Made by a program: the position numbers and the translations under genes
Notes under the pieces: model-generated
Seen by the model: only the letters and a program-made list of their open reading frames with translations
What the model was told of the DNA's origin: nothing
Database searches by the model: none
Assembly (NCBI RefSeq): GCF_002305895.1
Contig: NZ_CP022203.1
Coordinates: 4,690,501-4,754,500 of the forward strand
Reading direction: 5' to 3'
DNA length: 64,000 nucleotides
DNA from: Corallococcus macrosporus DSM 14697
Lineage (GTDB): Bacteria; Myxococcota; Myxococcia; Myxococcales; Myxococcaceae
Part shown: in pieces, positions 1 through 64,000 of the stretch
Numbering within the stretch: the stretch's first letter is position 1
Layout: the number at the start of each line of letters is the position of its first letter

Positions 1-333
1 GCGGAGCGCGTCACGGAGGTGGCCCGGCCGCTGCGGGAGGGCGTGTCGGGCGCGCTGTGGCGGACGTCGAAGGCCTGCGCCGTGGCCGGGCTGGTGCTGG
101 ACCTGCTGCCCCGGCGTCGTCGATGGGCGCGGGTGGCGGCGGACGTGCTGACCACGGTGGGCGCGGTGTCGGCCCGCTTCGCCCTCTTCGAAGGCGGCAA
201 GGCCTCCGCGCGCAATCCGCAGGCGACCTTCCAGGCGCAGCGTCGGGGGCTCGGCGCGGCGGAGGCCATCGCGAACCACACCCTCGCCTCCGATGGCCGG
301 CCGTTGAGCTTCCCGCTCCGGGTGCTGCGCTAG
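1..333 (+). CDS. NrfD/PsrC-like membrane anchor subunit, C-terminal fragment
   Basis: Only the last 110 codons lie in the window; the frame is open from base 1 and stops at TAG 331-333. The tail contains RFALFEGGKASARNPQATF followed by Q-A-Q-R, which resembles the C-terminus of NrfD/PsrC-type quinone-interacting membrane anchors, where a helix leads into a G-(K/R)-x-S-A-x-x-P-x-A-T-F stretch. Members of that family pass electrons between quinone and an iron-sulfur partner in respiratory complexes. The catalytic partner would lie upstream, outside the window. Family assignment rests on this C-terminal motif alone. Confidence 0.6.
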   Translation, partial: AERVTEVARPLREGVSGALWRTSKACAVAGLVLDLLPRRRRWARVAADVLTTVGAVSARFALFEGGKASARNPQATFQAQRRGLGAAEAIANHTLASDGRPLSFPLRVLR

Positions 334-535
334 CGTTTCCTCCAGGGAATGGCATGGAGCAGGCACCCGCCCGCCTCCCCGACCTGCGGCCAGGAGCCAG
401 ACGCGACCGAACGTTTTCTTCCAGGCGCAAGCCCGGGGCGTCCCTGGCGGGTTGATACATCGAGCCTGCCACGTCGAGCGCCCTCTCATGCGGGACGTGC
501 CTGGCGATGTCCAGCTTCCCAAATGGGGTATCGCG

Positions 536-2194
536 ATGGCGAGCGTTGCGGGTGTCATCCGCCGGCATCAGGACGAAATCATCCGGCGTTGGACCGAGGA
601 GGCGTCCCGCGCCGCCTCCGCCCGGGGGCTGGACGGGCCCGAGTTCAAGAACGTCATGCCCACCTACCTGGCCTCGCTCGCCGACGAGGAAGGGGCACCT
701 GGCACGCTGGCCAGCGTCCGGCAGGCGCACGTCGAGAGCCATGTGGCCGCCCGCCTCCGGCAGGGCTTCAACGTGGCGGAGGTCATCGAGGAGTTCGCCA
801 TCCTGGGGCGGTGCATCACCAGCATGTGGTTGAACGCTCCGACTGAAGCCCGTCCCAGCGCCCTTGACGTCGAGCGGCTCTTCACCGGCCTGCATGCCGC
901 TTCAACCGTCGTGACGGAGCGCTTCAGCCGGCACCTGAACGAGGATGAGCAGACGGAAAAGCGCTACATGCGGCTCCTCCAGAAGGTGACCAGCGAGGCC
1001 ATCCTGGAGGAGGAGCCGACGTCCCTGCGTGACCTCTTGAAGGAAATCCTCGCGTTGCTCATCGAGGCCATGGGGGCGCAGAGCGCGGCCGTGCTCCTGT
1101 ATGAAGCCGAGGGAGAAAAGCTCGTAACGGCGGCCGCGGCGGGACTGGCGAGCGAGCACCTGGAGCAGCACGCGACCTCGATGCGCCCCTGCTCCCTTCT
1201 CCGAAAGGTTGGCGCGGGGGGCGAGGAGACCCGCTCGGTCTCGGATGAGGCGACGGCGCCGCTCGAGGTGAGCCCCACGCTTCGCCAGCACGGGTTGAAC
1301 ACGCTGTTCGGCGTCCGGCTCCCCCTTCACCGCGCGCTGGTGGGCTTCGTCTACGTCGGCCTCGCCGAGGTCCGGGACTTCACCGCCCGGGAGAAGGAGC
1401 GACTCCTGTCGCTGGGACAACAACTGATTGTCCACCTGGACAACGCCAAGCTGTACGCGGAACTACGAGAGAAGATTGAGGCATTGCAGGCCGAACGCGC
1501 GCTCCGCGAGCGCTTCGTGTCCGTCCTCGCCCATGACCTTCGCGGGCCGCTGTCGGCGGCGAAGTCAGGGGCCCAGCTCCTCATGCGGCACCCCGAGCGT
1601 CTGGACCAGCGACGTAACCTGGCGCTGCGCATCGATCAGAACATCGAGCGCACCGACCAGATGGTGCGGGACCTGCTCGACGCGAACCGCATCCGGGCAG
1701 GCCAGCGGCTCCCGCTTCGACTCGATACGTGTGACCTGGGCATCATCGCGCGGGAGGTTTTTGAAGAGCTGACGGCGCTTCATGGCGAGCGCTTCATTCT
1801 CCTGGCGGAGGAGCGCGTCCGGGGAATCTGGAGCGCGGAGGAGCTCCGCCGCGCCCTCTGGAACCTGGGCAGCAACGCCCTCAAGTACGGCTCCCCCACG
1901 GAGCCCATCACCTTCACCGTCAAGCGGGACGGCGACCGGGCGCGAGCGTCCGTCCACAACTTCTGCTCCGTCATCGCGCCCGAGGATCAGGAGCGGATCT
2001 TCAAGCCCTTCTCCCGGACGCAGTCCGCGCACGCGGGCCCCGCCGCGGGCTGGGGGCTCGGACTGACGCTCGTCTGGGGGTGTGCGCAAGCCCACGGAGG
2101 CAGGGTCACGCTCCAGAGTGACGAAGCGACTGGGACGACCTTCACCCTGGAGCTGCCGCCAGACGCCCGGCCGTTCCAGCCGCATACGCCCTGA
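536..2194 (+). CDS. GAF-domain sensor histidine kinase (RsbRD-like N-terminus)
   Basis: About 552 residues. The N-terminal 130 residues (start MASVAGVIRRHQDEIIRRW) resemble the helical RsbRD/globin-sensor-like input domain often found on myxobacterial kinases. A GAF-like sensory domain follows at roughly 185-310, then a short coiled coil and a HisKA domain with the phospho-accepting His333 in LAHDLRGPLSA. The C-terminal HATPase has an N box (LWNLGSNALKYG) and a G box (GWGLGLTLVWG). No membrane segment is visible, so a cytoplasmic sensor is likely. Earlier in-frame ATGs exist at 452 and 488; 536 was chosen because the conserved part begins there, but no start has a strong Shine-Dalgarno. No response regulator lies next to it. 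It sits 231 bases upstream of mrpA, so a regulatory link to cation homeostasis is possible but unproven. Confidence 0.85.
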   Translation: MASVAGVIRRHQDEIIRRWTEEASRAASARGLDGPEFKNVMPTYLASLADEEGAPGTLASVRQAHVESHVAARLRQGFNVAEVIEEFAILGRCITSMWLNAPTEARPSALDVERLFTGLHAASTVVTERFSRHLNEDEQTEKRYMRLLQKVTSEAILEEEPTSLRDLLKEILALLIEAMGAQSAAVLLYEAEGEKLVTAAAAGLASEHLEQHATSMRPCSLLRKVGAGGEETRSVSDEATAPLEVSPTLRQHGLNTLFGVRLPLHRALVGFVYVGLAEVRDFTAREKERLLSLGQQLIVHLDNAKLYAELREKIEALQAERALRERFVSVLAHDLRGPLSAAKSGAQLLMRHPERLDQRRNLALRIDQNIERTDQMVRDLLDANRIRAGQRLPLRLDTCDLGIIAREVFEELTALHGERFILLAEERVRGIWSAEELRRALWNLGSNALKYGSPTEPITFTVKRDGDRARASVHNFCSVIAPEDQERIFKPFSRTQSAHAGPAAGWGLGLTLVWGCAQAHGGRVTLQSDEATGTTFTLELPPDARPFQPHTP

Positions 2195-2328
2195 GCGGGA
2201 GCGCGTCCACGGGGCAGGACTTGCCGCCACCCCGGGGCGGCGTCGAGCGGGTGGATGGCGCAGGGCCACCACCGCCCGCGACGCGGCTTCCAGCCGCCCG
2301 TCCAGCGGCCGGGGCGGCGCGCGGGCAC

Positions 2329-2372
2329 TGGTGGACACTTCCCGCCAGGGCGGGACACGGGAATGTCCACCA
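2329..2372. promoter_or_regulatory. Long imperfect dyad upstream of mrpA
   Basis: TGGTGGACA (2329-2337) pairs with TGTCCACCA (2364-2372). Just inside, TTCCCG (2339-2344) pairs with CGGGAA (2358-2363), leaving one bulged C and a 13-nt loop, so 15 of 16 stem positions pair. It ends 53 bases before the chosen mrpA start and is the only strong structure in the 231-base gap. It could be an operator or a leader hairpin controlling the Mrp operon. There is no U tract, so it is not a classic terminator. Confidence 0.5.
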
Positions 2373-2425
2373 CTGGCCCCCTCGCGCTGCGTGCAAGGAA
2401 GAAGCCTGGAGGTGGCACTCGGGCA

Positions 2426-4752
<2,327 letters not shown>

Positions 4753-4756
<4 letters not shown>

Positions 4757-5196
4757 ACCCCGTGGTGATGCACACCGTGGCGCGGATGATGACGCCGGTG
4801 CTGCTGCTCTTGTCCCTGGTGCTGGCCGCGCGCGGCCATGACATCCCCGGTGGAGGCTTCGTCGGGGGCCTGATGGCGGCGACCGCGTTCGCGCTGCAGA
4901 TGGTGGCCTTCGGCCGGCCAGCCGCGCGCAGACAGCTGCGGGTGCACCCCACCCGGCTGGCGGCGGCGGGGCTCCTGCTCACGCTGGCCAGCGGCCTCCC
5001 CGCGATGCTGGAGGGCCGCGCCTTCCTCTCCGGCCTCTGGGCCCGCGTGCCCCTGCCCTGGACGGACGGCCTGAAGGTGGGCACGCCCCAGCTCTTCGAC
5101 GTGGGCGTCTACCTGGCCGTCCTGGGCACGGCGATGTCCTTCATCCTGGGCATGGCCCGGGGCGAGGACACCACCGCGCTGGAGCCGAGGAGCTAG
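4753..5196 (+). CDS. mrpB: Mrp antiporter subunit B
   Basis: 147 residues with about four membrane helices. It matches MrpB, including the motif ARGHDIPGGGFVGGLMAATA near residue 28, which is diagnostic for MrpB/MnhB. Its ATG overlaps the mrpA stop (ATGA), implying translational coupling. MrpA and MrpB sit together in the Mrp complex and help form the cation pathway. Another in-frame extension upstream is only open reading through mrpA and is not used. Confidence 0.92.
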
Positions 5197-5198
5197 GC

Positions 5199-5558
5199 AT
5201 GGAGCTGTTCCTCGCGCTCACGGTGGGGGGCCTCTTCGCGGCGGGGCTGTACTGCCTGATGCTCCACAGCGTCGTCCGGCTCGCGCTGGGGCTGGTGCTC
5301 CTGGGCAGCGCCACCAACCTGCTGCTGTTCACCGTCAACGGCCTGCAGCGCGGCTTCGCGCCCCTGGTGCCCGAGGGCCAGCAGGCGCTCACCGGCCCCT
5401 TCGCGGACCCGCTGCCGCAGGCCTTCATCCTCACCGCCATCGTCATCAACTTCGGCCTCCTCGCGCTGCTGCTGGTGCTGGTGCACCGCACCGCGCAGGA
5501 GACGGACACGGATGACACGCGCGCCCTGCGCACCGAGCTGAAGGACTCCCAGCAATGA
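5199..5558 (+). CDS. mrpC: Mrp antiporter subunit C (NuoK-like)
   Basis: 119 residues, three membrane helices, NuoK/MnhC-like: LYCLMLHSVVRLALGLVLLG and SATNLLLFTVNGL near the N-terminus, then QAFILTAIVINFGLLALLL. Start ATG 5199 follows an AGGAG site with six-base spacing, two bases after the mrpB stop. Within Mrp it provides a small membrane subunit homologous to complex I NuoK. The last codons overlap the mrpD start. Confidence 0.92.
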   Translation: MELFLALTVGGLFAAGLYCLMLHSVVRLALGLVLLGSATNLLLFTVNGLQRGFAPLVPEGQQALTGPFADPLPQAFILTAIVINFGLLALLLVLVHRTAQETDTDDTRALRTELKDSQQ

Positions 5559-7060
5559 CGGCCACCGCGCTGCTCAGCCTGCCCATGATCCTGTGCCTGG
5601 GCGCCGCGGCCGCGGGGCAGCTCACCCCGTCCCGCGCGTGGCCGCGCCGCTGGCTGGCGTTGATGACCATGGTGGCCGTCACCGCGGTGGGCGCCATGCT
5701 CCTGGTGACGGTGCGCCGCCAGGGCGTCCAGGCGATGCAGGTGGGCGGCTGGGCCGCGCCCTTCGGCATCACCCTGGTCGCGGACCTGCTGAGCGCCCTG
5801 CTGGTGCTCGTCACCGGGCTGATGGGGCTCACGGTGGTGTCCTACTCCGCGGCCACGCTCCCGGCGTCACGCGAGGCGGGCGCCTACTACCCGCTGGTGC
5901 TGGTGCTGGTGGGGGGCGTGTGCGGCGCGTTCCTCACCGGCGACCTCTTCAACCTCTTCGTGTGGATCGAGGTCATGCTGGGCGCCTCCTTCGTGCTGCT
6001 CGCGCTGGAGGCCCGGCAGGAGCAGCTCGAGGCGAGCATCAAGTACATGTCGCTGAGCCTGATGGGCTCGGTGGTGCTGCTGTGCGCCGTGGGGCTCTTG
6101 TACGGCGTGGCGGGCACGCTGAACCTGGCGGACCTGTCCGTCCGGGCGCCGGGCCTGGGCACGCCGAGGCTGATGTCGGCCGTGTCCATGTTCTTCCTGG
6201 TGGCCTTCGCGCTGAAGGCCGGGGCCTTTCCCCTCTTCTTCTGGCTGCCGGCCTCGTACCACACGCCCCCGGCGGCGGTGACGACGCTGTTCTCCGCGCT
6301 GCTCACCAAGGTCGGCGTCTACGCCCTGGCCCGCGTCTTCACGCTCGTCTTCACCCAGGACCTGGAGCTCACCGGCACGCTGCTGCGGGTGATGGGCGGG
6401 CTCACCATGGTGACGGGCGTGCTGGGCGCGGTGGCGCAGTACGACATGCGCCGGCTGCTGTCCTTCCACATCATCAGCCAGATTGGCTACCTCATCGCCG
6501 CCCTGGGGCTGCTCACCCGGGGCGCGCTGACGGCGCTCATCGCCTTCCTCATCCACTACATCTTCGCGAAGTCGGCGCTCTTCCTCGTGAGCGGGGCCAC
6601 CGCGCGCGTCACCCGCACCTACGATCTGCACCAGATGGGCAACCTCTACCGGACGCAGCCCCTGCTGGCCGCGCTGTTCTTCATCCCCGCGCTGTCGCTG
6701 GCGGGGGTGCCCCCCTTCTCCGGCTTCTTCGCCAAGCTGGCCGTCATCCAGGCCGCGCTGCGGGCGGAGCACTGGGCCGTCGCGGGGACGGCGGTGGCCG
6801 TGGGCCTGCTCACCCTCTTCTCCATGATGAAGATCTGGCGCGAGGCCTTCTGGAAGGCGCCGCCGGAGAACCAGCCCCAGGAGCCGAACCGGCCGCTGAG
6901 CCTGGGGGACGGCGTGCTCGGGCCCTGCATGGCGATGACCACCTTCATGGTCGTCCTGGGCGTGGGCGCCGAGCCGCTCTTCGAGCTGGCGGACGCGGCG
7001 GCGGGCCAGCTCCTGGACCCCACCGAGTACGTGCGGGCGGTGCTGGGGGAGCAACCATGA
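5555..7060 (+). CDS. mrpD: Mrp antiporter subunit D (NuoM/N-like)
   Basis: 501 residues with about 14 membrane helices, the second large proton-translocating subunit of Mrp, homologous to NuoM/NuoN. Supporting motifs are TGDLFNLFVWIEVMLGASFVL (helix 5, conserved Glu), FALKAGAFPLFFWLPASYHT (helix 7, conserved Lys) and FHIISQIGYLIAALGL. The start overlaps the mrpC stop by four bases and the stop overlaps mrpE by four bases. The C-terminus (about 430-500) becomes hydrophilic, as usual in MrpD. Confidence 0.93.
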   Translation: MTATALLSLPMILCLGAAAAGQLTPSRAWPRRWLALMTMVAVTAVGAMLLVTVRRQGVQAMQVGGWAAPFGITLVADLLSALLVLVTGLMGLTVVSYSAATLPASREAGAYYPLVLVLVGGVCGAFLTGDLFNLFVWIEVMLGASFVLLALEARQEQLEASIKYMSLSLMGSVVLLCAVGLLYGVAGTLNLADLSVRAPGLGTPRLMSAVSMFFLVAFALKAGAFPLFFWLPASYHTPPAAVTTLFSALLTKVGVYALARVFTLVFTQDLELTGTLLRVMGGLTMVTGVLGAVAQYDMRRLLSFHIISQIGYLIAALGLLTRGALTALIAFLIHYIFAKSALFLVSGATARVTRTYDLHQMGNLYRTQPLLAALFFIPALSLAGVPPFSGFFAKLAVIQAALRAEHWAVAGTAVAVGLLTLFSMMKIWREAFWKAPPENQPQEPNRPLSLGDGVLGPCMAMTTFMVVLGVGAEPLFELADAAAGQLLDPTEYVRAVLGEQP

Positions 7061-7530
7061 CCGCGCTCCTCTGGAACCTGATGCTGGCGCTCCTCTGGGC
7101 GGCGATGCTGGGGAGCGTCACCCCGGCGAACCTCCTCACGGGGTTCGTGATTGGCTTCATCCTCCTGGCCTTCATCGACACGCCCCACCTGCCCTCGCGC
7201 TATGCCACGCAGACGTGGAACGTGGCGCGGCTGGTGGCGCGCGTCGCCTGGGACGTCCTGGTGGCCAACGCGCGGGTGGCCTATGAAATCGCCACGCCGA
7301 GGCTCATCTCCCGGCCGGCCATCTACCGCTATGACATGGAGGCGCGGACGGACGCGGAGATCACCCTGCTGACGCTCATCGTCACCTTCGCGCCCGGCAC
7401 GGTGGGGCTGGAGATCTCCGAGGACCGCAAGGCCCTCTACGTCCACGTGATGTTCGCCTCCACCCGGGAGGCGTTCTGCCGGGACCTCCGCGAGCGCGTG
7501 GAGATTCCCCTGCTGAGGGCACTGCGATGA
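7057..7530 (+). CDS. mrpE: Mrp antiporter subunit E
   Basis: 157 residues. Two N-terminal hydrophobic helices (VTPANLLTGFVIGFILLAFI) are followed by a cytoplasmic alpha/beta domain containing LLTLIVTFAPGTVGLEISED, typical of MrpE/MnhE, then YVHVMFASTREAFCRDLRERVE. ATGA overlaps join it to both mrpD and mrpF. MrpE is small and specific to Mrp, with no complex I counterpart. Confidence 0.9.
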   Translation: MTALLWNLMLALLWAAMLGSVTPANLLTGFVIGFILLAFIDTPHLPSRYATQTWNVARLVARVAWDVLVANARVAYEIATPRLISRPAIYRYDMEARTDAEITLLTLIVTFAPGTVGLEISEDRKALYVHVMFASTREAFCRDLRERVEIPLLRALR

Positions 7531-7808
7531 GCGGCTGGCTGCACGTCATCACCGAGGGCACCCTGGGCGCCATCTCCATCGCGATGCTGTTCTCCCTGCA
7601 CCGCCTGGTCCGCGGGCCGTCGCTGACGGACCGGGTGGTGGCGCTGGACCTCTTCTCACTCCAGACGGCGGCGGTCATCACCGTCTATGCCCTGTGGGTC
7701 GGGCAGCCGGAGCTGGTGGACGTGGCGCTGGTGCTGGCCGTCATCGGCTCCATGGGCACGCTCGTCATCGCGAGGTACCTCTACAGCGCGGGAAAGGGCC
7801 ACCGATGA
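7527..7808 (+). CDS. mrpF: Mrp antiporter subunit F
   Basis: 93 residues, three helices: LGAISIAMLFSLHRLVRGP, then LTDRVVALDLFSLQTAAVITVY, a characteristic MrpF/MnhF segment with the conserved Asp, and a final VALVLAVIGSMGTLVIARYL. Its ATG overlaps the mrpE stop and its stop overlaps mrpG. It is a bitopic-to-polytopic small subunit of the antiporter complex. Confidence 0.9.
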   Translation: MSGWLHVITEGTLGAISIAMLFSLHRLVRGPSLTDRVVALDLFSLQTAAVITVYALWVGQPELVDVALVLAVIGSMGTLVIARYLYSAGKGHR

Positions 7809-8176
7809 AGGACTTCCTCACCGCGGTGATGCTGGTCTCCGGGGCGCTGCTGATGCTCCTGGCCGGGCTGGGCCTGTTCCGCATGCCGGATCTGTTCCTG
7901 CGCCTCCAGTCCGCCGCGAAGGCCTCGTCGTTGGGCGTGGGCCTGCTGATGGGCGCGGCCGCGCTGGGGCTGGGCGACCTCAGCGTGGTGGCCCGGGCGG
8001 TGCTGGCCATCGCCTTCGTGTTCGTCATGACGCCGGTGGCCGCGCTGCTCATCGCCCAGGCCGCCTTCCGCGCCGGCCTGCCCCTGTGGGAGCGCACGCA
8101 CCAGAACGACCTGGAGGAACACCACCCCGCCGGCGGCCCCTACGAGCCCCGGCTGGGGCCCGACGGCGAGGACTGA
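7805..8176 (+). CDS. mrpG: Mrp antiporter subunit G
   Basis: 123 residues, three helices. MrpG/MnhG signature: GLGLFRMPDLFLRLQSAAKA followed by S-S-L-G-V-G, then VARAVLAIAFVFVMTPVAAL. The start overlaps the mrpF stop (ATGA). A hydrophilic tail of about 25 residues, rich in His, Asp, Glu and Pro, ends the operon. No terminator is obvious just downstream. Confidence 0.9.
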   Translation: MKDFLTAVMLVSGALLMLLAGLGLFRMPDLFLRLQSAAKASSLGVGLLMGAAALGLGDLSVVARAVLAIAFVFVMTPVAALLIAQAAFRAGLPLWERTHQNDLEEHHPAGGPYEPRLGPDGED

Positions 8177-9133
8177 GCTGCCGTGCGTCTCATGGCGGCG
8201 TGTGGATGAAGCGGACAGGCGGAGGCCGTTGCGTGAAGGGGCCGCCGCTTCCTTAATCCTGGTCAGCGGGTCGTCTGAGCGGCGCTGGCCGCCCACACGT
8301 GCCGGGCGCGCGTCGACGTCAGCGAATCACGGGCGCCATGAGGCGAGACGCCAGGGGGGCCGGGGCGCACTTGAGGAGCTCGCTGTTGGGAAATGTCGGG
8401 ACATTTCGCGGCGCCAAACCCCCGACATTCTCGAACAGCGAGCGCCGGGACCGGCTCCGCCCCCCGGCGAGAGGGCTCCGTCGAGGCGACACCACGGAGG
8501 GGGCGCCCACTGCGACGGCTCCTTCGCTCAGCGCAGGTGAGCCGCGCGATGAGGGCCCGGGCGCTGGCGGCCGACGGACGCGGCGGCCACGCGCTCGTGC
8601 GCATCCCGATGTCACCGAACTCGGAGCCAGACACGGTCTGGCCCGCGCCTGCCCGACTCTTCGGAGCGGGAAGATGCCCGCTGGGCAGCGGACGACACGC
8701 CTTGGAGGCACTGCGCGCGGCCCGGCCCGGCGACGGACATTGCCAGCGCGCGCGGTCGCTTCCCGCCAGGTCACGAGGCCGAAGCGGCGCGAAGAAACCA
8801 GGAGCGCCATGAAACACACGCGGCGGCGGGAGTTCCAGGCGGAGCGCGCGAGCGCCCTCCCCCGCGTCCACGGGCATCGGCGCGCCATGCTCGGGATGCG
8901 AATGCGCCTCGCCATACAGCGACGGGGGCGGCCGGGCGCCCATGTTCTGGGCGACGATGCTCTGCCCGTCTCCCAGAAAGAGGCCCATTCACCGCCCAGG
9001 CAGGCACCGGCCCGCACCTGGCGGAGCGGCGATTCAGGGCGATAGGACGGACCTCACGGCCTGTCCGCTACTCCAAGTCAGGGAGGGGCCCGTTGGCGAG
9101 CCCACACGGGCGTGCCTCCCGGACCGAGGCGGC
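8177..9133. other. 957-base gap without a convincing gene
   Basis: Several ORFs of 140-250 codons cross this stretch on both strands. Their translations are Arg/Pro/Ala/Ser-rich, have no recognisable domain and lack matching ribosome sites, as expected from random GC-rich DNA. The only clear structure is the nested palindrome at 8381-8440. The stretch may be a decayed gene or long control DNA between the mrp operon and the convergent symporter gene. Confidence 0.5.
8381..8440. repeat. Nested palindrome around AAATGTCGGGACATTT
   Basis: AAATGTCGGGACATTT (8391-8406) is a perfect palindrome with 7-base arms and a GG centre. The left half (CGCTGTTGGGAAATGTCGGG, 8381-8400) also pairs with a second inverted copy at 8421-8440 (CCCGACATTCTCGAACAGCG), so two alternative foldbacks are possible. 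No gene start lies close by. The structure could be an operator, a dispersed intergenic repeat or an RNA element. Confidence 0.55.
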
Positions 9134-10414
9134 TCAATCCGCCTTCACGGCGTTCTCCTCCAGCGCGACGGCGGTGGAGGCGCGGTTGTACACGGCGGTG
9201 TCGAGCAGGCCCTCCTCGCGCGCCACCAGCACCGGCACCAGCATCTGCCCGGTGACGTTCGTCAGCGTGCGCATCATGTCGAGGATGCGGTCGATGGCCA
9301 GCAGGTAGCCCAGGCCCTCCAGCGGCAGGCCCGCGGAGCTGAGCACCACCGTGGCCATGACCACCGCCGTCCCGGGCACGCCCGCGGTGCCGAAGCTGCC
9401 CAGCACCGACGCCAACAGGATGATGAAGTACTGCGACGCGGAGAGGTCCAGGTTGAAGTACTGCGCGACGAACAGCGACGCGATGGCCGGGTAGATGGCG
9501 CCGCAGCCGTCCATCTTGATGCTGGCGCCCAGCGGCACGGCGAAGGCCGCGTAGTCCTTGTTGACGCCCAGGTTGTGCGTCACCGAGCGCAGGGCCACCG
9601 GCATGGACGCGAAGCTGGACGCGCTGACGAAGGCCACCTGCATGCCCGGGGCGGCGCCGCGGAAGAAGCGCAGCGGGTTGAGCCCATGCGTCAGCAGCAG
9701 CCCGCCATACACGAAGACGATGTGCAGCGCGCACGCCACGTACAGCGCCAGCACGAGCTTGCCCAGCGGCAGCAGGCGCTCGAAGCCGTAGGTGCCCACC
9801 AGCGCGGCGATCAGCCCGAAGGTCCCCAGCGGCGTGAGCTCCAGCACGAAGCGCGTGACTTGAATCATCGCGTCGCTGGCCTCGCGGACCAGCTCCCGCA
9901 GCCGCGCCGTCTTCTCTCCCAGCTTGACCAGCGCGAAGCCCAGCAGGCCGGCGAAGAAGATGACCTGGAGGATCTTCCCATTCGCCAGCGCGGCGAACGG
10001 GTTGGTGGGCACCACGTCCAGCAGCACCTGCACCGGGCCGGGCACGTCCTTGGGCTTGAAGGACTCCGAGGCCATGAGCTGGCCCACGCCTTCCCCGGGG
10101 CGCAGCAGCGCGGCGACGCCCAGGCCCACGCCCACCGCCAGCGCCGCGGTGATGGCGAACCAGAGGAACGTCTTGCCGCCGAGCACCGCCATGCTCTTCT
10201 GCCCGTGGAGCGCCGCCACCGCGTTGATGACCGCGAAGAACACCAGCGGCGTGGCGATCATCTTGATGAGGTTGACGTAGAGCGTGCCCAGCGGCTGGAA
10301 CCAGGGCCCGGCCGGCTCCCCCACGAGCCACCCGGCCACGGCGCCGAGCACGAACGCCCCCAGGACACGCTGCCAGAAGGGGATGCGGAACCAGGCGGAC
10401 ACGAGCTTCTTCAC
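9134..10414 (-). CDS. DAACS-family dicarboxylate/amino acid:cation symporter
   Basis: 426 residues, about eight membrane helices plus two re-entrant hairpins, related to GltP/DctA. Seen: FQPLGTLYVNLIKMIATPLV near residue 40; FVSASSFASMPVAL (HP1, serine-rich tip); KMDGCGAIYPAIASLFVAQ replacing the usual N-M-D-G-T; and a GVPGTAVVMATVVLSSAGLP HP2 segment. It would carry glutamate, aspartate or C4-dicarboxylates inward with Na+ or H+. The Cys in MDGCG, where Thr is usual, may alter cation binding. GTG start 10412-10414 has a GAGAGGT site upstream. The gene is divergent from the oxygenase gene, with 200 bases between. Confidence 0.88.
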   Translation of the reverse strand: MKKLVSAWFRIPFWQRVLGAFVLGAVAGWLVGEPAGPWFQPLGTLYVNLIKMIATPLVFFAVINAVAALHGQKSMAVLGGKTFLWFAITAALAVGVGLGVAALLRPGEGVGQLMASESFKPKDVPGPVQVLLDVVPTNPFAALANGKILQVIFFAGLLGFALVKLGEKTARLRELVREASDAMIQVTRFVLELTPLGTFGLIAALVGTYGFERLLPLGKLVLALYVACALHIVFVYGGLLLTHGLNPLRFFRGAAPGMQVAFVSASSFASMPVALRSVTHNLGVNKDYAAFAVPLGASIKMDGCGAIYPAIASLFVAQYFNLDLSASQYFIILLASVLGSFGTAGVPGTAVVMATVVLSSAGLPLEGLGYLLAIDRILDMMRTLTNVTGQMLVPVLVAREEGLLDTAVYNRASTAVALEENAVKAD

Positions 10415-10614
10415 GGGGAGCGACCTCTCGACGGCGGGCGGCGGACGATAACCCCCACCCCCAGGCCACGCTGGGGGGAAGCGCAGATTTTGCGCTGGGA
10501 GTGCCCATGGGCCGGGGATCCGGGTTTTGCCGCACCCAACCCACCCCGGAGGGACGCCACAGAGCAGCAGGGCCTCCCATTTATTCCCGGGGAGCGGTAC
10601 ACCTGGGCCCCATC

Positions 10615-11721
10615 ATGGCCGAGACCGCTTCGCTGAACATCCCCACTGTCGACCTCGCCGACCTCGCGTCGGATGACTCCGCTCGCGTCGAGCGCGCCGC
10701 CTCGGCGATCCGCGAGGCCTTTGGCGTCTTCGGTCTCGTGTACGTGAAGAACCACGGCATCGACACCCAGGCGCTGAACCGCTTCTATGACGCGTTCGCG
10801 GCGTTCATCGCCCGGCCCGCCGAGGAGAAGAAGCCCTACGGCCGCGCGGACATCTGGTACCAGCGCGGCTGGACGCCTCCGAACACCGAGGTCGCCGTCG
10901 CCTCCAACGGCCAGCCGGACTTCAAGGAGTGCTACTTCGTCGCGCCCTACCCCAACGACCCGCAGTCCGCGTTGGAGTTCCCGGAGCTGTACCCGGAGAA
11001 CGTGTGGCCCAAGGACGCACCGCCCTACTTCGAGGACGGCATCATGACGCTGGGCCGCTCGCTCCACGAGGCGGGCCTGAAGCTGCTTCGCGGCTCCGCG
11101 GTGGCCCTGGGCCTGTCGGAGTCCACGTTCGTGGACCTGTGCGACCGCGGCGCCCACGTCACCCGCGCGCTCCAGTACCTGCCGCTCACCGACGCGCAGG
11201 TGAACACGGACATCGTCTGGGGCGAGGAGCACACCGACTTCAACCTGCTGACGCTGCTCCCCGGCGGCCGCTTCCTGGACCCGGCGGGCAGCCCCGCCCC
11301 CGGCCCCGACAACAAGAGCGGCCTCTACCTGCGCACCCGCGCGACGCCGGAGGCCCCGAACGGCCTCCAGGTGCGCGGCACGGCGCCAGCGGGCTGCGTC
11401 GTCGCCCAGGTGGGCCAGCAGCTTGAAATCCTCACGGGCGGCACCTTCCTCGCCACGCCGCACGTCATCACCGCCCCCGGCGTGCCCGGCTGGCAGCGCC
11501 AGTCCGCCGCGCACTTCATGCACGTGCACACCAACACCGTGCTCTTCCCGCTGGAGAAGTTCCGCGGCCCGGACGCCATCCGGAACTACGCGCCGCCCGT
11601 GCTCGCGGGGACATATGACATCAAGACGCTCGTGGACATCGGACTGGCCCCCGCGAGCGCGCTCGACAAGCTGGGCTACCGTCACTACGACCGGCTGAAC
11701 CGTCAGCGCGCTGGCGCGTAG
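10615..11721 (+). CDS. 2-oxoglutarate/Fe(II)-dependent oxygenase, isopenicillin-N-synthase-like
   Basis: 368 residues. The N-terminal DIOX_N-like part starts IPTVDLADLAS and includes GVFGLVYVKNHGID. The jelly-roll core has the iron triad His206 and Asp208 (EEHTDFNLLTLLPGG) and distal His283 (ATPHVITAPG), followed by Arg295-x-Ser297 (QRQS), the 2-oxoglutarate carboxylate clamp. A soluble, non-haem iron oxygenase, substrate unknown. ATG 10615 was taken because the family fold begins directly after it, although the frame is open to 10501. It stands alone with a terminator behind it, so no pathway is evident from neighbours. Confidence 0.85.
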   Translation: MAETASLNIPTVDLADLASDDSARVERAASAIREAFGVFGLVYVKNHGIDTQALNRFYDAFAAFIARPAEEKKPYGRADIWYQRGWTPPNTEVAVASNGQPDFKECYFVAPYPNDPQSALEFPELYPENVWPKDAPPYFEDGIMTLGRSLHEAGLKLLRGSAVALGLSESTFVDLCDRGAHVTRALQYLPLTDAQVNTDIVWGEEHTDFNLLTLLPGGRFLDPAGSPAPGPDNKSGLYLRTRATPEAPNGLQVRGTAPAGCVVAQVGQQLEILTGGTFLATPHVITAPGVPGWQRQSAAHFMHVHTNTVLFPLEKFRGPDAIRNYAPPVLAGTYDIKTLVDIGLAPASALDKLGYRHYDRLNRQRAGA

Positions 11722-11739
11722 CTTCCGCCGCACCGCTCG

Positions 11740-11763
11740 AGGCCCCGGATGCGCCCGGGGCCT
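11740..11763 (+). terminator. Hairpin terminator after the oxygenase gene
   Basis: AGGCCCCGG (11740-11748) pairs perfectly with CCGGGGCCT (11755-11763) across a six-base loop, 18 bases after the stop codon. The downstream tract is T-containing but not a run of T. Confidence 0.6.
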
Positions 11764-11775
11764 TGCGTGTCTCAT

Positions 11776-11839
11776 GAAACACAGACGCAATCACAGACAT
11801 TGCGCCTGTGTTTCGCAATTCAATCACAGACAATTGAAT
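11776..11839. repeat. Twin hairpins sharing a CACAGACA loop
   Basis: Hairpin 1: GAAACACAGACGCAA (11776-11790) pairs with TTGCGCCTGTGTTTC (11800-11814), 14 of 15 positions, around loop TCACAGACA. Hairpin 2: ATTCAAT (11818-11824) pairs with ATTGAAT (11833-11839) around loop CACAGACA. The stems differ while the loop and its orientation are the same, which suggests a selected loop sequence rather than simple duplication. Confidence 0.6.
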
Positions 11840-11919
11840 ACATTATCTACTCTTGGGCTCGCGGTATCAAACAGACATGGCCCCATCAGCGCGCCGGGGC
11901 CGCGCGCGACGGCTCGCGT

Positions 11920-12144
11920 CATCCACGCTAAAAACCACTGATGACGCGTTCATGTAGGCATTGCCCGCCAGGCGCCGCGGCAGCAAAGGCGACATCCACG
12001 CGAAAAACCACTGATGACGCGTTCATGTAGGCATTGCCCGCCAGCGAGCCTCCATCCTGCCGCACGTTCCCAAGCTCGCGGGTTGAGCGCTTCACCAGGC
12101 GGACACGCAGGACTCACTGAAGACTCGTTCATGTAGGCACTGCA
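11920..12144. repeat. Direct repeats: two 52-base copies plus a diverged third
   Basis: Copy 1 (11920-11971) and copy 2 (11993-12044) are 52 bases long, differ at one base (11929 versus 12002) and begin 73 bases apart. A third, diverged copy at about 12113-12144 keeps TCGTTCATGTAGGCA and flanking matches. All share CGTTCATGTAGGCA. Unit and spacing do not fit a CRISPR array. They lie 210-430 bases before the hybrid kinase start. Confidence 0.75.
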
Positions 12145-12353
12145 CATCCATATGCGCGGAACCAGGAACATCGGCGCCCTGGATGGTGGTTGACGTCACT
12201 CCAAAAAGAGGCCCTGGGGATGTCGCCTGTGCGACAAAGTCGCCGACCTGGCGTCGGAGGGAATGGCGTCCAGGCCACAGACCGGTCAAGGGTTGCAAGC
12301 CCTGCCCCCGCTGGCGCGCCCCGCCGCCCCAGGGTGAGGAGCCTCGCCGCACG

Positions 12354-14933
12354 ATGCACGACACCATCGACTTCAAGACGCTCTTCGACGCCTCCCCCAA
12401 CCCCTACATGCTGCTCGACCGGGAGCTCCGCTACGTCGCGGCCAACGCGGCGTACCTGCGCGTCACGGCCAGCAGGCTGGACGAGCTGCTGGGGCGGAAC
12501 ATCTTCGAGGCCTTCCCGAACGACCCCGGGGATCCCAACAACGCCAACGCCCTGCAGCTCCGGGACTCGTTCCTCCGGGTCCTCGCGACCCGGGCGCCGG
12601 ACACCCTCGCGCTGATTCCCTACCGGGTCCCCATGCAGACGGACGCGGGGGTCATCACCGCCTTCCGCTACTGGAGCGCCACCCACATCCCGCTGTTCAA
12701 TGCTGCGGGCGAGGTGACCTACATCCTCCAGCACACCGTCGACGTCACGGAGCTCCAGCGGCTCAAGCAAGCCGCCCAGCCTGTGACTGGGACGGACGGC
12801 GCTGACGCGGCGCTGTCCTCGCAACTGGAAGCGGGCGTCTTCCAGCGGGCGCAGCAGGTCCAGGCGGAGAACCTGAACCTGGACGCGGAGCGACGCCACC
12901 TCCGCCGCCTGTTCGAGCAGGCCCCCGGCTTCATGTGCTTCCTGCGCGGCCGGGAGCACGTCTTCGAGCTGGCCAATGGGGCGTACATGCAGCTCGTCGG
13001 ACACCGGGACATCGTGGGCAAGCCCATCCGGCACGCCCTCCCCGAAGTGGACGGCCAGGGGTACTTCGAGCTGCTCGACCGCGTCTTCACCACGGGCAAG
13101 GCCTTCGTCGGTTACGGCCTGAAGGTCCTCCTGCAGCGGACGCCGGACGACACCCTGGCGGAGAGCTACGTCGACCTCGTGTATCAACCCATCATCGAGC
13201 CGTCCGGCGCCATCTCCGGCATCTTCGTCCAGGGCCACGACATCACCGAGCAGAAGCGCGCCCAGGACGAGCTGCGCCAGTACAAGGACCACCTGGAGGA
13301 GCTCGTCCAGGAGCGCACCCGCGCGCTGGAGGAGAGCGAGGCCGAGCGGCGCCAGACGGAGGCGGCCCTCCGGCAGGCCCAGAAGATGGAAGCGGTGGGC
13401 AAGCTCACGGGCGGCGTGGCGCACGACTTCAACAACCTGCTCCAGGTCATCAGCGGCAACCTCCAGCTCCTGATGCGGGACGTGGGCGACAACGCCCAGG
13501 CCCAGCGCCGGCTCACCACGGCGGTGGGCGCGGTGGAGCGCGGGGCCCGGCTCGCATCCCAGCTCCTCGCCTTCGCCCGGCGCCAGCCGCTCAACCCCAC
13601 CGTCATCAACCTGGGCCGCCTGGTGCGCGGCATGGACGAGCTGCTGCGCCGCGCGCTCGGTGAGGACGTGGCGCTGGAGACCATCATCGGCGGCGGACTG
13701 TGGAACGCCTTCGCCGACCCCAACCAGCTCGAGAACGTCATCCTCAACCTGGCCATCAACGCGCGCGACGCCATGGACGGTGAAGGCAAGCTGACCGTCG
13801 AGGCCGGCAACGCCATGCTGGATGACCACTACGCCCAGCTCCACCCGGACGTGGTGCCGGGCCAGCACGTCATGCTGGCCATCTCCGACACCGGCTGCGG
13901 CATGCGGCCCGAGGTGATGGAGCGCGCCTTCGAGCCGTTCTTCACCACCAAGCCGGAGGGCCGCGGCACGGGCCTGGGCCTCAGCATGGTGTACGGCTTC
14001 GTCAAGCAGACGGGCGGCCACATCAAGATCTACAGCGAGGTCGGCCACGGGACGACCATCAAGATCTACCTCCCCCGCTCGCTCCAGGCGGAGCTGCCTC
14101 GCGCCGAGGTCGTCCCCGAGCAGGTCGAAGGCGGCACCGAGACGCTGCTCGTCGTCGAGGACGACGCCGAGGTGCGCGCCACCGCCGTGGAGATGCTGAC
14201 GGAGCTGGGCTACCGCGTGCTCAAGGCCTCCGACGGTCAGAGCGCGCTCGCCGTCGTCCAGAGCGGCATCCCCATCGACCTGCTCTTCACGGACGTGGTG
14301 ATGCCCGGGCCGGTCCGCAGCCCGGAGCTGGCGCGCAAGGCCAAGGCGCTCTACCCGGACCTGGAGGTGCTCTTCACGTCCGGCTACACGGAGAACGCCA
14401 TCGTCCACGGCGGACGGCTGGACCCGGGCGTCCAACTGCTGAGCAAGCCCTACCGCCGCGAGGACCTGGCGCGGAAGATCCGTCAGCTCCTCGCCGCCCG
14501 GCAGCAGCGCATCACCGCGCGCGAGGCCCCCCAGGCCCGCCCCACGCCGCCGCCGCCCGCGCGAGTGAAGGCGCCCGCGCTGCGCATCCTCCTGGTGGAG
14601 GACGACGAGAACATCCGGCTCCCCGCCTGCGAGCTGCTGGAGACGCTGGGCCACACCGTGACGGCCGTCATCAGCGCGGAGGAGGCCATCCCCCTCCTGG
14701 ACTCAAACGCCTTCGAGCTCATGTTCACCGACGTGAGCCTGCCCGGCCAGTCCGGCATCGAGCTGGCCCTGCACGCCGTCCAGAAGCTGCCCCGCCTGCG
14801 CGTCATCATCGCCTCCGGCCACGGCACCCACGTGGACACCGGCGGCTCGGGGACGCTCGACGGCGCGGTCCTCCTGCCCAAGCCCTACGGCCTCTCCCAG
14901 ATCGAGCAGGCGCTCGCCCAGGCCATGGCCTGA
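12354..14933 (+). CDS. PAS hybrid histidine kinase with two receiver domains
   Basis: 859 residues, soluble. Order: PAS (about 1-130, FDASPNPYMLLDRELRYVAA), short coiled coil, second PAS (about 185-300), coiled coil, HisKA with His357 (GGVAHDFNNLLQVISGNLQL), HATPase (N box NLAINARDAMDGEGKL; G2 box GRGTGLGLSMVYGFVKQTGG), receiver 1 with phospho-acceptor Asp647 (LLFTDVVMPG), and receiver 2 with Asp793 (LMFTDVSLPG). Both receivers keep the acidic pair near their start and the switch Lys (SKPYRR, PKPYGL). This is a FixL-like hybrid kinase for multistep phosphorelay, signal unknown. ATG 12354 follows a GAGGAG site. The upstream open frame to 12183 runs through low-quality sequence. Confidence 0.9.
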   Translation: MHDTIDFKTLFDASPNPYMLLDRELRYVAANAAYLRVTASRLDELLGRNIFEAFPNDPGDPNNANALQLRDSFLRVLATRAPDTLALIPYRVPMQTDAGVITAFRYWSATHIPLFNAAGEVTYILQHTVDVTELQRLKQAAQPVTGTDGADAALSSQLEAGVFQRAQQVQAENLNLDAERRHLRRLFEQAPGFMCFLRGREHVFELANGAYMQLVGHRDIVGKPIRHALPEVDGQGYFELLDRVFTTGKAFVGYGLKVLLQRTPDDTLAESYVDLVYQPIIEPSGAISGIFVQGHDITEQKRAQDELRQYKDHLEELVQERTRALEESEAERRQTEAALRQAQKMEAVGKLTGGVAHDFNNLLQVISGNLQLLMRDVGDNAQAQRRLTTAVGAVERGARLASQLLAFARRQPLNPTVINLGRLVRGMDELLRRALGEDVALETIIGGGLWNAFADPNQLENVILNLAINARDAMDGEGKLTVEAGNAMLDDHYAQLHPDVVPGQHVMLAISDTGCGMRPEVMERAFEPFFTTKPEGRGTGLGLSMVYGFVKQTGGHIKIYSEVGHGTTIKIYLPRSLQAELPRAEVVPEQVEGGTETLLVVEDDAEVRATAVEMLTELGYRVLKASDGQSALAVVQSGIPIDLLFTDVVMPGPVRSPELARKAKALYPDLEVLFTSGYTENAIVHGGRLDPGVQLLSKPYRREDLARKIRQLLAARQQRITAREAPQARPTPPPPARVKAPALRILLVEDDENIRLPACELLETLGHTVTAVISAEEAIPLLDSNAFELMFTDVSLPGQSGIELALHAVQKLPRLRVIIASGHGTHVDTGGSGTLDGAVLLPKPYGLSQIEQALAQAMA

Positions 14934-15009
14934 AGGTGAATTCAGGTTCATGCAGTGCGTCATGCGCGGGGCGCTTGCTCCCCGCGCGCCAAAGTCCGTT
15001 AATCGGCGC

Positions 15010-16275
15010 ATGAAATTCCTGAGAGAGCTCCGCTCGGTCCTCAACCTGACCGTGCTGGTGGCAGGGCTCGGCTACTTCGTCGACCTCTTCGACATCACGT
15101 TGTTCGGCGTGGTGCGCGTCGCGTCGCTCAAGGACATCGGCATCACCGACCCGGCCGACATCCTCCAGAGCGGCCTGCTCATCTACAACGCCCAGATGGT
15201 GGGCATGATGGTGGGCGGCCTGCTGTGGGGCGTGCTCGCGGACAAGCGCGGGCGGCTGTCGGTGATGTTCGGCTCCATCCTGCTCTACTCCTTCGCGAAC
15301 CTGGCCAACGCCTTCGCCTGGGACGTCACCAGCTACGCCGTCTTCCGCTTCCTGGGCGGCGTGGGGCTCGCGGGTGAGCTGGGCGCGGCCATCACCCTGG
15401 TGGCGGAGTCGCTGCCCAAGGAGAAGCGCGGCCTGGGGACCACCATCGTCGCCACGCTGGGCATGCTGGGCATCGTCGCCGCGGCCTTCCTGGGCCAGCA
15501 CATGCACTGGAAGACGGCCTACCTCACCGGCGGCTTCATGGGCATCGCGCTGCTCTTCGCGCGCTTCAAGGTGTCGGAGTCGGAGCTGTTCCAGAAGAAG
15601 ACGGACCCGTCGCGCGCCAACCCGCTGCTGCTGCTCACCGGCGGCCGGTTCCTCAAGTACATCTGCTGCATCCTCATCGGCGTGCCCATCTACTTCACCA
15701 CGGGCATCCTCTTCACCTTCGCGCCGGAGCTCACCGCGGGCCTCAACGTCCAGGGCACCGTGACGGCCGGCAACGCCATCCTCTATGGCTCCATTGGCCT
15801 GACGCTGGGTGATCTGCTCGCGGGTGTCTTCAGCCAGTGGCTCAAGAGCCGCAAGCGCCTGGTGGCGCTCAACCTCACCGCGGGCTTCGTGCTGATGCTC
15901 GTCTACGGCCTCACCCCCGGCCTCACCAGCACCATGGTGTACGGGCTGAGCTTCCTCATTGGCATCACCGTGGGCTACTGGGCCGTGCTCGTGACGATGG
16001 CCGCCGAGCAGTTCGGCACCAACATCCGCGGCACCGTCGCCACCACCGTGCCCAACTTCGTGCGCGGCTCGGCGGCGCTCGCGGCCAGCGGCTTCGCCTA
16101 CCTCAAGGGCGAGGTGTCGGTGTCCACCGCGGCCATCATCGTCGGCAGCGTCTGCTTCGGCCTGGCGCTGCTGGCCCTCACCCGCCTGGAGGAGACCTTC
16201 CACCGGGACCTGGATTACGAGGAGACGGCCGCCGGCCCGCAGCCCGCGGCCCAGACGTCCCAGTCCAGCACCTGA
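15010..16275 (+). CDS. MFS transporter
   Basis: 421 residues with about 12 membrane helices. MFS features: FDITLFGVVRVASL in helix 1; LLWGVLADKRGRLSVMFGSI, the G-x-L-x-D-(K/R)-x-G-R-R-type loop between helices 2 and 3; FLGGVGLAGELGAAITLVAE in helix 4/5; and a second-half loop VFSQWLKSRKRLVALN. The TAAEQ-like segment MAAEQFGTNIRGTVATTVPN resembles sugar/aromatic-acid MFS carriers, but the substrate cannot be read. An in-frame ATG at 14950 is also possible; 15010 places the basic N-terminus directly before helix 1. It is followed by a strong hairpin, so it is probably transcribed apart from the pyruvate carboxylase gene. Confidence 0.85.
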   Translation: MKFLRELRSVLNLTVLVAGLGYFVDLFDITLFGVVRVASLKDIGITDPADILQSGLLIYNAQMVGMMVGGLLWGVLADKRGRLSVMFGSILLYSFANLANAFAWDVTSYAVFRFLGGVGLAGELGAAITLVAESLPKEKRGLGTTIVATLGMLGIVAAAFLGQHMHWKTAYLTGGFMGIALLFARFKVSESELFQKKTDPSRANPLLLLTGGRFLKYICCILIGVPIYFTTGILFTFAPELTAGLNVQGTVTAGNAILYGSIGLTLGDLLAGVFSQWLKSRKRLVALNLTAGFVLMLVYGLTPGLTSTMVYGLSFLIGITVGYWAVLVTMAAEQFGTNIRGTVATTVPNFVRGSAALAASGFAYLKGEVSVSTAAIIVGSVCFGLALLALTRLEETFHRDLDYEETAAGPQPAAQTSQSST

Positions 16276-16280
16276 CGCAC

Positions 16281-16309
16281 GGGCGCGGCGCGCCTGTCGC
16301 GCCGCGCCC
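16281..16309 (+). terminator. Strong GC hairpin after the MFS gene
   Basis: GGGCGCGGCGCG (16281-16292) pairs perfectly with CGCGCCGCGCCC (16298-16309) around a five-base loop, six bases after the stop codon. No poly-T follows, as is common in high-GC genomes. Confidence 0.6.
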
Positions 16310-16372
16310 TGAATCGGACGTTCGCCCCGGCAGGCGTTGCCCCGGAGCGCTGGGGGTGCCTACAGCCGGCGC

Positions 16373-19300
16373 ATGGAACCTGTGCCGCTGCGTCCCATCC
16401 AGAAGGTCCTCTGCGCCAACCGCGGGGAGATCGCCATCCGCGTCTTCCGCGCCTGCAACGAGCTGGGCATCCGCACCGTCGCCATCTACAGCGACGAGGA
16501 CCGCACCCACGAGCACCGCCACAAGGCCGACGAGGCGTACCTCGTGGGCCGGGGCAAGCGGCCCGTGGAGGCCTACCTGGGCATCGACGAAATCCTCGAC
16601 GTGGCCCAGAAGGCCGGCGTGGACGCCATCCACCCCGGCTACGGCTTCCTGTCGGAGAACGCCGCCTTCGCGGAGGCCTGCGAGCGGCGCGGCATCCGCT
16701 TCATCGGCCCGCGCTCGGACGTGGTCCGCACCATGGGCGACAAGGTGGCCGCCAAGCGGCTCGCGGAGGCGTGCGGCGTCCCGGTGGTGCCGGGCGTGAC
16801 GCTGGAGGGCAGCGACGCGGACGTGCTGGCCCAGGCCCAGGGCTTCTTCGCGAAGCACGGCGGCCCCATCCTGGTGAAGGCGGCGCACGGCGGCGGCGGC
16901 CGGGGCATGCGCGTGGTGCGCGAGGCGACGGCGCTGGAGGCCGCGCTGGCCTCCGCGCGCTCGGAGGCGCAGAGCGCCTTCGGCTCCTCGGCGGTGTTCC
17001 TGGAGCGCTTCCTGGAGCGGGTGCGGCACATCGAGGTGCAGCTCCTCGGCGACCTGCACGGCAACCTCGTCCACCTGCATGAGCGGGACTGCTCGGTGCA
17101 GCGGCGCCACCAGAAGGTCATTGAAATCGCGCCGGCCCCCAACCTGGCCCCGGCGGTGAAGGAGGCCATCTGCGAGGCGGCCGTGCGGCTGGCGCGCGAG
17201 GCGGGCTACACCAGCGCCGGCACCGCCGAGTTCCTGGTGGCGGGCGACGCCTTCTACTTCATCGAGTGCAACGCCCGCCTCCAGGTGGAGCACACCGTCA
17301 CCGAGCAGGTGACGGGGGTGGACCTGGTGCAGAGCCAGCTCCGCGTCGCGGAGGGCTACCGGCTGGACGCGCCGGAGGTGGGCATTGCCCGGCAGGAGGA
17401 CGTGGTGCCGCGCGGCTTCGCGGTGCAGCTCCGCGTCACCACCGAGGACCCCGCCAACCAGTTCATGCCCGACGCGGGCATCATCACCGCCTGGCGCGCG
17501 GCCACCGGCTTCGGCATCCGCCTGGACGGCTCCAACGGCTACACCAACGCCGTCATCTCCCCCTACTACGACTCCATGCTGGTGAAGGTCATCGCCTACG
17601 CGCCCACCTTCCAGGGCGCGGTGATGAAGGGCCAGCGCGCCCTGCGCGAGTTCCGCATCCGCGGCGTGAAGACGAACCTGCCCTTCCTGGAGAACGTGCT
17701 GGCCCACCCCGCCTTCCAGCAGGGCGAGACGTACACCCGCTTCATCGACGAGACGCCGGAGCTGTTCCAGCTCGAGCCCCGCCGGGACCGGGCCAGCAAG
17801 CTGCTCCAGTACCTGGGCGACGTCATCGTCAACGGGCACCCCACCATCAAGAAGGCGCAGCGGCTCAAGCCCACGCAGTTCCTGGAGCCCCGGCTGCCGG
17901 TGACGCCGCCGGGCCCCGTGCCCCGCGGCACCGCGCAGATCCTGGCGGAGCAGGGCCCGCGCGGCCTGGCGGACTGGGTGCTGTCGCAGCAGCGCGTGCT
18001 GCTGACGGACACCACCATGCGGGACGCGCACCAGTCCCTGCTGGCCACGCGCATGCGCACCCGGGACCTCCTCCGCGTGGCGCCCGCCACCGCGCACCTG
18101 GCCTCGGAGCTGTTCAGCCTGGAGAGCTGGGGCGGCGCCACCTTCGACACCGCGTACCGCTTCCTCAACGAGGACCCCTGGGCCCGCCTGCGCGCGCTCA
18201 AGGCCGCCGCGCCCAACCTGCTCCAGCAGATGCTCCTGCGCGGCGCCAACGCCGTGGGCTACACCAGCTACCCGGACAACGTGGTGGAGGCCTTCATCGA
18301 CGAGGCGGCCGAGGCGGGCGTGGACGTGTTCCGCATCTTCGACAGCCTCAATGACTTGGGCAGCATGGAGGTCTCCATCCGCCGCGTCCTGACGACGGGC
18401 AAGGTGGCGGAGGTGGCCATCTGCTACACCGGCGACGTCGCCAACCCCAAGCGCACGAAGTACACGCTGGACTACTACGCGGACCTGGCCCGGCGCATCG
18501 AGGACGCCGGCGCGCACTTCCTCTGCATCAAGGACATGGCCGGCCTGCTGCGCCCGCGCGCCGCGGCCATGCTGGTGCAGCGGCTGCGCGAGGTGACGCG
18601 GCTGCCCATCCACCTGCACATGCACGACACGTCCGGCAACGGCATCGCCAGCTACCTGGAGGCCATTGAACAGGGCGTGCACGTGGTGGACGTGGCGCTG
18701 GGCAGCATGGCGGGCCTGACGAGCCAGCCCAGCCTCAACGCCCTGGTCAGCGCGCTGCGCGGCCACCCGCGCGAGACGGGCCTGGCCAACGCGCGCCTGC
18801 AGCCGCTGGCCAACTACTGGGAGGACGTGCGCGAGTACTACGCCCCCTTCGAGGCCGGCCTCAAGAGCACCACCAGCGAGGTGTACTACCACGAGATTCC
18901 CGGCGGTCAGTACTCCAACCTCCGCCCCCAGGTGGCGGAGCTGGGCCTGCTGGCCCGGTGGAACGACGTGAAGGACGCCTTCGCGTTGGTGAATGTCCTG
19001 GTGGGGGACATCCCCAAGGTGACGCCCTCGTCGAAGATGGTGGGTGACTTCGCCATCTTCCTGCTCAAGAACGACCTCACGGTGCGCGCCTCCACGCTGG
19101 CGGAGGCGGCCGCGCTCACGCGCCAGAAGCTCATTGAGCAGGCGCCGCGCCTGGACTTCCCCACCAGCGTGGTGGGCTACTTCCGGGGCGAGCTGGGCCA
19201 GCCGCCCAACGGCTTCCCGGAGGACCTGCGCGCCGCCGTCCTCAAGGGCCTGCCCCGCGTGGAGGGACGGCCCTCCGCCAGCATGCCGCCGCTGGACCTG

Positions 19301-19876
19301 GACGCGCTCCAACGGGAGCTCTCCGCGAAGACGGGCCACGCCCTCACCCGCGTGGACGCCCTCTCCAGCGCGCTCTATCCGCGGGTCATGGCCGGCTACC
19401 TGGAGGACCTGGGCCGCTACGAGGACGTGTCCATCCTCGACACCCCCAACTACTTCTACGGCATGGAGGTGGGCCAGGAGATCTGGGTGGACCTGGAGCC
19501 CGGCAAGACGCTGGTCATCAGCCTGTCCGCGGTGGGCGAACCGGATGAGGAGGGCGTGCGCACCGTCTACTTCGCCCTCAACGGCCACAACCGCACCGTG
19601 CTGGTGAGGGACCGCGGCCGCGCCGCCACCGTGGAGACGCGCCGTCAGGCGGACCGCGGCAACCCCAATCACGTCGCGGCCAGCATGCCGGGCACCGTCA
19701 TCACCCTGCACGTCAAGGCGGGAGACACGGTGGAGGCCGGCGCGCCGCTCGTCACCCTGGAGGCCATGAAGATGGAGACGGTGGTGCGGGCCCCGCGCGC
19801 CGGCGCCGTGGCGGAGGTCGTCCCGGCGCTCAAGGCCTCCGTCCAGGGCGGCGACCTGCTGGCGGTGCTCCAGTGA
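16373..19876 (+). CDS. pyc: Pyruvate carboxylase, single-chain
   Basis: 1167 residues, the usual length of bacterial single-chain pyruvate carboxylase. Biotin carboxylase domain at about 8-460 (VLCANRGEIAIRVFRACNEL; KAAHGGGGRGMRVV glycine-rich ATP loop; FIECNARLQVEHTVTE). Carboxyltransferase TIM barrel at about 545-820 (TDTTMRDAHQSLLATRMRT; CIKDMAGLLRPRAA; LHMHDTSGNG). A linker/allosteric region follows, then the biotinyl carrier domain with biotinylated Lys1133 in LEAMKMETVV. Cytoplasmic and anaplerotic: it converts pyruvate, bicarbonate and ATP to oxaloacetate. ATG 16373 chosen over 16337 because similarity starts at PIQKVLCANRGE. Monocistronic as far as visible. Confidence 0.96.
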   Translation: MEPVPLRPIQKVLCANRGEIAIRVFRACNELGIRTVAIYSDEDRTHEHRHKADEAYLVGRGKRPVEAYLGIDEILDVAQKAGVDAIHPGYGFLSENAAFAEACERRGIRFIGPRSDVVRTMGDKVAAKRLAEACGVPVVPGVTLEGSDADVLAQAQGFFAKHGGPILVKAAHGGGGRGMRVVREATALEAALASARSEAQSAFGSSAVFLERFLERVRHIEVQLLGDLHGNLVHLHERDCSVQRRHQKVIEIAPAPNLAPAVKEAICEAAVRLAREAGYTSAGTAEFLVAGDAFYFIECNARLQVEHTVTEQVTGVDLVQSQLRVAEGYRLDAPEVGIARQEDVVPRGFAVQLRVTTEDPANQFMPDAGIITAWRAATGFGIRLDGSNGYTNAVISPYYDSMLVKVIAYAPTFQGAVMKGQRALREFRIRGVKTNLPFLENVLAHPAFQQGETYTRFIDETPELFQLEPRRDRASKLLQYLGDVIVNGHPTIKKAQRLKPTQFLEPRLPVTPPGPVPRGTAQILAEQGPRGLADWVLSQQRVLLTDTTMRDAHQSLLATRMRTRDLLRVAPATAHLASELFSLESWGGATFDTAYRFLNEDPWARLRALKAAAPNLLQQMLLRGANAVGYTSYPDNVVEAFIDEAAEAGVDVFRIFDSLNDLGSMEVSIRRVLTTGKVAEVAICYTGDVANPKRTKYTLDYYADLARRIEDAGAHFLCIKDMAGLLRPRAAAMLVQRLREVTRLPIHLHMHDTSGNGIASYLEAIEQGVHVVDVALGSMAGLTSQPSLNALVSALRGHPRETGLANARLQPLANYWEDVREYYAPFEAGLKSTTSEVYYHEIPGGQYSNLRPQVAELGLLARWNDVKDAFALVNVLVGDIPKVTPSSKMVGDFAIFLLKNDLTVRASTLAEAAALTRQKLIEQAPRLDFPTSVVGYFRGELGQPPNGFPEDLRAAVLKGLPRVEGRPSASMPPLDLDALQRELSAKTGHALTRVDALSSALYPRVMAGYLEDLGRYEDVSILDTPNYFYGMEVGQEIWVDLEPGKTLVISLSAVGEPDEEGVRTVYFALNGHNRTVLVRDRGRAATVETRRQADRGNPNHVAASMPGTVITLHVKAGDTVEAGAPLVTLEAMKMETVVRAPRAGAVAEVVPALKASVQGGDLLAVLQ

Positions 19877-19892
19877 CGAAGGGGCGGCGCCC

Positions 19893-20357
19893 TCAGAAGG
19901 TCACCGTCATCACCAGCGTGTCCGCATAGGCCCCCGCGGGGACGGCCTGCCCGGCGGGAATCCGCCCGTAGATGGGCACCGTCACCTCCTCGCCGAACAC
20001 GGGGACGACGGGCCCGTAGCGCCCCGTCCCCTCCGCCCCGTTGCCCCAGACGATGAGGCGCGTCGGGTCCGTGTAGAGGTTGTACTCGAGGCGCGGGGCG
20101 TTGGGCCCCGCCATGCTGCGCGACGAGTAGCTGCCCGAGCCGCCGGTGCTGAAGGTGATGGTGACGGGGGTGAGCTGCCCCTCACACCGGTAGGTGATGC
20201 TCCCCACCGAATCCCGGGGCAGCAGGTCGGTGGAGAGGTAGGTGCCGAAGCTCACCCCCACCGTGCCGCGAATCTGGCAGACGGCGCCCGCCAGCCCCGG
20301 CAGCAGTCCGCAGAGGCCCGCCACCGCGAACGCGGCCGCCCTATTTCGCAGTGTCAT
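19893..20357 (-). CDS. mcuD: Spore coat U domain protein (McuD-like), chaperone-usher subunit
   Basis: 154 residues. Sec signal peptide (MTLRNRAAAFAVAGLCGLLPG, cleavage near AGA-V), then a single SCPU/Csu-type domain with C-Q-I-R-G-T at its start, the middle motif APRLEYNLYTDPTRLIVWGN, and a C-terminal strand AYADTLVMTVTF of the kind donated in fibre assembly. Such proteins are secreted by archaic chaperone-usher systems and in M. xanthus contribute to the spore coat. ATG 20357 has GAGGTG five bases upstream; the GTG two codons earlier is less well placed. The start overlaps the usher stop by 17 bases. Symbol assigned by gene order, not by alignment. Confidence 0.75.
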   Translation of the reverse strand: MTLRNRAAAFAVAGLCGLLPGLAGAVCQIRGTVGVSFGTYLSTDLLPRDSVGSITYRCEGQLTPVTITFSTGGSGSYSSRSMAGPNAPRLEYNLYTDPTRLIVWGNGAEGTGRYGPVVPVFGEEVTVPIYGRIPAGQAVPAGAYADTLVMTVTF

Positions 20358-22680
20358 GGACACACCTCACGGTTCCCAGGTCAACCACCTTGCCCTCGAC
20401 GGATGGAACCTCCAGCGAGGTCGCGCAACGGCCCTTGGGGTAGACGACCGTCGCCGGCAGACGGCCCTCCGGCAGGCCCACCAGCTCGAACTCACCATTC
20501 CACCCGATGGGTGAGCTCCACTGCTCGCCGTCCTTCTCGACGCGAAGCTCGCCGTAGGACAGCCAGCGCGTGTCCTCCGCCGAGTCGATGGTCACCTTGC
20601 CCCGGTACGCGCGGATGGTCTGCGCCTTGAAGTCCAGCACCACGCCGCCCCGCTGGTACGTGGCCACCGTCTGCTCCGTGGACGGGAGGTAGATGTCCAG
20701 CGGCACCTGGTGGTCCGCCAGGGAGAGCCGGTTGGCGTTGTAGGCCTGCAGCCGCGTCACCACCAGCTCACCGTGCGCGTCGGTGCGCCCGATTTCGTGG
20801 TTGTTCAGCCGCACGCCCACGCCCTCCACGCCCCTCACGCGGACCAGCGCGTACCCCTGGTCCACCGCGCGCGTGGGGCGGATGCGCCCGCCAATCATCA
20901 CCAGGCCGCCGGCCACCTCGGCCATGCCGGCCAGGCGGCCCTGGAACCACTCCGCGCCCGCTGACACGCGGCCCACCTGTGAGTCGTAGTCCGCGCGCGC
21001 CATGGCCTGGTCCACCGCGCCCACCCGGCCCTGCACCTGGTAGCCCAGGCCACCCTCCATGGGCACGGAGCGGGCGATGTCCACCGACGTGGTGCCCTCC
21101 CCTCCGCGCAGCCCCTGGGAGTGGCCCAGCGTGCCCGTGGTGCGCGAGTCGAAGATGGCGTTCAGGTACACCATCCCTTCCACCGCGGTCTCGCCTCGCT
21201 CGGACCTGCTGCGGTTGGCGGCGAAGGACAGCGTCGACCAGTCCGTCAGCCGCGCGGAGGTGGTGGCGCCCAGCCACGTCGTCCACCCGGCCTGCTGGTA
21301 GCGCGACAGCATCGCCTGCCCGCCCACGCTGACGCTCTCCCCCAGGGCCAGGAAGAGCGAGCCCCCCGTTTCGACGATGGGGTGGTCGTCATCCAGCTTG
21401 AGGCTGGTGTGCGTGTAGTGCTCGTTCATGCCCCGGCCGAAGACGGAGCCGCCCAGCCAGCGGCGCTGGAGCGAGTACACGATGCCCGCGGCCAGGCCCG
21501 TGCGCCGCTCGCTGCGGCTGATGGCCTGGGACAGCTCCAGCTCGCCAAAGGGAAGCTGGATGAGCTGCAGGGCGCCCGTGCTGAGGACGTTGGGCGTCAG
21601 CTCCAGCCGCACCCCTGGCGTCAGCCACGACGTGACGCCCATGCGGGCGTTGCCCAGCAGCATGGGCCGGCCGAAGTCGAAGTTGTAGAGGTTGACGGAC
21701 TCACGCTCCACGCCGGCGGACAGCCGGAAGTCCACCACGCCGGGCGAAAGCTGCTGCCCGCTCAGGTAGTACGCCGTGTTCACCTCGCTGGTGCGGCCGA
21801 AGGCGTCCCGGATGACGTAGCGCGTGTTGCCTTCCCCCCGGGGCACCGTGAGGTTCTCCAGCCGGAAGGGGCCCGGGGGCAGGTCGCTGCGCTGCACCAG
21901 GTGGTTGTTGACGTAGACCTCCAACGTGGACGGCGTGGCCACGTCCCCCGCGTAGTCCTGCATCGGGTTGCGCACGAAGTAGGGATTCAGCTCGAACGTG
22001 CGCATGAGGTGGAGGCCGGCCACCACCGCGCCGCCGCCCAGCACGCCGCCGAACCCCGTGGCCTCGCCGGCGATGGCGCGCACCATCTGCTTGGGGAAGT
22101 CCAGGGAGAGCTGCGTGAGGCCCCGCAGGGGCACGGCGCCGGGCCGCCACCGCGCCTGCGTGGTCAGCAGCCCCCGCCCCACCGAAGCGCCGGCCTCTCC
22201 AAAGAAGGTCAGCGAGGTATTGCGGGCGTGGGCCGCGTAGTTGATGAAGCCGCTCGGGCTGCCGCGCACCTGGTAGTCCGCCGGCGCCCGCGCCCCCAGG
22301 TTGATGCGCGTCTGCGCGAAGACGGCGGCCGGCAGCTCACACGTCAGGCTGACGGTCCGCTCGTCCATGACACAGTGGCCCAGCGGCTCCAGGGACCGCG
22401 CGGAGATGTAGGTCTTTCCTTCGATGACCTCCTGCGTGCCCCCCAGGGACTCCAGGTCCACGCCATGGGCCTCCAGCGCGGCCGCGGGGAGCAGGACGTC
22501 ACCGTCCCGCAGCATGGGGAAGGTGGCGCCGCGGGGGACGCCATTCAGGGTGAAGTCCGCGACAATGGGCATCAGCGGCGCGGCGGGCTTCGCGGCCGCT
22601 GACAGTCCCCCGACCGTCAGGGACAATGCCAGCGCGGTGCGCACGGGCACATGGGGGCGTGAAGGTCTGATGGGGGACAT
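20341..22680 (-). CDS. mcuC: Archaic-type outer membrane usher (McuC-like)
   Basis: 779 residues. Signal peptide, then a short N-terminal domain (ADFTLNGVPRGATFPMLRDG), a beta-barrel, and usher motifs ASTLEVYVNNHLVQR with P-L-P-type FRLENLTVPRGEGNTRYVIRD, followed by the barrel core and a C-terminal plug-like/IgG-like region (VRVRGVEGVGVRLNNHEIGRT with VPLDIYLPSTEQTV). It forms the outer-membrane pore that accepts chaperone-subunit complexes. It is shorter than FimD/PapC (about 850-870), as expected for archaic ushers. It lies 12 bases downstream of the chaperone gene and overlaps the next coat gene. No convincing Shine-Dalgarno, so translation may depend on coupling. Confidence 0.85.
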   Translation of the reverse strand: MSPIRPSRPHVPVRTALALSLTVGGLSAAAKPAAPLMPIVADFTLNGVPRGATFPMLRDGDVLLPAAALEAHGVDLESLGGTQEVIEGKTYISARSLEPLGHCVMDERTVSLTCELPAAVFAQTRINLGARAPADYQVRGSPSGFINYAAHARNTSLTFFGEAGASVGRGLLTTQARWRPGAVPLRGLTQLSLDFPKQMVRAIAGEATGFGGVLGGGAVVAGLHLMRTFELNPYFVRNPMQDYAGDVATPSTLEVYVNNHLVQRSDLPPGPFRLENLTVPRGEGNTRYVIRDAFGRTSEVNTAYYLSGQQLSPGVVDFRLSAGVERESVNLYNFDFGRPMLLGNARMGVTSWLTPGVRLELTPNVLSTGALQLIQLPFGELELSQAISRSERRTGLAAGIVYSLQRRWLGGSVFGRGMNEHYTHTSLKLDDDHPIVETGGSLFLALGESVSVGGQAMLSRYQQAGWTTWLGATTSARLTDWSTLSFAANRSRSERGETAVEGMVYLNAIFDSRTTGTLGHSQGLRGGEGTTSVDIARSVPMEGGLGYQVQGRVGAVDQAMARADYDSQVGRVSAGAEWFQGRLAGMAEVAGGLVMIGGRIRPTRAVDQGYALVRVRGVEGVGVRLNNHEIGRTDAHGELVVTRLQAYNANRLSLADHQVPLDIYLPSTEQTVATYQRGGVVLDFKAQTIRAYRGKVTIDSAEDTRWLSYGELRVEKDGEQWSSPIGWNGEFELVGLPEGRLPATVVYPKGRCATSLEVPSVEGKVVDLGTVRCVHDTAK

Positions 22681-22692
22681 GACGCTTCGTCT

Positions 22693-23460
22693 TCAGCGAG
22701 CGCAGGGCGAGGGCGTGCTGACGGGGGAGGACTGACGGAGCACGCCCTGGTCGGTCTCCATCTCCACCTCCACCGTGCGGACCTTCCGGCAGGCCTTGCC
22801 CGCAACCTCCATGGCGTAGACCTGCGCGTCGCCCGCCAGCACGTACCAGCCAGGCTCCTCCTTCTCGACCAGGCGCCTGCCCTTGGCGTCGAGCCCCCGG
22901 ACCCGGAGGTTCCGGATGAAGAAGTTCACCGTGCCCGGGTTCTTCACCCGGACGTGGAACTTCGACTCGCGCAACACGGCTTCTTCAATCTGGCCCTGAA
23001 GGGTCTTCTTCTTCGGCGCGACAAAGACTGGCACTGAAACACGCGTCAAGACATTCAACCCAGTCGCCTGGGTGGACGGCTGCAGCGGGGGAAGCTCCTC
23101 CACGACGATTCGGAAGGAGCGCTCCGTATCCGCTGGAGCCGAGGAGCTACCCACCCGGATGGGGCGGGACTCCCCGGGCTCCAACGTCAACATGGACGGG
23201 AAGAAGAACAGGTCCTGAGTCGGCGCGAGCGACATGCGCCCTTCTTCGTCCTGGACCCAGGAATAGACAGAGGCTTGGAAGCGTGTGGTTTCGTTGCTCT
23301 TGTTCCTCACGTTCATCACCACGCCACGGGCGCTGGCGTCCAATTCGAGCCGGACCGGGCTGACATCGAGCTCGGCGGCGCTCGCGGTCCCCATGGCCAT
23401 CCATTCCAAGGCAGCCGAAAACATCAGGCCACCCGTCCAAGACAGAAGTCGGTTACGCAT
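22693..23460 (-). CDS. mcuB: Periplasmic fimbrial-type chaperone (McuB-like)
   Basis: 255 residues. Signal peptide ends near ASA-AELDVSPVRLELDA. The PapD-like two-Ig fold shows the N-terminal strand and TTRFQASVYSWVQDEEGRM, then FFFPSMLTLEPGESRPIRVG (the family's P-x-x-x-x-L-x-P-G-x-x-x-x-(V/I)-R-v motif) and the F1-G1 hydrophobic strand GLNVLTRVSVPVFVAP. It would bind coat U subunits in the periplasm and deliver them to the usher. The tail is Cys-containing, with possible disulfides. It lies 16 bases after the frameshifted coat gene in one transcription unit. Confidence 0.85.
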   Translation of the reverse strand: MRNRLLSWTGGLMFSAALEWMAMGTASAAELDVSPVRLELDASARGVVMNVRNKSNETTRFQASVYSWVQDEEGRMSLAPTQDLFFFPSMLTLEPGESRPIRVGSSSAPADTERSFRIVVEELPPLQPSTQATGLNVLTRVSVPVFVAPKKKTLQGQIEEAVLRESKFHVRVKNPGTVNFFIRNLRVRGLDAKGRRLVEKEEPGWYVLAGDAQVYAMEVAGKACRKVRTVEVEMETDQGVLRQSSPVSTPSPCAR

Positions 23461-23476
23461 GTGTCAACGCCCCGAA

Positions 23477-24017
23477 TCAGAAGGTGATGGTGGCGACGAC
23501 GGTGTCGTTGTACGTGCCGGAGGGGACGTTCTGGCCGCGCGGAACCGTGCCGTAGACCAGCACGGGGACGGGCAGGCCCGTGCCGAGGAACGGGAGGCCC
23601 GTGCCGCCGGTGTTGCCCCACACGATGAGCCGGGTGACGTCCTGGTACAGGTTGTACTCGAGGTAGTCAGCCGACGCCGCGTTGCGCATCCGGCGCAGCG
23701 GCGCCGCGTCCGTGGAGCCCGTGGCCGGGTACAGGCCCTGGCCCAGGGTGATGACCGCGGTGCCGAGCAGGGTGCACTGGACGCTCAGCGTGCCCGTGCC
23801 AAACAGGTCGATGCCCAGCGCGGAGTTGACGATGATGGGGTCGTAGGTGCCGAAGTTCAGCGTGCCACCGCCCGCCGCCGGAGCCGATGGTGCAGGAGCC
23901 ACCGACGTTGGCGGTGACGTTCAGGTTGGCGGTGGCGGTGGCGGCCTCGGCGGGGGAGACGGCGACGAGGGACGCGGCGGCGGTGACGGCGGCGACGGCG
24001 GTCTTGATTGCGTTCAT
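23477..24017 (-). pseudogene. mcuA: Spore coat U protein (McuA-like) with apparent +1-base frameshift
   Basis: From ATG 24017 the frame encodes a signal peptide (MNAIKTAVAAVTAAASLVAV, cleavage near AEA-ATA) and the mature start NLNVTANVGGSCTIGSGGG, then turns into nonsense (RWHAELRHLRPHH). The normal coat U sequence resumes one frame over: GGGTLNFGTYDPIIVNSALG through LEYNLYQDVTRLIVWGN to TYNDTVVATITF. The total length of 541 bases is 3x180+1, so one extra base in the GGCGGCGGGCGG run (complement of about 23866-23880) explains it. It may be a sequencing error, a phase-variable tract or real loss. The restored protein would be about 179 residues, the first gene of the Mcu-like cluster. Confidence 0.8.
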
Positions 24018-24473
24018 TGGGGTTGCGTGCTCCATCGAGCGGCCGGTTGATTCCGGCTGCGTCGCGGCATTGCAACCCGCTCGCCGGACCTCTCGCGGTC
24101 CGGAGCCCCCTCCCCTCAGCACATGTCCCACCAATGCCTTGCGTGCGCTTCCAGGCAGTATGTGAAAGCCAATTCTCGTTTGCTTTTAAAGCCAGACGCG
24201 CATACGTCCTTGGCGGAGCCCTTCAGGGAGGGGCCGACGGGCCCTGGGGCCTGCGGCGGTGCGCCGGAAGGTGGCTTCGTGTGACGGGATGTGCCCAGCG
24301 CGGAGAAGCGCGCTGCCCGGTCTGCGAAGAGTTCTTCCCATTCCGGGAACGAAATGCGCGTGGGTGTCCGGGGGCGTCCTCCCGATGACACGCGCGGTCC
24401 CCAGCCGAACGGAACTGAACCGCCCAGCGCGTCCGCTCCGCCAGCTCACCCCACGGGCCGATGCCAGCCGCGC
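24018..24473. other. Intergenic stretch upstream of the coat cluster
   Basis: 456 bases between the Mcu-like cluster start and the amidase stop. There is an AT-richer patch at about 24155-24200, which on the minus strand reads TTTAAAAGC and, about 20 bases on, CATACT, and is a plausible place for the coat operon promoter. No exact sigma-54 (GG-N10-GC) spacing was found there. No convincing gene. Confidence 0.4.
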
Positions 24474-26240
24474 TCAGTCAACCTTCGCCACGCGGCGGCG
24501 GTCCCCGAGGAACTCCTCCACGCCCCGGGCAATCGCCTTGGCGACCTCGGCCTGGTAGACCTTGGACTTGAGCCGCGCCTCTTCGTCTGGGTTTGAGAGG
24601 AACGACGTCTCCACCAGGATGGCCGGCATCTTCACGCCCAACAACACATAGAAGAGCGCCTCCTTGTGGCCCAGGTCGCGGATGCCCTTGTACTTGCGGG
24701 ACAGGTCTCCCACGAGGCTGCGCTGCACCTGGTTGGCGAGCCGGGTGGACTCCTCGGTGTTCGCCTTCGTGGCCAGGTCGGCCAGGATGAACTGGAGGTC
24801 GCTGATGCCCTTCTCCGAGGACGCGTTCTCCCGCGCGGCCAGGCGGATGGAGTAGCGGTCCGCGGAGGTGTTCAGGGTGTAGGTCTCGATGCCGCGCAGC
24901 GTGCGCTTCTCCGCGGCGTTGCAGTGGACGGAGATGAAGAGGTCGCCGTGCTCGGCGTTGGCGAACTTCGCGCGGTCCTCCAGGCGGATGAACCGGTCTT
25001 CATCCCGGGTGAGCACCACCTCCAGGCCCTTCTCGCGCAGCTCCTCCGCCAGCTTGAGGGAGATGGCCAGCGCCACGTCCTTCTCCCGCGTCCCGCGCTT
25101 GCCGATGGCGCCCGTGTCGTGGCCGCCATGGCCCGGGTCGATGATGACGCGGCGAACCTTCAGGCCGAGCTGCTCGACCAGCGTCAGCTCCATGCGGCGG
25201 GACTGCTTCGCCACGGCCTTCAGCCGGGCCTGCGCCACCTTGTCGTCCACCGGGCGGGTGATGGGCCGCGGCGGCTCGGCGGCGGCGACGGCCGCGTCCA
25301 GGCTGCCCTCGCGCGCCTCCGGCTTCGCGGGGGCGCTCGGCTCCTTCGCGGGGGCGCTCGGCTCCTTCGCGGGGATGGCGGGAGCGGGCTCGCGCGCCGT
25401 CTTCTCGATGGCCGCCACCAGGGAGGACGCGGAGCGCTCCGCGGGCGCGGAGGCCTCCACGTTGGAAGCCGCCTCCGTGTCCGCCGAGGCGACGGCCTTG
25501 TCCGAAGCGGGCGAGTCCTTGGACGCGACGGCCTTGTCCGGAGCGGCCGCGTCGCCCGTGGCGGCCGCGTCCACCGAGGCGGCGGCCTTGCCCGCAGTGG
25601 ACGCATCCTCCGAGGCGCCACCCTTGCCGGAAGCAGACGCCTCCTTCGAGGCGACGGCCTTCCCGCTGGAGGCCGGCCGGGTGGACTCCTGCTTCGCCAC
25701 CGCGGGCGCGCTCTTGCGCGGCGGCGTCTTGGGCCGCGGCAGCGAGGCCAGCAGCTCCCGCATCTCCCGCGCCTTGTCACCCTTCCCATTGACGGCCAGC
25801 GTCTCCGTCAGGACCTTGCGAGCGGCCTCCGGCTGGTCCAGGCGGTGGACGTGAATCTTCGCGAGCGCCAGCGCGCCGTCATCCGACAGCCGGTGCTTCG
25901 GGTAGCCCTCCAGCAGCCGGGTGTAGTCGGTGATGGACGCCTTGAGGTCCTCCTCCACGAAGGAGATGCGGCTCAGCTCCTGGAGCAGCTCCGCCGCCGT
26001 GTAGAGGGCATCCGGGGCGCGGGCGGACTTCGGGAAGCGCGCGGCCACGGACTCGAAGCGCGCCGCCACGTTGAGCCAGTGGTGGCGCAGCTTGCGCCGG
26101 GCGGCGTCGTCCTTCAGCGCGTAGTAGACCTTGCGAGCCCCCTGGTAGGCCTCCTCGGCTTCATCTCGCCTGGCGGCACCCACCGCGCTCGGGACGAGCA
26201 GCAGCAGCACGGGCAGCACGATGACGAGGCGCGAGTGCAT
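24474..26240 (-). CDS. N-acetylmuramoyl-L-alanine amidase (AmiC type) with helical-repeat N-terminus
   Basis: 588 residues. Signal peptide, then TPR-like helical repeats (about 25-170), an Ala/Ser/Lys/Glu-rich low-complexity linker (about 170-330) and an Amidase_3 domain (about 365-580). Zinc ligands His371 (DPGHGGHDTG), Glu386 (GTREKDVAL) and His439 (SVHCNAA), plus catalytic Glu544 (LVETSFLSN), are all present. It cleaves the amide bond between muramic acid and the stem peptide in the periplasm, in cell separation or envelope remodelling. A good GGAGG site precedes ATG 26240. The linker has near-repeats of A-(V/A)-A-S-x-D-x-x-A and is unusually long. Confidence 0.92.
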   Translation of the reverse strand: MHSRLVIVLPVLLLLVPSAVGAARRDEAEEAYQGARKVYYALKDDAARRKLRHHWLNVAARFESVAARFPKSARAPDALYTAAELLQELSRISFVEEDLKASITDYTRLLEGYPKHRLSDDGALALAKIHVHRLDQPEAARKVLTETLAVNGKGDKAREMRELLASLPRPKTPPRKSAPAVAKQESTRPASSGKAVASKEASASGKGGASEDASTAGKAAASVDAAATGDAAAPDKAVASKDSPASDKAVASADTEAASNVEASAPAERSASSLVAAIEKTAREPAPAIPAKEPSAPAKEPSAPAKPEAREGSLDAAVAAAEPPRPITRPVDDKVAQARLKAVAKQSRRMELTLVEQLGLKVRRVIIDPGHGGHDTGAIGKRGTREKDVALAISLKLAEELREKGLEVVLTRDEDRFIRLEDRAKFANAEHGDLFISVHCNAAEKRTLRGIETYTLNTSADRYSIRLAARENASSEKGISDLQFILADLATKANTEESTRLANQVQRSLVGDLSRKYKGIRDLGHKEALFYVLLGVKMPAILVETSFLSNPDEEARLKSKVYQAEVAKAIARGVEEFLGDRRRVAKVD

Positions 26241-26326
26241 GGGGTTCCTCCGGGTGGGTGCGAGCTACAGGCGTGTGTCACACAGCCCCACCCCCCCGGC
26301 AAATTTTCGGCCCCCACCCTCCCGCT

Positions 26327-27091
26327 TCAGCGAAGCCACCCCAGCACGCTCGCGAGGTCCTGGTCGATGACGCGGGCCCACCCGGGCTGCCGGGGCACCA
26401 CCGCCGCCAGGACCTTCTCCCCGTTGCGCACCGGCGCCCGGCCCGGCCTCACCCGCGCGCGGACCGCGTGCTTGACGTCCTGCCGGAAGTAGTGGGCCGG
26501 GAAGGACACCTCGCCTCGGGACTCCGGCAGGGGCCCGTCTGGCGTCAGCCACACCAGCGCGCCCAGCCGCAGCGGCTCCACCTCCGAGCGCCACAGCCGC
26601 CGCATCTCCCACGCGAAATAGCCCACGGCCACCAGCACCCCCAGGCCGAGGCCCCAGGGCATCAGCCCCACGCGCAGCGCGCGGGAGCGGGCGAAGCGGG
26701 CCTCCCGCGGCCGGTCCGGCGCGGCGGGGTCCACCAGCAGCGTCACCCGGGCGCCCAGCCCCAGGCCTTCCGCGTACTCGGCGAAGGTCCGGATGTTGGC
26801 CACGGAGTGCTCCACCTCCGCGAAGGTGTAGATGACCTCCAGGGCGCCCTCCGCGCCTTCCCGGGCGTCCAGGGGCGGCAGCCGGGTGGTCATCACCCGC
26901 CCCTCCACCTCCTCGGCCCGGGCGGCGAAGCCCTGCTCCTCCACGACGTAGCGCCCGGCCCAGCCGGCCCCGGCGCCCAGGAGCGCCACCGCCGCCAGCC
27001 CCAGGAGGATGCCTCGCACCACGCGCCCCACGGCGCCGGGCACCTGCGTCAGTCGGACCTTCCTGGGGGCATGCGGAATGGCGAGCTGCAT
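26327..27091 (-). CDS. DUF3592-like membrane protein
   Basis: 254 residues. Two membrane segments (about 25-48 GILLGLAAVALLGAGAGWAG and about 145-165 GLMPWGLGLGVLVAVGYFAW) flank an extracytoplasmic domain with EGRVMTTRLPPL and LGARVTLLVDPAAPDRPREA, resembling DUF3592, where a G-x-x-V-x-V-x-x-x-P-x-x-P motif is typical. A second soluble domain of about 85 residues follows. Function unknown. No good ribosome site at ATG 27091. Its stop lies 86 bases before the amidase start, so they may be co-transcribed. Confidence 0.6.
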   Translation of the reverse strand: MQLAIPHAPRKVRLTQVPGAVGRVVRGILLGLAAVALLGAGAGWAGRYVVEEQGFAARAEEVEGRVMTTRLPPLDAREGAEGALEVIYTFAEVEHSVANIRTFAEYAEGLGLGARVTLLVDPAAPDRPREARFARSRALRVGLMPWGLGLGVLVAVGYFAWEMRRLWRSEVEPLRLGALVWLTPDGPLPESRGEVSFPAHYFRQDVKHAVRARVRPGRAPVRNGEKVLAAVVPRQPGWARVIDQDLASVLGWLR

Positions 27092-27128
27092 ATGGCCGCG
27101 CAGCCTACCCCAAGCGCCGGGGGGCGGC

Positions 27129-28151
27129 TCACGGCGTTCCCGGCAGCCGCACCCAGACGCCCCGGAAGCGCTTGCGTGACGCGTCCTTCAGCCGCTTGCA
27201 CGCCACGCCGTCCACCGGCGCGGTGCCGTCGTCGCTGAGCAGGAGGATCTCCTCGGCGTCCTCGGGCGTGAAGAAGGCCTCCGGGTTCAGGCCCGCCAGG
27301 TCCACCGACTCCACGGAGACGGGCGCGTCCTCGCCGCCGCGCCACGTGAAGAGGCGCGAGGTGCCCTCCCCCGCCGTGCCCCCGCTGATGATGAGGTAGC
27401 GCCCGCGCCACCACGACAGCGACCGGATGCCCAGGCCGCCCAGGTCGAGCTGCACCGGCTCGCCCAGCCGCGCCCGGGCGCCCTCCTCCACCAGCGCCAC
27501 CGGATTGAGCAGCGGCACCAGCAGCGCCTTGCCCTCGGGGACGGGGCTGCGGAAGCCCACCAGGATGGAGCGCCCGTCCGGCATGGCCGTCATGCCCTCG
27601 ATGTTCAGCCCCCCTGGGGCCTTGGGCGCCTTCGTCTCCGCCGCCTCCAGCCCGAAGCGCGCGAGCCGCGGCGCCGCGAGCAGGTCATCCAGGAGGCGCG
27701 TGTAAGGCCGCCCGACCAGGCGGGGCCCGGCCTCCGCGTCCTCGGTGGCGAAGAAGCGAAGCCGGCTGGGCGCCTTCTTCCCGGAGCTGTTGCGGCCATG
27801 CGACGTCAGCCAGAAGGACAGCGAGCCCAGCCCGGTGGCCGCCTCGATGTCCGTCTCCGGCGCCTTCTTCTTCGCCGCGGGGAGCTGCAGGTCCGGGGAC
27901 AGGTCCACGCTCCGCACCGGCGGACCGCCCCGGCGCGCGTCGTAGACGCGGAGGATGTTGTCCTCGTCGTCACCCACGACGAACAGGTTGCCCCCGAGCG
28001 CCACCGCGCCCGAGGCGTCACACATCCCCTCGAAGACCAGCACCTCGCGGCCATCCACCGCCGCGGCGGCCTCGGGGGCCCGCCGCGCTCCCACGCCCTG
28101 CGCCGAACAGCCCCACACCAGCAATCCCATGCAGACAGGCAGCAGCCTCAT
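27129..28151 (-). CDS. DUF3616-family lipoprotein
   Basis: 340 residues. Lipoprotein signal peptide MRLLPVCMGLLVWGC (lipobox L-V-W-G-C at residue 15) defines ATG 28151; the frame is open further upstream. The mature part has a GMCDASGAVALGGNLFVVGD start, DEDNILRVYDARRGG, LNIEGMTAMPDGRSILVGFR and GIRSLSWWRGRYLIISGG, a pattern seen in DUF3616 proteins that look like beta-propellers. A membrane-anchored periplasmic protein of unknown function. Confidence 0.7.
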   Translation of the reverse strand: MRLLPVCMGLLVWGCSAQGVGARRAPEAAAAVDGREVLVFEGMCDASGAVALGGNLFVVGDDEDNILRVYDARRGGPPVRSVDLSPDLQLPAAKKKAPETDIEAATGLGSLSFWLTSHGRNSSGKKAPSRLRFFATEDAEAGPRLVGRPYTRLLDDLLAAPRLARFGLEAAETKAPKAPGGLNIEGMTAMPDGRSILVGFRSPVPEGKALLVPLLNPVALVEEGARARLGEPVQLDLGGLGIRSLSWWRGRYLIISGGTAGEGTSRLFTWRGGEDAPVSVESVDLAGLNPEAFFTPEDAEEILLLSDDGTAPVDGVACKRLKDASRKRFRGVWVRLPGTP

Positions 28152-28267
28152 GGCCCCACTCTTGGGCACGGCCGAAGCATCCGGGGAGTGGCGTGGCGGC
28201 TTCTGTGCGCTGCGCGACACCGGACCGAAGGGGCCGGCACATACGTTCGTGCCGGCCCGTCAGGAGC

Positions 28268-28531
28268 CTACGAGCACTGCCAGGCGCCCTCGATGCAGCG
28301 GCAGAAGGACCACTCACAGTAATTGGGGATGTAGCAACGGCGATTGCCGGGGGCCGTACAGGCCGTGCCCGCGACGTTCTGACACCAGTTCGAAGACGGG
28401 CCCGGCTCACACATGTTCTGCGCCTGCGTGTCGACGTGCTCGGCCGACCCGGGCGCGACCTCCTCCTGGCCCACGCCACACGCCACCAGGGACATCGACA
28501 ACGCCATGACCGCCAATGCGCTTCGCAGCAT
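28268..28531 (-). CDS. Small Cys-rich lipoprotein
   Basis: 87 residues. The signal peptide ends in lipobox S-L-V-A-C (Cys18). The mature part carries eight further cysteines (MCEPG, NWCQN, TACTA, RRCYI, NYCEW, FCRC, WQC), suggesting four disulfides in a compact domain. AAGGA precedes ATG 28531 at good spacing. No family recognised. Small disulfide-rich lipoproteins are frequent in myxobacteria. Minus strand, with a gap of 116 bases to the DUF3616 gene. Confidence 0.7.
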   Translation of the reverse strand: MLRSALAVMALSMSLVACGVGQEEVAPGSAEHVDTQAQNMCEPGPSSNWCQNVAGTACTAPGNRRCYIPNYCEWSFCRCIEGAWQCS

Positions 28532-28790
28532 CCGTGGGTTCCTTTCGCTCAGGCATTCCTGCCTGATTGGATTTTACACGGATTGCCCGCTTCAGCACAG
28601 GAGGCGGGACAGCCCGAGGCACGTGCGGCCTCGAATCCGCCTGGGCGTGGCGCGGTGAGAGACAGCCACGGGCGGGCTCCCTTCGCGTCACAGCGGGCGT
28701 TCCGCGTCGGAAAGTGGACGCGCGAGCAGGGGCGAGCTTCCAGTGACTGGCGTGGTGGGCAAGCGTCGCGCTCCATGACGAGGAGCCCCG

Positions 28791-29348
28791 ATGAAGCGTG
28801 AGCGCCAGAAGATGCTCGACGGTGAGCTGTACGACCCGTTCGACCCGGAGCTGGTGGCGGCCAGGATTCGTGCGCGGGACCTCTGTCAGTCGCTCAACGC
28901 GACCCGGGAGGGCGAGCAGGAGGAGCGCAGGCGCATCCTGCGCGAACTGGTCGGCGTGGGTGGCGACACGGTGTGGATGCAGCCGCCCTTCTTCTGTGAC
29001 TACGGCACGAACCTCGAGCTGGGCGAGCGCGTGTTCTTCAACTTCAACTGCGTCGTGCTGGACGTCTGCAAGGTCAGCATCGGCGACTACACGCTGTTCG
29101 GGCCAGCGGTGCAGATCTACACGCCCATGCACCCGTTCAACGCGGAGCTGCGGCGGAAGGAGGAGTACGGCAAGCCCGTCAGCATCGGCTCGGACGTCTG
29201 GGTGGGAGGCGGGGCCATCATCCTCCCGGGCGTCCGGATTGGCTCGCGGGCCGTGATTGGCGCGGGCAGCGTCGTGACGAGGGACGTCCCTGACGGCGTC
29301 TTCGCCGCCGGGAACCCCTGCCGCGTCATCCGCGAAATCACGGAGTAG
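28791..29348 (+). CDS. Maltose/galactoside O-acetyltransferase-type hexapeptide acetyltransferase
   Basis: 185 residues, the normal length for the Maa/LacA/NodL family. An N-terminal Mac domain (KMLDGELYDPFDPELVAARI) precedes the left-handed beta-helix: PPFFCDYGTNLELGERVFFN, then VQIYTPMHPFNAELRR with the catalytic His in MHP, and VSIGSDVWVGGGAIILPGV with AVIGAGSVVTRDVP. It transfers acetyl from acetyl-CoA to a sugar hydroxyl in the cytoplasm. GAGGAG lies five bases before ATG 28791. Stands alone. Confidence 0.9.
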   Translation: MKRERQKMLDGELYDPFDPELVAARIRARDLCQSLNATREGEQEERRRILRELVGVGGDTVWMQPPFFCDYGTNLELGERVFFNFNCVVLDVCKVSIGDYTLFGPAVQIYTPMHPFNAELRRKEEYGKPVSIGSDVWVGGGAIILPGVRIGSRAVIGAGSVVTRDVPDGVFAAGNPCRVIREITE

Positions 29349-29410
29349 CCGACCCCCGCCCGCGCGGGGCCTGCTTTCGCCCGGGAGGCTCCGCGCTTAC
29401 TGGCAGGTGA

Positions 29411-30004
29411 ATGAGCCTCTGGGTCCTCGTCGCGGCGGTGCTCGTCGGGTTGCTGGCCGCCGTGCCGCCGTGGTGGTTCGCGCGGCGGCGCCCCGGCTAC
29501 AGCCATCTGAGGAACACCCTCAGCGAGCTCGGGGAGACCGGGGCTCCAGACGCGACCCGGGTGGCGTGGCTCGCCTTCGCGCCCCTGGGCCTCGCGGTCT
29601 GGGGCTTCGTGGCGCTGCTCGGAGGAAGGCTGCCGGACGACGCCGGGACGGGCCTGGTGCTGCTGTCGTTGCTGGGCGTGAGCTACGTGGGCGCCGCGGT
29701 GTTCCCCTGTGACGCGGGCGCGCCCTTCTGGGGGACCTGGCGGAACCAGGCGCACAACCTCGTCGCCGCCATCGGCTACTTCGGCGCGGGCGCTGGGTTG
29801 ATTGAGCTGGGGCGCGCGTTCGAGGACATGGCGGCGCTGTCCAGCCTCGCGGCGCTCACGTCCGCGCTGGGAAAGGGCGTCCTCGCCGGAATCTTCGTGC
29901 TGTCGTTCGAATCGCCCGTGCGAGGACTCGTCCAGCGCCTCATCGAGGCGACGGTGTTCGGCTGGATGCTCCTGGTGGGCGCGTGGCTGGTGCTGGGCTC
30001 TTGA
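29411..30004 (+). CDS. DUF998 family membrane protein
   Basis: 197 residues with about six membrane helices. The PGYSHLRNTLSELGETGAPD stretch after helix 1, a second helix pair around LGLAVWGFVALL, and SYVGAAVFPCDAGAPFWGTW are typical of DUF998. Function unknown in general. It lies 62 bases after the acetyltransferase gene, so they may share a transcript. Confidence 0.75.
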   Translation: MSLWVLVAAVLVGLLAAVPPWWFARRRPGYSHLRNTLSELGETGAPDATRVAWLAFAPLGLAVWGFVALLGGRLPDDAGTGLVLLSLLGVSYVGAAVFPCDAGAPFWGTWRNQAHNLVAAIGYFGAGAGLIELGRAFEDMAALSSLAALTSALGKGVLAGIFVLSFESPVRGLVQRLIEATVFGWMLLVGAWLVLGS

Positions 30005-30043
30005 GCCAGGCTGGACGCGCAGCTTCGCGGGAAGGCGAAAATC

Positions 30044-30529
30044 CTACTCAGGCCCCAGCGCCATGAGCACCTCGGCCACGCCGTCCTCGTGCTGCGGGTT
30101 CTCCTGGGCCACCGCGCGGAAGCCGCACTTCTCCAGGACGCGGATCGACCCGACGTTGTGGACAGCGACGCACGCATGGAGCGGACGAGCCGGCTCGAGC
30201 ACGAGGAACTCCGAGAGCGCCCGGGTCGCGGTGCCCTTGCCCCAGTGCTCGCGCCCCAACCAGTAGGCGACGAGGCGCTCTCCGTCCTGAGACCAACTGC
30301 CGATGTACCCGGCGACCTCTCCGCCAACGACGATGGTCCGGGTCACGTTTTCCGGGCGGAGGACCTTCGTGTTCCAGTGGGTCAGGAAGGCATCGCGTTC
30401 CCGCGACGGGAATGCGGCCATGCGCAACGCGGCTGCGTCCCGTTGGTGCTCGAAGAAGACCAGGAGGTCTTCAGCCATGACGTTGCGCAGCATCACCGAG
30501 GCGTCTCCAAGAGCCGATTCCACGGACAT
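30044..30529 (-). CDS. GNAT family N-acetyltransferase (RimJ/RimL type)
   Basis: 161 residues. The GNAT core is visible: VMLRNVMAEDLLVFFEHQRD at the start, IVVGGEVAGYIGSW (beta4), the acetyl-CoA loop WLGREHWGKGTATRALSEFL (motif A, R/Q-x-x-G-x-G/A variant), and a C-terminal NVGSIRVLEKCGFRAVA (motif B). It likely acetylates an amine on a protein or small molecule; substrate unknown. Two bases separate it from the upstream helical-repeat gene, implying a two-gene operon. Confidence 0.85.
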   Translation of the reverse strand: MSVESALGDASVMLRNVMAEDLLVFFEHQRDAAALRMAAFPSRERDAFLTHWNTKVLRPENVTRTIVVGGEVAGYIGSWSQDGERLVAYWLGREHWGKGTATRALSEFLVLEPARPLHACVAVHNVGSIRVLEKCGFRAVAQENPQHEDGVAEVLMALGPE

Positions 30530-30531
30530 GC

Positions 30532-30969
30532 TCAGGCATCCTGGGCGGGAAGGAGGATCGACCTCACGAACTGGAGGTACTTCGCGTCCTCGCCGTCGAA
30601 GATCTCATCCCCGGCCCCCATGAAGGCGCGGGCCAGCTCGTCACCCGCGCGGCGCTTGTCGCCCAGCTCGAAGGCGCACTGCCCCAGGCGCAGGTGGATG
30701 AAGGGGTTCCCGAGCCCGTCAGGCAACGCCACGGCCCGCCGCAGGAACTCACGCGCCTCGGGGTACCGCTCCAGCAGGAAGAGCATGTCGCCAATGGCGA
30801 CGCAGACCCACAGCGTTGACGGATGGCTGTCCTGGGGCTCGGGGAGCAACGCCAGCGCCTGCTCGAACCGCCCCAGCGCGCCCGCATGGTCCTCCAGGTC
30901 GGCCAGCGCGTTGCCCTGCTCACACAGCGCTTCAACGCGCGCTTCCAGTGCTTCCATTTTCGACGTCAC
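30532..30969 (-). CDS. Small TPR-like repeat protein
   Basis: About 145 residues in two or three TPR-like helical pairs: NALADLEDHAGALGRFEQAL, MLFLLERYPEAREFLRRAV and GQCAFELGDKRRAGDELARA. No signal peptide, so cytoplasmic. GTG 30969 was chosen because GGAG lies five bases before it; ATG 30957 and the longer frame to 31032 lack a site. Likely a protein-interaction module, co-transcribed with the GNAT gene. Confidence 0.65.
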   Translation of the reverse strand: MTSKMEALEARVEALCEQGNALADLEDHAGALGRFEQALALLPEPQDSHPSTLWVCVAIGDMLFLLERYPEAREFLRRAVALPDGLGNPFIHLRLGQCAFELGDKRRAGDELARAFMGAGDEIFDGEDAKYLQFVRSILLPAQDA

Positions 30970-31153
30970 GCGTGCTCCACGGTTGCCCTTCGCCACGCGG
31001 GAGCCTACATGGGAACCACGGGGCGCGCCCACGCAACATCCTTGGCCCCCGCGCGTCGCACGTCGCGGGCCCGGGGCTCAACCTCCAGGGCAAGATGTGC
31101 TTGGGGCCTTGCTACCTCCGGACTCCGCGCTCCGCGGCGGGCCATGTGCGGCC

Positions 31154-31191
31154 CCGGGCTCCTCCCGCATGCCACCCAGGGAGGAGCCCGG
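31154..31191 (-). terminator. Thirteen-base perfect hairpin after the amidohydrolase gene
   Basis: CCGGGCTCCTCCC (31154-31166) pairs with GGGAGGAGCCCGG (31179-31191) over a 12-base loop, 20 bases beyond the minus-strand stop at 31212. No T run follows. It could serve transcription arriving from either side. Confidence 0.55.
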
Positions 31192-31211
31192 AAAGCAGCC
31201 ATGGGCGGCAA

Positions 31212-33218
31212 TCAGTTGCGCGTCTGGGTGGGCCGCCCGTTGAGGTAGGTCTGGAGCACCGGAATCTGGCTGATCTTCGTCGGGTCGCCGCCCTGGGCCG
31301 GGTCGAAGTCGAGCGGGTTGGCGCCCAGCACGACGAAGTCGGCCACCTTGCCGGGCTCGATGCTGCCGAGCAGCGTGTCGAGCTCGTGGTGACGCGCGGG
31401 GACCACCGTGATTGCGCGCAGCGCCTCCTCGACGGTCGCCGCGTGCTTCGCGCCCAGCACGTACTCCTTCGTGAAGTCCGGGTAGGACCAGGTGCGCCGC
31501 GTGACGGCCTGCTCCACGAACCAGAGCGGACGCGTGGGGGTCACCATGGAGTCACTGTGGAGTGAGAATGGAATCCCGTTCTCACGATCGTACGCGATGG
31601 GGTCGAGCTCACTCGCGGTCTCCTGCCCCAACATGCCCACGAAGGCATCCCCCCAATACGCCACGTGGCCAATCAGGTGCGTCACCTGCACGTCGAGCGC
31701 CGACACCGGCTTTCCATCCATGACCCCCGCGCCCTTGCGCAGGTCACCGATGCGCTTGGACACCGCGGGCTGGCCCACCGTGTTGTGGACGAGGAGCACG
31801 CGGTGAGGGTTCTCCTTCGACTGCTGGAGCCGCGACAGCGCATCCAGCGCCCACGAATTCGCGCCGTTGCCGTTGGCGTGGAGGTTGAAACGCCACGTCC
31901 CCTGCGCCCACAGCGGGCTCAACTGGTCGACGATGGCCTGCGCGCTGTCGTAATCCGCGCGGCCCTCGCCGTCACCGGAGCAGTGCCCACCTTCCAGGTA
32001 CTGATAGGGCGAATCCAGCTTCGCGGTGCAGCCCTGCGTCGAGCCGTCCACCCAGACCTTGATGGCACCGGCGCCCAGCCACTTCGGCAGCGCGCATTCA
32101 TTGCCGGCCTTCGGCTCACAGGCGGGCGCCGTCGGCTTGAGCCCCGCGGCCATCGCGGCGTCGGCGACCACGACGCCCGTGATTCGGAAGGGGAACCCGG
32201 GCAGCTCGGTGAACCGCTTCACGGCGTTGAGCTGCGCCACGCTCTGGAGCCCACCGTCCGCGATGGTGGTGACGCCCGCGTCGCGCATCGCGAGGATGGC
32301 GCGCTCGAGCTCCGCGCCGCCCTGCTCCGCGAGCTTGATCGGGTCGGAGTGCATCAGGGCCATCGGCAGGTCCTGCTGCATCGCCTTCAGGAACGGCCCG
32401 TAGGACGACGCCTCCTGAAGCAGCCCCGTGAAGTTTCCATCCGCATCCGTGGCCCACGCGCCACCGCCCTGCGCGACGGAGTCGGGCGGCTTGCAGCCCT
32501 TGACGACCCCGTTCGGACAGACAGCCTCGAAGGCCTTCTGGTTCACGTAGGCCAGGTGACCCGACTGGTCCAGGATGAGCACCGGCCGTTCCTTGGTCAC
32601 ACACGCGTCCAGGTAGAACTTCGGCTGCGTCATGAAGCTCGCGGGGCCGCCCTTCCCGCATCCCGTCGAGTTGTCGAACGTCTGTCTCGACGGGTCCAGG
32701 TTCATGCCCAGGACGAAGGATCCGCTCCCGGCGACGCTCGCGGGCTCCACCTTCATCGAGGAGAGCGCCCTCAGCACCTCGCTGCGGGACGAGCAGTCCT
32801 GGGACGGGTCCACCTGGTATGGAGGCGGCAGGCAGGGCGCCAGGTCGTGGGTCCCCAGCACGCTCTGAAGGAGCGTCGGCAGGAAATGCAGGTGCGGGTC
32901 GAAGAAGCCCGGCATCAAGACCTGCCCGGGCGCGAGCTGGACGACCTCCACCGCGGAGGACAGGCCCTGCTGGACGTCGCTCGCCTTGCCGACCTTCAAG
33001 ATCTGGCCCCGGTCATCCACGAGGACGGCTTCGGCGATGGTCCCCTCGTCGTCCATGGTGAGGATCTTCCCCAGGAACAAGGTGGAGCCAGGCTTGGAGG
33101 GACCGCGCTCGACGGGCGCCGCGCAGGAGGACACGAAAGCAAGTGCGGCCACGAGCACGGAGGCGCGAGGGAACGCACGAGGAGGACACGAGAAAGCTCG
33201 ATGCGGAGGTCCAGACAT
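31212..33218 (-). CDS. Lipoprotein amidohydrolase, amidohydrolase_3/YtcJ type
   Basis: 668 residues. Lipobox V-S-S-C at Cys32. The metal-dependent amidohydrolase fold begins after an N-terminal beta-sandwich segment (STLFLGKILTMDDEGTIAEA), with His109-x-His111 in FFDPHLHFLP. Later histidine-containing strands (WRFNLHANGNGANSW, HLIGHVAYWGD) and IPFSLHSDSMVTPTRPLWFV with the metal-binding Asp complete the barrel, and the chain ends in a second sandwich strand (VADFVVLGANPLDFDPAQGG). Its position outside the cytoplasm suggests hydrolysis of an extracellular amide or N-acyl compound. AAGGA lies six bases before ATG 33218. A palindrome array lies directly upstream. Confidence 0.82.
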   Translation of the reverse strand: MSGPPHRAFSCPPRAFPRASVLVAALAFVSSCAAPVERGPSKPGSTLFLGKILTMDDEGTIAEAVLVDDRGQILKVGKASDVQQGLSSAVEVVQLAPGQVLMPGFFDPHLHFLPTLLQSVLGTHDLAPCLPPPYQVDPSQDCSSRSEVLRALSSMKVEPASVAGSGSFVLGMNLDPSRQTFDNSTGCGKGGPASFMTQPKFYLDACVTKERPVLILDQSGHLAYVNQKAFEAVCPNGVVKGCKPPDSVAQGGGAWATDADGNFTGLLQEASSYGPFLKAMQQDLPMALMHSDPIKLAEQGGAELERAILAMRDAGVTTIADGGLQSVAQLNAVKRFTELPGFPFRITGVVVADAAMAAGLKPTAPACEPKAGNECALPKWLGAGAIKVWVDGSTQGCTAKLDSPYQYLEGGHCSGDGEGRADYDSAQAIVDQLSPLWAQGTWRFNLHANGNGANSWALDALSRLQQSKENPHRVLLVHNTVGQPAVSKRIGDLRKGAGVMDGKPVSALDVQVTHLIGHVAYWGDAFVGMLGQETASELDPIAYDRENGIPFSLHSDSMVTPTRPLWFVEQAVTRRTWSYPDFTKEYVLGAKHAATVEEALRAITVVPARHHELDTLLGSIEPGKVADFVVLGANPLDFDPAQGGDPTKISQIPVLQTYLNGRPTQTRN

Positions 33219-33651
33219 GAGGTTCCTTTTGTGAGGGGACGACAGCATACACAGAACCCAAATCAAATCCACGCATCCGCCAGGCGCAAATACAGACACG
33301 TCAAACAAGACACTCGACGCGTCAGCGTTGACGTTGACGCGTCAATCGCGGCGCCGGAGCCCGCGGACACCAGCAGTCCTGTCCATTGACACGCCAGGGC
33401 CGCCATTGACGCGTCAGGAAGCCCGCGCCCCACCATCCCGCCCTGTCCCAAGGCACGAGCCCAGGACGGACGGCGGACCGATATCCGCTCGCCACGGAGG
33501 AGGTGTCCTAGCGCGCAAGCATGGAGGCCTGGGCCAACTCCGTGCCCTTCGACCCGGGGCGGGACGGCGCCGAGCTGGTGCTGGCGTTGCTCGACCAGGC
33601 GGAGGTGCCGCTGAGCGCCGGCCAGGGGGAGGCCCGGCGCCCGGGCCCGCC
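33219..33651. other. 433-base gap between amidohydrolase start and mutS end
   Basis: Contains the TTGACGCGTCAA-type array (33293-33416), probably the control region of the amidohydrolase gene. A plus-strand ORF from ATG 33521 starts MEAWANSVPFDPGRDGAELV but then runs through the 3' end of mutS antisense. Its first 43 codons might be a remnant of a lost gene. No other gene seen. Confidence 0.5.
33293..33416. promoter_or_regulatory. Array of TTGACGCGTCAA-like palindromes
   Basis: Five related sites: CAGACACGTCAA (33293-33304), CGACGCGTCA (33315-33324), a perfect palindrome TTGACGCGTCAA (33334-33345), TTGACACGCCA (33386-33396) and TTGACGCGTCA (33406-33416). Centres are about 21, 20, 52 and 20 bases apart, so neighbours within each group sit on the same face of the helix. 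Position 75-200 bases upstream of the amidohydrolase start suggests a multi-site operator. Confidence 0.55.
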
Positions 33652-36420
33652 CTACTCCAGCTCGCGCTGGAGCTTCGCCAGCAGATTCAGCGCCTCCAGG
33701 GGCGTCATCCGGTCGATGGAGGCCTCCTTCAGCGCCTCCAGCGCCTTCTGCTGCCCAGGCGTCACCCCAGGCCCCTGCGACGGGGCCGCCGGCTCCGCGC
33801 CAAACAGGCCGAGCTGCCCGGACGAGGGCCCACGGCGCCCGCCCTGCGGCTGCCGCACGGCGACCCGGGGCCTGCCCGCGTCATCCAGCTCCCCGGACTC
33901 CAGGTTCTGGAGCAGCTCGCGCGCGCGGCCCACCACCTCTGGCGGAAGGCCGGCCAGCTTCGCCACCTCGATGCCGTAGGAGCGGCTGGCCCCACCCGGC
34001 ACCAGCTTGCGCAGGAAGATGACCTTGCCGTTCTGCTCCTTCACGGCGATGCACAGGTTCTTCACGCGGGGCCGCTCGCGGGCCAGGTCCACCAGCTCAT
34101 GGTAGTGCGTGGCGAACAGCGCCCGCGCCCCCACCGTGTCGTGCAGGTGCTCCGCCACCGCCCAGGCAATGGAGAGCCCGTCGAAGGTGGACGTGCCACG
34201 GCCAATCTCATCCAGGATGATGAGGCTCTTGCGCGTGGCGTGGTGGAGGATGTGACTGGTCTCCGTCATCTCCACCATGAACGTGGACTGCCCACGCGCC
34301 AGGTTGTCCGCCGCGCCCACGCGCGTGAAGATGCGGTCACACAGGCCGATGCGCGCCGCCTTCGCCGGGACGAACGAGCCCGCCTGCGCCATCAGCGCCG
34401 TCAGCGCCACCTGCCGCATCACCGTGCTCTTGCCGGCCATGTTGGGGCCGGTAATCACCAGGAGCTGCGCGTCCTCGGACGGATCCAGCCGGACGTCGTT
34501 GGGGACGAAGGAGTCGCTCGCCCCCAGCATGCGCTCCACCACCGGGTGTCGCCCGCCGGTGATGCTCAGCGCCTCCGACGCGTCCACCTCCGGCCGCGTG
34601 TAGCCATACTCCGCCGCGCACCGCGCGAAGGACAGCAGCGCGTCCCCGGTGGCCACCGCCTCCGCGGCGGACCGGATGCGCGGCGCCGCCGCCACCACCT
34701 GCGTCCGCAGCTCCTCGAAGAGCTGGAGCTCCAGCGCGCAGCGCCGCTCCTCGGCGGTGAGCACCTGCTCCTCGTACTCCTTCAGCTCCGGCGTGACGAA
34801 GCGCTCCGCGTTCACCGTGGTCTGCTTGCGGATGTAGTCCCTGGGCACCCGGTCGAGGTTCGACTTCGTCACCTCCAGGTAGTAGCCAAAGACCTTGTTG
34901 TAGCGGACCTTCAGCGAGGAGATGCCGGTGCGCTCCTTCTCCCGCTGCTCGATCTGCAGCAGCAGATCCTTCCCGGACGTGGACAGCGCCACCAGCTTGT
35001 CCAGCTCCGCGTGGAAGCCGGCGCGAATCATGCCGCCTTCCTTCAGCGTCACCGGCGGCTCGTCCGCCACCGCTCGCGCCAGCAGCGCCGCCAGCTCCGG
35101 CAGCGCACCCAGCGGCCCCGTCAGCGACTTGAGCAGCGGGGACTCACACCGCGCCAGCACCGCCACCACCCGGGGAAGCTGCGCCAGGGACAGCCCCAGC
35201 GCGCGCAAGTCACGGGCATTGCCGGCGCCCAGCGACAGCCGGCCGCACAGCCGCTCCAGGTCCCCCACTTCCTTCAGGATGCCGGCCAGCTCCTCCCGCC
35301 ACACGCTGCGCCCGGACAGCTCCTCCACCGCGTCCAGCCGCGCGTGGATCTCCGGCAGCGAGCCCAGCGGCGACGCCAGCCACCGCGCCAGCTTGCGCGC
35401 GCCCAGGCTCGTCACCGTCTTGTCCAGCACGCCCAGCAGCGAGCCCTTGCGCCCGCCGTCCCGCAGCGAGCGCAGCACCTCCAGGTTGGCCCGCGAGGAC
35501 TCATCCATCAGGAGGCTGCCGCCGCGCTCCTGCCGGCTCAGCCGGTCCACGTGCGCCGCCGCCGTCTTCTGCGTGTCCTTCAGATAGCGCAGCGCCGCGC
35601 CCGCGGCCCCCGCCGCCAGCGGCGCGTCCTCCAGCCCGAAGGCGGACAGCGACTGCACCGCGAAGTGGCTCCGAAGGAAGCCCGCGGCTCGAGTGGGCTC
35701 GAAGGACGCGGCCTCGCCCTCCGCCACCGCCGGCGCGCGCACCAGCCGGGCGCAGAGCTGCGTCACCTCCGGCGCGTCCCGCTTCCCGTCCGCCACCAGC
35801 AGCTCGCGAGGCTCCACGCGCGACAGCGCCTCCGCCAGCTCCGCGATGCCCGGGGCCTCCAGGGCCAGGAATTCACCGGTGGACGCCTCCAGCAGCGCCG
35901 CGCCCCAGCCCTTGTCGTTCCAGCACACCGCGGCAAGGAAGTTGCTGGCCTGCGGCTCCAGCACCTCTTCGTCCAGCACCATGCCCGGCGTAATCACGCG
36001 CGTGACTTCGCGGCGGACGATGCCCGGCCCGCTGCCCGGCTCCTCCACCTGCTCGCAGATGGCGACCTTCAGGCCCTCCGACACGAGCCGGCCGATGTAG
36101 CGCCGCGCGGCATGGTAGGGCACCCCGCACATGGGCACCTTGTCCGCGCCCTTGGCCCTCGCGGTGAGGGTGATCTGGAGGATCTCCGAGGCCTTCACCG
36201 CGTCCTCGAAGAACATCTCGTAGAAGTCCCCCAACCGGAAGAACAGCAAGGAGTCCGGGTGGAGCGCCTTCACCTCCATGTACTGGCGCATCATGGGGGT
36301 CAGGGAGGCAATCTCCCGGGCGCCCGCCGCCTCGCTCACCGGCCCCACCTCGGGCGTCAGGTCCCCGGGGAGCTCCACCGCTGAACTCTTTCCCGCCTTC
36401 GTCTGCTGCGTCACGGCCAT
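33652..36420 (-). CDS. mutS: DNA mismatch repair protein MutS
   Basis: 922 residues. The mismatch-binding domain has the F-Y-E motif in FFRLGDFYEMFFEDA (Phe wedge and Glu). Connector, core and clamp follow. The ATPase shows Walker A ITGPNMAGKSTVMRQ, Walker B SLIILDEIGRGTSTFDG, ALFATHYHELVDL, and a HTH tail ending LEALNLLAKLQRELE. It recognises base mismatches and small loops and recruits MutL. ATG 36420 follows AGAAGG at seven bases; ATG 36438 is an alternative. Somewhat longer than E. coli MutS (853), with an insertion near the C-terminus (GRPRVAVRQPQGGRRGPSSG). Confidence 0.96.
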   Translation of the reverse strand: MAVTQQTKAGKSSAVELPGDLTPEVGPVSEAAGAREIASLTPMMRQYMEVKALHPDSLLFFRLGDFYEMFFEDAVKASEILQITLTARAKGADKVPMCGVPYHAARRYIGRLVSEGLKVAICEQVEEPGSGPGIVRREVTRVITPGMVLDEEVLEPQASNFLAAVCWNDKGWGAALLEASTGEFLALEAPGIAELAEALSRVEPRELLVADGKRDAPEVTQLCARLVRAPAVAEGEAASFEPTRAAGFLRSHFAVQSLSAFGLEDAPLAAGAAGAALRYLKDTQKTAAAHVDRLSRQERGGSLLMDESSRANLEVLRSLRDGGRKGSLLGVLDKTVTSLGARKLARWLASPLGSLPEIHARLDAVEELSGRSVWREELAGILKEVGDLERLCGRLSLGAGNARDLRALGLSLAQLPRVVAVLARCESPLLKSLTGPLGALPELAALLARAVADEPPVTLKEGGMIRAGFHAELDKLVALSTSGKDLLLQIEQREKERTGISSLKVRYNKVFGYYLEVTKSNLDRVPRDYIRKQTTVNAERFVTPELKEYEEQVLTAEERRCALELQLFEELRTQVVAAAPRIRSAAEAVATGDALLSFARCAAEYGYTRPEVDASEALSITGGRHPVVERMLGASDSFVPNDVRLDPSEDAQLLVITGPNMAGKSTVMRQVALTALMAQAGSFVPAKAARIGLCDRIFTRVGAADNLARGQSTFMVEMTETSHILHHATRKSLIILDEIGRGTSTFDGLSIAWAVAEHLHDTVGARALFATHYHELVDLARERPRVKNLCIAVKEQNGKVIFLRKLVPGGASRSYGIEVAKLAGLPPEVVGRARELLQNLESGELDDAGRPRVAVRQPQGGRRGPSSGQLGLFGAEPAAPSQGPGVTPGQQKALEALKEASIDRMTPLEALNLLAKLQRELE

Positions 36421-36570
36421 TGCCTGCCCTTCTCTCATGGCCCCACCCCCGGATCAACGAACCGGTTTCCTACCCGCCAAGTTCCCTTACCACGCGCAAC
36501 CGACACTCCCTGGGGCCCGCCGCCGAAAACGGATGCGGCCCCCGGGTTCGCGCGGCATCGTGCGCGCCGC

Positions 36571-37920
36571 ATGCCGCAGACCCCCACCTCCGACGAGGCC
36601 CGCCCCCGGCCTCCCCTCCCCGCGCTCTTCCGCGTGGCCGTGGCGCCCATCCAGGCCTTCTTCCGCCTGGAGGCGGCCAGCGGCATCCTGCTGGCGCTGT
36701 GCGCCGTGGCCGCGCTCGCGTGGGCGAACTCCCCGTGGGCCGCGACCTACCCCGCGCTCTTCGACGCCCGGATGGTGGTGGGGGTGGCGGGCACCCAGGG
36801 CCACTTCACCTTCCGGGAGCTCATCAACGACGGGCTGATGACGCTGTTCTTCTTCGTCGTCGGCATGGAGATCAAGCGCGAGCTGAGCTCGGGCGAGCTG
36901 CGCACCTTCTCCCGCGCGGTGCTGCCGCTCATCGCGGCGATGGGCGGGATGATTGTCCCCGCCCTCGCCTACTCCGCCTTCAACTACGGCACGCCCGCCC
37001 AGGCCGGCTGGGCCATCCCCATGGCCACCGACATCGCCTTCGCCATTGGCTGCCTCACGCTGGTCAAGGCGCGGGTGGGCCATGGGCTCGTGGTGTTCCT
37101 CACCGCGCTGGCCATCTTCGACGACATCGGCGGCATCCTGGTCATCGCGCTCTTCTACGGCTCGGGCCTGCATGGCGGCTGGCTGCTCGCGGGCGTGGGC
37201 GTGCTCGCCGTGCTGGCGTGCCTCAATCACTTCCAGGTGCGCAACGGCGTGGCCTATGCGCTCGCGGGCGGGGCGCTCTGGTACGCCATGCACCACGGCG
37301 GCATCCACGCCACGCTGGCCGGCGTGGTGCTGGGCCTGTTCATCCCCGCGCGCCCCCTGCGCCCGGGCCGGCAGGTCCTGGAGGAGCTGGGCCGCTACGT
37401 GGACCGGACGCTCCAGACGCCCGTGGATGAGACGGCCCGAGGCGCGCAGATCCTGTACATCGAGGAGCGGCTGGAGGAGCTGGAGCCGCCGCTCAACCGC
37501 TTCGTCCACCTGTGGCACGTCCCGGTGGCGTACGGCATCGTGCCGCTCTTCGCGCTGGCCAACTCGGGCATCTCGCTCGCGGGCATGGGCTGGGGAGACC
37601 TGCTGCGTCCACTGCCCCTGGGCATCATCGCGGGCCTCTTCGTGGGCAAGCAGGTGGGCATCTTCCTCTTCACCTGGGGCGCGGTGAAGCTGGGCGCGGC
37701 GGAGCGGCCCGGCGGCGCGTCCCTCCCGCAGCTCCATGGCGTGGCGGCGGTGGCGGGCATCGGCTTCACGGTGGCGCTCTTCGTCGCCGGGCTGGCCTTC
37801 CCCGGGCAGCCGGAGCTGCTGACGGAGGCCAAGCTGGGAATCCTGGTGGGCTCGCTGCTGTCCGCGGTCGTGGGTTACGGCCTCTTGCGCTTCGTGGCCA
37901 GGCCCGCCGTCCCGGCGTGA
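36571..37920 (+). CDS. nhaA: Na+/H+ antiporter NhaA
   Basis: 449 residues, 12 membrane helices expected. It matches NhaA: FRLEAASGILLALCAVAALA, FFFVVGMEIKRELSSGELR, GWAIPMATDIAFAIGCLTLV (Asp of the ion site) and ALAIFDDIGGILVIALFYG with the essential Asp184-Asp185 pair, equivalent to Asp163/Asp164 of E. coli. It exports Na+ or Li+ in exchange for two H+ and works with Mrp in ion homeostasis. Longer N- and inter-domain loops than E. coli NhaA (388). Divergent from mutS. Confidence 0.94.
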   Translation: MPQTPTSDEARPRPPLPALFRVAVAPIQAFFRLEAASGILLALCAVAALAWANSPWAATYPALFDARMVVGVAGTQGHFTFRELINDGLMTLFFFVVGMEIKRELSSGELRTFSRAVLPLIAAMGGMIVPALAYSAFNYGTPAQAGWAIPMATDIAFAIGCLTLVKARVGHGLVVFLTALAIFDDIGGILVIALFYGSGLHGGWLLAGVGVLAVLACLNHFQVRNGVAYALAGGALWYAMHHGGIHATLAGVVLGLFIPARPLRPGRQVLEELGRYVDRTLQTPVDETARGAQILYIEERLEELEPPLNRFVHLWHVPVAYGIVPLFALANSGISLAGMGWGDLLRPLPLGIIAGLFVGKQVGIFLFTWGAVKLGAAERPGGASLPQLHGVAAVAGIGFTVALFVAGLAFPGQPELLTEAKLGILVGSLLSAVVGYGLLRFVARPAVPA

Positions 37921-38121
37921 CGCGGAGGACTGCGGGGGGTGATGACGCCGGTCACCACTCCGCCAACGGCTGTCACCAGCGCCGCGGGCCTTCGCTCGGG
38001 GGGACGGGCTCGCGCACCCTGTAAATCCAGGGGGTTGGCGCTCACGCCCGACCACCTCCGCGTTGGCACACGCCCTGCTCATGGGCCAGGCATCCCCACG
38101 CTTCCTTCAAGGACCTATCCC

Positions 38122-38913
38122 ATGGCGATCTCCTCCCTGTCGCGCCCGTCCTCCACCGCTTGCACGAAGCGCGCTTCCGAAGCCGCGCAGACGTCACAGA
38201 GTGTCGTGGTGAAGGTCGTCAACCCGGACGGCACGACGGTGAAGACGGTGGACTCCGCGAAGCAGCCCCAGGAGTTCGCCGACCTGTTGAAGAAGATGGG
38301 CCTGACGAAGGAGGGCCTCCTGAAGGGAGAGGGCGCGAAGGGCGCGTGTCCGAAGCCCGCCGAGTCGCGCTTCCAGCAGAACTGGCGCGCCGACAGCTTC
38401 GAGCCGTCCAAGCCCCAGGGCCAGAAGCCGCGGCCCACGCCGGCGCCCACCCAGGCGCAGCCCACGCCAACGCCCGCCAAGGCGCAGCCTGCGCCCGCCA
38501 CGGCGCAGGCCGAGAAGGGCTCTCCCTCGGGCAAGAGCGCGGACGCGGTGGCCCAGGACATCGCGAAGCAGGCCACGGAGTGGACGTATGACTACACGGG
38601 CGGCAAGGCGTGGGACGCCGCCATGAAGAACGCCGGCACCTTCGACAAGACGCAGGCGGGCGTCTGCGTGGACATGGCCATCGAGGCCGAGCAGCGCTTC
38701 GAGAAGGCCGGCGTGGACGCGCGCGTCGTCTTCGGAAAGACGGGCCGGGGCGACCACGCGTGGGTGGAGTTCAAGGACGACCAGGGCAAGTACCAGGCCT
38801 TCGACCCCACCGCCGCGGCGTGCACCAAGAAGGCCGATGACGCCATCACCCCGTACGACAACAACCTCTACAACTACGGGAGCATCTTCCAGACCCACCA
38901 GGCCGTGCCCTGA
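38122..38913 (+). CDS. Transglutaminase-like fold protein with Pro/Ala-rich linker
   Basis: 263 residues. No signal peptide. Residues 1-90 form a small helical region (QTSQSVVVKVVNPDGTTVKT). Residues about 95-140 are a Pro/Ala/Lys/Thr-rich linker with PTPAPTQAQPTPTPAKAQ, and the C-terminal domain has a papain/transglutaminase-like triad: Cys182 (AGVCVDMA), His212 (GDHAWVEF) and Asp228 (AFDPTAA). An enzyme or protein cross-linker/protease is likely, with the substrate unknown. AAGGA lies eight bases before ATG 38122. The serine-rich N-terminus and linker resemble secreted or injected proteins, but that is inference. Confidence 0.7.
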   Translation: MAISSLSRPSSTACTKRASEAAQTSQSVVVKVVNPDGTTVKTVDSAKQPQEFADLLKKMGLTKEGLLKGEGAKGACPKPAESRFQQNWRADSFEPSKPQGQKPRPTPAPTQAQPTPTPAKAQPAPATAQAEKGSPSGKSADAVAQDIAKQATEWTYDYTGGKAWDAAMKNAGTFDKTQAGVCVDMAIEAEQRFEKAGVDARVVFGKTGRGDHAWVEFKDDQGKYQAFDPTAAACTKKADDAITPYDNNLYNYGSIFQTHQAVP

Positions 38914-38914
38914 A

Positions 38915-38945
38915 GCGCCCGCGGGGGCGTCCACCGCGCGGGCGC
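38915..38945 (+). terminator. GC hairpin after the transglutaminase-like gene
   Basis: GCGCCCGCG (38915-38923) pairs with CGCGGGCGC (38937-38945) directly after the stop codon, around a 13-base loop. No T run. Confidence 0.5.
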
Positions 38946-39063
38946 CCCAGCGCGGGGCGCCCCCTTCCCTCGCGCAGCGGACAGTTCCGGCGTGAGAACA
39001 GGTACGCGCGAGCGTCGTGGCCAAGCCGGCCGTCACAGCGTAACGTAGCGGCCAGGAACGCTC

Positions 39064-40755
39064 GTGATTCTCCAGGACCTCAACCGCGTGCGGCAAATCA
39101 CCGTCATCGCCGCCCGCCATGGCTTTGGCGAGCTGGCGGAGCGCGCGGGGCTGTGGCGCATCGTCGGACGCAAGGAGAAGGTGGAGGTCTCGCCGGAGGC
39201 GCAGCGCGCCTCCACCGCGCGGCGCTTCCGCATGCTGCTCAATGATTTGGGCCCCACCTTCGTCAAGCTGGGCCAGGTGCTGTCCACCCGCGCGGACCTG
39301 CTGCCCGCCGAGTACATCGACGAGCTGGCCATGCTCCAGGACCACGTGGAGCCCATCCCGCTGGAGGCGGTCCACGCGCAGATTGAAGACTCGCTGGGCG
39401 CTCCGGTGGACGCGCTCTTCGCCACCATCGACCCGTCGCCGCTGGCCGCCGCGTCCATCGCCCAGGTGCACCGCGCGGTGACGCTGGAGGGCGAAGAGGT
39501 GGTGGTGAAGGTGCAGCGGCCCGGCATCGCCGCGCGCATCGACTCCGACCTGGGCGTGCTGCGCAGCCTGGCGCGCCTGCTGGAGGCCGTGGTGGAGGAG
39601 ACGGGCGTCTATACGCCCACCGGCATCGTGGACGAGTTCGACCGGGCCATCCACGAGGAGCTGGACTTCATCAACGAGGCCACCAACATCCGGGCCTTCC
39701 TGGAGAACCACCGCGAGCGGCCCTACCTCAAGATTCCGCGCGTCTACGCCACCCTGTCCAGCCGCACGGTGCTGACGCTGGAGTTCATCCGGGGCGTGAA
39801 GCTGAACCCCGCGGAGCTGAGCGAGCCCGAGCGCAAGGCCATTGCCCAGAACATCCTGGACGCCTCCTTCCGGCAGCTCTTCGAGGACGGGCTGTTCCAC
39901 GGCGACCCGCACCCGGGCAACCTCCTGCTGATGGAGGACCACCGGCTGGCGCTGCTGGACTTCGGCGTGGTGGGCAGGCTGTCGCGCCCCATGCAGGAGA
40001 CGCTGGTGATGCTGTGCCTGGCGGTGGCGCTCAAGGACAGCGAGTCCGTGGCGCGCATCCTCTACCGCATGGGCGTGCCGGACGCGCGCGCCAACCTGGT
40101 GGGCTTCCGCAACGACATCGAGGCGCTGCTCGGGCAGCACCTGGCCACCACGCTGGGGCAGGTGGACACGCGCTCGCTGCTGCGGGACTTGCTGGACCTG
40201 GCGGTGAAGTACCGCATCCGCATCCCCAAGGAGTACGCGCTGCTCAGCCGCGCCTCCGTGTCCACGGAGGGCATGCTGCGCAGCCTGTACCCGGAGATGA
40301 ACATCATCGAGGTGGCGCTGCCCTACGCCAAGGAGCTGCTGGCCGGGCGCTACGACCCGATGCAGCTCCAGGGCGGGCTGATGCGCACGCTGCTGCGCTT
40401 CCAGTCCATGGCGCAGGACCTGCCCACGCAGCTCTCCCAAATCCTGCTGGACATGGAGTCCGGCAAGTTCACCGTCACGGTGCGCGCGGACCAGTTCGAC
40501 AAGCTGAATGAGAACCTGCGCAGCGCGGCGGTGATTGCCTTCATGGGCCTGTGCGCGTGCGGCTTCATCGTGGGCGCGTTCATCTCCTTCGCGCCCAAGC
40601 CGTGGATGTACGGCAACGTGCCGGTGCTCGGCGCGGTGGGCATCGCGGTGGCGGCGGCCTTCTTCGGCGCGGCCATCACCTGGTACCTCTTCGGGGGCCG
40701 GGGCCTGGGCAAGGTGCGCTTGAGCCGCTTCCTCAAGAAGCCCAGGCGCAAGTAG
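39064..40755 (+). CDS. UbiB/AarF/ABC1-type protein kinase-like protein
   Basis: 563 residues. The ABC1/UbiB atypical kinase: TFVKLGQVLSTRADLLPAEY (K-x-G-Q motif in the N-terminal extension), PLAAASIAQVHRAVT (Ala-rich P-loop substitute), HEELDFINEATN, catalytic FHGDPHPGNLLL and metal-binding LLDFGVVGRLSR. Two membrane helices near the C-terminus (AVIAFMGLCACGFIVGAFIS, then AVGIAVAAAFFGAAITWYLF). It supports quinone or isoprenoid-lipid metabolism as an ATPase rather than a protein kinase. GTG start at 39064; no strong ribosome site. Confidence 0.92.
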   Translation: MILQDLNRVRQITVIAARHGFGELAERAGLWRIVGRKEKVEVSPEAQRASTARRFRMLLNDLGPTFVKLGQVLSTRADLLPAEYIDELAMLQDHVEPIPLEAVHAQIEDSLGAPVDALFATIDPSPLAAASIAQVHRAVTLEGEEVVVKVQRPGIAARIDSDLGVLRSLARLLEAVVEETGVYTPTGIVDEFDRAIHEELDFINEATNIRAFLENHRERPYLKIPRVYATLSSRTVLTLEFIRGVKLNPAELSEPERKAIAQNILDASFRQLFEDGLFHGDPHPGNLLLMEDHRLALLDFGVVGRLSRPMQETLVMLCLAVALKDSESVARILYRMGVPDARANLVGFRNDIEALLGQHLATTLGQVDTRSLLRDLLDLAVKYRIRIPKEYALLSRASVSTEGMLRSLYPEMNIIEVALPYAKELLAGRYDPMQLQGGLMRTLLRFQSMAQDLPTQLSQILLDMESGKFTVTVRADQFDKLNENLRSAAVIAFMGLCACGFIVGAFISFAPKPWMYGNVPVLGAVGIAVAAAFFGAAITWYLFGGRGLGKVRLSRFLKKPRRK

Positions 40756-40767
40756 CCGCGGCGTTGC

Positions 40768-41232
40768 CTAGACGGGCCGGCGCCACAGGTCGGCGAGGTC
40801 CGCCGGGAGCTGCGAGGCCACGGCCGCCACCTCGTCGTCCGGAATCCTGTCCCTCACGGCGGTGAACACCGCCGTCAGCACGCGCATCGCCTGGTCCGTG
40901 GGGATGCGGAGGTGGTCCGCCACGTCGGTGATGAACTCCGCGCGCCCCATGCGCTTCGCGTGAGACGGCCCCCGGTGGATGGAGCAGGCACCCAGGATGG
41001 TGCCGATGCCGCCCTTGCCCAGGGACCAGAGCAGCTTGAGGTCCTCGCCGTCGGACAGGCGCCGCGCGAGCGTGCAGAACACCGCCTCCGCGCCCTTCCG
41101 GGCGTCCACGCCATTCACCTGGAACTCGCGGCTGTTCCCCAGCTCGTCCAGGAAGCCCTGGAGGTCCTGGGGCTCGTCACGCTCCTTCACCGGCGTGGCG
41201 CTGTTGATGGGGGGTTCGGTGTGCTCCGCCAT
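40768..41232 (-). CDS. DUF2267-like protein
   Basis: 154 residues with no membrane segment. Helical sequence around FLDELGNSREFQVNGVD and DARKGAEAVFCTLARRLSDG, then FITDVADHLRIPTDQAMRVL and ADLADLWRRPV, resembles DUF2267 proteins, whose typical pattern is two helical modules ending in L-P-x-x-L-x-x-L-(F/W). Function unknown. AAGGAGG lies seven bases before ATG 41232, which decides the start. Convergent with the UbiB-like gene, with 12 bases between stops. Confidence 0.65.
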   Translation of the reverse strand: MAEHTEPPINSATPVKERDEPQDLQGFLDELGNSREFQVNGVDARKGAEAVFCTLARRLSDGEDLKLLWSLGKGGIGTILGACSIHRGPSHAKRMGRAEFITDVADHLRIPTDQAMRVLTAVFTAVRDRIPDDEVAAVASQLPADLADLWRRPV

Positions 41233-41450
41233 GGGGCTGCCTCCTTGCATGCCAGCGCGGCCGTGCCGCGCGCCTGTCATGGTGGACACGGCGCGCGCGC
41301 GCATCATCCGGGGAGCGCCGTGCGCCTCGGCCCGTCACCTTCTGGGCGAGCGCTCGGCAGGGAGCCGCCCCTCCCCATGATGACGCGGTGGAGTGGAAGC
41401 CGAACCGCGCGGGGGCTCGCCCCGCGCCGACTCACGGAGCGTCCGGGCCG

Positions 41451-42542
41451 CTACCGCTGAACGCCCAACGCCTGGCGGAAGAACATGACCGCCTCATGGC
41501 GGGTGCGCGCCTGCGAGGCCGCCCGCGTGCCGGGCGTGGCGTCCTGGCACAGCATGGCCGCCACCTTGAAACCCAGCGGCGCGCACTCGGGAAGGAAGGT
41601 GAAATGGGCCGCGTCGTCCAACACCACCGACTTCGCCTGGGGCAGCAGCTTCGCCAGGTGGAGGCCGTTCCGCTCATGCGGCATCAGCTCGTCCCCCTTG
41701 GCGAGCACCAGCGCCACCGGCACGTCGACGTCCGCCACGTCCCGCGCCTCATAGGTCCCCGCCAGGCCCGGCGCCATGGCGAAGGCCGCGCGCACCCGCG
41801 AGTCCTTGTACGACGCCCGCGCCACCTTCATGTCGATACGGCCGTAGTCCACCTCGCGAAGCTCGTCGCACCCGGGATGCCCGCGCGTCTCCGGCGATGT
41901 ACACAGGCCGGCGAGCGGTGCCAGGTTGAGCCGCGCGCCCGCGAGCGCCAGCGCCGTGTAGCCCCCCATCGAGTGCCCGGCGGCGCCGATGCGCCGTGGA
42001 TCCACGCGCGGGCCCCAGACTGAATCCTTCAAGAAGCCGTCCAGGAGGGCCGTGAAGTCCTGGGGCCGCTCCCACGCGCGCACGTAACCCTCGGGGCTCG
42101 TGTCCCCGTAGGCATTGCCGGGGTGGTCCACCGACACGACGATGAACCCGTGCGCCGCCAGGTGCACGCCGAACCACGACAGGTTGATGGCCGAGCCGCC
42201 ATTGCCGTGGGAGAGGACCACCAGCGGCCAGCGCTCCTGGGCCCCCGAGAACGGCGCGTCCTTCGCGGCGATGAAGGGCACGAAGATGGGAGACGCCAGG
42301 TTCGCCTCCATCGGCGTGCCGCGGGGCGCCGGATACCACACCACCGTCTTCAACGTCCGGTTGCGTGCCGCGTCCTTGAAGGTCAGCGACGAGAAACCCA
42401 CCGCATGGGCCGCGTCATCGCTCTTGGATGACCTGCCCGCCGAGGGTGACGCTGGAGGAGGCTCCTCTGGCGCGGGCCGTGAGGACACACAGCCCCCGGC
42501 CAGGAGCGAGCCCCCGATGAGCCCTGCGCCCAGGACCTTCAT
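41451..42542 (-). CDS. Lipoprotein alpha/beta hydrolase (dienelactone hydrolase/PAF-AH type)
   Basis: 363 residues. The lipoprotein signal MKVLGAGLIGGSLLAGGC (Cys18) supports ATG 42542; ATG 42593 is less likely. The alpha/beta hydrolase core shows WPLVVLSHGNGGSAINLSW (oxyanion loop), RIGAAGHSMGGYTALAL (nucleophile in G-H-S-M-G), a later acidic segment VALVLAKGDELMPHERNGLH and the base His in LDDAAHFTFLPECAPLG. A periplasmic esterase or lipase with unknown substrate. The mature N-terminus is Pro/Ser-rich (EEPPPASPSAGRSSK), a typical tether. Confidence 0.82.
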   Translation of the reverse strand: MKVLGAGLIGGSLLAGGCVSSRPAPEEPPPASPSAGRSSKSDDAAHAVGFSSLTFKDAARNRTLKTVVWYPAPRGTPMEANLASPIFVPFIAAKDAPFSGAQERWPLVVLSHGNGGSAINLSWFGVHLAAHGFIVVSVDHPGNAYGDTSPEGYVRAWERPQDFTALLDGFLKDSVWGPRVDPRRIGAAGHSMGGYTALALAGARLNLAPLAGLCTSPETRGHPGCDELREVDYGRIDMKVARASYKDSRVRAAFAMAPGLAGTYEARDVADVDVPVALVLAKGDELMPHERNGLHLAKLLPQAKSVVLDDAAHFTFLPECAPLGFKVAAMLCQDATPGTRAASQARTRHEAVMFFRQALGVQR

Positions 42543-42981
42543 GTGGCGGTTGCCGACCTGTGCACTGCGACCCAGAAGCGGATGATGACGCATGAGGACC
42601 GACCGAGGGTGTCCGGACACCAGGCCCGGAGAATGGACGTTGGGGACTGCCCGAGGACGACGGCCGTGCCGCGCCCCCCGGCACGAGGCGCCAGTCCTGC
42701 ACACCGCGCGGCGCCTCGCAGGGACACCTGCCCTTCGCCTGGAACAACGCCTGAGCGGCGGAACGATTGCGACGCGCTGCGCACTCCGCTCACTCCGCGG
42801 GGAGCAGAACGGAGGGCCCGACCAACCGGCAGGCGACACAGGGGTCGGGACTTGCCCCCTCCACCCGCTCCAGGCCCGGCGCGGTCCGCCAAGGAAATCG
42901 CCTGGCTGCGTATATAGGCACGCTGGGCGACATCCGCCCACAGCCCCGGAGCGTGAAGCCTTGCAGCCAATCCCCAGCGCG
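42543..42981. other. Divergent control region between two lipoprotein genes
   Basis: 439 bases. There is no convincing gene. TATATA at 42911-42916 is an unusual AT block in this genome and may be a -10 element for the plus-strand gene at 42982, but no good -35 was found. ORFs crossing here are long open frames without ribosome sites. Confidence 0.4.
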
Positions 42982-45033
42982 ATGAGTGCCCCTGTTCCGC
43001 ACAGGCTTCTGCGTCAGCCGCGGACAGACCGATGGCAGTCCCTGGCGCTGGGGCTCCTCCTGTGCGTCACCGGCTGCAGTGAGCCCGAAGGGGCGTGGCT
43101 GGAGGTGCCCGGGGAGGAGCCCCCCGGTCTGAACTGCCTCCACGGAGGCCGCTCGCTGCTCGCGGGGACGGACGACAATGGGAACGGCAGGCTCGACGAG
43201 GACGAGGTCCGCCAGCGAACCTACAGTTGCACCTCCCCGGAAGCCCTGAGCGTGGCGCGCGCCGAGCCTCCCGGGGTGAACTGCGAGTTCGGAGGGACCG
43301 CGCTCCGGACGGGCCTGGACCTGGATGGGGACGGCCTGCTGTCGGACACCGAGGGAACCTCCATCCAGTATGTCTGTGAGCGCGCCGCGCCCACCATCTT
43401 GAGCCGCGTGCGCCACGAGCCCGCCGGAGCGGCCTGCGCCACGGACGGCTCCGCCGTGGAGAGCGGCCTGGACGTGGACGGTGACGGGGAACTGTCGCGG
43501 GAAGAGGTGACCACGACGCGGTATGTCTGCGGCGTGCGCGCGCTGCTGCGCGTGGACCCCGAGCCCCCGGGGGAGCGGTGCCCGGCGGGAGGCACCGTGG
43601 CGCGAGGCGGCCCGGACCTGGACGGAGACGGCCAGTTGGACGACGTGGAGGTGGAGTCCACGCGGTACGTCTGCGATGCCCGCGCGCTGACCCGGGTGGA
43701 CGTGGAGCCTCCGGGTCCGCGCTGCCCGGGAGGCGGCGCCGTGGTGCACACCGGCGGCGACACCAATGGTGACGGGGTGCTCCAGGACACGGAGGTCCGC
43801 TCCTCGGAGACCGTCTGTGAGCGCATCATCAATGGCGATGTGTGGGTCTCCACCCAGTTGGAGCTCGCCAACCTCCAGGACGTGACGGTCATCACCGGCA
43901 GCCTGTACATTGAGGGCCGCAGCGTGGTGAACGTGGCGCTGCCCGCGCTGAGGCTCGTGGGCGGACAGGTGGACCTCGACTCCCTCCAAGAGGTTCGCAA
44001 CCTGTCGCTGCCGGCACTCCGGTCCGCTCACTCCGTCATCGTCTCGGACAGCCCCCTGCTGGAGCGGGTGTCGCTTCCGGCGCTGGCGCAAACCACCTAC
44101 GTCTCGATTGCGCGGAACGCCGCGCTGGAGGCGGTCGACTTCGAGGCCCTGGTGAGTGTGGGCGACTTCGATGTCCGGGACAACCCGCGGCTCGCATGGC
44201 TGAATGTCCCGCGCCTCTGGTGGGCGGATGACGTGGGCTTGTGGGGGCTGGCCGCGACGCGCATCGAGCTGCCGTTGCTCTACCTCGTCAAGAACCTCTA
44301 CATCGTCGACGGCGCTGCCGAAGAGGTCCTCCTCCCGGGCCTGTCCATCACGCTCGGGGACGTCGTCATCGGGAGGATGGCGGGCCTGCGCCAGCTGGAC
44401 CTGCCCAGCCTCAACGTCGTGAACGGGATGTTCCTTGTTCGCGACACGGCGGCGCTGACGTCCTTCTCCCTCCCACGCTTGGAGACGATCGAGGGGCACT
44501 TCAACCTCTGGAGCAATGCCGCGCTGACGCACTTCGACGTGCCCTTGCTGCGGGGCATCGGCGGGTGGCTCGATGTGAGCTTCAACGACTCGCTCACCAC
44601 CCTCGATGGACTGAGGAGCGTGCAGTACCTCGGCAATCAACTCACGCTGAACGGCAACGCCCGGCTCACTTCCCTGGAGGGGCTCGCCTCGCTGATAGAC
44701 GTGCGTCACTACTTCAACATCCGCGGGACCGCGCTCACCCGGCTGGGCCTTCCGGCGCTGAGGCGCGTGGACCGGCTGGTGATGGACGACAACCCCACGC
44801 TCACGACGCTGGACCTGCCGAGGCTGGACAACGCCATATCCATCGCCCTGATGGACTCTCCGGAGCTGCGCGAGTTGGGGCTGCCCCGGATGCGCTACCT
44901 CCTGGACTTCCTGGGTGTGTGGCAGAGCCCGGTGCTGCCGCGCTGCCATGTGAATGGCTTCCTCGAGCAGCTCGACAACCCGGTGCCAGAGGTCACGCTC
45001 TGGGGAATCGACGACGTGAGCACCTGCGAGTAG
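42982..45033 (+). CDS. Surface lipoprotein with five Ca-binding-like repeats and an L-domain-like solenoid
   Basis: 683 residues. The signal peptide ends in lipobox V-T-G-C (near residue 33). Five tandem units of about 47 residues follow, each with a Cys pair and an acidic D-x-(D/N)-G-(D/N)-G-x-L loop (DDNGNGRLDEDE, DLDGDGLLSDTE, DVDGDGELSREE, DLDGDGQLDDVE, DTNGDGVLQDTE). From about 290 a leucine-rich, L-domain-like solenoid repeats patterns such as VNVALPALRLVGG, VSLPALAQTTYVS and LDLPRLDNAIS. It is probably an outer-surface binding or adhesion protein. No local partner gene. It has no strong Shine-Dalgarno; the start is set by the signal peptide. Confidence 0.75.
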   Translation: MSAPVPHRLLRQPRTDRWQSLALGLLLCVTGCSEPEGAWLEVPGEEPPGLNCLHGGRSLLAGTDDNGNGRLDEDEVRQRTYSCTSPEALSVARAEPPGVNCEFGGTALRTGLDLDGDGLLSDTEGTSIQYVCERAAPTILSRVRHEPAGAACATDGSAVESGLDVDGDGELSREEVTTTRYVCGVRALLRVDPEPPGERCPAGGTVARGGPDLDGDGQLDDVEVESTRYVCDARALTRVDVEPPGPRCPGGGAVVHTGGDTNGDGVLQDTEVRSSETVCERIINGDVWVSTQLELANLQDVTVITGSLYIEGRSVVNVALPALRLVGGQVDLDSLQEVRNLSLPALRSAHSVIVSDSPLLERVSLPALAQTTYVSIARNAALEAVDFEALVSVGDFDVRDNPRLAWLNVPRLWWADDVGLWGLAATRIELPLLYLVKNLYIVDGAAEEVLLPGLSITLGDVVIGRMAGLRQLDLPSLNVVNGMFLVRDTAALTSFSLPRLETIEGHFNLWSNAALTHFDVPLLRGIGGWLDVSFNDSLTTLDGLRSVQYLGNQLTLNGNARLTSLEGLASLIDVRHYFNIRGTALTRLGLPALRRVDRLVMDDNPTLTTLDLPRLDNAISIALMDSPELRELGLPRMRYLLDFLGVWQSPVLPRCHVNGFLEQLDNPVPEVTLWGIDDVSTCE

Positions 45034-45108
45034 GCGCAGCCGTGCTGTACGCGAGACCGCGGCAACTGGCCGAGCCAGCGAAGGCGAAGTGAGGGGCAAG
45101 CACCCTGC

Positions 45109-46125
45109 TCATCGCATCTTGAGCACCACCCGGAAGCGGGCGTGGTTGCTCATCATCCGCTCGTAGGCCTCGCCGGCGCGCTCCAGGGGGAACACCTCGT
45201 TCTGGGAGCGCACGCCCGTGAGCGCGCTGAAGGCCAGGGTGTCCTGAGAGTCCTGCGGAACGCCGCTGGGCCACCCTTGGACGCGATTGCGCTTCATGAT
45301 GAGCTGCAGGCTGGTGACGGGAATGGGCTCCGTGCCCGCGCCCAGCAGGAGCAGGACGCCGTCGCGGCCCAGGCCGCCAATCAGGCCCGCCGCCAGGCTG
45401 CTGCTCGACGCGGTCATCATGATGACGCGCGCGCCGCCCAGGGCCTGGAGCGCCTTGCTCACGTCGCCCTTCTCCGTGTCGATGTACTCATGGGCGCCCA
45501 GCTCCGTCGCCAGCTTCCGCTTGTCCGCCCCGCGAGAGATGGCCACGGTGCGGAAGCCCAGCTTGCGCGCGAACTGGATGGCCAGGTGCCCCAGGCCGCC
45601 AATGCCCTGCACCGCCACCAGGGAGCCCGGCTTCGCGCCCATGTTCCTCAGGGAGTTGAAGGTCGTCACACCCGCGCACAAGAGCGGCGCGGCGTCCTCG
45701 GACTTCATGCCGTCCGGGACGCGCGCCAGGGCCTCCTGGGGCGCGAGCATGTACTCGGCGTAGCCACCGTCGTAGCTGATGCCGCAGACCTGCTGGAAGT
45801 CACAGGTGACGAAGTCGCCCACGCGGCACGCGGGACACTGGCCGCAGTGGCCGCCATGCCAGCCCACGCCCACGTGCTGGCCCGCCTTCCACACCGTCAC
45901 CCCGGGCCCCACCTTGTCGATGCGGCCCACCACTTCATGGCCAGGCACCCGCGGGTACTGCACGGGCATCCACCCCTCCTTGGTGATGGCATCGCTGTGG
46001 CAGACGCCACACGCGTCCACGGCGATGAGCACCTGTCCGGGGCCGGGCTCGGGGACGTCCCGCTCCACCATTTCGAGCGGGCCCTTCGCCTGCTTCACCT
46101 GCACCGCCTTCATCTTCCTGGCCAT
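45109..46125 (-). CDS. Zinc-dependent alcohol dehydrogenase (AdhP/AdhA type)
   Basis: 338 residues, normal for medium-chain dehydrogenases. Catalytic zinc ligands sit in CGVCHSDAITKEGW (Cys, with His/Asp) and VPGHEVVGRIDKVGPG (His), with the third Cys in LLCAGVTTFNSL. Structural zinc cysteines are in HCGQCPACRVGDFVTC. NAD(P) binding shows in AVQGIGGLGHLAIQFARKLG. It oxidises alcohols or reduces aldehydes. ATG 46125 has GGAAGG just upstream; GEGAM at 46140 is an alternative. Convergent with the upstream surface lipoprotein gene. Confidence 0.9.
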   Translation of the reverse strand: MARKMKAVQVKQAKGPLEMVERDVPEPGPGQVLIAVDACGVCHSDAITKEGWMPVQYPRVPGHEVVGRIDKVGPGVTVWKAGQHVGVGWHGGHCGQCPACRVGDFVTCDFQQVCGISYDGGYAEYMLAPQEALARVPDGMKSEDAAPLLCAGVTTFNSLRNMGAKPGSLVAVQGIGGLGHLAIQFARKLGFRTVAISRGADKRKLATELGAHEYIDTEKGDVSKALQALGGARVIMMTASSSSLAAGLIGGLGRDGVLLLLGAGTEPIPVTSLQLIMKRNRVQGWPSGVPQDSQDTLAFSALTGVRSQNEVFPLERAGEAYERMMSNHARFRVVLKMR

Positions 46126-46451
46126 CGCGCCTTCCCCCATGGGTGTGAAGAACGCGGGTGAATATGGGCAGCCACCGATGTGAAGGCGACAGCCCTGCTG
46201 GCCTTGAGGTGGCGGCCGTGCGAGCAGCCGCCTCCACGCCGGTGTTGCTCAGCGGCGTCAACGCCTTACGAAACGAGCGGCGCCTCTCGCGATCTGGACT
46301 GGAGCAGGGTTTGCGTGAGCCCGCCCAGAGCGGAAGCATCCTCTGCCTTCGGCCGTTTGTGTCTGCCTGACAGCAATGGCATGATAGCCGTCCTGGCGGC
46401 GTCCGAGTCGCCCGGTGTTGGGCGCCTCCCACCAGGCAAGAGGAGATGGTG
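46126..46451. other. Upstream region of the small peptide gene
   Basis: 326 bases, no convincing gene. A weak sigma-70-like pair, TTGTGT (46357-46362) and CATGAT (46380-46385), 17 bases apart, lies about 65 bases before the peptide start. Part of the region is also the 5' side of the divergent dehydrogenase gene. Confidence 0.3.
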
Positions 46452-46598
46452 ATGACCCAATCGTCCAAGTCGAAGAAGCTCCAGGCGCAGCTCAAGGCAC
46501 TCGACAACGCACTGCCTGCCCCCGCCGTGTCCGTCCCCGGAGCGCCCGTGGCGCCGAAGATCGACGAGGGCAACGATAGGTACGGCGGCTATCCCTGA
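46452..46598 (+). CDS. 48-residue peptide, possible RiPP precursor
   Basis: ATG 46452 to TGA 46598, with AGGAG six bases before the start. Residues 1-20 form a Lys/Gln/Leu-rich, helix-like leader (MTQSSKSKKLQAQLKALDNA). Residues 21-35 are Pro/Ala/Val-rich, and the tail (36-48) is polar and aromatic, ending DRYGGYP. No signal peptide and no cysteine. It is followed within 54 bases by a terminator and then an asparagine-synthetase-like amide synthetase gene, an order typical of precursor peptides. Gly30 and Asp38 could in principle form a nine-residue macrolactam ring, but no leader peptidase or recognition-element protein is visible nearby. No family recognised. Confidence 0.6.
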   Translation: MTQSSKSKKLQAQLKALDNALPAPAVSVPGAPVAPKIDEGNDRYGGYP

Positions 46599-46651
46599 CC
46601 CCATCGCTCGCTCGCGATGCTGCACGCTGACCTTGCGTTCGACGATCTTGC

Positions 46652-46683
46652 AGCCCCCCTTGGCCTCGTCGAGGGGGGCTTTT
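46652..46683 (+). terminator. Intrinsic terminator/attenuator between peptide and synthetase genes
   Basis: AGCCCCCC (46652-46659) pairs perfectly with GGGGGGCT (46673-46680) across a 13-base loop, followed by TTT at 46681-46683. The orientation is plus-strand. A terminator here would leave high expression of the peptide gene and low read-through into the synthetase gene. Confidence 0.8.
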
Positions 46684-46721
46684 CCATCGGCCAATCACAG
46701 GTCAGGCTCGTGCAGCACCGG

Positions 46722-48179
46722 ATGCTGCGTGCCGTGCTCCTGGAGGGCGCGGATCGGATCGTCGCCATTGTCCTGGAGCGCTTCGCAGACGATCCGGAAG
46801 GGCTCGAGCATGTCGTCGATGCCACGGATGGCCAGATCCAGACACATCTCGACGACCTTGAAGACTACCCGCTCGATTTCGCCGCGTTGACCATCGACCG
46901 CAGGCGACGGGCAATCCGCTACACGGCGTCGCCGACGATATCAATCCCAGTCTATTGCCTCGCGACGGCGGGCCGCGCTCGCTTCGATTGGGACTACGCC
47001 CGCCTGCTCGGAAGCGGCCCCCACGAAATCGTATGGGATTACGCGCTCGCCCAGATTGCCGGCGTCTCCACCTACGGCCCGGCGACGGTTGTGTCGGGGC
47101 TCTATCGCGCCACGTCAGGGGCCACGCTGGTGGTCACCACGGCGGGAGTGGATGCCATTCTGCCGGAGCCCGTGCGTCACGACGGTCCACGCGAGTTGCC
47201 CCCAGGTGTCGATGCCGAGGCGTTGTTCCGCGAGACGGTGATTTCGATCCTCGACGCGCGCCCCCTTGACCCGCGGCGAACCGCGGTGGAGCTGAGCGGC
47301 GGCATGGACTCGGCGCTTACCGGCCTCGCCACGGCGCACGTGACTGGCGAAGGCGCGATGAGTCTGGGCGCGCAATTCGACGGCGCGATGGGGGAAGCGC
47401 AACGCGCGCGCCGCCTGCTGTTGTGCCGAGCTGGCGGCTTCGCCGACCTTTCCGTGCCGGCCGGGCGCTATGCCCCCTTCTCCCCGCGGAGCCTCCGGCG
47501 ACGCCGCCATCAGGTGTGGCCCGAAGATGAGAACTACCCGGAGATCTTTGAAGCCGCATTTCACATGCTGCGCGCCGCGGGGATTGACACGCTCGTCTCG
47601 GGCTTCGGTGGGGACGAGCTCTATTTCGCCTATCAAGGCGAGGCCGGGGAGGATGGCGTCGCGGCCGAGCCGCCGCCGTGCACGTTCCTCACCGCCCGAG
47701 GCCTGGCGACCGCGCTCAGCGCGCGCAGCACGTATCCGTCAGCCTGGTTGCAGCAGACCTGTTGGCAAAGCGCCGCGAGCCAATCGCAGCGGGTGCTGCG
47801 GTACGGCCTATGGCCAGTCTATCCCTATCTGAACGTCGCCCTGGCGCGCTTTGTCTCACGCCTGCCCGCGGCATTCCGGCGCGACCGCCGCATCCTGCGA
47901 CGGACGCTGACCCGGTGGCTGGGCAATCCAGTGTTCGAGACGGCGTACGTCAAGGAGAGCTTTGACCCGGTGGCGCGACGCGGCATCGCCGAAAACCGCG
48001 CCTGGCTGCAAGCGCTCGTCAGACACTCTCCGCTATCGCGCCACGCCGAGATCGACACCGCGGCGATCCTCGCGGCGCTCGACAGCGACATCGACCGCCT
48101 CGACCGGGCCCGCTACAACGCGCTGTTCCGGTTCCTCAAAATCGCCTGCTTCTTCCAGTCCGACCGCCCTCTCAACTGA
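46722..48179 (+). CDS. Asparagine-synthetase-like ATP-dependent amide synthetase
   Basis: About 485 residues. The synthetase domain has the PP-loop SGGMDS at 192-197 (VELSGGMDSALTGLATAH) and GFGGDELYFAY at 294. The N-terminal part (about 1-170) has the Ntn-like fold pattern but lacks the Cys that begins true glutamine-dependent asparagine synthetases, as in lasso-peptide cyclases and beta-lactam synthetases. Such enzymes adenylate a carboxylate and let an amine attack it. Starts: ATG 46722, or GTG 46710, or ATG 46617, which would place the terminator inside the gene. Gap of 88 bases to the monooxygenase gene. Confidence 0.75.
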   Translation: MLRAVLLEGADRIVAIVLERFADDPEGLEHVVDATDGQIQTHLDDLEDYPLDFAALTIDRRRRAIRYTASPTISIPVYCLATAGRARFDWDYARLLGSGPHEIVWDYALAQIAGVSTYGPATVVSGLYRATSGATLVVTTAGVDAILPEPVRHDGPRELPPGVDAEALFRETVISILDARPLDPRRTAVELSGGMDSALTGLATAHVTGEGAMSLGAQFDGAMGEAQRARRLLLCRAGGFADLSVPAGRYAPFSPRSLRRRRHQVWPEDENYPEIFEAAFHMLRAAGIDTLVSGFGGDELYFAYQGEAGEDGVAAEPPPCTFLTARGLATALSARSTYPSAWLQQTCWQSAASQSQRVLRYGLWPVYPYLNVALARFVSRLPAAFRRDRRILRRTLTRWLGNPVFETAYVKESFDPVARRGIAENRAWLQALVRHSPLSRHAEIDTAAILAALDSDIDRLDRARYNALFRFLKIACFFQSDRPLN

Positions 48180-48267
48180 GCAAATGCCAGACCCCGGGTA
48201 TTGCCGCAAGCCCCCCGGGTCATGCTCCACCATCGGCCGTTTTGAACCAGAGCCGGAGGGCCGAGAA

Positions 48268-49746
48268 ATGCACGCGGACGTGGAGACTCAGCACGCAGTG
48301 GTGATTGCTGGTGGGGGGCCGACCGGGCTGATGCTGGCGGCGGAGCTGGCGTTGGCGCGGGTGGACGTGGCCATCATCGAGCGGCGCTCAAGTCAGGAGG
48401 TCTCCGGCTCACGCGCGCGCGGCCTGCACGCGCGCAGCCTGGAGGTGCTCGATCAACGCGGGGTCGTCGAGCGCTTCACCTCGCAAGGGCAAGCGGTCCA
48501 GAACGTCGCGTTCGGTCAGGCGCCTCTGGACCTCAGCGACTTCCCGACGCGTCACAACCACGGGCTCGCGCTCTTGCAAGAGCGCTTCGAGCGCATCCTG
48601 GCGGGTTGGGTGGGCGAGCTGGCGGTGCCCATCTACCGGGGATGCGAGGTGACGGGCTTCGCGCAGGACGACACCGGCGTCGACGTCGAGCTGTCCGACG
48701 GCCGTGCGCTGCGGGCGAAGTACCTCGTCGGGTGCGACGGAGGTCGCAGCCTCGTCCGCAAGGCGGCAGGCATTGACTTTCCGGGGTGGGACGCGTCGAT
48801 CAGCTACCTCATCGCCGAGGTCGAGATGACTGGAGCGCCGGCGTTCGGCATCCGCCGGGACGAGAAGGGCACCTACGCCATGGGCAAGCTGGAGGACGGA
48901 CGCGTGGGCGTCGTCCTGAGGGAGGAGCGTGTCGTCACGGGCGACGCGCCGACCCTGGAGGGGCTGCGCGAGGGACTCGTCGCGCTTTACGGGACGGACT
49001 ATGGCCTGCGCGGCGCCACGCACCTCTCGAGGTTCACCGACATGACACGGCAGGCGGCGTCCTACCGCGAGCGCCGGGTGCTCCTGGCCGGCGACGCGGC
49101 CCACGTGCACTCGCCCATGGGCGGACAGGGGCTCAACCTCGGCGTGCAGGACGCCGTGAACCTGGGGTGGAAGCTGGCACAGGTCGTGCGCGGCGTCTCG
49201 CCGGAGAACCTGCTGGACACGTACCAGACCGAGCGGCACCCCGTCGCGGCCCGGGCGTTGCGGACGACCATGGCGCAGACAGCGCTGAGCCGCGGTGACG
49301 CGCGGATGGACGCCGTGCGCGAGACGCTGACGGAGCTGCTGCGGATGGACGGACCACGCAAGACGTACGCGGCGCTGCTGTCGGGGCTGGACGTCCACTA
49401 CGACCTGGGACAGGGACACCCGCTGCTCGGGCGCCGCGTGCCGGACCTCGACCTGGTCACCGCCGACGGCCCCCGGCGCGTGTTCCACCTGCTGCACGAC
49501 GCGCGGCCGGTGCTGCTCAACCTGGGCGAGCCCGGCGCGCTCGACATCATCCCCTGGGCGGACCGGGTTCGGAGCGTCGCTGCCCGCTACAGCGGAGCGT
49601 GGCAGCTCCCCGTGCTCGGCGCGGTCACACCGCCCGTCGCGGTGCTGATTCGGCCGGATGGACACGTCGCATGGGTCGGAGAGGGCACGGACCAGGGGCT
49701 GCATGAGGCCCTGCGCCGCTGGTTCGGGCCGCCTCGTGCGACGTAA
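48268..49746 (+). CDS. FAD-dependent monooxygenase (PheA/TfdB, rifampicin-type)
   Basis: 492 residues. N-terminal dinucleotide motif GGGPTGLMLAAELALARVDV, the D-G motif YLVGCDGGRSLVRKAAG, and the FAD-binding G-D motif RRVLLAGDAAHVHSPMGGQG. The C-terminal thioredoxin-like domain (from about 390) is typical of two-component-independent phenol hydroxylase relatives. It uses NAD(P)H and O2 to hydroxylate an aromatic or polyketide. GGAGG lies eight bases before ATG 48268. It may belong to the peptide/amide-synthetase transcript, in which case it could tailor the product, but it could also be an independent resistance or catabolic enzyme. Confidence 0.85.
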   Translation: MHADVETQHAVVIAGGGPTGLMLAAELALARVDVAIIERRSSQEVSGSRARGLHARSLEVLDQRGVVERFTSQGQAVQNVAFGQAPLDLSDFPTRHNHGLALLQERFERILAGWVGELAVPIYRGCEVTGFAQDDTGVDVELSDGRALRAKYLVGCDGGRSLVRKAAGIDFPGWDASISYLIAEVEMTGAPAFGIRRDEKGTYAMGKLEDGRVGVVLREERVVTGDAPTLEGLREGLVALYGTDYGLRGATHLSRFTDMTRQAASYRERRVLLAGDAAHVHSPMGGQGLNLGVQDAVNLGWKLAQVVRGVSPENLLDTYQTERHPVAARALRTTMAQTALSRGDARMDAVRETLTELLRMDGPRKTYAALLSGLDVHYDLGQGHPLLGRRVPDLDLVTADGPRRVFHLLHDARPVLLNLGEPGALDIIPWADRVRSVAARYSGAWQLPVLGAVTPPVAVLIRPDGHVAWVGEGTDQGLHEALRRWFGPPRAT

Positions 49747-49902
49747 CGCGGCTCGCGTGCCGGCACGCCGCCTGCGACGCCCAGGCCTCCGGAAGCCCCT
49801 CAGGGCGTCCCCACCTGGCCATCATGCGACGGGACCTCCTGGCGGGCCCAGGCCATCGCGGCGCCACGAGGACGCCCGCGATGGCCCGTTCACCCGAACC
49901 GC

Positions 49903-52900
49903 TCAACCATGCGCCGCCGGCCGGGGCTCCTCATCGTGCCGCGGCGGCTCGTGGCGCTCCTCGTCCTTCTTGCCGAAGCGCTCCCCCAGCCGCGTCTTGA
50001 TGCGGTCCGCCACCACGTAGAAGGCGGGCACCACCAGCAGGCTGAGCACCGTGGACACGGACAGGCCGCCGAGCACGGCGATGGACATGGGCGCGCGCGT
50101 CTCCGAGCCCGCGCCCAGCGCCAGCGCCGCCGGCACCGCGGCCATCATCGTCGCGGTGGACGTCATGAGGATGGGCCGCAGCCGCACCGGGCCCGCGCGC
50201 AGCATGGCCTGCAGCGCGTCCGCGCCCCGCTCCCGCTCTTGCAGCGCGTAGTCCACCAGGATGATGGAGTTCTTCTTCACGATGCCCATCAGCAGCAGCA
50301 GGCCAATCATGCTGAAGATGTTCAGCGTGGTGCTCGTGGCGAACAGCGCGAACGCCGCGCCCGCCACGGAGAGCGGCAGAATCGTGAGCACCGTCACCGG
50401 GTGCAGGAACGAGTTGAACTGCGCGCCCAGCACCATGTAGGCCACGCCAATCCCGAGGAAGAGCGCGAAGAACAGGCTGCTCATCGAGTCGCGGAAGGCC
50501 ACGCTGGCGCCACCGGCCACCACGCGCACGCCGCCGGGCAGCTCCTTCGCCAGCCGCTCCACCGTCGCCAGCGCCTCTTCCTGGTTCGAGCCAGGCGCCA
50601 CGTTCGCGTAGATGCTGATGGCGCGCTCGCGGTCCCTCCGGGTGATGGCCTGCAGCGCGGGCCGCTCCTCCTGCGTCACCAGCGCCGACAGCGGCACCAG
50701 CGCGCCGCTGGCCGTCCGGACCTTCAACGTGGACAGGTCCTCCGGCCTGGCGCGCTGGTCCTTCATCAACCGCATGCGCACGTCGATGCGCCGGCCGCCG
50801 GTGCTGTACTTGCCCACGCGCACGCCGCCCACCAGCGCGTTGATGGTGGTGGCCACCGACTGGATGGGCACCCCCAGGTCCGCCGCGCGGCCCCGGTCCG
50901 GGGTGATGCGCAGCTCCGGCATGCCCAGCTGGTAGTCCGTGTCCACGTCCACCACCTTGCCGCTGGCCAGGAGCAGCTCCCGCATCTGCTGGCTGCCCTC
51001 CACCAACTGCTCCCAGTCCGAGCCGCGCACGCTGAACTCCACCGGGAAGCCGCGCTGCGCCGTGAAGCCGCTCTGGGATTGGTCCTGCACCACCGCGCGC
51101 AGGCCCGGGTAGCTGTTGAACTCCTTGCGGAGGATCTGCTGGAACTCCGACTGCGGCATGCGCTCGTCGGGCGGCTTCAAGCTGACGAACATGATGCCGG
51201 TGTTGACCGCGCCGCTGCCGAAGCCGCCGACGACGGAGAACACGCGCGTCACCTCGGGCCGGTTGCTGGCGAACTCCTCCGCCCGAAGGAACAGCCGGTT
51301 CGTCTCCTCGATGTCGCTGCCCACCGCCGTCTGCATGCGCACCAGCAGGCGGCTCTGGTCCTGCGACGGCACGAACTCACCGGGCAGCGCGCGGAAGACG
51401 AAGGCGCTGACGCCCAGCAGCAACACCGCCGCGCCCAGCACCCACCAGGGGCGCTTCAGCCCCCACCCCAGGGCGCGCGCGTAGACGCGCTCCAGCTTCT
51501 CGAAGCCCCGGTCCACCCACACGCCCACCGCGCTGCGGCCCTCACGCGACGTCTTGAGCAGCTGCGCGCAGCGCGCGGGCGCCAGGGTGATGGCCTCCAC
51601 GTAGGACAGCAGCACCGCCACGCACAGCGTCACGCCGAACTGGAGGAAGTACTTGCCGATGACTCCGCTCATGAAGACGACGGGCAGGAAGATGGCAATC
51701 ACCGCCAGCGTCGCCGCCAGCGCGGCGAAGGTGATCTCCGCCGTGCCCTCGCGCGCGGCGCGCACCCGGTCCTTCCCCTCTTCGGAGTGCCGGTAGATGT
51801 TCTCCAGCACCATGATGGCGTCGTCCACGACGATGCCCACCGCCAGCGCCAGGCCCAGCAGCGTGAAGGTGTTGAGCGTGAAGCCCAGGAAGTAGATGAC
51901 GGCCACCGTCCCCAGCAGCGACATGGGGATGGCCAGCACCACGTTCATCGTGCTGGACAGCGAGCCCAGGAACACCCAGCACACGAACGCGGTGAGCAGG
52001 CACGCGAGCATCAGCTCGAACTCGATCTCGTGGACGCTCTCCTCGATGAACTGCGTCGAGTCGAAGTTGACGCCCAGCTGCATCCCCTCCGGCAGGTCCT
52101 TCTGCATCTTGGCCAGCTCGGCCCGGATGCCCTGCGCCACCGCCACGGCGTTGGCGCCGCGCTGCTTCTTGATGCCCACGCCCTGCGCCGGCTCGCCGTT
52201 GATGCGCGCCATGCGGCGCACGTCCTCGAAGCCGTCCTCCACCAGCGCCACGTCGTTCAGGTAGACGGGGAAGCCGTCCTGCTCCCGGACGATGATGCGC
52301 CGCAGGGTCTCCAGGTCCAGCGCCTCGCCCATGACGCGGACGTTGACCTCGCGGCCCTGCGTCTCGATGCGGCCGGCGGGCAGCTCCACGTGCTCCCGCT
52401 GGAGCGCGGCCGTCACGTCCATGACGGTCAGCCCCAGCGCGTCCAGCTTCTCCGCGTCCACCCAGATGCGGACGTTGCGCTCCAGCATGCCGCCGAGCTG
52501 CACCTCGCCCACGCCCGGAATCGTCTGGAGCTTCTCCTTCACGCGGAAGCGGGCGTAGTCACTCACCACCTGCTGGCTGAAGGGCCCGGACACGCCGACC
52601 CAGAGGATGGGTTGGTCCTCCGGGTTGGACTTGGAGATGATGGGCGGGTCGATGTCCAGCGGCAGCCGGCGCTGCACCTGGCTGACCTTGGTCTGCACGT
52701 CCTGGAGCGCCAGGTCCACGTTGCGCGACAGGTCCAGCTCGACGGTGACCCTGCCGCCGCCCTGGCGCGCGGAGGAGCTGATGGCCGTGACGCCCTCCAC
52801 CTGCGTCACCGCCTCCTCGATGAACTCGAGGACGTCGCTCTCCACCGCCTCCGGGTTGGCGCCTTCCCAGGTGACGGAGATGTTGATGGTGGGGAAGTCG

Positions 52901-53019
52901 ACGTCCGGGAACTGGCTGATGCCGATGCGCTGCGCGGCCACCAGTCCGAAGACGATGGTGGCCGCCATGATCATCCACGCCAGGACGGGCTTCTTGATGC
53001 ACGCCTCGGTGATGTTCAT
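49903..53019 (-). CDS. RND efflux pump permease (AcrB/MdtB-like)
   Basis: 1038 residues, the usual size. It has RND features: N-terminal helix (MNITEACIKKPVLAWMIMAA), porter domains with QRIGISQFPDVDFPTINISV, helix 4 with the proton-relay Asp pair in GIVVDDAIMVLENIYRHSEE, and C-terminal helices around GLLLLMGIVKKNSIILVDYA. It works as a trimer in the inner membrane and exports drugs or metabolites through the membrane fusion protein and TolC partner. Start ATG overlaps the membrane-fusion gene stop (ATGA). The charged His/Glu/Arg-rich tail is usual for pumps of this type. Confidence 0.93.
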   Translation of the reverse strand: MNITEACIKKPVLAWMIMAATIVFGLVAAQRIGISQFPDVDFPTINISVTWEGANPEAVESDVLEFIEEAVTQVEGVTAISSSARQGGGRVTVELDLSRNVDLALQDVQTKVSQVQRRLPLDIDPPIISKSNPEDQPILWVGVSGPFSQQVVSDYARFRVKEKLQTIPGVGEVQLGGMLERNVRIWVDAEKLDALGLTVMDVTAALQREHVELPAGRIETQGREVNVRVMGEALDLETLRRIIVREQDGFPVYLNDVALVEDGFEDVRRMARINGEPAQGVGIKKQRGANAVAVAQGIRAELAKMQKDLPEGMQLGVNFDSTQFIEESVHEIEFELMLACLLTAFVCWVFLGSLSSTMNVVLAIPMSLLGTVAVIYFLGFTLNTFTLLGLALAVGIVVDDAIMVLENIYRHSEEGKDRVRAAREGTAEITFAALAATLAVIAIFLPVVFMSGVIGKYFLQFGVTLCVAVLLSYVEAITLAPARCAQLLKTSREGRSAVGVWVDRGFEKLERVYARALGWGLKRPWWVLGAAVLLLGVSAFVFRALPGEFVPSQDQSRLLVRMQTAVGSDIEETNRLFLRAEEFASNRPEVTRVFSVVGGFGSGAVNTGIMFVSLKPPDERMPQSEFQQILRKEFNSYPGLRAVVQDQSQSGFTAQRGFPVEFSVRGSDWEQLVEGSQQMRELLLASGKVVDVDTDYQLGMPELRITPDRGRAADLGVPIQSVATTINALVGGVRVGKYSTGGRRIDVRMRLMKDQRARPEDLSTLKVRTASGALVPLSALVTQEERPALQAITRRDRERAISIYANVAPGSNQEEALATVERLAKELPGGVRVVAGGASVAFRDSMSSLFFALFLGIGVAYMVLGAQFNSFLHPVTVLTILPLSVAGAAFALFATSTTLNIFSMIGLLLLMGIVKKNSIILVDYALQERERGADALQAMLRAGPVRLRPILMTSTATMMAAVPAALALGAGSETRAPMSIAVLGGLSVSTVLSLLVVPAFYVVADRIKTRLGERFGKKDEERHEPPRHDEEPRPAAHG

Positions 53020-54212
53020 GGCCGCGTGCCTCCGCCGCCGCTGGCGGCCTCGGGCCGCAGGGCGGGCTCGCCGGTGACCTGGGGCTTGGGCGCCTGGGCC
53101 ACGCGGACGGAGGCCCCCTCGCGCAGGGCCTCGCCGCCGCGCACCACCAGCAGCTCACTGGGCTTCACCCCGTCGCGCACCTCCACGCGGCCATCCGCGG
53201 TGCGCATGCCCAGCTCCAGCACGCGCTCGCGAGCCTTGTTGCCCTCCACCACGTAGGCCAGGAAGCCGCGCTCACTGGCGCGCACCGCCGTCTGCGGAAT
53301 CACCGGGCTTCCGCCGCGAGTGTCCACCGGCACCGCCACCGTGGCGAAGGCGCCCGGCCGCAGCCGCTCGGCGGCCTCGCCGGTGATCTCCGCCGTCACC
53401 GGCACCATGCGGCTGGCGTCGTCCGCGGCGGCGGCCACGTGTGTAATCTTCGCCGTGAAGGATCCGCCCCCGGCGGAGCTGACGGAGAAGCGCGCCGTCA
53501 TGCCGGGCTGGATGCGCGCCACGTCCGCCGCCGGGACGGTGAAGCGCAGCAGCAGCGGCTCGCGCCGCAGCAGCGTGGCCAGCACGACGCCGGGCTGCAC
53601 GTACTGGCCCGTCTGCACCGTGCGCGTCTGGAGCACGCCGTCCATGGGCGCGCGCACGTAGGCGTCCCGCTGGTTGAGCTGCGCCTGGTCCACCAGCGCC
53701 TTCGCCGCCGCCACGTCCGCCGCCGCCGTACGCGCGCGGGCCTCGAAGGTCTCCAGTTGCTCGGCGGGCAGCAGGCCGGGGCTGGCCTCGTTCACCGCGG
53801 TGCGGCGCTTCGCGCCGGCCTCCGCCTCCTCCAGCGTGGCGCGGGCCCGCGCCAGCGAGGCCTCCGCGGAGCGCACGGCGATGGCGTAGCGGGCGGGCTC
53901 GATCTCCGCGAGCACCTCGCCCTTCTTCACCGCCTGCCCCTCCGCGAAGCGCACCCGCTCCACGGCGCCAGGCACCCGGGCGGTGATCTGCACCCGCTCG
54001 AAGGCCTCCACGGAGCCCACCGCGTCCACCACGTACTCCACGTCCCGCGACTCCACCGGAGCCACCTCGACGGGGAACTGGATGGCTGCCCGGCCGCCAC
54101 CCGCCGGCGCACCCTTGCCGGGGGGGCTCTGCGCGTCCTTCTTGCAGCCCGCTCCCAGGGCCAGCGCGGCCACGGCCAGACCCAACGTTCCTACGCGTCG
54201 CATTTCCTTCAC
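53016..54212 (-). CDS. RND efflux membrane fusion lipoprotein
   Basis: 398 residues. A lipoprotein (G-A-G-C near residue 23), then a barrel-sandwich lipoyl domain (VEYVVDAVGSVEAFERVQIT; VPGAVERVRFAEGQAVKKGE), an alpha-helical hairpin (about 100-180, Ala-rich coiled coil), a second lipoyl half (YVRAPMDGVLQTRTVQTGQY) and a membrane-proximal beta domain. It links the RND pump to TolC. The GTG start overlaps the TolC stop (GTGA), and GGAAGG precedes it, so coupling is likely. An in-frame ATG at 54203 is the alternative. Confidence 0.9.
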   Translation of the reverse strand: MKEMRRVGTLGLAVAALALGAGCKKDAQSPPGKGAPAGGGRAAIQFPVEVAPVESRDVEYVVDAVGSVEAFERVQITARVPGAVERVRFAEGQAVKKGEVLAEIEPARYAIAVRSAEASLARARATLEEAEAGAKRRTAVNEASPGLLPAEQLETFEARARTAAADVAAAKALVDQAQLNQRDAYVRAPMDGVLQTRTVQTGQYVQPGVVLATLLRREPLLLRFTVPAADVARIQPGMTARFSVSSAGGGSFTAKITHVAAAADDASRMVPVTAEITGEAAERLRPGAFATVAVPVDTRGGSPVIPQTAVRASERGFLAYVVEGNKARERVLELGMRTADGRVEVRDGVKPSELLVVRGGEALREGASVRVAQAPKPQVTGEPALRPEAASGGGGTRP

Positions 54213-55612
54213 GGTTCCTTCCCCAATGGGTCGAGTCCGACTGCCGCCCGCAGCCCCAGCAACGCCACGCCGAGCGCGAACCGGCTCTGGGCATACGCCA
54301 CCTCCGCCTCGAACTGCCGCAGTGAGGCGTCCGCCACCGTCAGCGCCGTGGACAGGCCCTGACGGTAGAGAATCCCCTGCTCCTCCGCGTTCTGCCGCGC
54401 CGTGCGGACCGCCAGGTCGCTCTGTGCCAGGGCGGCCTGGGCGTTCTCCAGCGCCACCCTCGCCTGCTCGATGTCCACGTCCACCCGGCGCGTGGTGGCC
54501 TGGACCTGGAGCTGCGCCGCCTTCGCCAGCGCCACCCGCTCCCGGCGCTCCGCGTAGCGCTCGCCGCCGTCGAAGAAGTTCCAGATGAGGTTGAGCCCCA
54601 GGAAGCCGTCACCGGTGCGGCCCGCGAGGCCGGCTTCGTTCGTCAGGCGGTAGGTGGCGGACGCCCCCAGGGTGGGGAGCAGCCGGGCCAGCGGCTCCTT
54701 GGCGTTCTCCTCCAGCGCGTCCACCCGCAGCCGGGCGGCCAGGATGTCCGGGCGGCGGTCCAGGGCGCCCTCGGCCAGGGAGGCGTGGGCCTCCAGGGGT
54801 CGGCTGGCGTCCGACAGCAGCGTGTCCGGGGCGGCCAGGCGCCCCTCCACCGGGCTCACCAGCAGGTAGCTCAGCTCCAGCCGCGTGGTCTGCGCGGCGT
54901 TGCGGGCGTTGGACAACTGCACCTCGGCGCTCGCGGCCTCCAGCTCCGCCCGCGTCACGTCATTGGTGCTGGCCAGGCCCGCCTCGGCGCGGGCCGCCGC
55001 GTCCTGGAGCGACTTGCGGGCGAACGCGAGCCGCTGCTCGGCCGCGCGGTACACCTGCTCCTGGGCCAGGGTGGAGAGGAAGGCGCTGGCGGCCTCGAAG
55101 CCGATCTGCCGGCGGGCCTCCACGGCCTCCCACTCCGCCGCGTCCTCATCCCGCCGGGCGGCGCGGTACAGGAAGATGCCGCGCGCGTCGAACAGCGGCA
55201 TGCTGGCGACGAAGTTGGCGTTGAAGGCGTTGCTGCGCTGGATGACCACCGTCTGGCCACCGACCTCGCGCGTCACCTCGTTCAGGCGCCGGGTGTAGGT
55301 CCCCGTCCCCGTCAGCTCCGGGAAGAAGAAGGCCCGGGCCCGGGCCACCCGGGCCCTCGCGGCCTCGGATTGCTGCTCGGCGGCCAGGGCCACCTCGTTG
55401 CGCTTCGCGGCCAGGGCCACGGCCTGTTCCAGCGTCAGCGGACCGCCCTCGGTGGGCGGGGCGCCCTGGGGCGGCGGCTGGGAGGACGGGGCGACTGGGA
55501 CGTCCGCGGAGGCGGCCTCGGCCGCGCCAGGCTGCTGGCCGGATGCGTCGGAGGCTGACAGGGCAAGCCAGGCGCAGAGGGGCACGGCGGTGGCGAGACG
55601 GGGTCTTTGCAT
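54209..55612 (-). CDS. TolC-family outer membrane efflux channel
   Basis: 467 residues. Signal peptide MQRPRLATAVPLCAWLALSA, then a Pro/Ala-rich stretch and two TolC repeats (about 60-260 and 270-460) with helical coiled-coil hairpins: NEVALAAEQQSEAARARVAR, AGLASTNDVTRAELEAASAE, LALAKAAQLQVQATTRRVDV-type helices and QGLSTALTVADASLRQFEAE. Forms the outer-membrane exit duct of the tripartite pump. First gene of the operon; ATG 55612 was chosen for its signal peptide. No regulator gene lies next to it. Confidence 0.9.
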   Translation of the reverse strand: MQRPRLATAVPLCAWLALSASDASGQQPGAAEAASADVPVAPSSQPPPQGAPPTEGGPLTLEQAVALAAKRNEVALAAEQQSEAARARVARARAFFFPELTGTGTYTRRLNEVTREVGGQTVVIQRSNAFNANFVASMPLFDARGIFLYRAARRDEDAAEWEAVEARRQIGFEAASAFLSTLAQEQVYRAAEQRLAFARKSLQDAAARAEAGLASTNDVTRAELEAASAEVQLSNARNAAQTTRLELSYLLVSPVEGRLAAPDTLLSDASRPLEAHASLAEGALDRRPDILAARLRVDALEENAKEPLARLLPTLGASATYRLTNEAGLAGRTGDGFLGLNLIWNFFDGGERYAERRERVALAKAAQLQVQATTRRVDVDIEQARVALENAQAALAQSDLAVRTARQNAEEQGILYRQGLSTALTVADASLRQFEAEVAYAQSRFALGVALLGLRAAVGLDPLGKEP

Positions 55613-55812
55613 GAACGGGCGGGGGATGCTCGGGCCTCGGAGGGCGGTTCGGCGCGCCATATAAACGGAGCTGGAGAGAAGGGGCTATGTCGATTCGGTG
55701 TCTGGACGCTGGCCAGCGCAACGGACTATGGGTGGCTTCAGGTTCTCCTGCGTTTCTTGGCTCACTGTCGAAAAATTGCGGGCGCCACCAGGCGCCCGGG
55801 AATGCTCAGCCG

Positions 55813-57771
55813 ATGCGATTATTCCTGATGGGTTGCGTTCTTGGCGTGGGGCTCTCTGTCTCCGGCTGCCGGAAGGAGGACCCGCCCGATGCCGGCGCGA
55901 TCCGCGCGCGCGTCTCGTATGCGACGTTTCGCCCGGGCTGCCTCACGTTGACCGTCACGGACGTGGAGGACCCCAGCCGCACCGACACCGCCGAAATCCG
56001 GATGGAGCCCTCGGCCCGCAGCGACGTGCGGACGGTGGCCGTCCTGGGCCGGGCGGGCTGGAGCCGCGACCTGCGGCTCACCGCGACCGCCCACGAGCGC
56101 TCCTGCACCGGGCCCGTGGTGGCGCGGCACGAGATCACCACCCAGGTCCCCGCGGTGGGCACCCACGAGGTGGAGCTGGACCTGCGCGCCCTGGACCTGG
56201 ATGACGACGGCTATGTCTCCATGGACGGCGCCTTCCCGGGGTCGGACTGCAACGACGACGACGCGGCCATCCACCCCGCGGCGACCGAGCTGTGCGACGG
56301 CGTGGACAACAACTGCGCCAACGGCGAGGCGGACGCCCCCGGCGGCGCCGAGTACTACCCCGACGCGGACGGAGATGGCTACGGCGACTCGAACGCCCTG
56401 CCCAACCTCTCCTGCAATCCCCCCCAGGGCTACATCCGGGAGGGCGGCGACTGCGATGACCGCGACCCCGCCGTCCACCCCAACCAGGCTGAGTTCATCT
56501 GCGACGGGAAGGACGACAACTGCGACAACGTCATCGACAATGACCCGTTCGACGTGGGCGTGACGTGCCAGGCGGAGGGCAACTGCCCGGGTGTCAAGCA
56601 GTGCGCGGGCAACGCGCTGACCGCCTGCGTCAGCACCGAGGTGCCGCGGGAGTGGTTCCTGGACGAGGACGGTGACGGCCACGCGGGGACGTCCGTGGGC
56701 CTCTGGTGCGCCGAACCGCCGACGGGCGCCGTGGAGACGAACACGGACTGCGATGAGAGTTCGCGCTTCGTGTCGGGCTCGGCCACCGAGGTGTGCGACC
56801 GGCTGGACAACGACTGCGACGGCCTGGTGGACGAGGACGTGGCTGACTGCGACCCCGAGGACTGGTCGATGACGGACGCGACGCCCGCCACGCTTGTCTG
56901 GGAGACGGTGGCCGCCTACGCCGGCAACAAGGGCTGGCTCGGGGGACGTGACGGCCAGATCGCCCACGTCGACGGGGACACGATCTCCGTCGTGGCGACC
57001 TGCCCGGACCCGTGGCAGTCCTCCTGGGTGGCGAGCTCCGGCCGCGTGTTCATGGGCAGCGGCGCGGGCAAGTTCACCACCCGGCTTCCGACCGACTCCG
57101 GCGCCTGTGACGAAGTGGATGGCCTCGCGGATGCCAGCATCAACGGGATGGTGGGCTTCGAGAATGGCAACCGCGTGGCGCTGTATGCGGTGGACAGCGC
57201 GGGGCGGATCATCCTCTGGAACTACGAGGAGGGCGCTCCCACGCAGGAGGCCCCGCGGGAGCTCACCCAGCTTTACGACAACCTCAGGTCCATTGACGGC
57301 ACCAGCCCGTACACGCTGTTCGCGGCGGGCGCCGAGAACGTGGCCCCCGGCACCCAGCGCCCCGTGGTCTGGCGCGGCCCCACGCAGGAGGGCGGCACCT
57401 GGGAACGGGAGGTGCGGGGCGACGCAGGGGAGGAACGGTACTTCTATGGCATCCGGGTGCTCTCGCCGAGCCACGTCTACGTCGTGGGCGCCGCCGGGCT
57501 CTTCCTGGAGCGTTCGGGCACGACGTGGACCACGAAGCCCCCCATCATGCTTCCGACCGAGACCCCGGCGGACATCCGCGCGCTGGTGGCCTTCGGCAGC
57601 AAGGCCATCTACGCCGTGAGCAGCGGCACGAACAACATCCACTTCTTCGACGGCACGGCCTGGAGCCCCGCTTTCGAGCCGTCCAGTCGCATGAACGCGC
57701 TGAGTGGCACCGGCCCGGGGGACGTCTGGGTCGCGGGCGACAGCGGCGCGCTCGTGCGTTGGCGGCCCTGA
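55813..57771 (+). CDS. MopE-repeat lipoprotein with beta-propeller-like C-terminus
   Basis: 652 residues. Lipobox V-S-G-C (Cys19, GVGLSVSGCRKED). A beta-rich region of about 115 residues follows, then three MopE-type putative metal-binding repeats, each with D-C-(N/D)-D-x-D and a C-D-G-x-D-(N/D)-(N/D)-C core (SDCNDDDAAIHPAATELCDG, GGDCDDRDPAVHPNQAEFIC, NTDCDESSRFVSGSATEVCD). Residues about 360-652 form Trp/Gly-rich repeats like a beta-propeller. Likely surface exposed, with Ca2+ or Cu+ binding possible for MopE-like motifs but unproven. Its stop lies 14 bases before the ATPase gene of the MCE operon, so it may be the operon's first gene. Confidence 0.75.
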   Translation: MRLFLMGCVLGVGLSVSGCRKEDPPDAGAIRARVSYATFRPGCLTLTVTDVEDPSRTDTAEIRMEPSARSDVRTVAVLGRAGWSRDLRLTATAHERSCTGPVVARHEITTQVPAVGTHEVELDLRALDLDDDGYVSMDGAFPGSDCNDDDAAIHPAATELCDGVDNNCANGEADAPGGAEYYPDADGDGYGDSNALPNLSCNPPQGYIREGGDCDDRDPAVHPNQAEFICDGKDDNCDNVIDNDPFDVGVTCQAEGNCPGVKQCAGNALTACVSTEVPREWFLDEDGDGHAGTSVGLWCAEPPTGAVETNTDCDESSRFVSGSATEVCDRLDNDCDGLVDEDVADCDPEDWSMTDATPATLVWETVAAYAGNKGWLGGRDGQIAHVDGDTISVVATCPDPWQSSWVASSGRVFMGSGAGKFTTRLPTDSGACDEVDGLADASINGMVGFENGNRVALYAVDSAGRIILWNYEEGAPTQEAPRELTQLYDNLRSIDGTSPYTLFAAGAENVAPGTQRPVVWRGPTQEGGTWEREVRGDAGEERYFYGIRVLSPSHVYVVGAAGLFLERSGTTWTTKPPIMLPTETPADIRALVAFGSKAIYAVSSGTNNIHFFDGTAWSPAFEPSSRMNALSGTGPGDVWVAGDSGALVRWRP

Positions 57772-57785
57772 GGCGGACGGACACC

Positions 57786-58484
57786 ATGGACCTGCGCGCG
57801 GACGGCCTTTCGGTGCGGTACGGGGCGCGGCAGGTCCTGTCCGACGTGCGCTGCGCGCTGCCGCCCGGGACGCAAGCGCTGGTGCTGGGGCGCTCGGGCG
57901 CGGGGAAGACGACGTTCGTGAAGGCCCTGGCCGGGCTGGTGCGGCCCACGGAGGGCCGCGTCCTGTGGGATGCGCAGGACGCGGCGCTGCTGACGGCCGC
58001 GGAGCGCCGGGAGCGGCAGGCGTCGTTCGGGATGGTGTTCCAGACGGACGCCTTGTTCGACTCGATGACGGTGCTGGAGAACGTCATGGCGCCCCTCACC
58101 CGCCGCCACGTCCCGGAGGCCGAGGCCCGGAGCCGCGCCAGTGACGTGCTGCGCGCGGTGGGCCTGGCGGACGCGGCGGACACGCTGCCGGAGCGGCTGT
58201 CCGGCGGCATGAAGAAGCGGGCGGGCATCGCGCGGGCGCTGGCGGCGCGGCCGTCGGTGGTGCTCGCGGATGACCCCTTCGCGGGGCTGGACCCGGGCAC
58301 GGCCCGGCAGGTGGCCCGGGTGCTCCTGGACGTGTCGAAGGGCGGCACGCTGCTGGTGGTGGCGACAGAGGCGCCGATGGACCTGCCCCTGCCCCGCTGG
58401 CTGTACCTGCGCGGCGGGCGGCTGGTTCATGACGGCCCCCCAGCGCCCGAGCTCGAGGACGCTCCGGACGAGGTGCCGGCGTGA
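57786..58484 (+). CDS. MCE/Mla-type ABC transporter ATPase 1 (degenerate catalytic site)
   Basis: 232 residues, similar to MlaF. Walker A GRSGAGKTT and Q-loop VFQTDALFDSMTVLEN are normal, and the signature LSGGMKKRAGIARALA is intact. Walker B reads SVVLADDPFAGLD, with Asp where the catalytic Glu is expected, and the switch His is missing (LVVATEAPMD instead of V-S-H-D). So it offers a good signature motif but a poor catalytic site. It pairs with ATPase 2 (59994-60761), which has the opposite defect. First of five overlapping genes; stop overlaps the next start (GTGA). Confidence 0.88.
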   Translation: MDLRADGLSVRYGARQVLSDVRCALPPGTQALVLGRSGAGKTTFVKALAGLVRPTEGRVLWDAQDAALLTAAERRERQASFGMVFQTDALFDSMTVLENVMAPLTRRHVPEAEARSRASDVLRAVGLADAADTLPERLSGGMKKRAGIARALAARPSVVLADDPFAGLDPGTARQVARVLLDVSKGGTLLVVATEAPMDLPLPRWLYLRGGRLVHDGPPAPELEDAPDEVPA

Positions 58485-59254
58485 CGCTCCTGACACGGCT
58501 CGGACGCGCGGGGCTGGACGCCCTGCGTGGCGTCGGCGCGCTCGGGCTGGTCGTGGGCCGCACGGTGCTGGCGCTGCCGAAGCTGGAGCGCCGCGAGCTG
58601 GGCCGCGCCCTGGTGCAGTTCGGCTACGGCTCCCTGCCGCTCGCGCTGGCCACGGCGGCGCTGGCCGGCGTCATCGTGGTGCTCCAGTCGGGCATCTACG
58701 TCCAGCGCTTCGGCGCGCGGGCCTTCCTCGGCTGGGCGGCGGGCTACGGCGTGCTGTGGGAGTTCGGCCCGCTGCTGCTGGGCCTCATCATGTCGGCGCG
58801 CCTGGGCGCCCGGAACGCGGCGGAGCTGGCGTTGATGCAGGTGGGCGGGCAGATTGAAGGGCTGCGCGGCATCGGGCTGGACCCCTTCGCCATCCTCGTC
58901 GCGCCCCGCGTGGTGGCCATGGAGGTCAGCATGCTGGCGCTCAGCAGCGTCACCTTCGCGGTGGCCATCCTCTTCGAGTCCGTGGCCGCCCTGCTCGCCC
59001 TGAACCTGCCGGTGCGCGTCTTCTTCGGCACCTTCGCGCAGCTGCTCGGCCCGCTCGACGTCCTGGGCGGCGTGGTGAAGACGGGCATCTTCGGGCTGGC
59101 CATCGCCCTGCTGTCCACCACGGTGGGCCTGTCCGCCCGGGGCGGCGCGCACGCCGTGGGCCAGGCGGCGGCCAGCGCGGTGGTGCGGGGCTGCGCGGCC
59201 ATCTTCGTCCTCGACTTCGTGCTCACGTCGCTGCTCGCGGGGTGGATGGGATGA
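58481..59254 (+). CDS. MlaE-like lipid-transport permease 1
   Basis: 257 residues, about five helices. The MlaE family core is clear: WEFGPLLLGLIMSARLGARN, then AELALMQVGGQIEGLRGIGL and DPFAILVAPRVVAMEV. It forms half of the membrane channel of a lipid ABC transporter in the inner membrane. GTG start at 58481 overlaps the ATPase 1 stop; the stop overlaps permease 2. Differs from permease 2 throughout, so the pair is likely a heterodimer. Confidence 0.9.
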   Translation: MTLLTRLGRAGLDALRGVGALGLVVGRTVLALPKLERRELGRALVQFGYGSLPLALATAALAGVIVVLQSGIYVQRFGARAFLGWAAGYGVLWEFGPLLLGLIMSARLGARNAAELALMQVGGQIEGLRGIGLDPFAILVAPRVVAMEVSMLALSSVTFAVAILFESVAALLALNLPVRVFFGTFAQLLGPLDVLGGVVKTGIFGLAIALLSTTVGLSARGGAHAVGQAAASAVVRGCAAIFVLDFVLTSLLAGWMG

Positions 59255-59997
59255 GCGGCGTGCGGACGTTCCTCGGGGCGCCCGCGGTGATGCTGGCGCG
59301 CACGGTGCGGGCCTCCACGCGGGACGGCGTGCCCTGGCGCGAGTCGCTGGCGCAGCTCCACGAGCTGGGCGGGCGCAGCGTCTGGCTGGTGATGTCCGGC
59401 ATGGCCTTCTTCGGCGCGGTGCTCGTCACCATCGCCAACAGCCAGGCGCGGCGCTTCGTGGGCAACGTGGCGGTGCTGGGGCCCGCCTACTTCGAGCTGC
59501 TCATCCGCGAGCTGGGGCCCGCGGTGTCCGCGCTGCTCACGGCGTCCCGCGCGGGCGCGGCCCACGCGGCCGAGCTGTCCACCATGAGCGTCAACGAGCA
59601 GGTGGAGGCCCTGGAGATGTCGGCGGGAGACCCCTACGCCGACCTGGTGGCGCCCCGGGTCATCGCCGGCGTCCTGGGCGTCCCGCTGCTGTGCACCCTG
59701 GGCACCGTCGCGGCCACGCTGTCCGCGGCGGCGGTGGCGCAGCTCGCCTTCGGTGTGGACGGGCGCGCCTTCATGGATCCGCGCTACGTGGACGGGTGGG
59801 ACTTGCTCGCCGCGTTCCTGAAGGCCGCGGGCTGCGGGCTCTACATCCCGTTGGCGGCGGCCGTGGCGGGCCTCAAGGCGCGCGGCGGCGCCGAGGCCGT
59901 GGGCGAGGCCACCACCGACGGCGTGGTTGCGGCGAGCCTGGGGTGCCTGCTCATCGACCTCGCCGTGTCGCTGGCCTTCCAGCTCCTGCGCCTGTGA
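59251..59997 (+). CDS. MlaE-like lipid-transport permease 2
   Basis: 248 residues. MlaE core: IRELGPAVSALLTASRAGAA, AELSTMSVNEQVEALEMSAG and DPYADLVAPRVIAGVLGVP. The N-terminus SGVRTFLGAPAVMLARTVR and a periplasmic segment VNEQVEALEM... match the family. ATG 59251 overlaps permease 1 (ATGA), and the stop overlaps ATPase 2. Two different permeases in one operon is uncommon, since E. coli MlaE is a homodimer. Confidence 0.9.
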   Translation: MSGVRTFLGAPAVMLARTVRASTRDGVPWRESLAQLHELGGRSVWLVMSGMAFFGAVLVTIANSQARRFVGNVAVLGPAYFELLIRELGPAVSALLTASRAGAAHAAELSTMSVNEQVEALEMSAGDPYADLVAPRVIAGVLGVPLLCTLGTVAATLSAAAVAQLAFGVDGRAFMDPRYVDGWDLLAAFLKAAGCGLYIPLAAAVAGLKARGGAEAVGEATTDGVVAASLGCLLIDLAVSLAFQLLRL

Positions 59998-60761
59998 GCG
60001 AGCCTTCGCGCATGACGCCCCTCCCCGACGACGAGGCGCTGCGGTTCCGGGACGTCCACGTCGCGTTCGACGAGGGCCGCCGGCCCGTGCTCGCGGGGCT
60101 CACGGCGGACGTGTCCACGAAGGAGCTGACGTTCATCGCGGGCGCCAGCGGCACCGGGAAGAGCGTGCTGTGCCGGCTGGCGGTGGGGCTGCTGCGCCCG
60201 GACGCGGGCGAGGTGGCGCTCTGGGGCGAGCGCGTGGACTCCCGGCCCGAGCGCGAGCTGGTGCCGCTGCGCCGGCGGGCCCCCTACCTGGTGCAGGGCC
60301 CGGCGCTGCTGGACTGGCGCACGCTCCGGCAGAACGTGTGGCTGGCGGACCCGGCGGCGTCCGCGGATGACGTGGACGCCGCGCTGGCCCAGGTGGGGCT
60401 GCTGGATTGGGCGGACCGGCTGCCTCCGGAGCTGGGGCCCGGGGCGAAGAAGCGGACGGCCATCGCGCGGGCGCTGGTGCTCAAGCCGCGCTATCTGCTC
60501 TTCGACGAGCCGACGACGGGCCTGGACCGGAAGGCGGCGGGACAGGTGGAGGAGGTGCTCGCGTCGCTGAAGGCGCGGGGCCTGGGGGGCATGGTGGTGT
60601 CCCACGACTACCGGCAGTTGAAGGCGCTGGCGGACCGGGTCCTGGTGGTGGCGAACAAGCAATGTGCTTACCTGGGGACGCCGAAGGGCTTCCTGGAGTC
60701 CACCGCGCCCGAGCTGCGGGTGCTGACGGCGCCGTTCATGGAGGGCGCGACGGATGGATGA
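59994..60761 (+). CDS. MCE/Mla-type ABC transporter ATPase 2 (degenerate signature motif)
   Basis: 255 residues from GTG 59994 (overlapping the permease stop); ATG 60012 is an alternative. Walker A GASGTGKSVL, Q-loop YLVQGPALLDWRTLRQN, Walker B YLLFDEPTTGLDRK with catalytic Glu, and switch His in GMVVSHDYRQL are all intact. The signature is changed: ELGPGAKKRTAIARALV in place of LSGGQ. Together with ATPase 1 it would give one complete composite ATP site (its own Walker motifs with the partner's LSGG) and one degenerate site. Confidence 0.88.
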   Translation: MSEPSRMTPLPDDEALRFRDVHVAFDEGRRPVLAGLTADVSTKELTFIAGASGTGKSVLCRLAVGLLRPDAGEVALWGERVDSRPERELVPLRRRAPYLVQGPALLDWRTLRQNVWLADPAASADDVDAALAQVGLLDWADRLPPELGPGAKKRTAIARALVLKPRYLLFDEPTTGLDRKAAGQVEEVLASLKARGLGGMVVSHDYRQLKALADRVLVVANKQCAYLGTPKGFLESTAPELRVLTAPFMEGATDG

Positions 60762-61764
60762 GCGACGGCTGGAGCTGAAGGTGGGCGCCCTGGTGCTGGC
60801 CGCCATCGTGGGCGTGCTGTTGCTGCTGTGGCTGATGGGCGAGCTGAAGCTGGGCTCGGAGACGGGGCTGGCGGTGGACTTCGGCCACACGGGCAACGTG
60901 GTTGAGGGCGCGCCCGTGAAGCTGGGCGGCGTGCAGGTGGGGCGCGTGCAGGACATCCAGCTCCAACCGGAGCGGCGGGACGCGCAAGGGCGCCCCCTGC
61001 CCGTGCGGATGGAGCTCGCGGTGGCGCCGGAGGCCGTGGGCGCGCTGCGCGAGGACGCGCGCGTGACGGTGGCCACGGTGGGCATCCTGGGCGAGCCCTA
61101 CCTGGAGCTGAACCCGGGCTCGGCGCCGGAGCGGCTGCCCGCGGGCACCGTCGTGCGGGGGACGGACGCGCCCCGGTTGGATGTGCTGGCCGAGCAGCTC
61201 ACCCGCTTCGTGGACCTGCTGTCGCAGATGCTGGAGGAGGACCCGGAGGCGATTCGAGGCCTCGCGGCGAACGTGTCCCGCCTGGCGCGGACGCTGGACC
61301 AGATGCTGACGGAGAACCGGGGCGACGTGAAGGTGTTGGCGACCGAACTGGCCGCCGCCTCCAAGGACCTGCGCCAGCTCGCGGGCCTGGCGCGCGAGGC
61401 CTTCCAGCCCGGAGGCAAGGGCGCGCGGATGCTGGACGACGCGGCGGCGGTGGCCTCCGTGGTGCGCCGGGACTTGCCGGGCCTGACGAAGTCCGCCGGG
61501 ACGACGTTGGACGGGCTCGCCGCGGTGACGGGCCCGCTGGGGCCGGAGGACGGCGCGCGGGTGAAGCTCGCCCTGGAGCGCCTCACGGCGGCCTCGGGGC
61601 AGTTGGAGAGCATCGCGGCGCGCGCGGACCGGGTGCTGGCGAAGCTGGAGGCCGGCGAGGGCACCGCGGGCGCGGTGCTCCAGGACGGCACGCTCTACGA
61701 GGAGCTGCGCGAGCTGGTGACGGACCTCCGCAAGCACCCGTGGAAGGTGCTCTGGAAGGACTGA
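60754..61764 (+). CDS. MCE-domain (MlaD-like) lipid-binding protein
   Basis: 336 residues. N-terminal membrane anchor (VGALVLAAIVGVLLLLWLMG), an MCE domain at about 38-125 (LAVDFGHTGNVVEGAPVKLG; VQVGRVQDIQLQPE; VTVATVGILGEPYLELNPGS) and a long helical tail (about 140-336) likely to form a periplasmic tunnel with other subunits. It would bind phospholipid between membranes. Overlaps ATPase 2 by eight bases. No MlaB-type STAS or MlaC periplasmic gene follows; the operon ends here. Confidence 0.9.
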   Translation: MDERRLELKVGALVLAAIVGVLLLLWLMGELKLGSETGLAVDFGHTGNVVEGAPVKLGGVQVGRVQDIQLQPERRDAQGRPLPVRMELAVAPEAVGALREDARVTVATVGILGEPYLELNPGSAPERLPAGTVVRGTDAPRLDVLAEQLTRFVDLLSQMLEEDPEAIRGLAANVSRLARTLDQMLTENRGDVKVLATELAAASKDLRQLAGLAREAFQPGGKGARMLDDAAAVASVVRRDLPGLTKSAGTTLDGLAAVTGPLGPEDGARVKLALERLTAASGQLESIAARADRVLAKLEAGEGTAGAVLQDGTLYEELRELVTDLRKHPWKVLWKD

Positions 61765-61824
61765 ATCTGCATTCTTCTGTGCATGCTGCACCGAACGCAT
61801 CAAGCTAGAGCCAGGAATCCAACC

Positions 61825-63744
61825 ATGTTTACCGAGATCGAATTTCCAGAGGACCTGACAAACAAAATCGGACTCAAGCCCTGGAGATTGAAAAATCTCA
61901 AATCAACAGTAGTCCTCGCCGGCCCCAATGGCGCCGGCAAGTCGCGCTACCTAAAGCTCATAGAACCAATCATAGAACGCTCCAGACTTGCCAAAGAAGG
62001 ACTCGAGAAACTACACAAGCACGCCGCAATCAGTAGCCAAGTCACAGGGCAAGACATTGAAGCCATAAAAAACTCCCCCGACTGGATCAAGGCAGCCCGC
62101 AAACACTCAAAGGACATCAATTTAATACATCCAGCCGACGCCCCAGACCCTTCCCCAGTCATTCTGCTGCGATACCCAACCCCCAAGGAGTTCGACTTCA
62201 AACATGAAAGTCAATTCAAATCACTCCTCCATAGACTTGAAAAAGGCCAATGGAACCCCATGAACAAAACACCTGCAGAGATAAACTCTCTCGCAGCATC
62301 CAACACGCAAGGTGGATTTTACACTGCCCAGGAAAGCGCCCCCGCCTACTTATACACCGTAGCACGAGCTATTCACGAGGCCGAACACCCTCGCGCCAAA
62401 AGCGCCCCTGGTGCACAGAAGCGACTCGCAGATGCCGAACTGTTCAACAGAGTTCTGCATGCCCTGCTTGGCGCTGAAATCGAATCAATTCCAGACGACG
62501 AACTCCAAGCAATACCAACCTTTCGCGGCCGCCCGCTCGACGTGCGCGAGCTATCAGCTGGCGAGCAGGTACTGATGTTTTGGGCCATCATCATCCACAG
62601 ACAACGAGACTGGCTCCAAAACGCACAAATCCTGATCGACGAACCGGAGAACCACCTACACCCCGATGTATGCATCCGCGCAATCAACGCCCTACGTGAA
62701 GAAGCACTTGGCCACGGCTCCCGGATCTGGCTCGCCACCCACTCGCTCCCACTGATTGCCCATGCAGGAATCGAATCCGTCCACATTGTCGACAACGGAG
62801 CAATAGAATCCTCAAGCGGCAAGATAAATCAAATGGTCGATCGGCTTCTTGGCGGCAACGATGGCCGAATCAAGCTACAGCGACTCCTAGCAGACGCCGA
62901 CACAATGGCTATCGACAGCTTCGCAGCCCAATGCCTGCTGCCCCCGGAAGCCATAAGCGCACGAGACGGAGACCCTCAGCAGCACCAGATGTGGCAAGCA
63001 GCCCAGCGGTTCGCGAGCGAAGATGGCCATATCCGCATTCTCGATTATGCAGCCGGACGTGGGCGACTTGCAGCAGCCCTCAGCGAACGCAATTGCGGCA
63101 CACATGCCTTCACTTACTACGCATACCAATCACCCGCCTACAGCAGCAGTGACGACGAAAAAGAATGCGCCAACCACATCCAACAACTGAACCAACCTGG
63201 CGATCCGAACGCTTACATTGTCAAGTCACTCAGCGGCCTAAACATCGCCGGCACGAATTCAATGAACGTCGTCCTCATGTGCAATGTGCTCCATGAGATT
63301 CCGACCCGGGATTGGATTCGCGTCTTCAAGAGCATTCATGATGTACTGACCCCTAACGGCAGAGTCGTCATCCTGGAGGATCAGTTGCCCTCTGTGGGAG
63401 AACTCCCTCATGACAACGGATACGTGATTTTGCATGGCGCAGCGCTGATGGAGTTGTTTGGCTCTCCGGATGCAGTTGAAGTTCTGCCGTCTGAACGCGA
63501 CGGCCGACTCACTGCGTTTTGCATTCACCGCCCCTCTCTTGTGAACGTAACCCCCCACACAGTCACCCGGGCACTCAAGAAGGTCCGCGACCACGCGCAG
63601 GAACAGCTCCGCCTGATCCGAACGCAGCACCTAGCATCACGAACATTCCAGGAAGGGCGACGCCACGCACATTTCGCGATGCTCTACGCGAACGCCGATC
63701 TGGCCCTCGAAGAGTACCCTCCAGACGCGAACAGCACTCGCTGA
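61825..63744 (+). CDS. Fusion of ABC/OLD-like ATPase and SAM-methyltransferase-like domain; candidate defence protein
   Basis: 639 residues. ATPase half: Walker A GPNGAGKS at 33-40, signature ELSAGEQVLMF (Leu243-Gln248), Walker B with Asp272-Glu273 (ILIDEPENHLHP), switch His306 (ATHSLPLI). Methyltransferase half (about 395-590): SAM motif I ILDYAAGRGRLAAAL around Asp407, motif IV NVVLMCNVLHEI near 470 and VLTPNGRVVILEDQLP. AGGA lies eight bases before ATG 61825. Codon use is much richer in A/T than its neighbours, so recent transfer is likely. No Toprim or nuclease domain was seen. Role unknown; anti-phage or toxin functions are inference. Confidence 0.75.
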   Translation: MFTEIEFPEDLTNKIGLKPWRLKNLKSTVVLAGPNGAGKSRYLKLIEPIIERSRLAKEGLEKLHKHAAISSQVTGQDIEAIKNSPDWIKAARKHSKDINLIHPADAPDPSPVILLRYPTPKEFDFKHESQFKSLLHRLEKGQWNPMNKTPAEINSLAASNTQGGFYTAQESAPAYLYTVARAIHEAEHPRAKSAPGAQKRLADAELFNRVLHALLGAEIESIPDDELQAIPTFRGRPLDVRELSAGEQVLMFWAIIIHRQRDWLQNAQILIDEPENHLHPDVCIRAINALREEALGHGSRIWLATHSLPLIAHAGIESVHIVDNGAIESSSGKINQMVDRLLGGNDGRIKLQRLLADADTMAIDSFAAQCLLPPEAISARDGDPQQHQMWQAAQRFASEDGHIRILDYAAGRGRLAAALSERNCGTHAFTYYAYQSPAYSSSDDEKECANHIQQLNQPGDPNAYIVKSLSGLNIAGTNSMNVVLMCNVLHEIPTRDWIRVFKSIHDVLTPNGRVVILEDQLPSVGELPHDNGYVILHGAALMELFGSPDAVEVLPSERDGRLTAFCIHRPSLVNVTPHTVTRALKKVRDHAQEQLRLIRTQHLASRTFQEGRRHAHFAMLYANADLALEEYPPDANSTR

Positions 63745-63877
63745 GAGAACGTCATGGCCCTACCGCCGCCGAAGTCCTCTTGGTGTCGGGCCGACGAAGA
63801 CGCTCGTCTGTGGCCCGAGCCAACCTCCTGATTCTACTCTCCGTCAGGGTCGAATGCCGCCAACTGTTCAGGTCGTG

Positions 63878-63898
63878 GCCCCCCACCATTCTGGGGGC
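63878..63898 (+). terminator. Short GC hairpin after the ATPase-methyltransferase gene
   Basis: GCCCCC (63878-63883) pairs with GGGGGC (63893-63898) over a nine-base loop, 134 bases past the stop. No T run, so only terminator-like. Confidence 0.35.
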
Positions 63899-63933
63899 GC
63901 ACCCGGCCGGTGCAGGTGGTACAAGGCCCGGCC

Positions 63934-64000
63934 GTGAAAGCCCCCCAGCCCCCCGCCCCCGTCGAGGCCACCTTTGATTCCCTGGGCTTGAAGCCCGCGC
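63934..64000 (+). CDS. DEAD-box RNA helicase, N-terminal fragment
   Basis: The frame at the window edge reads KAPQPPAPVEATFDSLGLKP. The T-F-D-S-L-G-L-K-P segment matches the aromatic-Q-motif entry of bacterial DEAD-box helicases (T-F-x-x-L-x-L-x-P). GTG 63934 has AAGG seven bases upstream; GTG 63916 and 63910 are alternatives. The gene runs off the window. Confidence 0.5.
   Translation, partial: MKAPQPPAPVEATFDSLGLKPA

Follow-up and report, generated by a model that had tools for sequence, protein, structure and literature searches.

The short gene at 46452-46598 and the asparagine-synthetase-like gene that follows it form a two-gene cassette, which is likely to represent an undescribed family of RiPPs. 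We believe it rather probable that the synthetase closes, at the expense of ATP, an isopeptide macrolactam between the side chains of a lysine and an aspartic acid of the short peptide. The window discussed below is the whole stretch of 64,000 nucleotides of Corallococcus macrosporus DSM 14697 that was analysed. No description of this peptide and synthetase family was found in the literature searched, most subscription papers lying outside the reach of that search.

The features of the window considered here are as follows:

46258..48179, + strand: two-gene cassette, approximate inserted extent (DNA homology boundaries on both sides)
46452..46598, + strand: precursor peptide gene, 48 aa (orthologues known; every genome that has it also has an intact synthetase)
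46557..46577, + strand: codons of Lys36-x5-Asp42, the predicted isopeptide pair (Lys-x5-Asp/Glu in 11 of 12 peptide families)
46617..48179, + strand: stand-alone amide synthetase of the asparagine-synthetase family, 520 aa (PF00733 above cut-off, profile relative 1jgt, separate clade)
46652..46680, + strand: terminator-like hairpin in codons 12-22 of the synthetase gene (three compensatory base-pair changes versus the Sphingomonas homologue; folding energies)

Results

The product of the peptide gene is MTQSSKSKKLQAQLKALDNALPAPAVSVPGAPVAPKIDEGNDRYGGYP, and a purine-rich ribosome site, AAGAGGAG, is found upstream. The peptide consists of a Lys/Gln-rich leader (residues about 1-21), a variable middle part (22-34) and a conserved C-terminal core, PKIDEGNDRYGGYP (35-48); the leader and the core are common to four Myxococcaceae orthologues. 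The dN/dS ratio is below 1 in all six orthologue pairs (0.35, 0.79, 0.39, 0.40, 0.34 and 0.28, thus at most 0.40 in five of them). The 48-codon gene with a ribosome site, which the first-pass annotation had noted from the sequence of the window, is thereby confirmed. The nine-residue ring from Gly30 to Asp38 proposed in the same annotation had to be abandoned: position 38 is Asn in three of the four Myxococcaceae orthologues, and such a ring recurs in no other family. Lys36 and Asp42 are invariant in Myxococcaceae, and positions 38 and 41 vary; the predicted ring is now Lys36-Asp42.

The synthetase gene starts 18 bases after the stop codon of the peptide gene. Its product is intact, scores 26.3 bits against Pfam PF00733 (cut-off 21) and has no match among the NCBIfam models. 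A synthetase with SGGMDS and without the N-terminal Cys had been described earlier, and this was borne out: the protein keeps SGGMDS, GFGGDE and the KESF lysine and starts with MLHAD, therefore Cys2 of the glutaminase is absent. None of 19 family members has Cys at position 2: the residue there is Leu, Phe, Ile or Lys, unless the N-terminus itself is missing. The SGGxDS PPi loop and the GxGGD motif are invariant in these 19 proteins, QxxRR and G-x-W being among the other invariant positions; the KESF lysine is replaced by Arg or lost in some members. The position of the beta-lactam synthetase dyad Tyr is mostly occupied by Phe, Ile, Val, Thr or Ser, with Tyr in three members. With the 19-member family profile, the best solved relative is the beta-lactam synthetase 1jgt (E 6e-11). 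An AlphaFold model of the synthetase, built from a three-sequence alignment, had a pLDDT of 40 and was set aside.

The annotation also counted an FAD monooxygenase as part of the locus. The gene is indeed present after the synthetase (48268-49746); its linkage to the cassette did not hold, as 20 of 25 Myxococcus genomes have it, most of them without the cassette. The synthetase is intact in two of those Myxococcus genomes and a fragment in a third. On the monooxygenase side, the DNA common to the window and the cassette-less Myxococcus genomes starts at 48164-48179, i.e., at the end of the synthetase gene; on the alcohol dehydrogenase side, the DNA common to the window and M. dinghuensis stops at 46257. 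In M. dinghuensis 2.5 kb separates the cassette from the monooxygenase, in G318 the gene after the cassette is MarR/GNAT-like, and there is no monooxygenase at the Sphingomonas cassette locus. Considering the spread of the monooxygenase, the homology boundaries and the differing neighbours, we define the unit as a cassette about 1.9 kb long, which consists of a gene for a peptide of about 50 residues and a gene for a lone asparagine-synthetase-like enzyme, and whose hosts are scattered soil and plant-associated bacteria. The monooxygenase was accordingly rejected as a tailoring enzyme or cassette component; judging by genome comparison, it is a common Myxococcus gene, adjacent by chance.

The peptide and the intact synthetase occur together in the same two of 61 Myxococcota genomes, and the peptide profile search gave no match in the other 59, including one (G011) with a synthetase fragment. 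Synthetase homologues were found in M. dinghuensis, Sphingomonas sp. QA11, two further Myxococcaceae and the alphaproteobacterium G805; there is also a Sphingomonas paralogue, and other homologues are plasmid-borne, in Xanthomonas sacchari, Mesorhizobium, Aminobacter, Bradyrhizobium, Rhizobium and Streptomyces; plasmid searches with different family members as the query return largely the same records. In the maximum-likelihood tree 20 members are split from the AsnB-type proteins and three Sphingomonas lasso-type cyclases with branch support 100/100. Surveys around Sphingomonas covered 199 (family), 398 (phylum) and 385 (class) genomes and added one new family; members may have been missed there because scoring was limited to a few candidates in each genome. 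The viral contigs and phages searched contained no relatives.

The test proposed with the first-pass annotation, namely whether a short ORF is conserved beside synthetase homologues, was run and gave a positive answer: such an ORF lies directly upstream of the synthetase in all 24 loci read (a few of the calls are tentative), and many of these ORFs are annotated as hypothetical proteins. Together with the co-occurrence of the intact pair in Myxococcota, this supports the earlier view of a RiPP-like locus composed of a peptide and a stand-alone amide synthetase. In Streptomyces NBC_00334 the precursor ORF that we chose (39 aa) is unannotated and differs from the annotated one; the start codons of the G805 and Sphingomonas paralogue precursors are uncertain.

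The core regions of the precursors, with the lysine and the acid in capitals, are the following:

Myxococcaceae: pKinegdDrfggyp, pKidegnDryggyp (acid at +6 invariant)
Xanthomonas: mKpylgdDsrwystqpgg
Mesorhizobium: pKvrlpgDsatlmyyl
Bradyrhizobium: pKgpfpsDsanegyl
Rhizobium, beside the AHL synthase: iKggkpgDmdkldv
Rhizobium Vaf-108: iKfqlsgDsnrlry
Streptomyces NBC_00376 and F12: dKpagteDqgyrden, dKaaetsDqgrfed
Streptomyces NBC_00334: dKmpgggDnngdhcsk
G805: aKingplEgngrfy
Sphingomonas paralogue: gKgtagqDaqrrrn (twice), sKrisgtDaqrrhs

Lys-x5-Asp is thus present in 10 of 12 otherwise very different peptide families, and Lys-x5-Asp/Glu in 11; the remaining family, Sphingomonas L006, has Lys-x6-Asp. 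The precursor of the Sphingomonas paralogue has three repeated cores with Lys-x5-Asp in each. The acid equals the lysine in conservation and often stands in the context G-D-S or G-D-D. Within a family the C-terminus is fairly well conserved; it differs from one family to another (GGYP, SGG, PGG, LDV, RY, DEN).

Among the family representatives the next best Lys-Asp separation after 6 reaches five families, and shuffled peptides give a chance of 4e-6 for at least ten families if Lys-Asp at 6 alone is considered. The spacing rule was spotted by eye and tested on the same set; only the G805 family came later, and it fits through Glu, not Asp. Since the test came after the Lys-Asp pair had been noticed, the scan was widened to every residue pair at spacings 1-15: Lys-Asp at 6 ranks first with a familywise P of 0.019, and a scan limited to Lys/acid pairs in either order gives P 0.0007.

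A terminator between the two genes had been reported as well. The hairpin at 46652-46680 is located inside the synthetase gene instead and is not called by a strict consensus terminator scan, which found none between the peptide and synthetase genes; a consensus terminator there was rejected. The hairpin is GC-rich and followed by T-rich DNA in both Myxococcaceae and Sphingomonas. Its compensatory changes are suggestive, considering that only one independent lineage supplies them and that the region is coding. As a partial terminator it would perhaps lower the synthetase relative to the peptide. At one Bradyrhizobium locus the peptide and synthetase genes have a strong hairpin between them.

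The B1 and B2 genes usual in lasso systems had been noted as absent from the locus, which agrees with our data: neither was seen within the two-gene cassettes. In the window genome the search for Transglut_core3 (B2) gives only a 23-bit match, below the cut-off. The Sphingomonas genome has matches over the cut-off, one of them at a separate lasso locus and none at the cassettes. Family members score 25-36 bits against the lasso cyclase models NF033535 and NF033561, the cut-offs of which are 300 and 525. The Xanthomonas S9 peptidase beside the cassette and the peptidase beside the Sphingomonas lasso locus have a weak C-terminal similarity and no more.

Discussion

Enzymes of the asparagine-synthetase family adenylate a carboxylate and then transfer the acyl group to an amine, as is the case for AsnB, beta-lactam synthetase and the lasso C proteins. 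We presume that the short ORF encodes the precursor of a RiPP cassette and infer that the synthetase acts on it. The enzyme would bind the precursor, probably through the leader, no separate recognition protein having been seen in the cassette. The side-chain carboxylate of the core aspartate (Asp42 in the window) would be adenylated with ATP, and the amine of Lys36, six residues upstream, would attack the Asp42 acyl group; the predicted product is a seven-residue Lys-Asp isopeptide macrolactam, lighter by 18.011 Da. Trimming and export would follow later, presumably by host factors. If the nucleophile is the Lys side chain, no new N-terminus is required and a leader protease is unneeded before cyclization, which would explain why B1 and B2 are not seen in the cassette. 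With no glutaminase and with Lys at a fixed spacing from the acid, an intramolecular Lys-Asp amide is the simplest reading.

An unlikely alternative, although the most probable of those weighed, is that the synthetase activates the core Asp for a partner other than Lys, so that Asp would become Asn with free ammonia, form an aspartimide or be joined to an outside amine. The equal conservation of acid and lysine, often with G-D-S or G-D-D around the acid, speaks for it; AS-family enzymes make amides, and one of them can use free ammonia on a RiPP (PMC13060819). However, no member with a full N-terminus has the glutaminase Cys, and a lysine at fixed spacing would be left unexplained. We regard it as improbable that the C-terminal carboxylate is modified (amide, nitrile or conjugation) in the manner of TsrC, ScdTA and PesC, the AS-like RiPP enzymes known for such activity (PMC13060819). 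Conservation of the C-terminal residues inside families speaks for it, but the families end differently, and PesC requires modification by a partner oxygenase beforehand as well as glutamine or ammonia (PMC13060819), while the glutaminase Cys is absent here. The resemblance to these three enzymes is the proposed modification of a ribosomal peptide by an AS-family enzyme; the difference is that their target is the C-terminal carboxylate.

It is equally improbable, in our opinion, that the locus is no RiPP at all, the substrate of the synthetase being a small molecule and the short ORF either arising by chance or encoding a regulatory leader peptide. The hairpin that closely follows the peptide gene looks like an attenuator, and the closest solved enzymes build beta-lactams from small molecules; against this stand the selection on the peptide, the conservation of its C-terminal core, the recurrence of Lys-x5-Asp in several phyla and the repeated cores in one precursor. 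The beta-lactam and carbapenam synthetases (1jgt, 1q15) belong to the same family and have in common with the cassette enzyme a degenerate glutaminase domain and, as proposed here, ATP-dependent intramolecular amide formation; unlike it, they use small-molecule substrates, and their dyad Tyr is mostly not Tyr in the cassette family. AsnB is unlike the cassette synthetases in having the catalytic N-terminal Cys2.

The least probable explanation, to which we give very little weight, is a lasso-type product, closed between the N-terminal amine and Asp/Glu, that is made with a leader protease and recognition proteins acting in trans. Lasso cyclases are in the same superfamily, and the weak matches to their models have been mentioned. 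Lasso C proteins also have a short precursor encoded adjacently and form an amide (isopeptide) to an Asp/Glu side chain, as is proposed here. In contrast, no B1 or B2 was seen in the cassette, no B2-type protease exceeds the cut-off in the window genome, the cassette enzymes form a clade separate from the three Sphingomonas lasso-type cyclases, their scores are far below the model cut-offs, and the predicted nucleophile is Lys and not a freed N-terminal amine. Lasso precursors have a cleavable leader, then a core whose N-terminus is conserved and whose position 7-9 is Asp/Glu; this pattern is not seen here, the proposed Asp38 being unconserved. The lasso reading of the first-pass annotation is thus not retained. 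Lariocidin and triculamin clusters were weighed as unusual lasso systems; the lariocidin cluster has B1/B2 proteins.

The Lys-Asp lactam that we favour resembles in chemistry the graspetides (omega-ester/amide peptides, e.g., microviridins), in which a comparable side-chain lactam, here predicted from Lys to Asp/Glu, is formed in an uncleaved precursor. The graspetide enzyme is an ATP-grasp ligase, whereas the sole cassette enzyme here belongs to PF00733. We see about an even chance that the cassettes of Myxococcota, Alpha- and Gammaproteobacteria and Actinomycetota, often on rhizobial plasmids, constitute an undescribed RiPP class with a single AS-like enzyme, Lys-x5-Asp lactams, an uncleaved precursor and sometimes repeated cores.

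If the proposal is true, a cyclic peptide natural product is made by an undescribed route, and the asparagine-synthetase family, to which lasso rings, C-terminal amides and nitriles are the RiPP modifications ascribed so far, gains side-chain lactam formation on ribosomal peptides. According to a 2026 preprint, some 300 AS-like enzymes linked to RiPPs are uncharacterised (PMC13060819), and Lys-x5-Asp may offer a concrete, testable rule for some of them. A two-gene, protease-free cyclization would also be convenient in peptide engineering.

Some rhizobial copies have more genes, namely an ABC transporter, the peptide, the synthetase, an APH-type phosphotransferase and GNAT, which suggests export together with either tailoring or self-protection. 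The cassette comes after an acyl-homoserine-lactone synthase gene on several Rhizobium plasmids, and on rhizobial plasmids it is found beside acyl-homoserine-lactone synthase and nitrogenase genes; a role in symbiosis signalling or competition is worth testing.

Hairpin in the synthetase start

A terminator-like hairpin lies within the first synthetase codons in Myxococcaceae (window 46652-46680) and in Sphingomonas (L006, the QA11 homologue, ~8036-8064). When the sequences of the two groups are compared, compensatory changes are found that preserve it; it is possibly an attenuator fixing the peptide-to-enzyme ratio.

The cassette and other loci

L022 1167-1463: three-core precursor belonging to the Sphingomonas QA11 paralogue, with the repeats GKGTAGQDAQRRRN, SKRISGTDAQRRHS, GKGTAGQDAQRRRN
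L007 2450-8875: Xanthomonas sacchari cassette, with an S9 peptidase on one side and an oligopeptide:H+ symporter on the other
L046 6164-8788: Sphingomonas locus that looks like a canonical lasso locus (precursor, B, C), in a genome also carrying the cassette
Window ~38119-38913, + strand: protein containing a stretch that resembles a transglutaminase, AGVCVDMAIEAEQRF...GRGDHAWVEF...YQAFDPTAA

In the L022 precursor, a Gly/Asp-rich spacer parts cores 1 and 2. The lasso locus L046 is a useful internal contrast to the cassette within one genome. In Myxococcus genome G011, the peptide is absent and the synthetase (G011:C24, L003) is reduced to ~213 C-terminal residues; this remnant is a decayed copy. 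The protein with the transglutaminase-like stretch is separated from the cassette by 8 kb.

Rhizobial neighbourhoods

On Rhizobium plasmids (L035, L036, L043, L038, L045), the cassette is immediately preceded by an acyl-homoserine-lactone synthase, often with rhiA nearby; nifH adjoins it in L038 and L045. The synthetase of the pRL10 copy (strain 3841) is annotated shorter. In a rhizobial subfamily (L008, L037, L042, L047, L039), the surroundings of the cassette include an APH-type phosphotransferase, often also GNAT, and in some members an ABC transporter.
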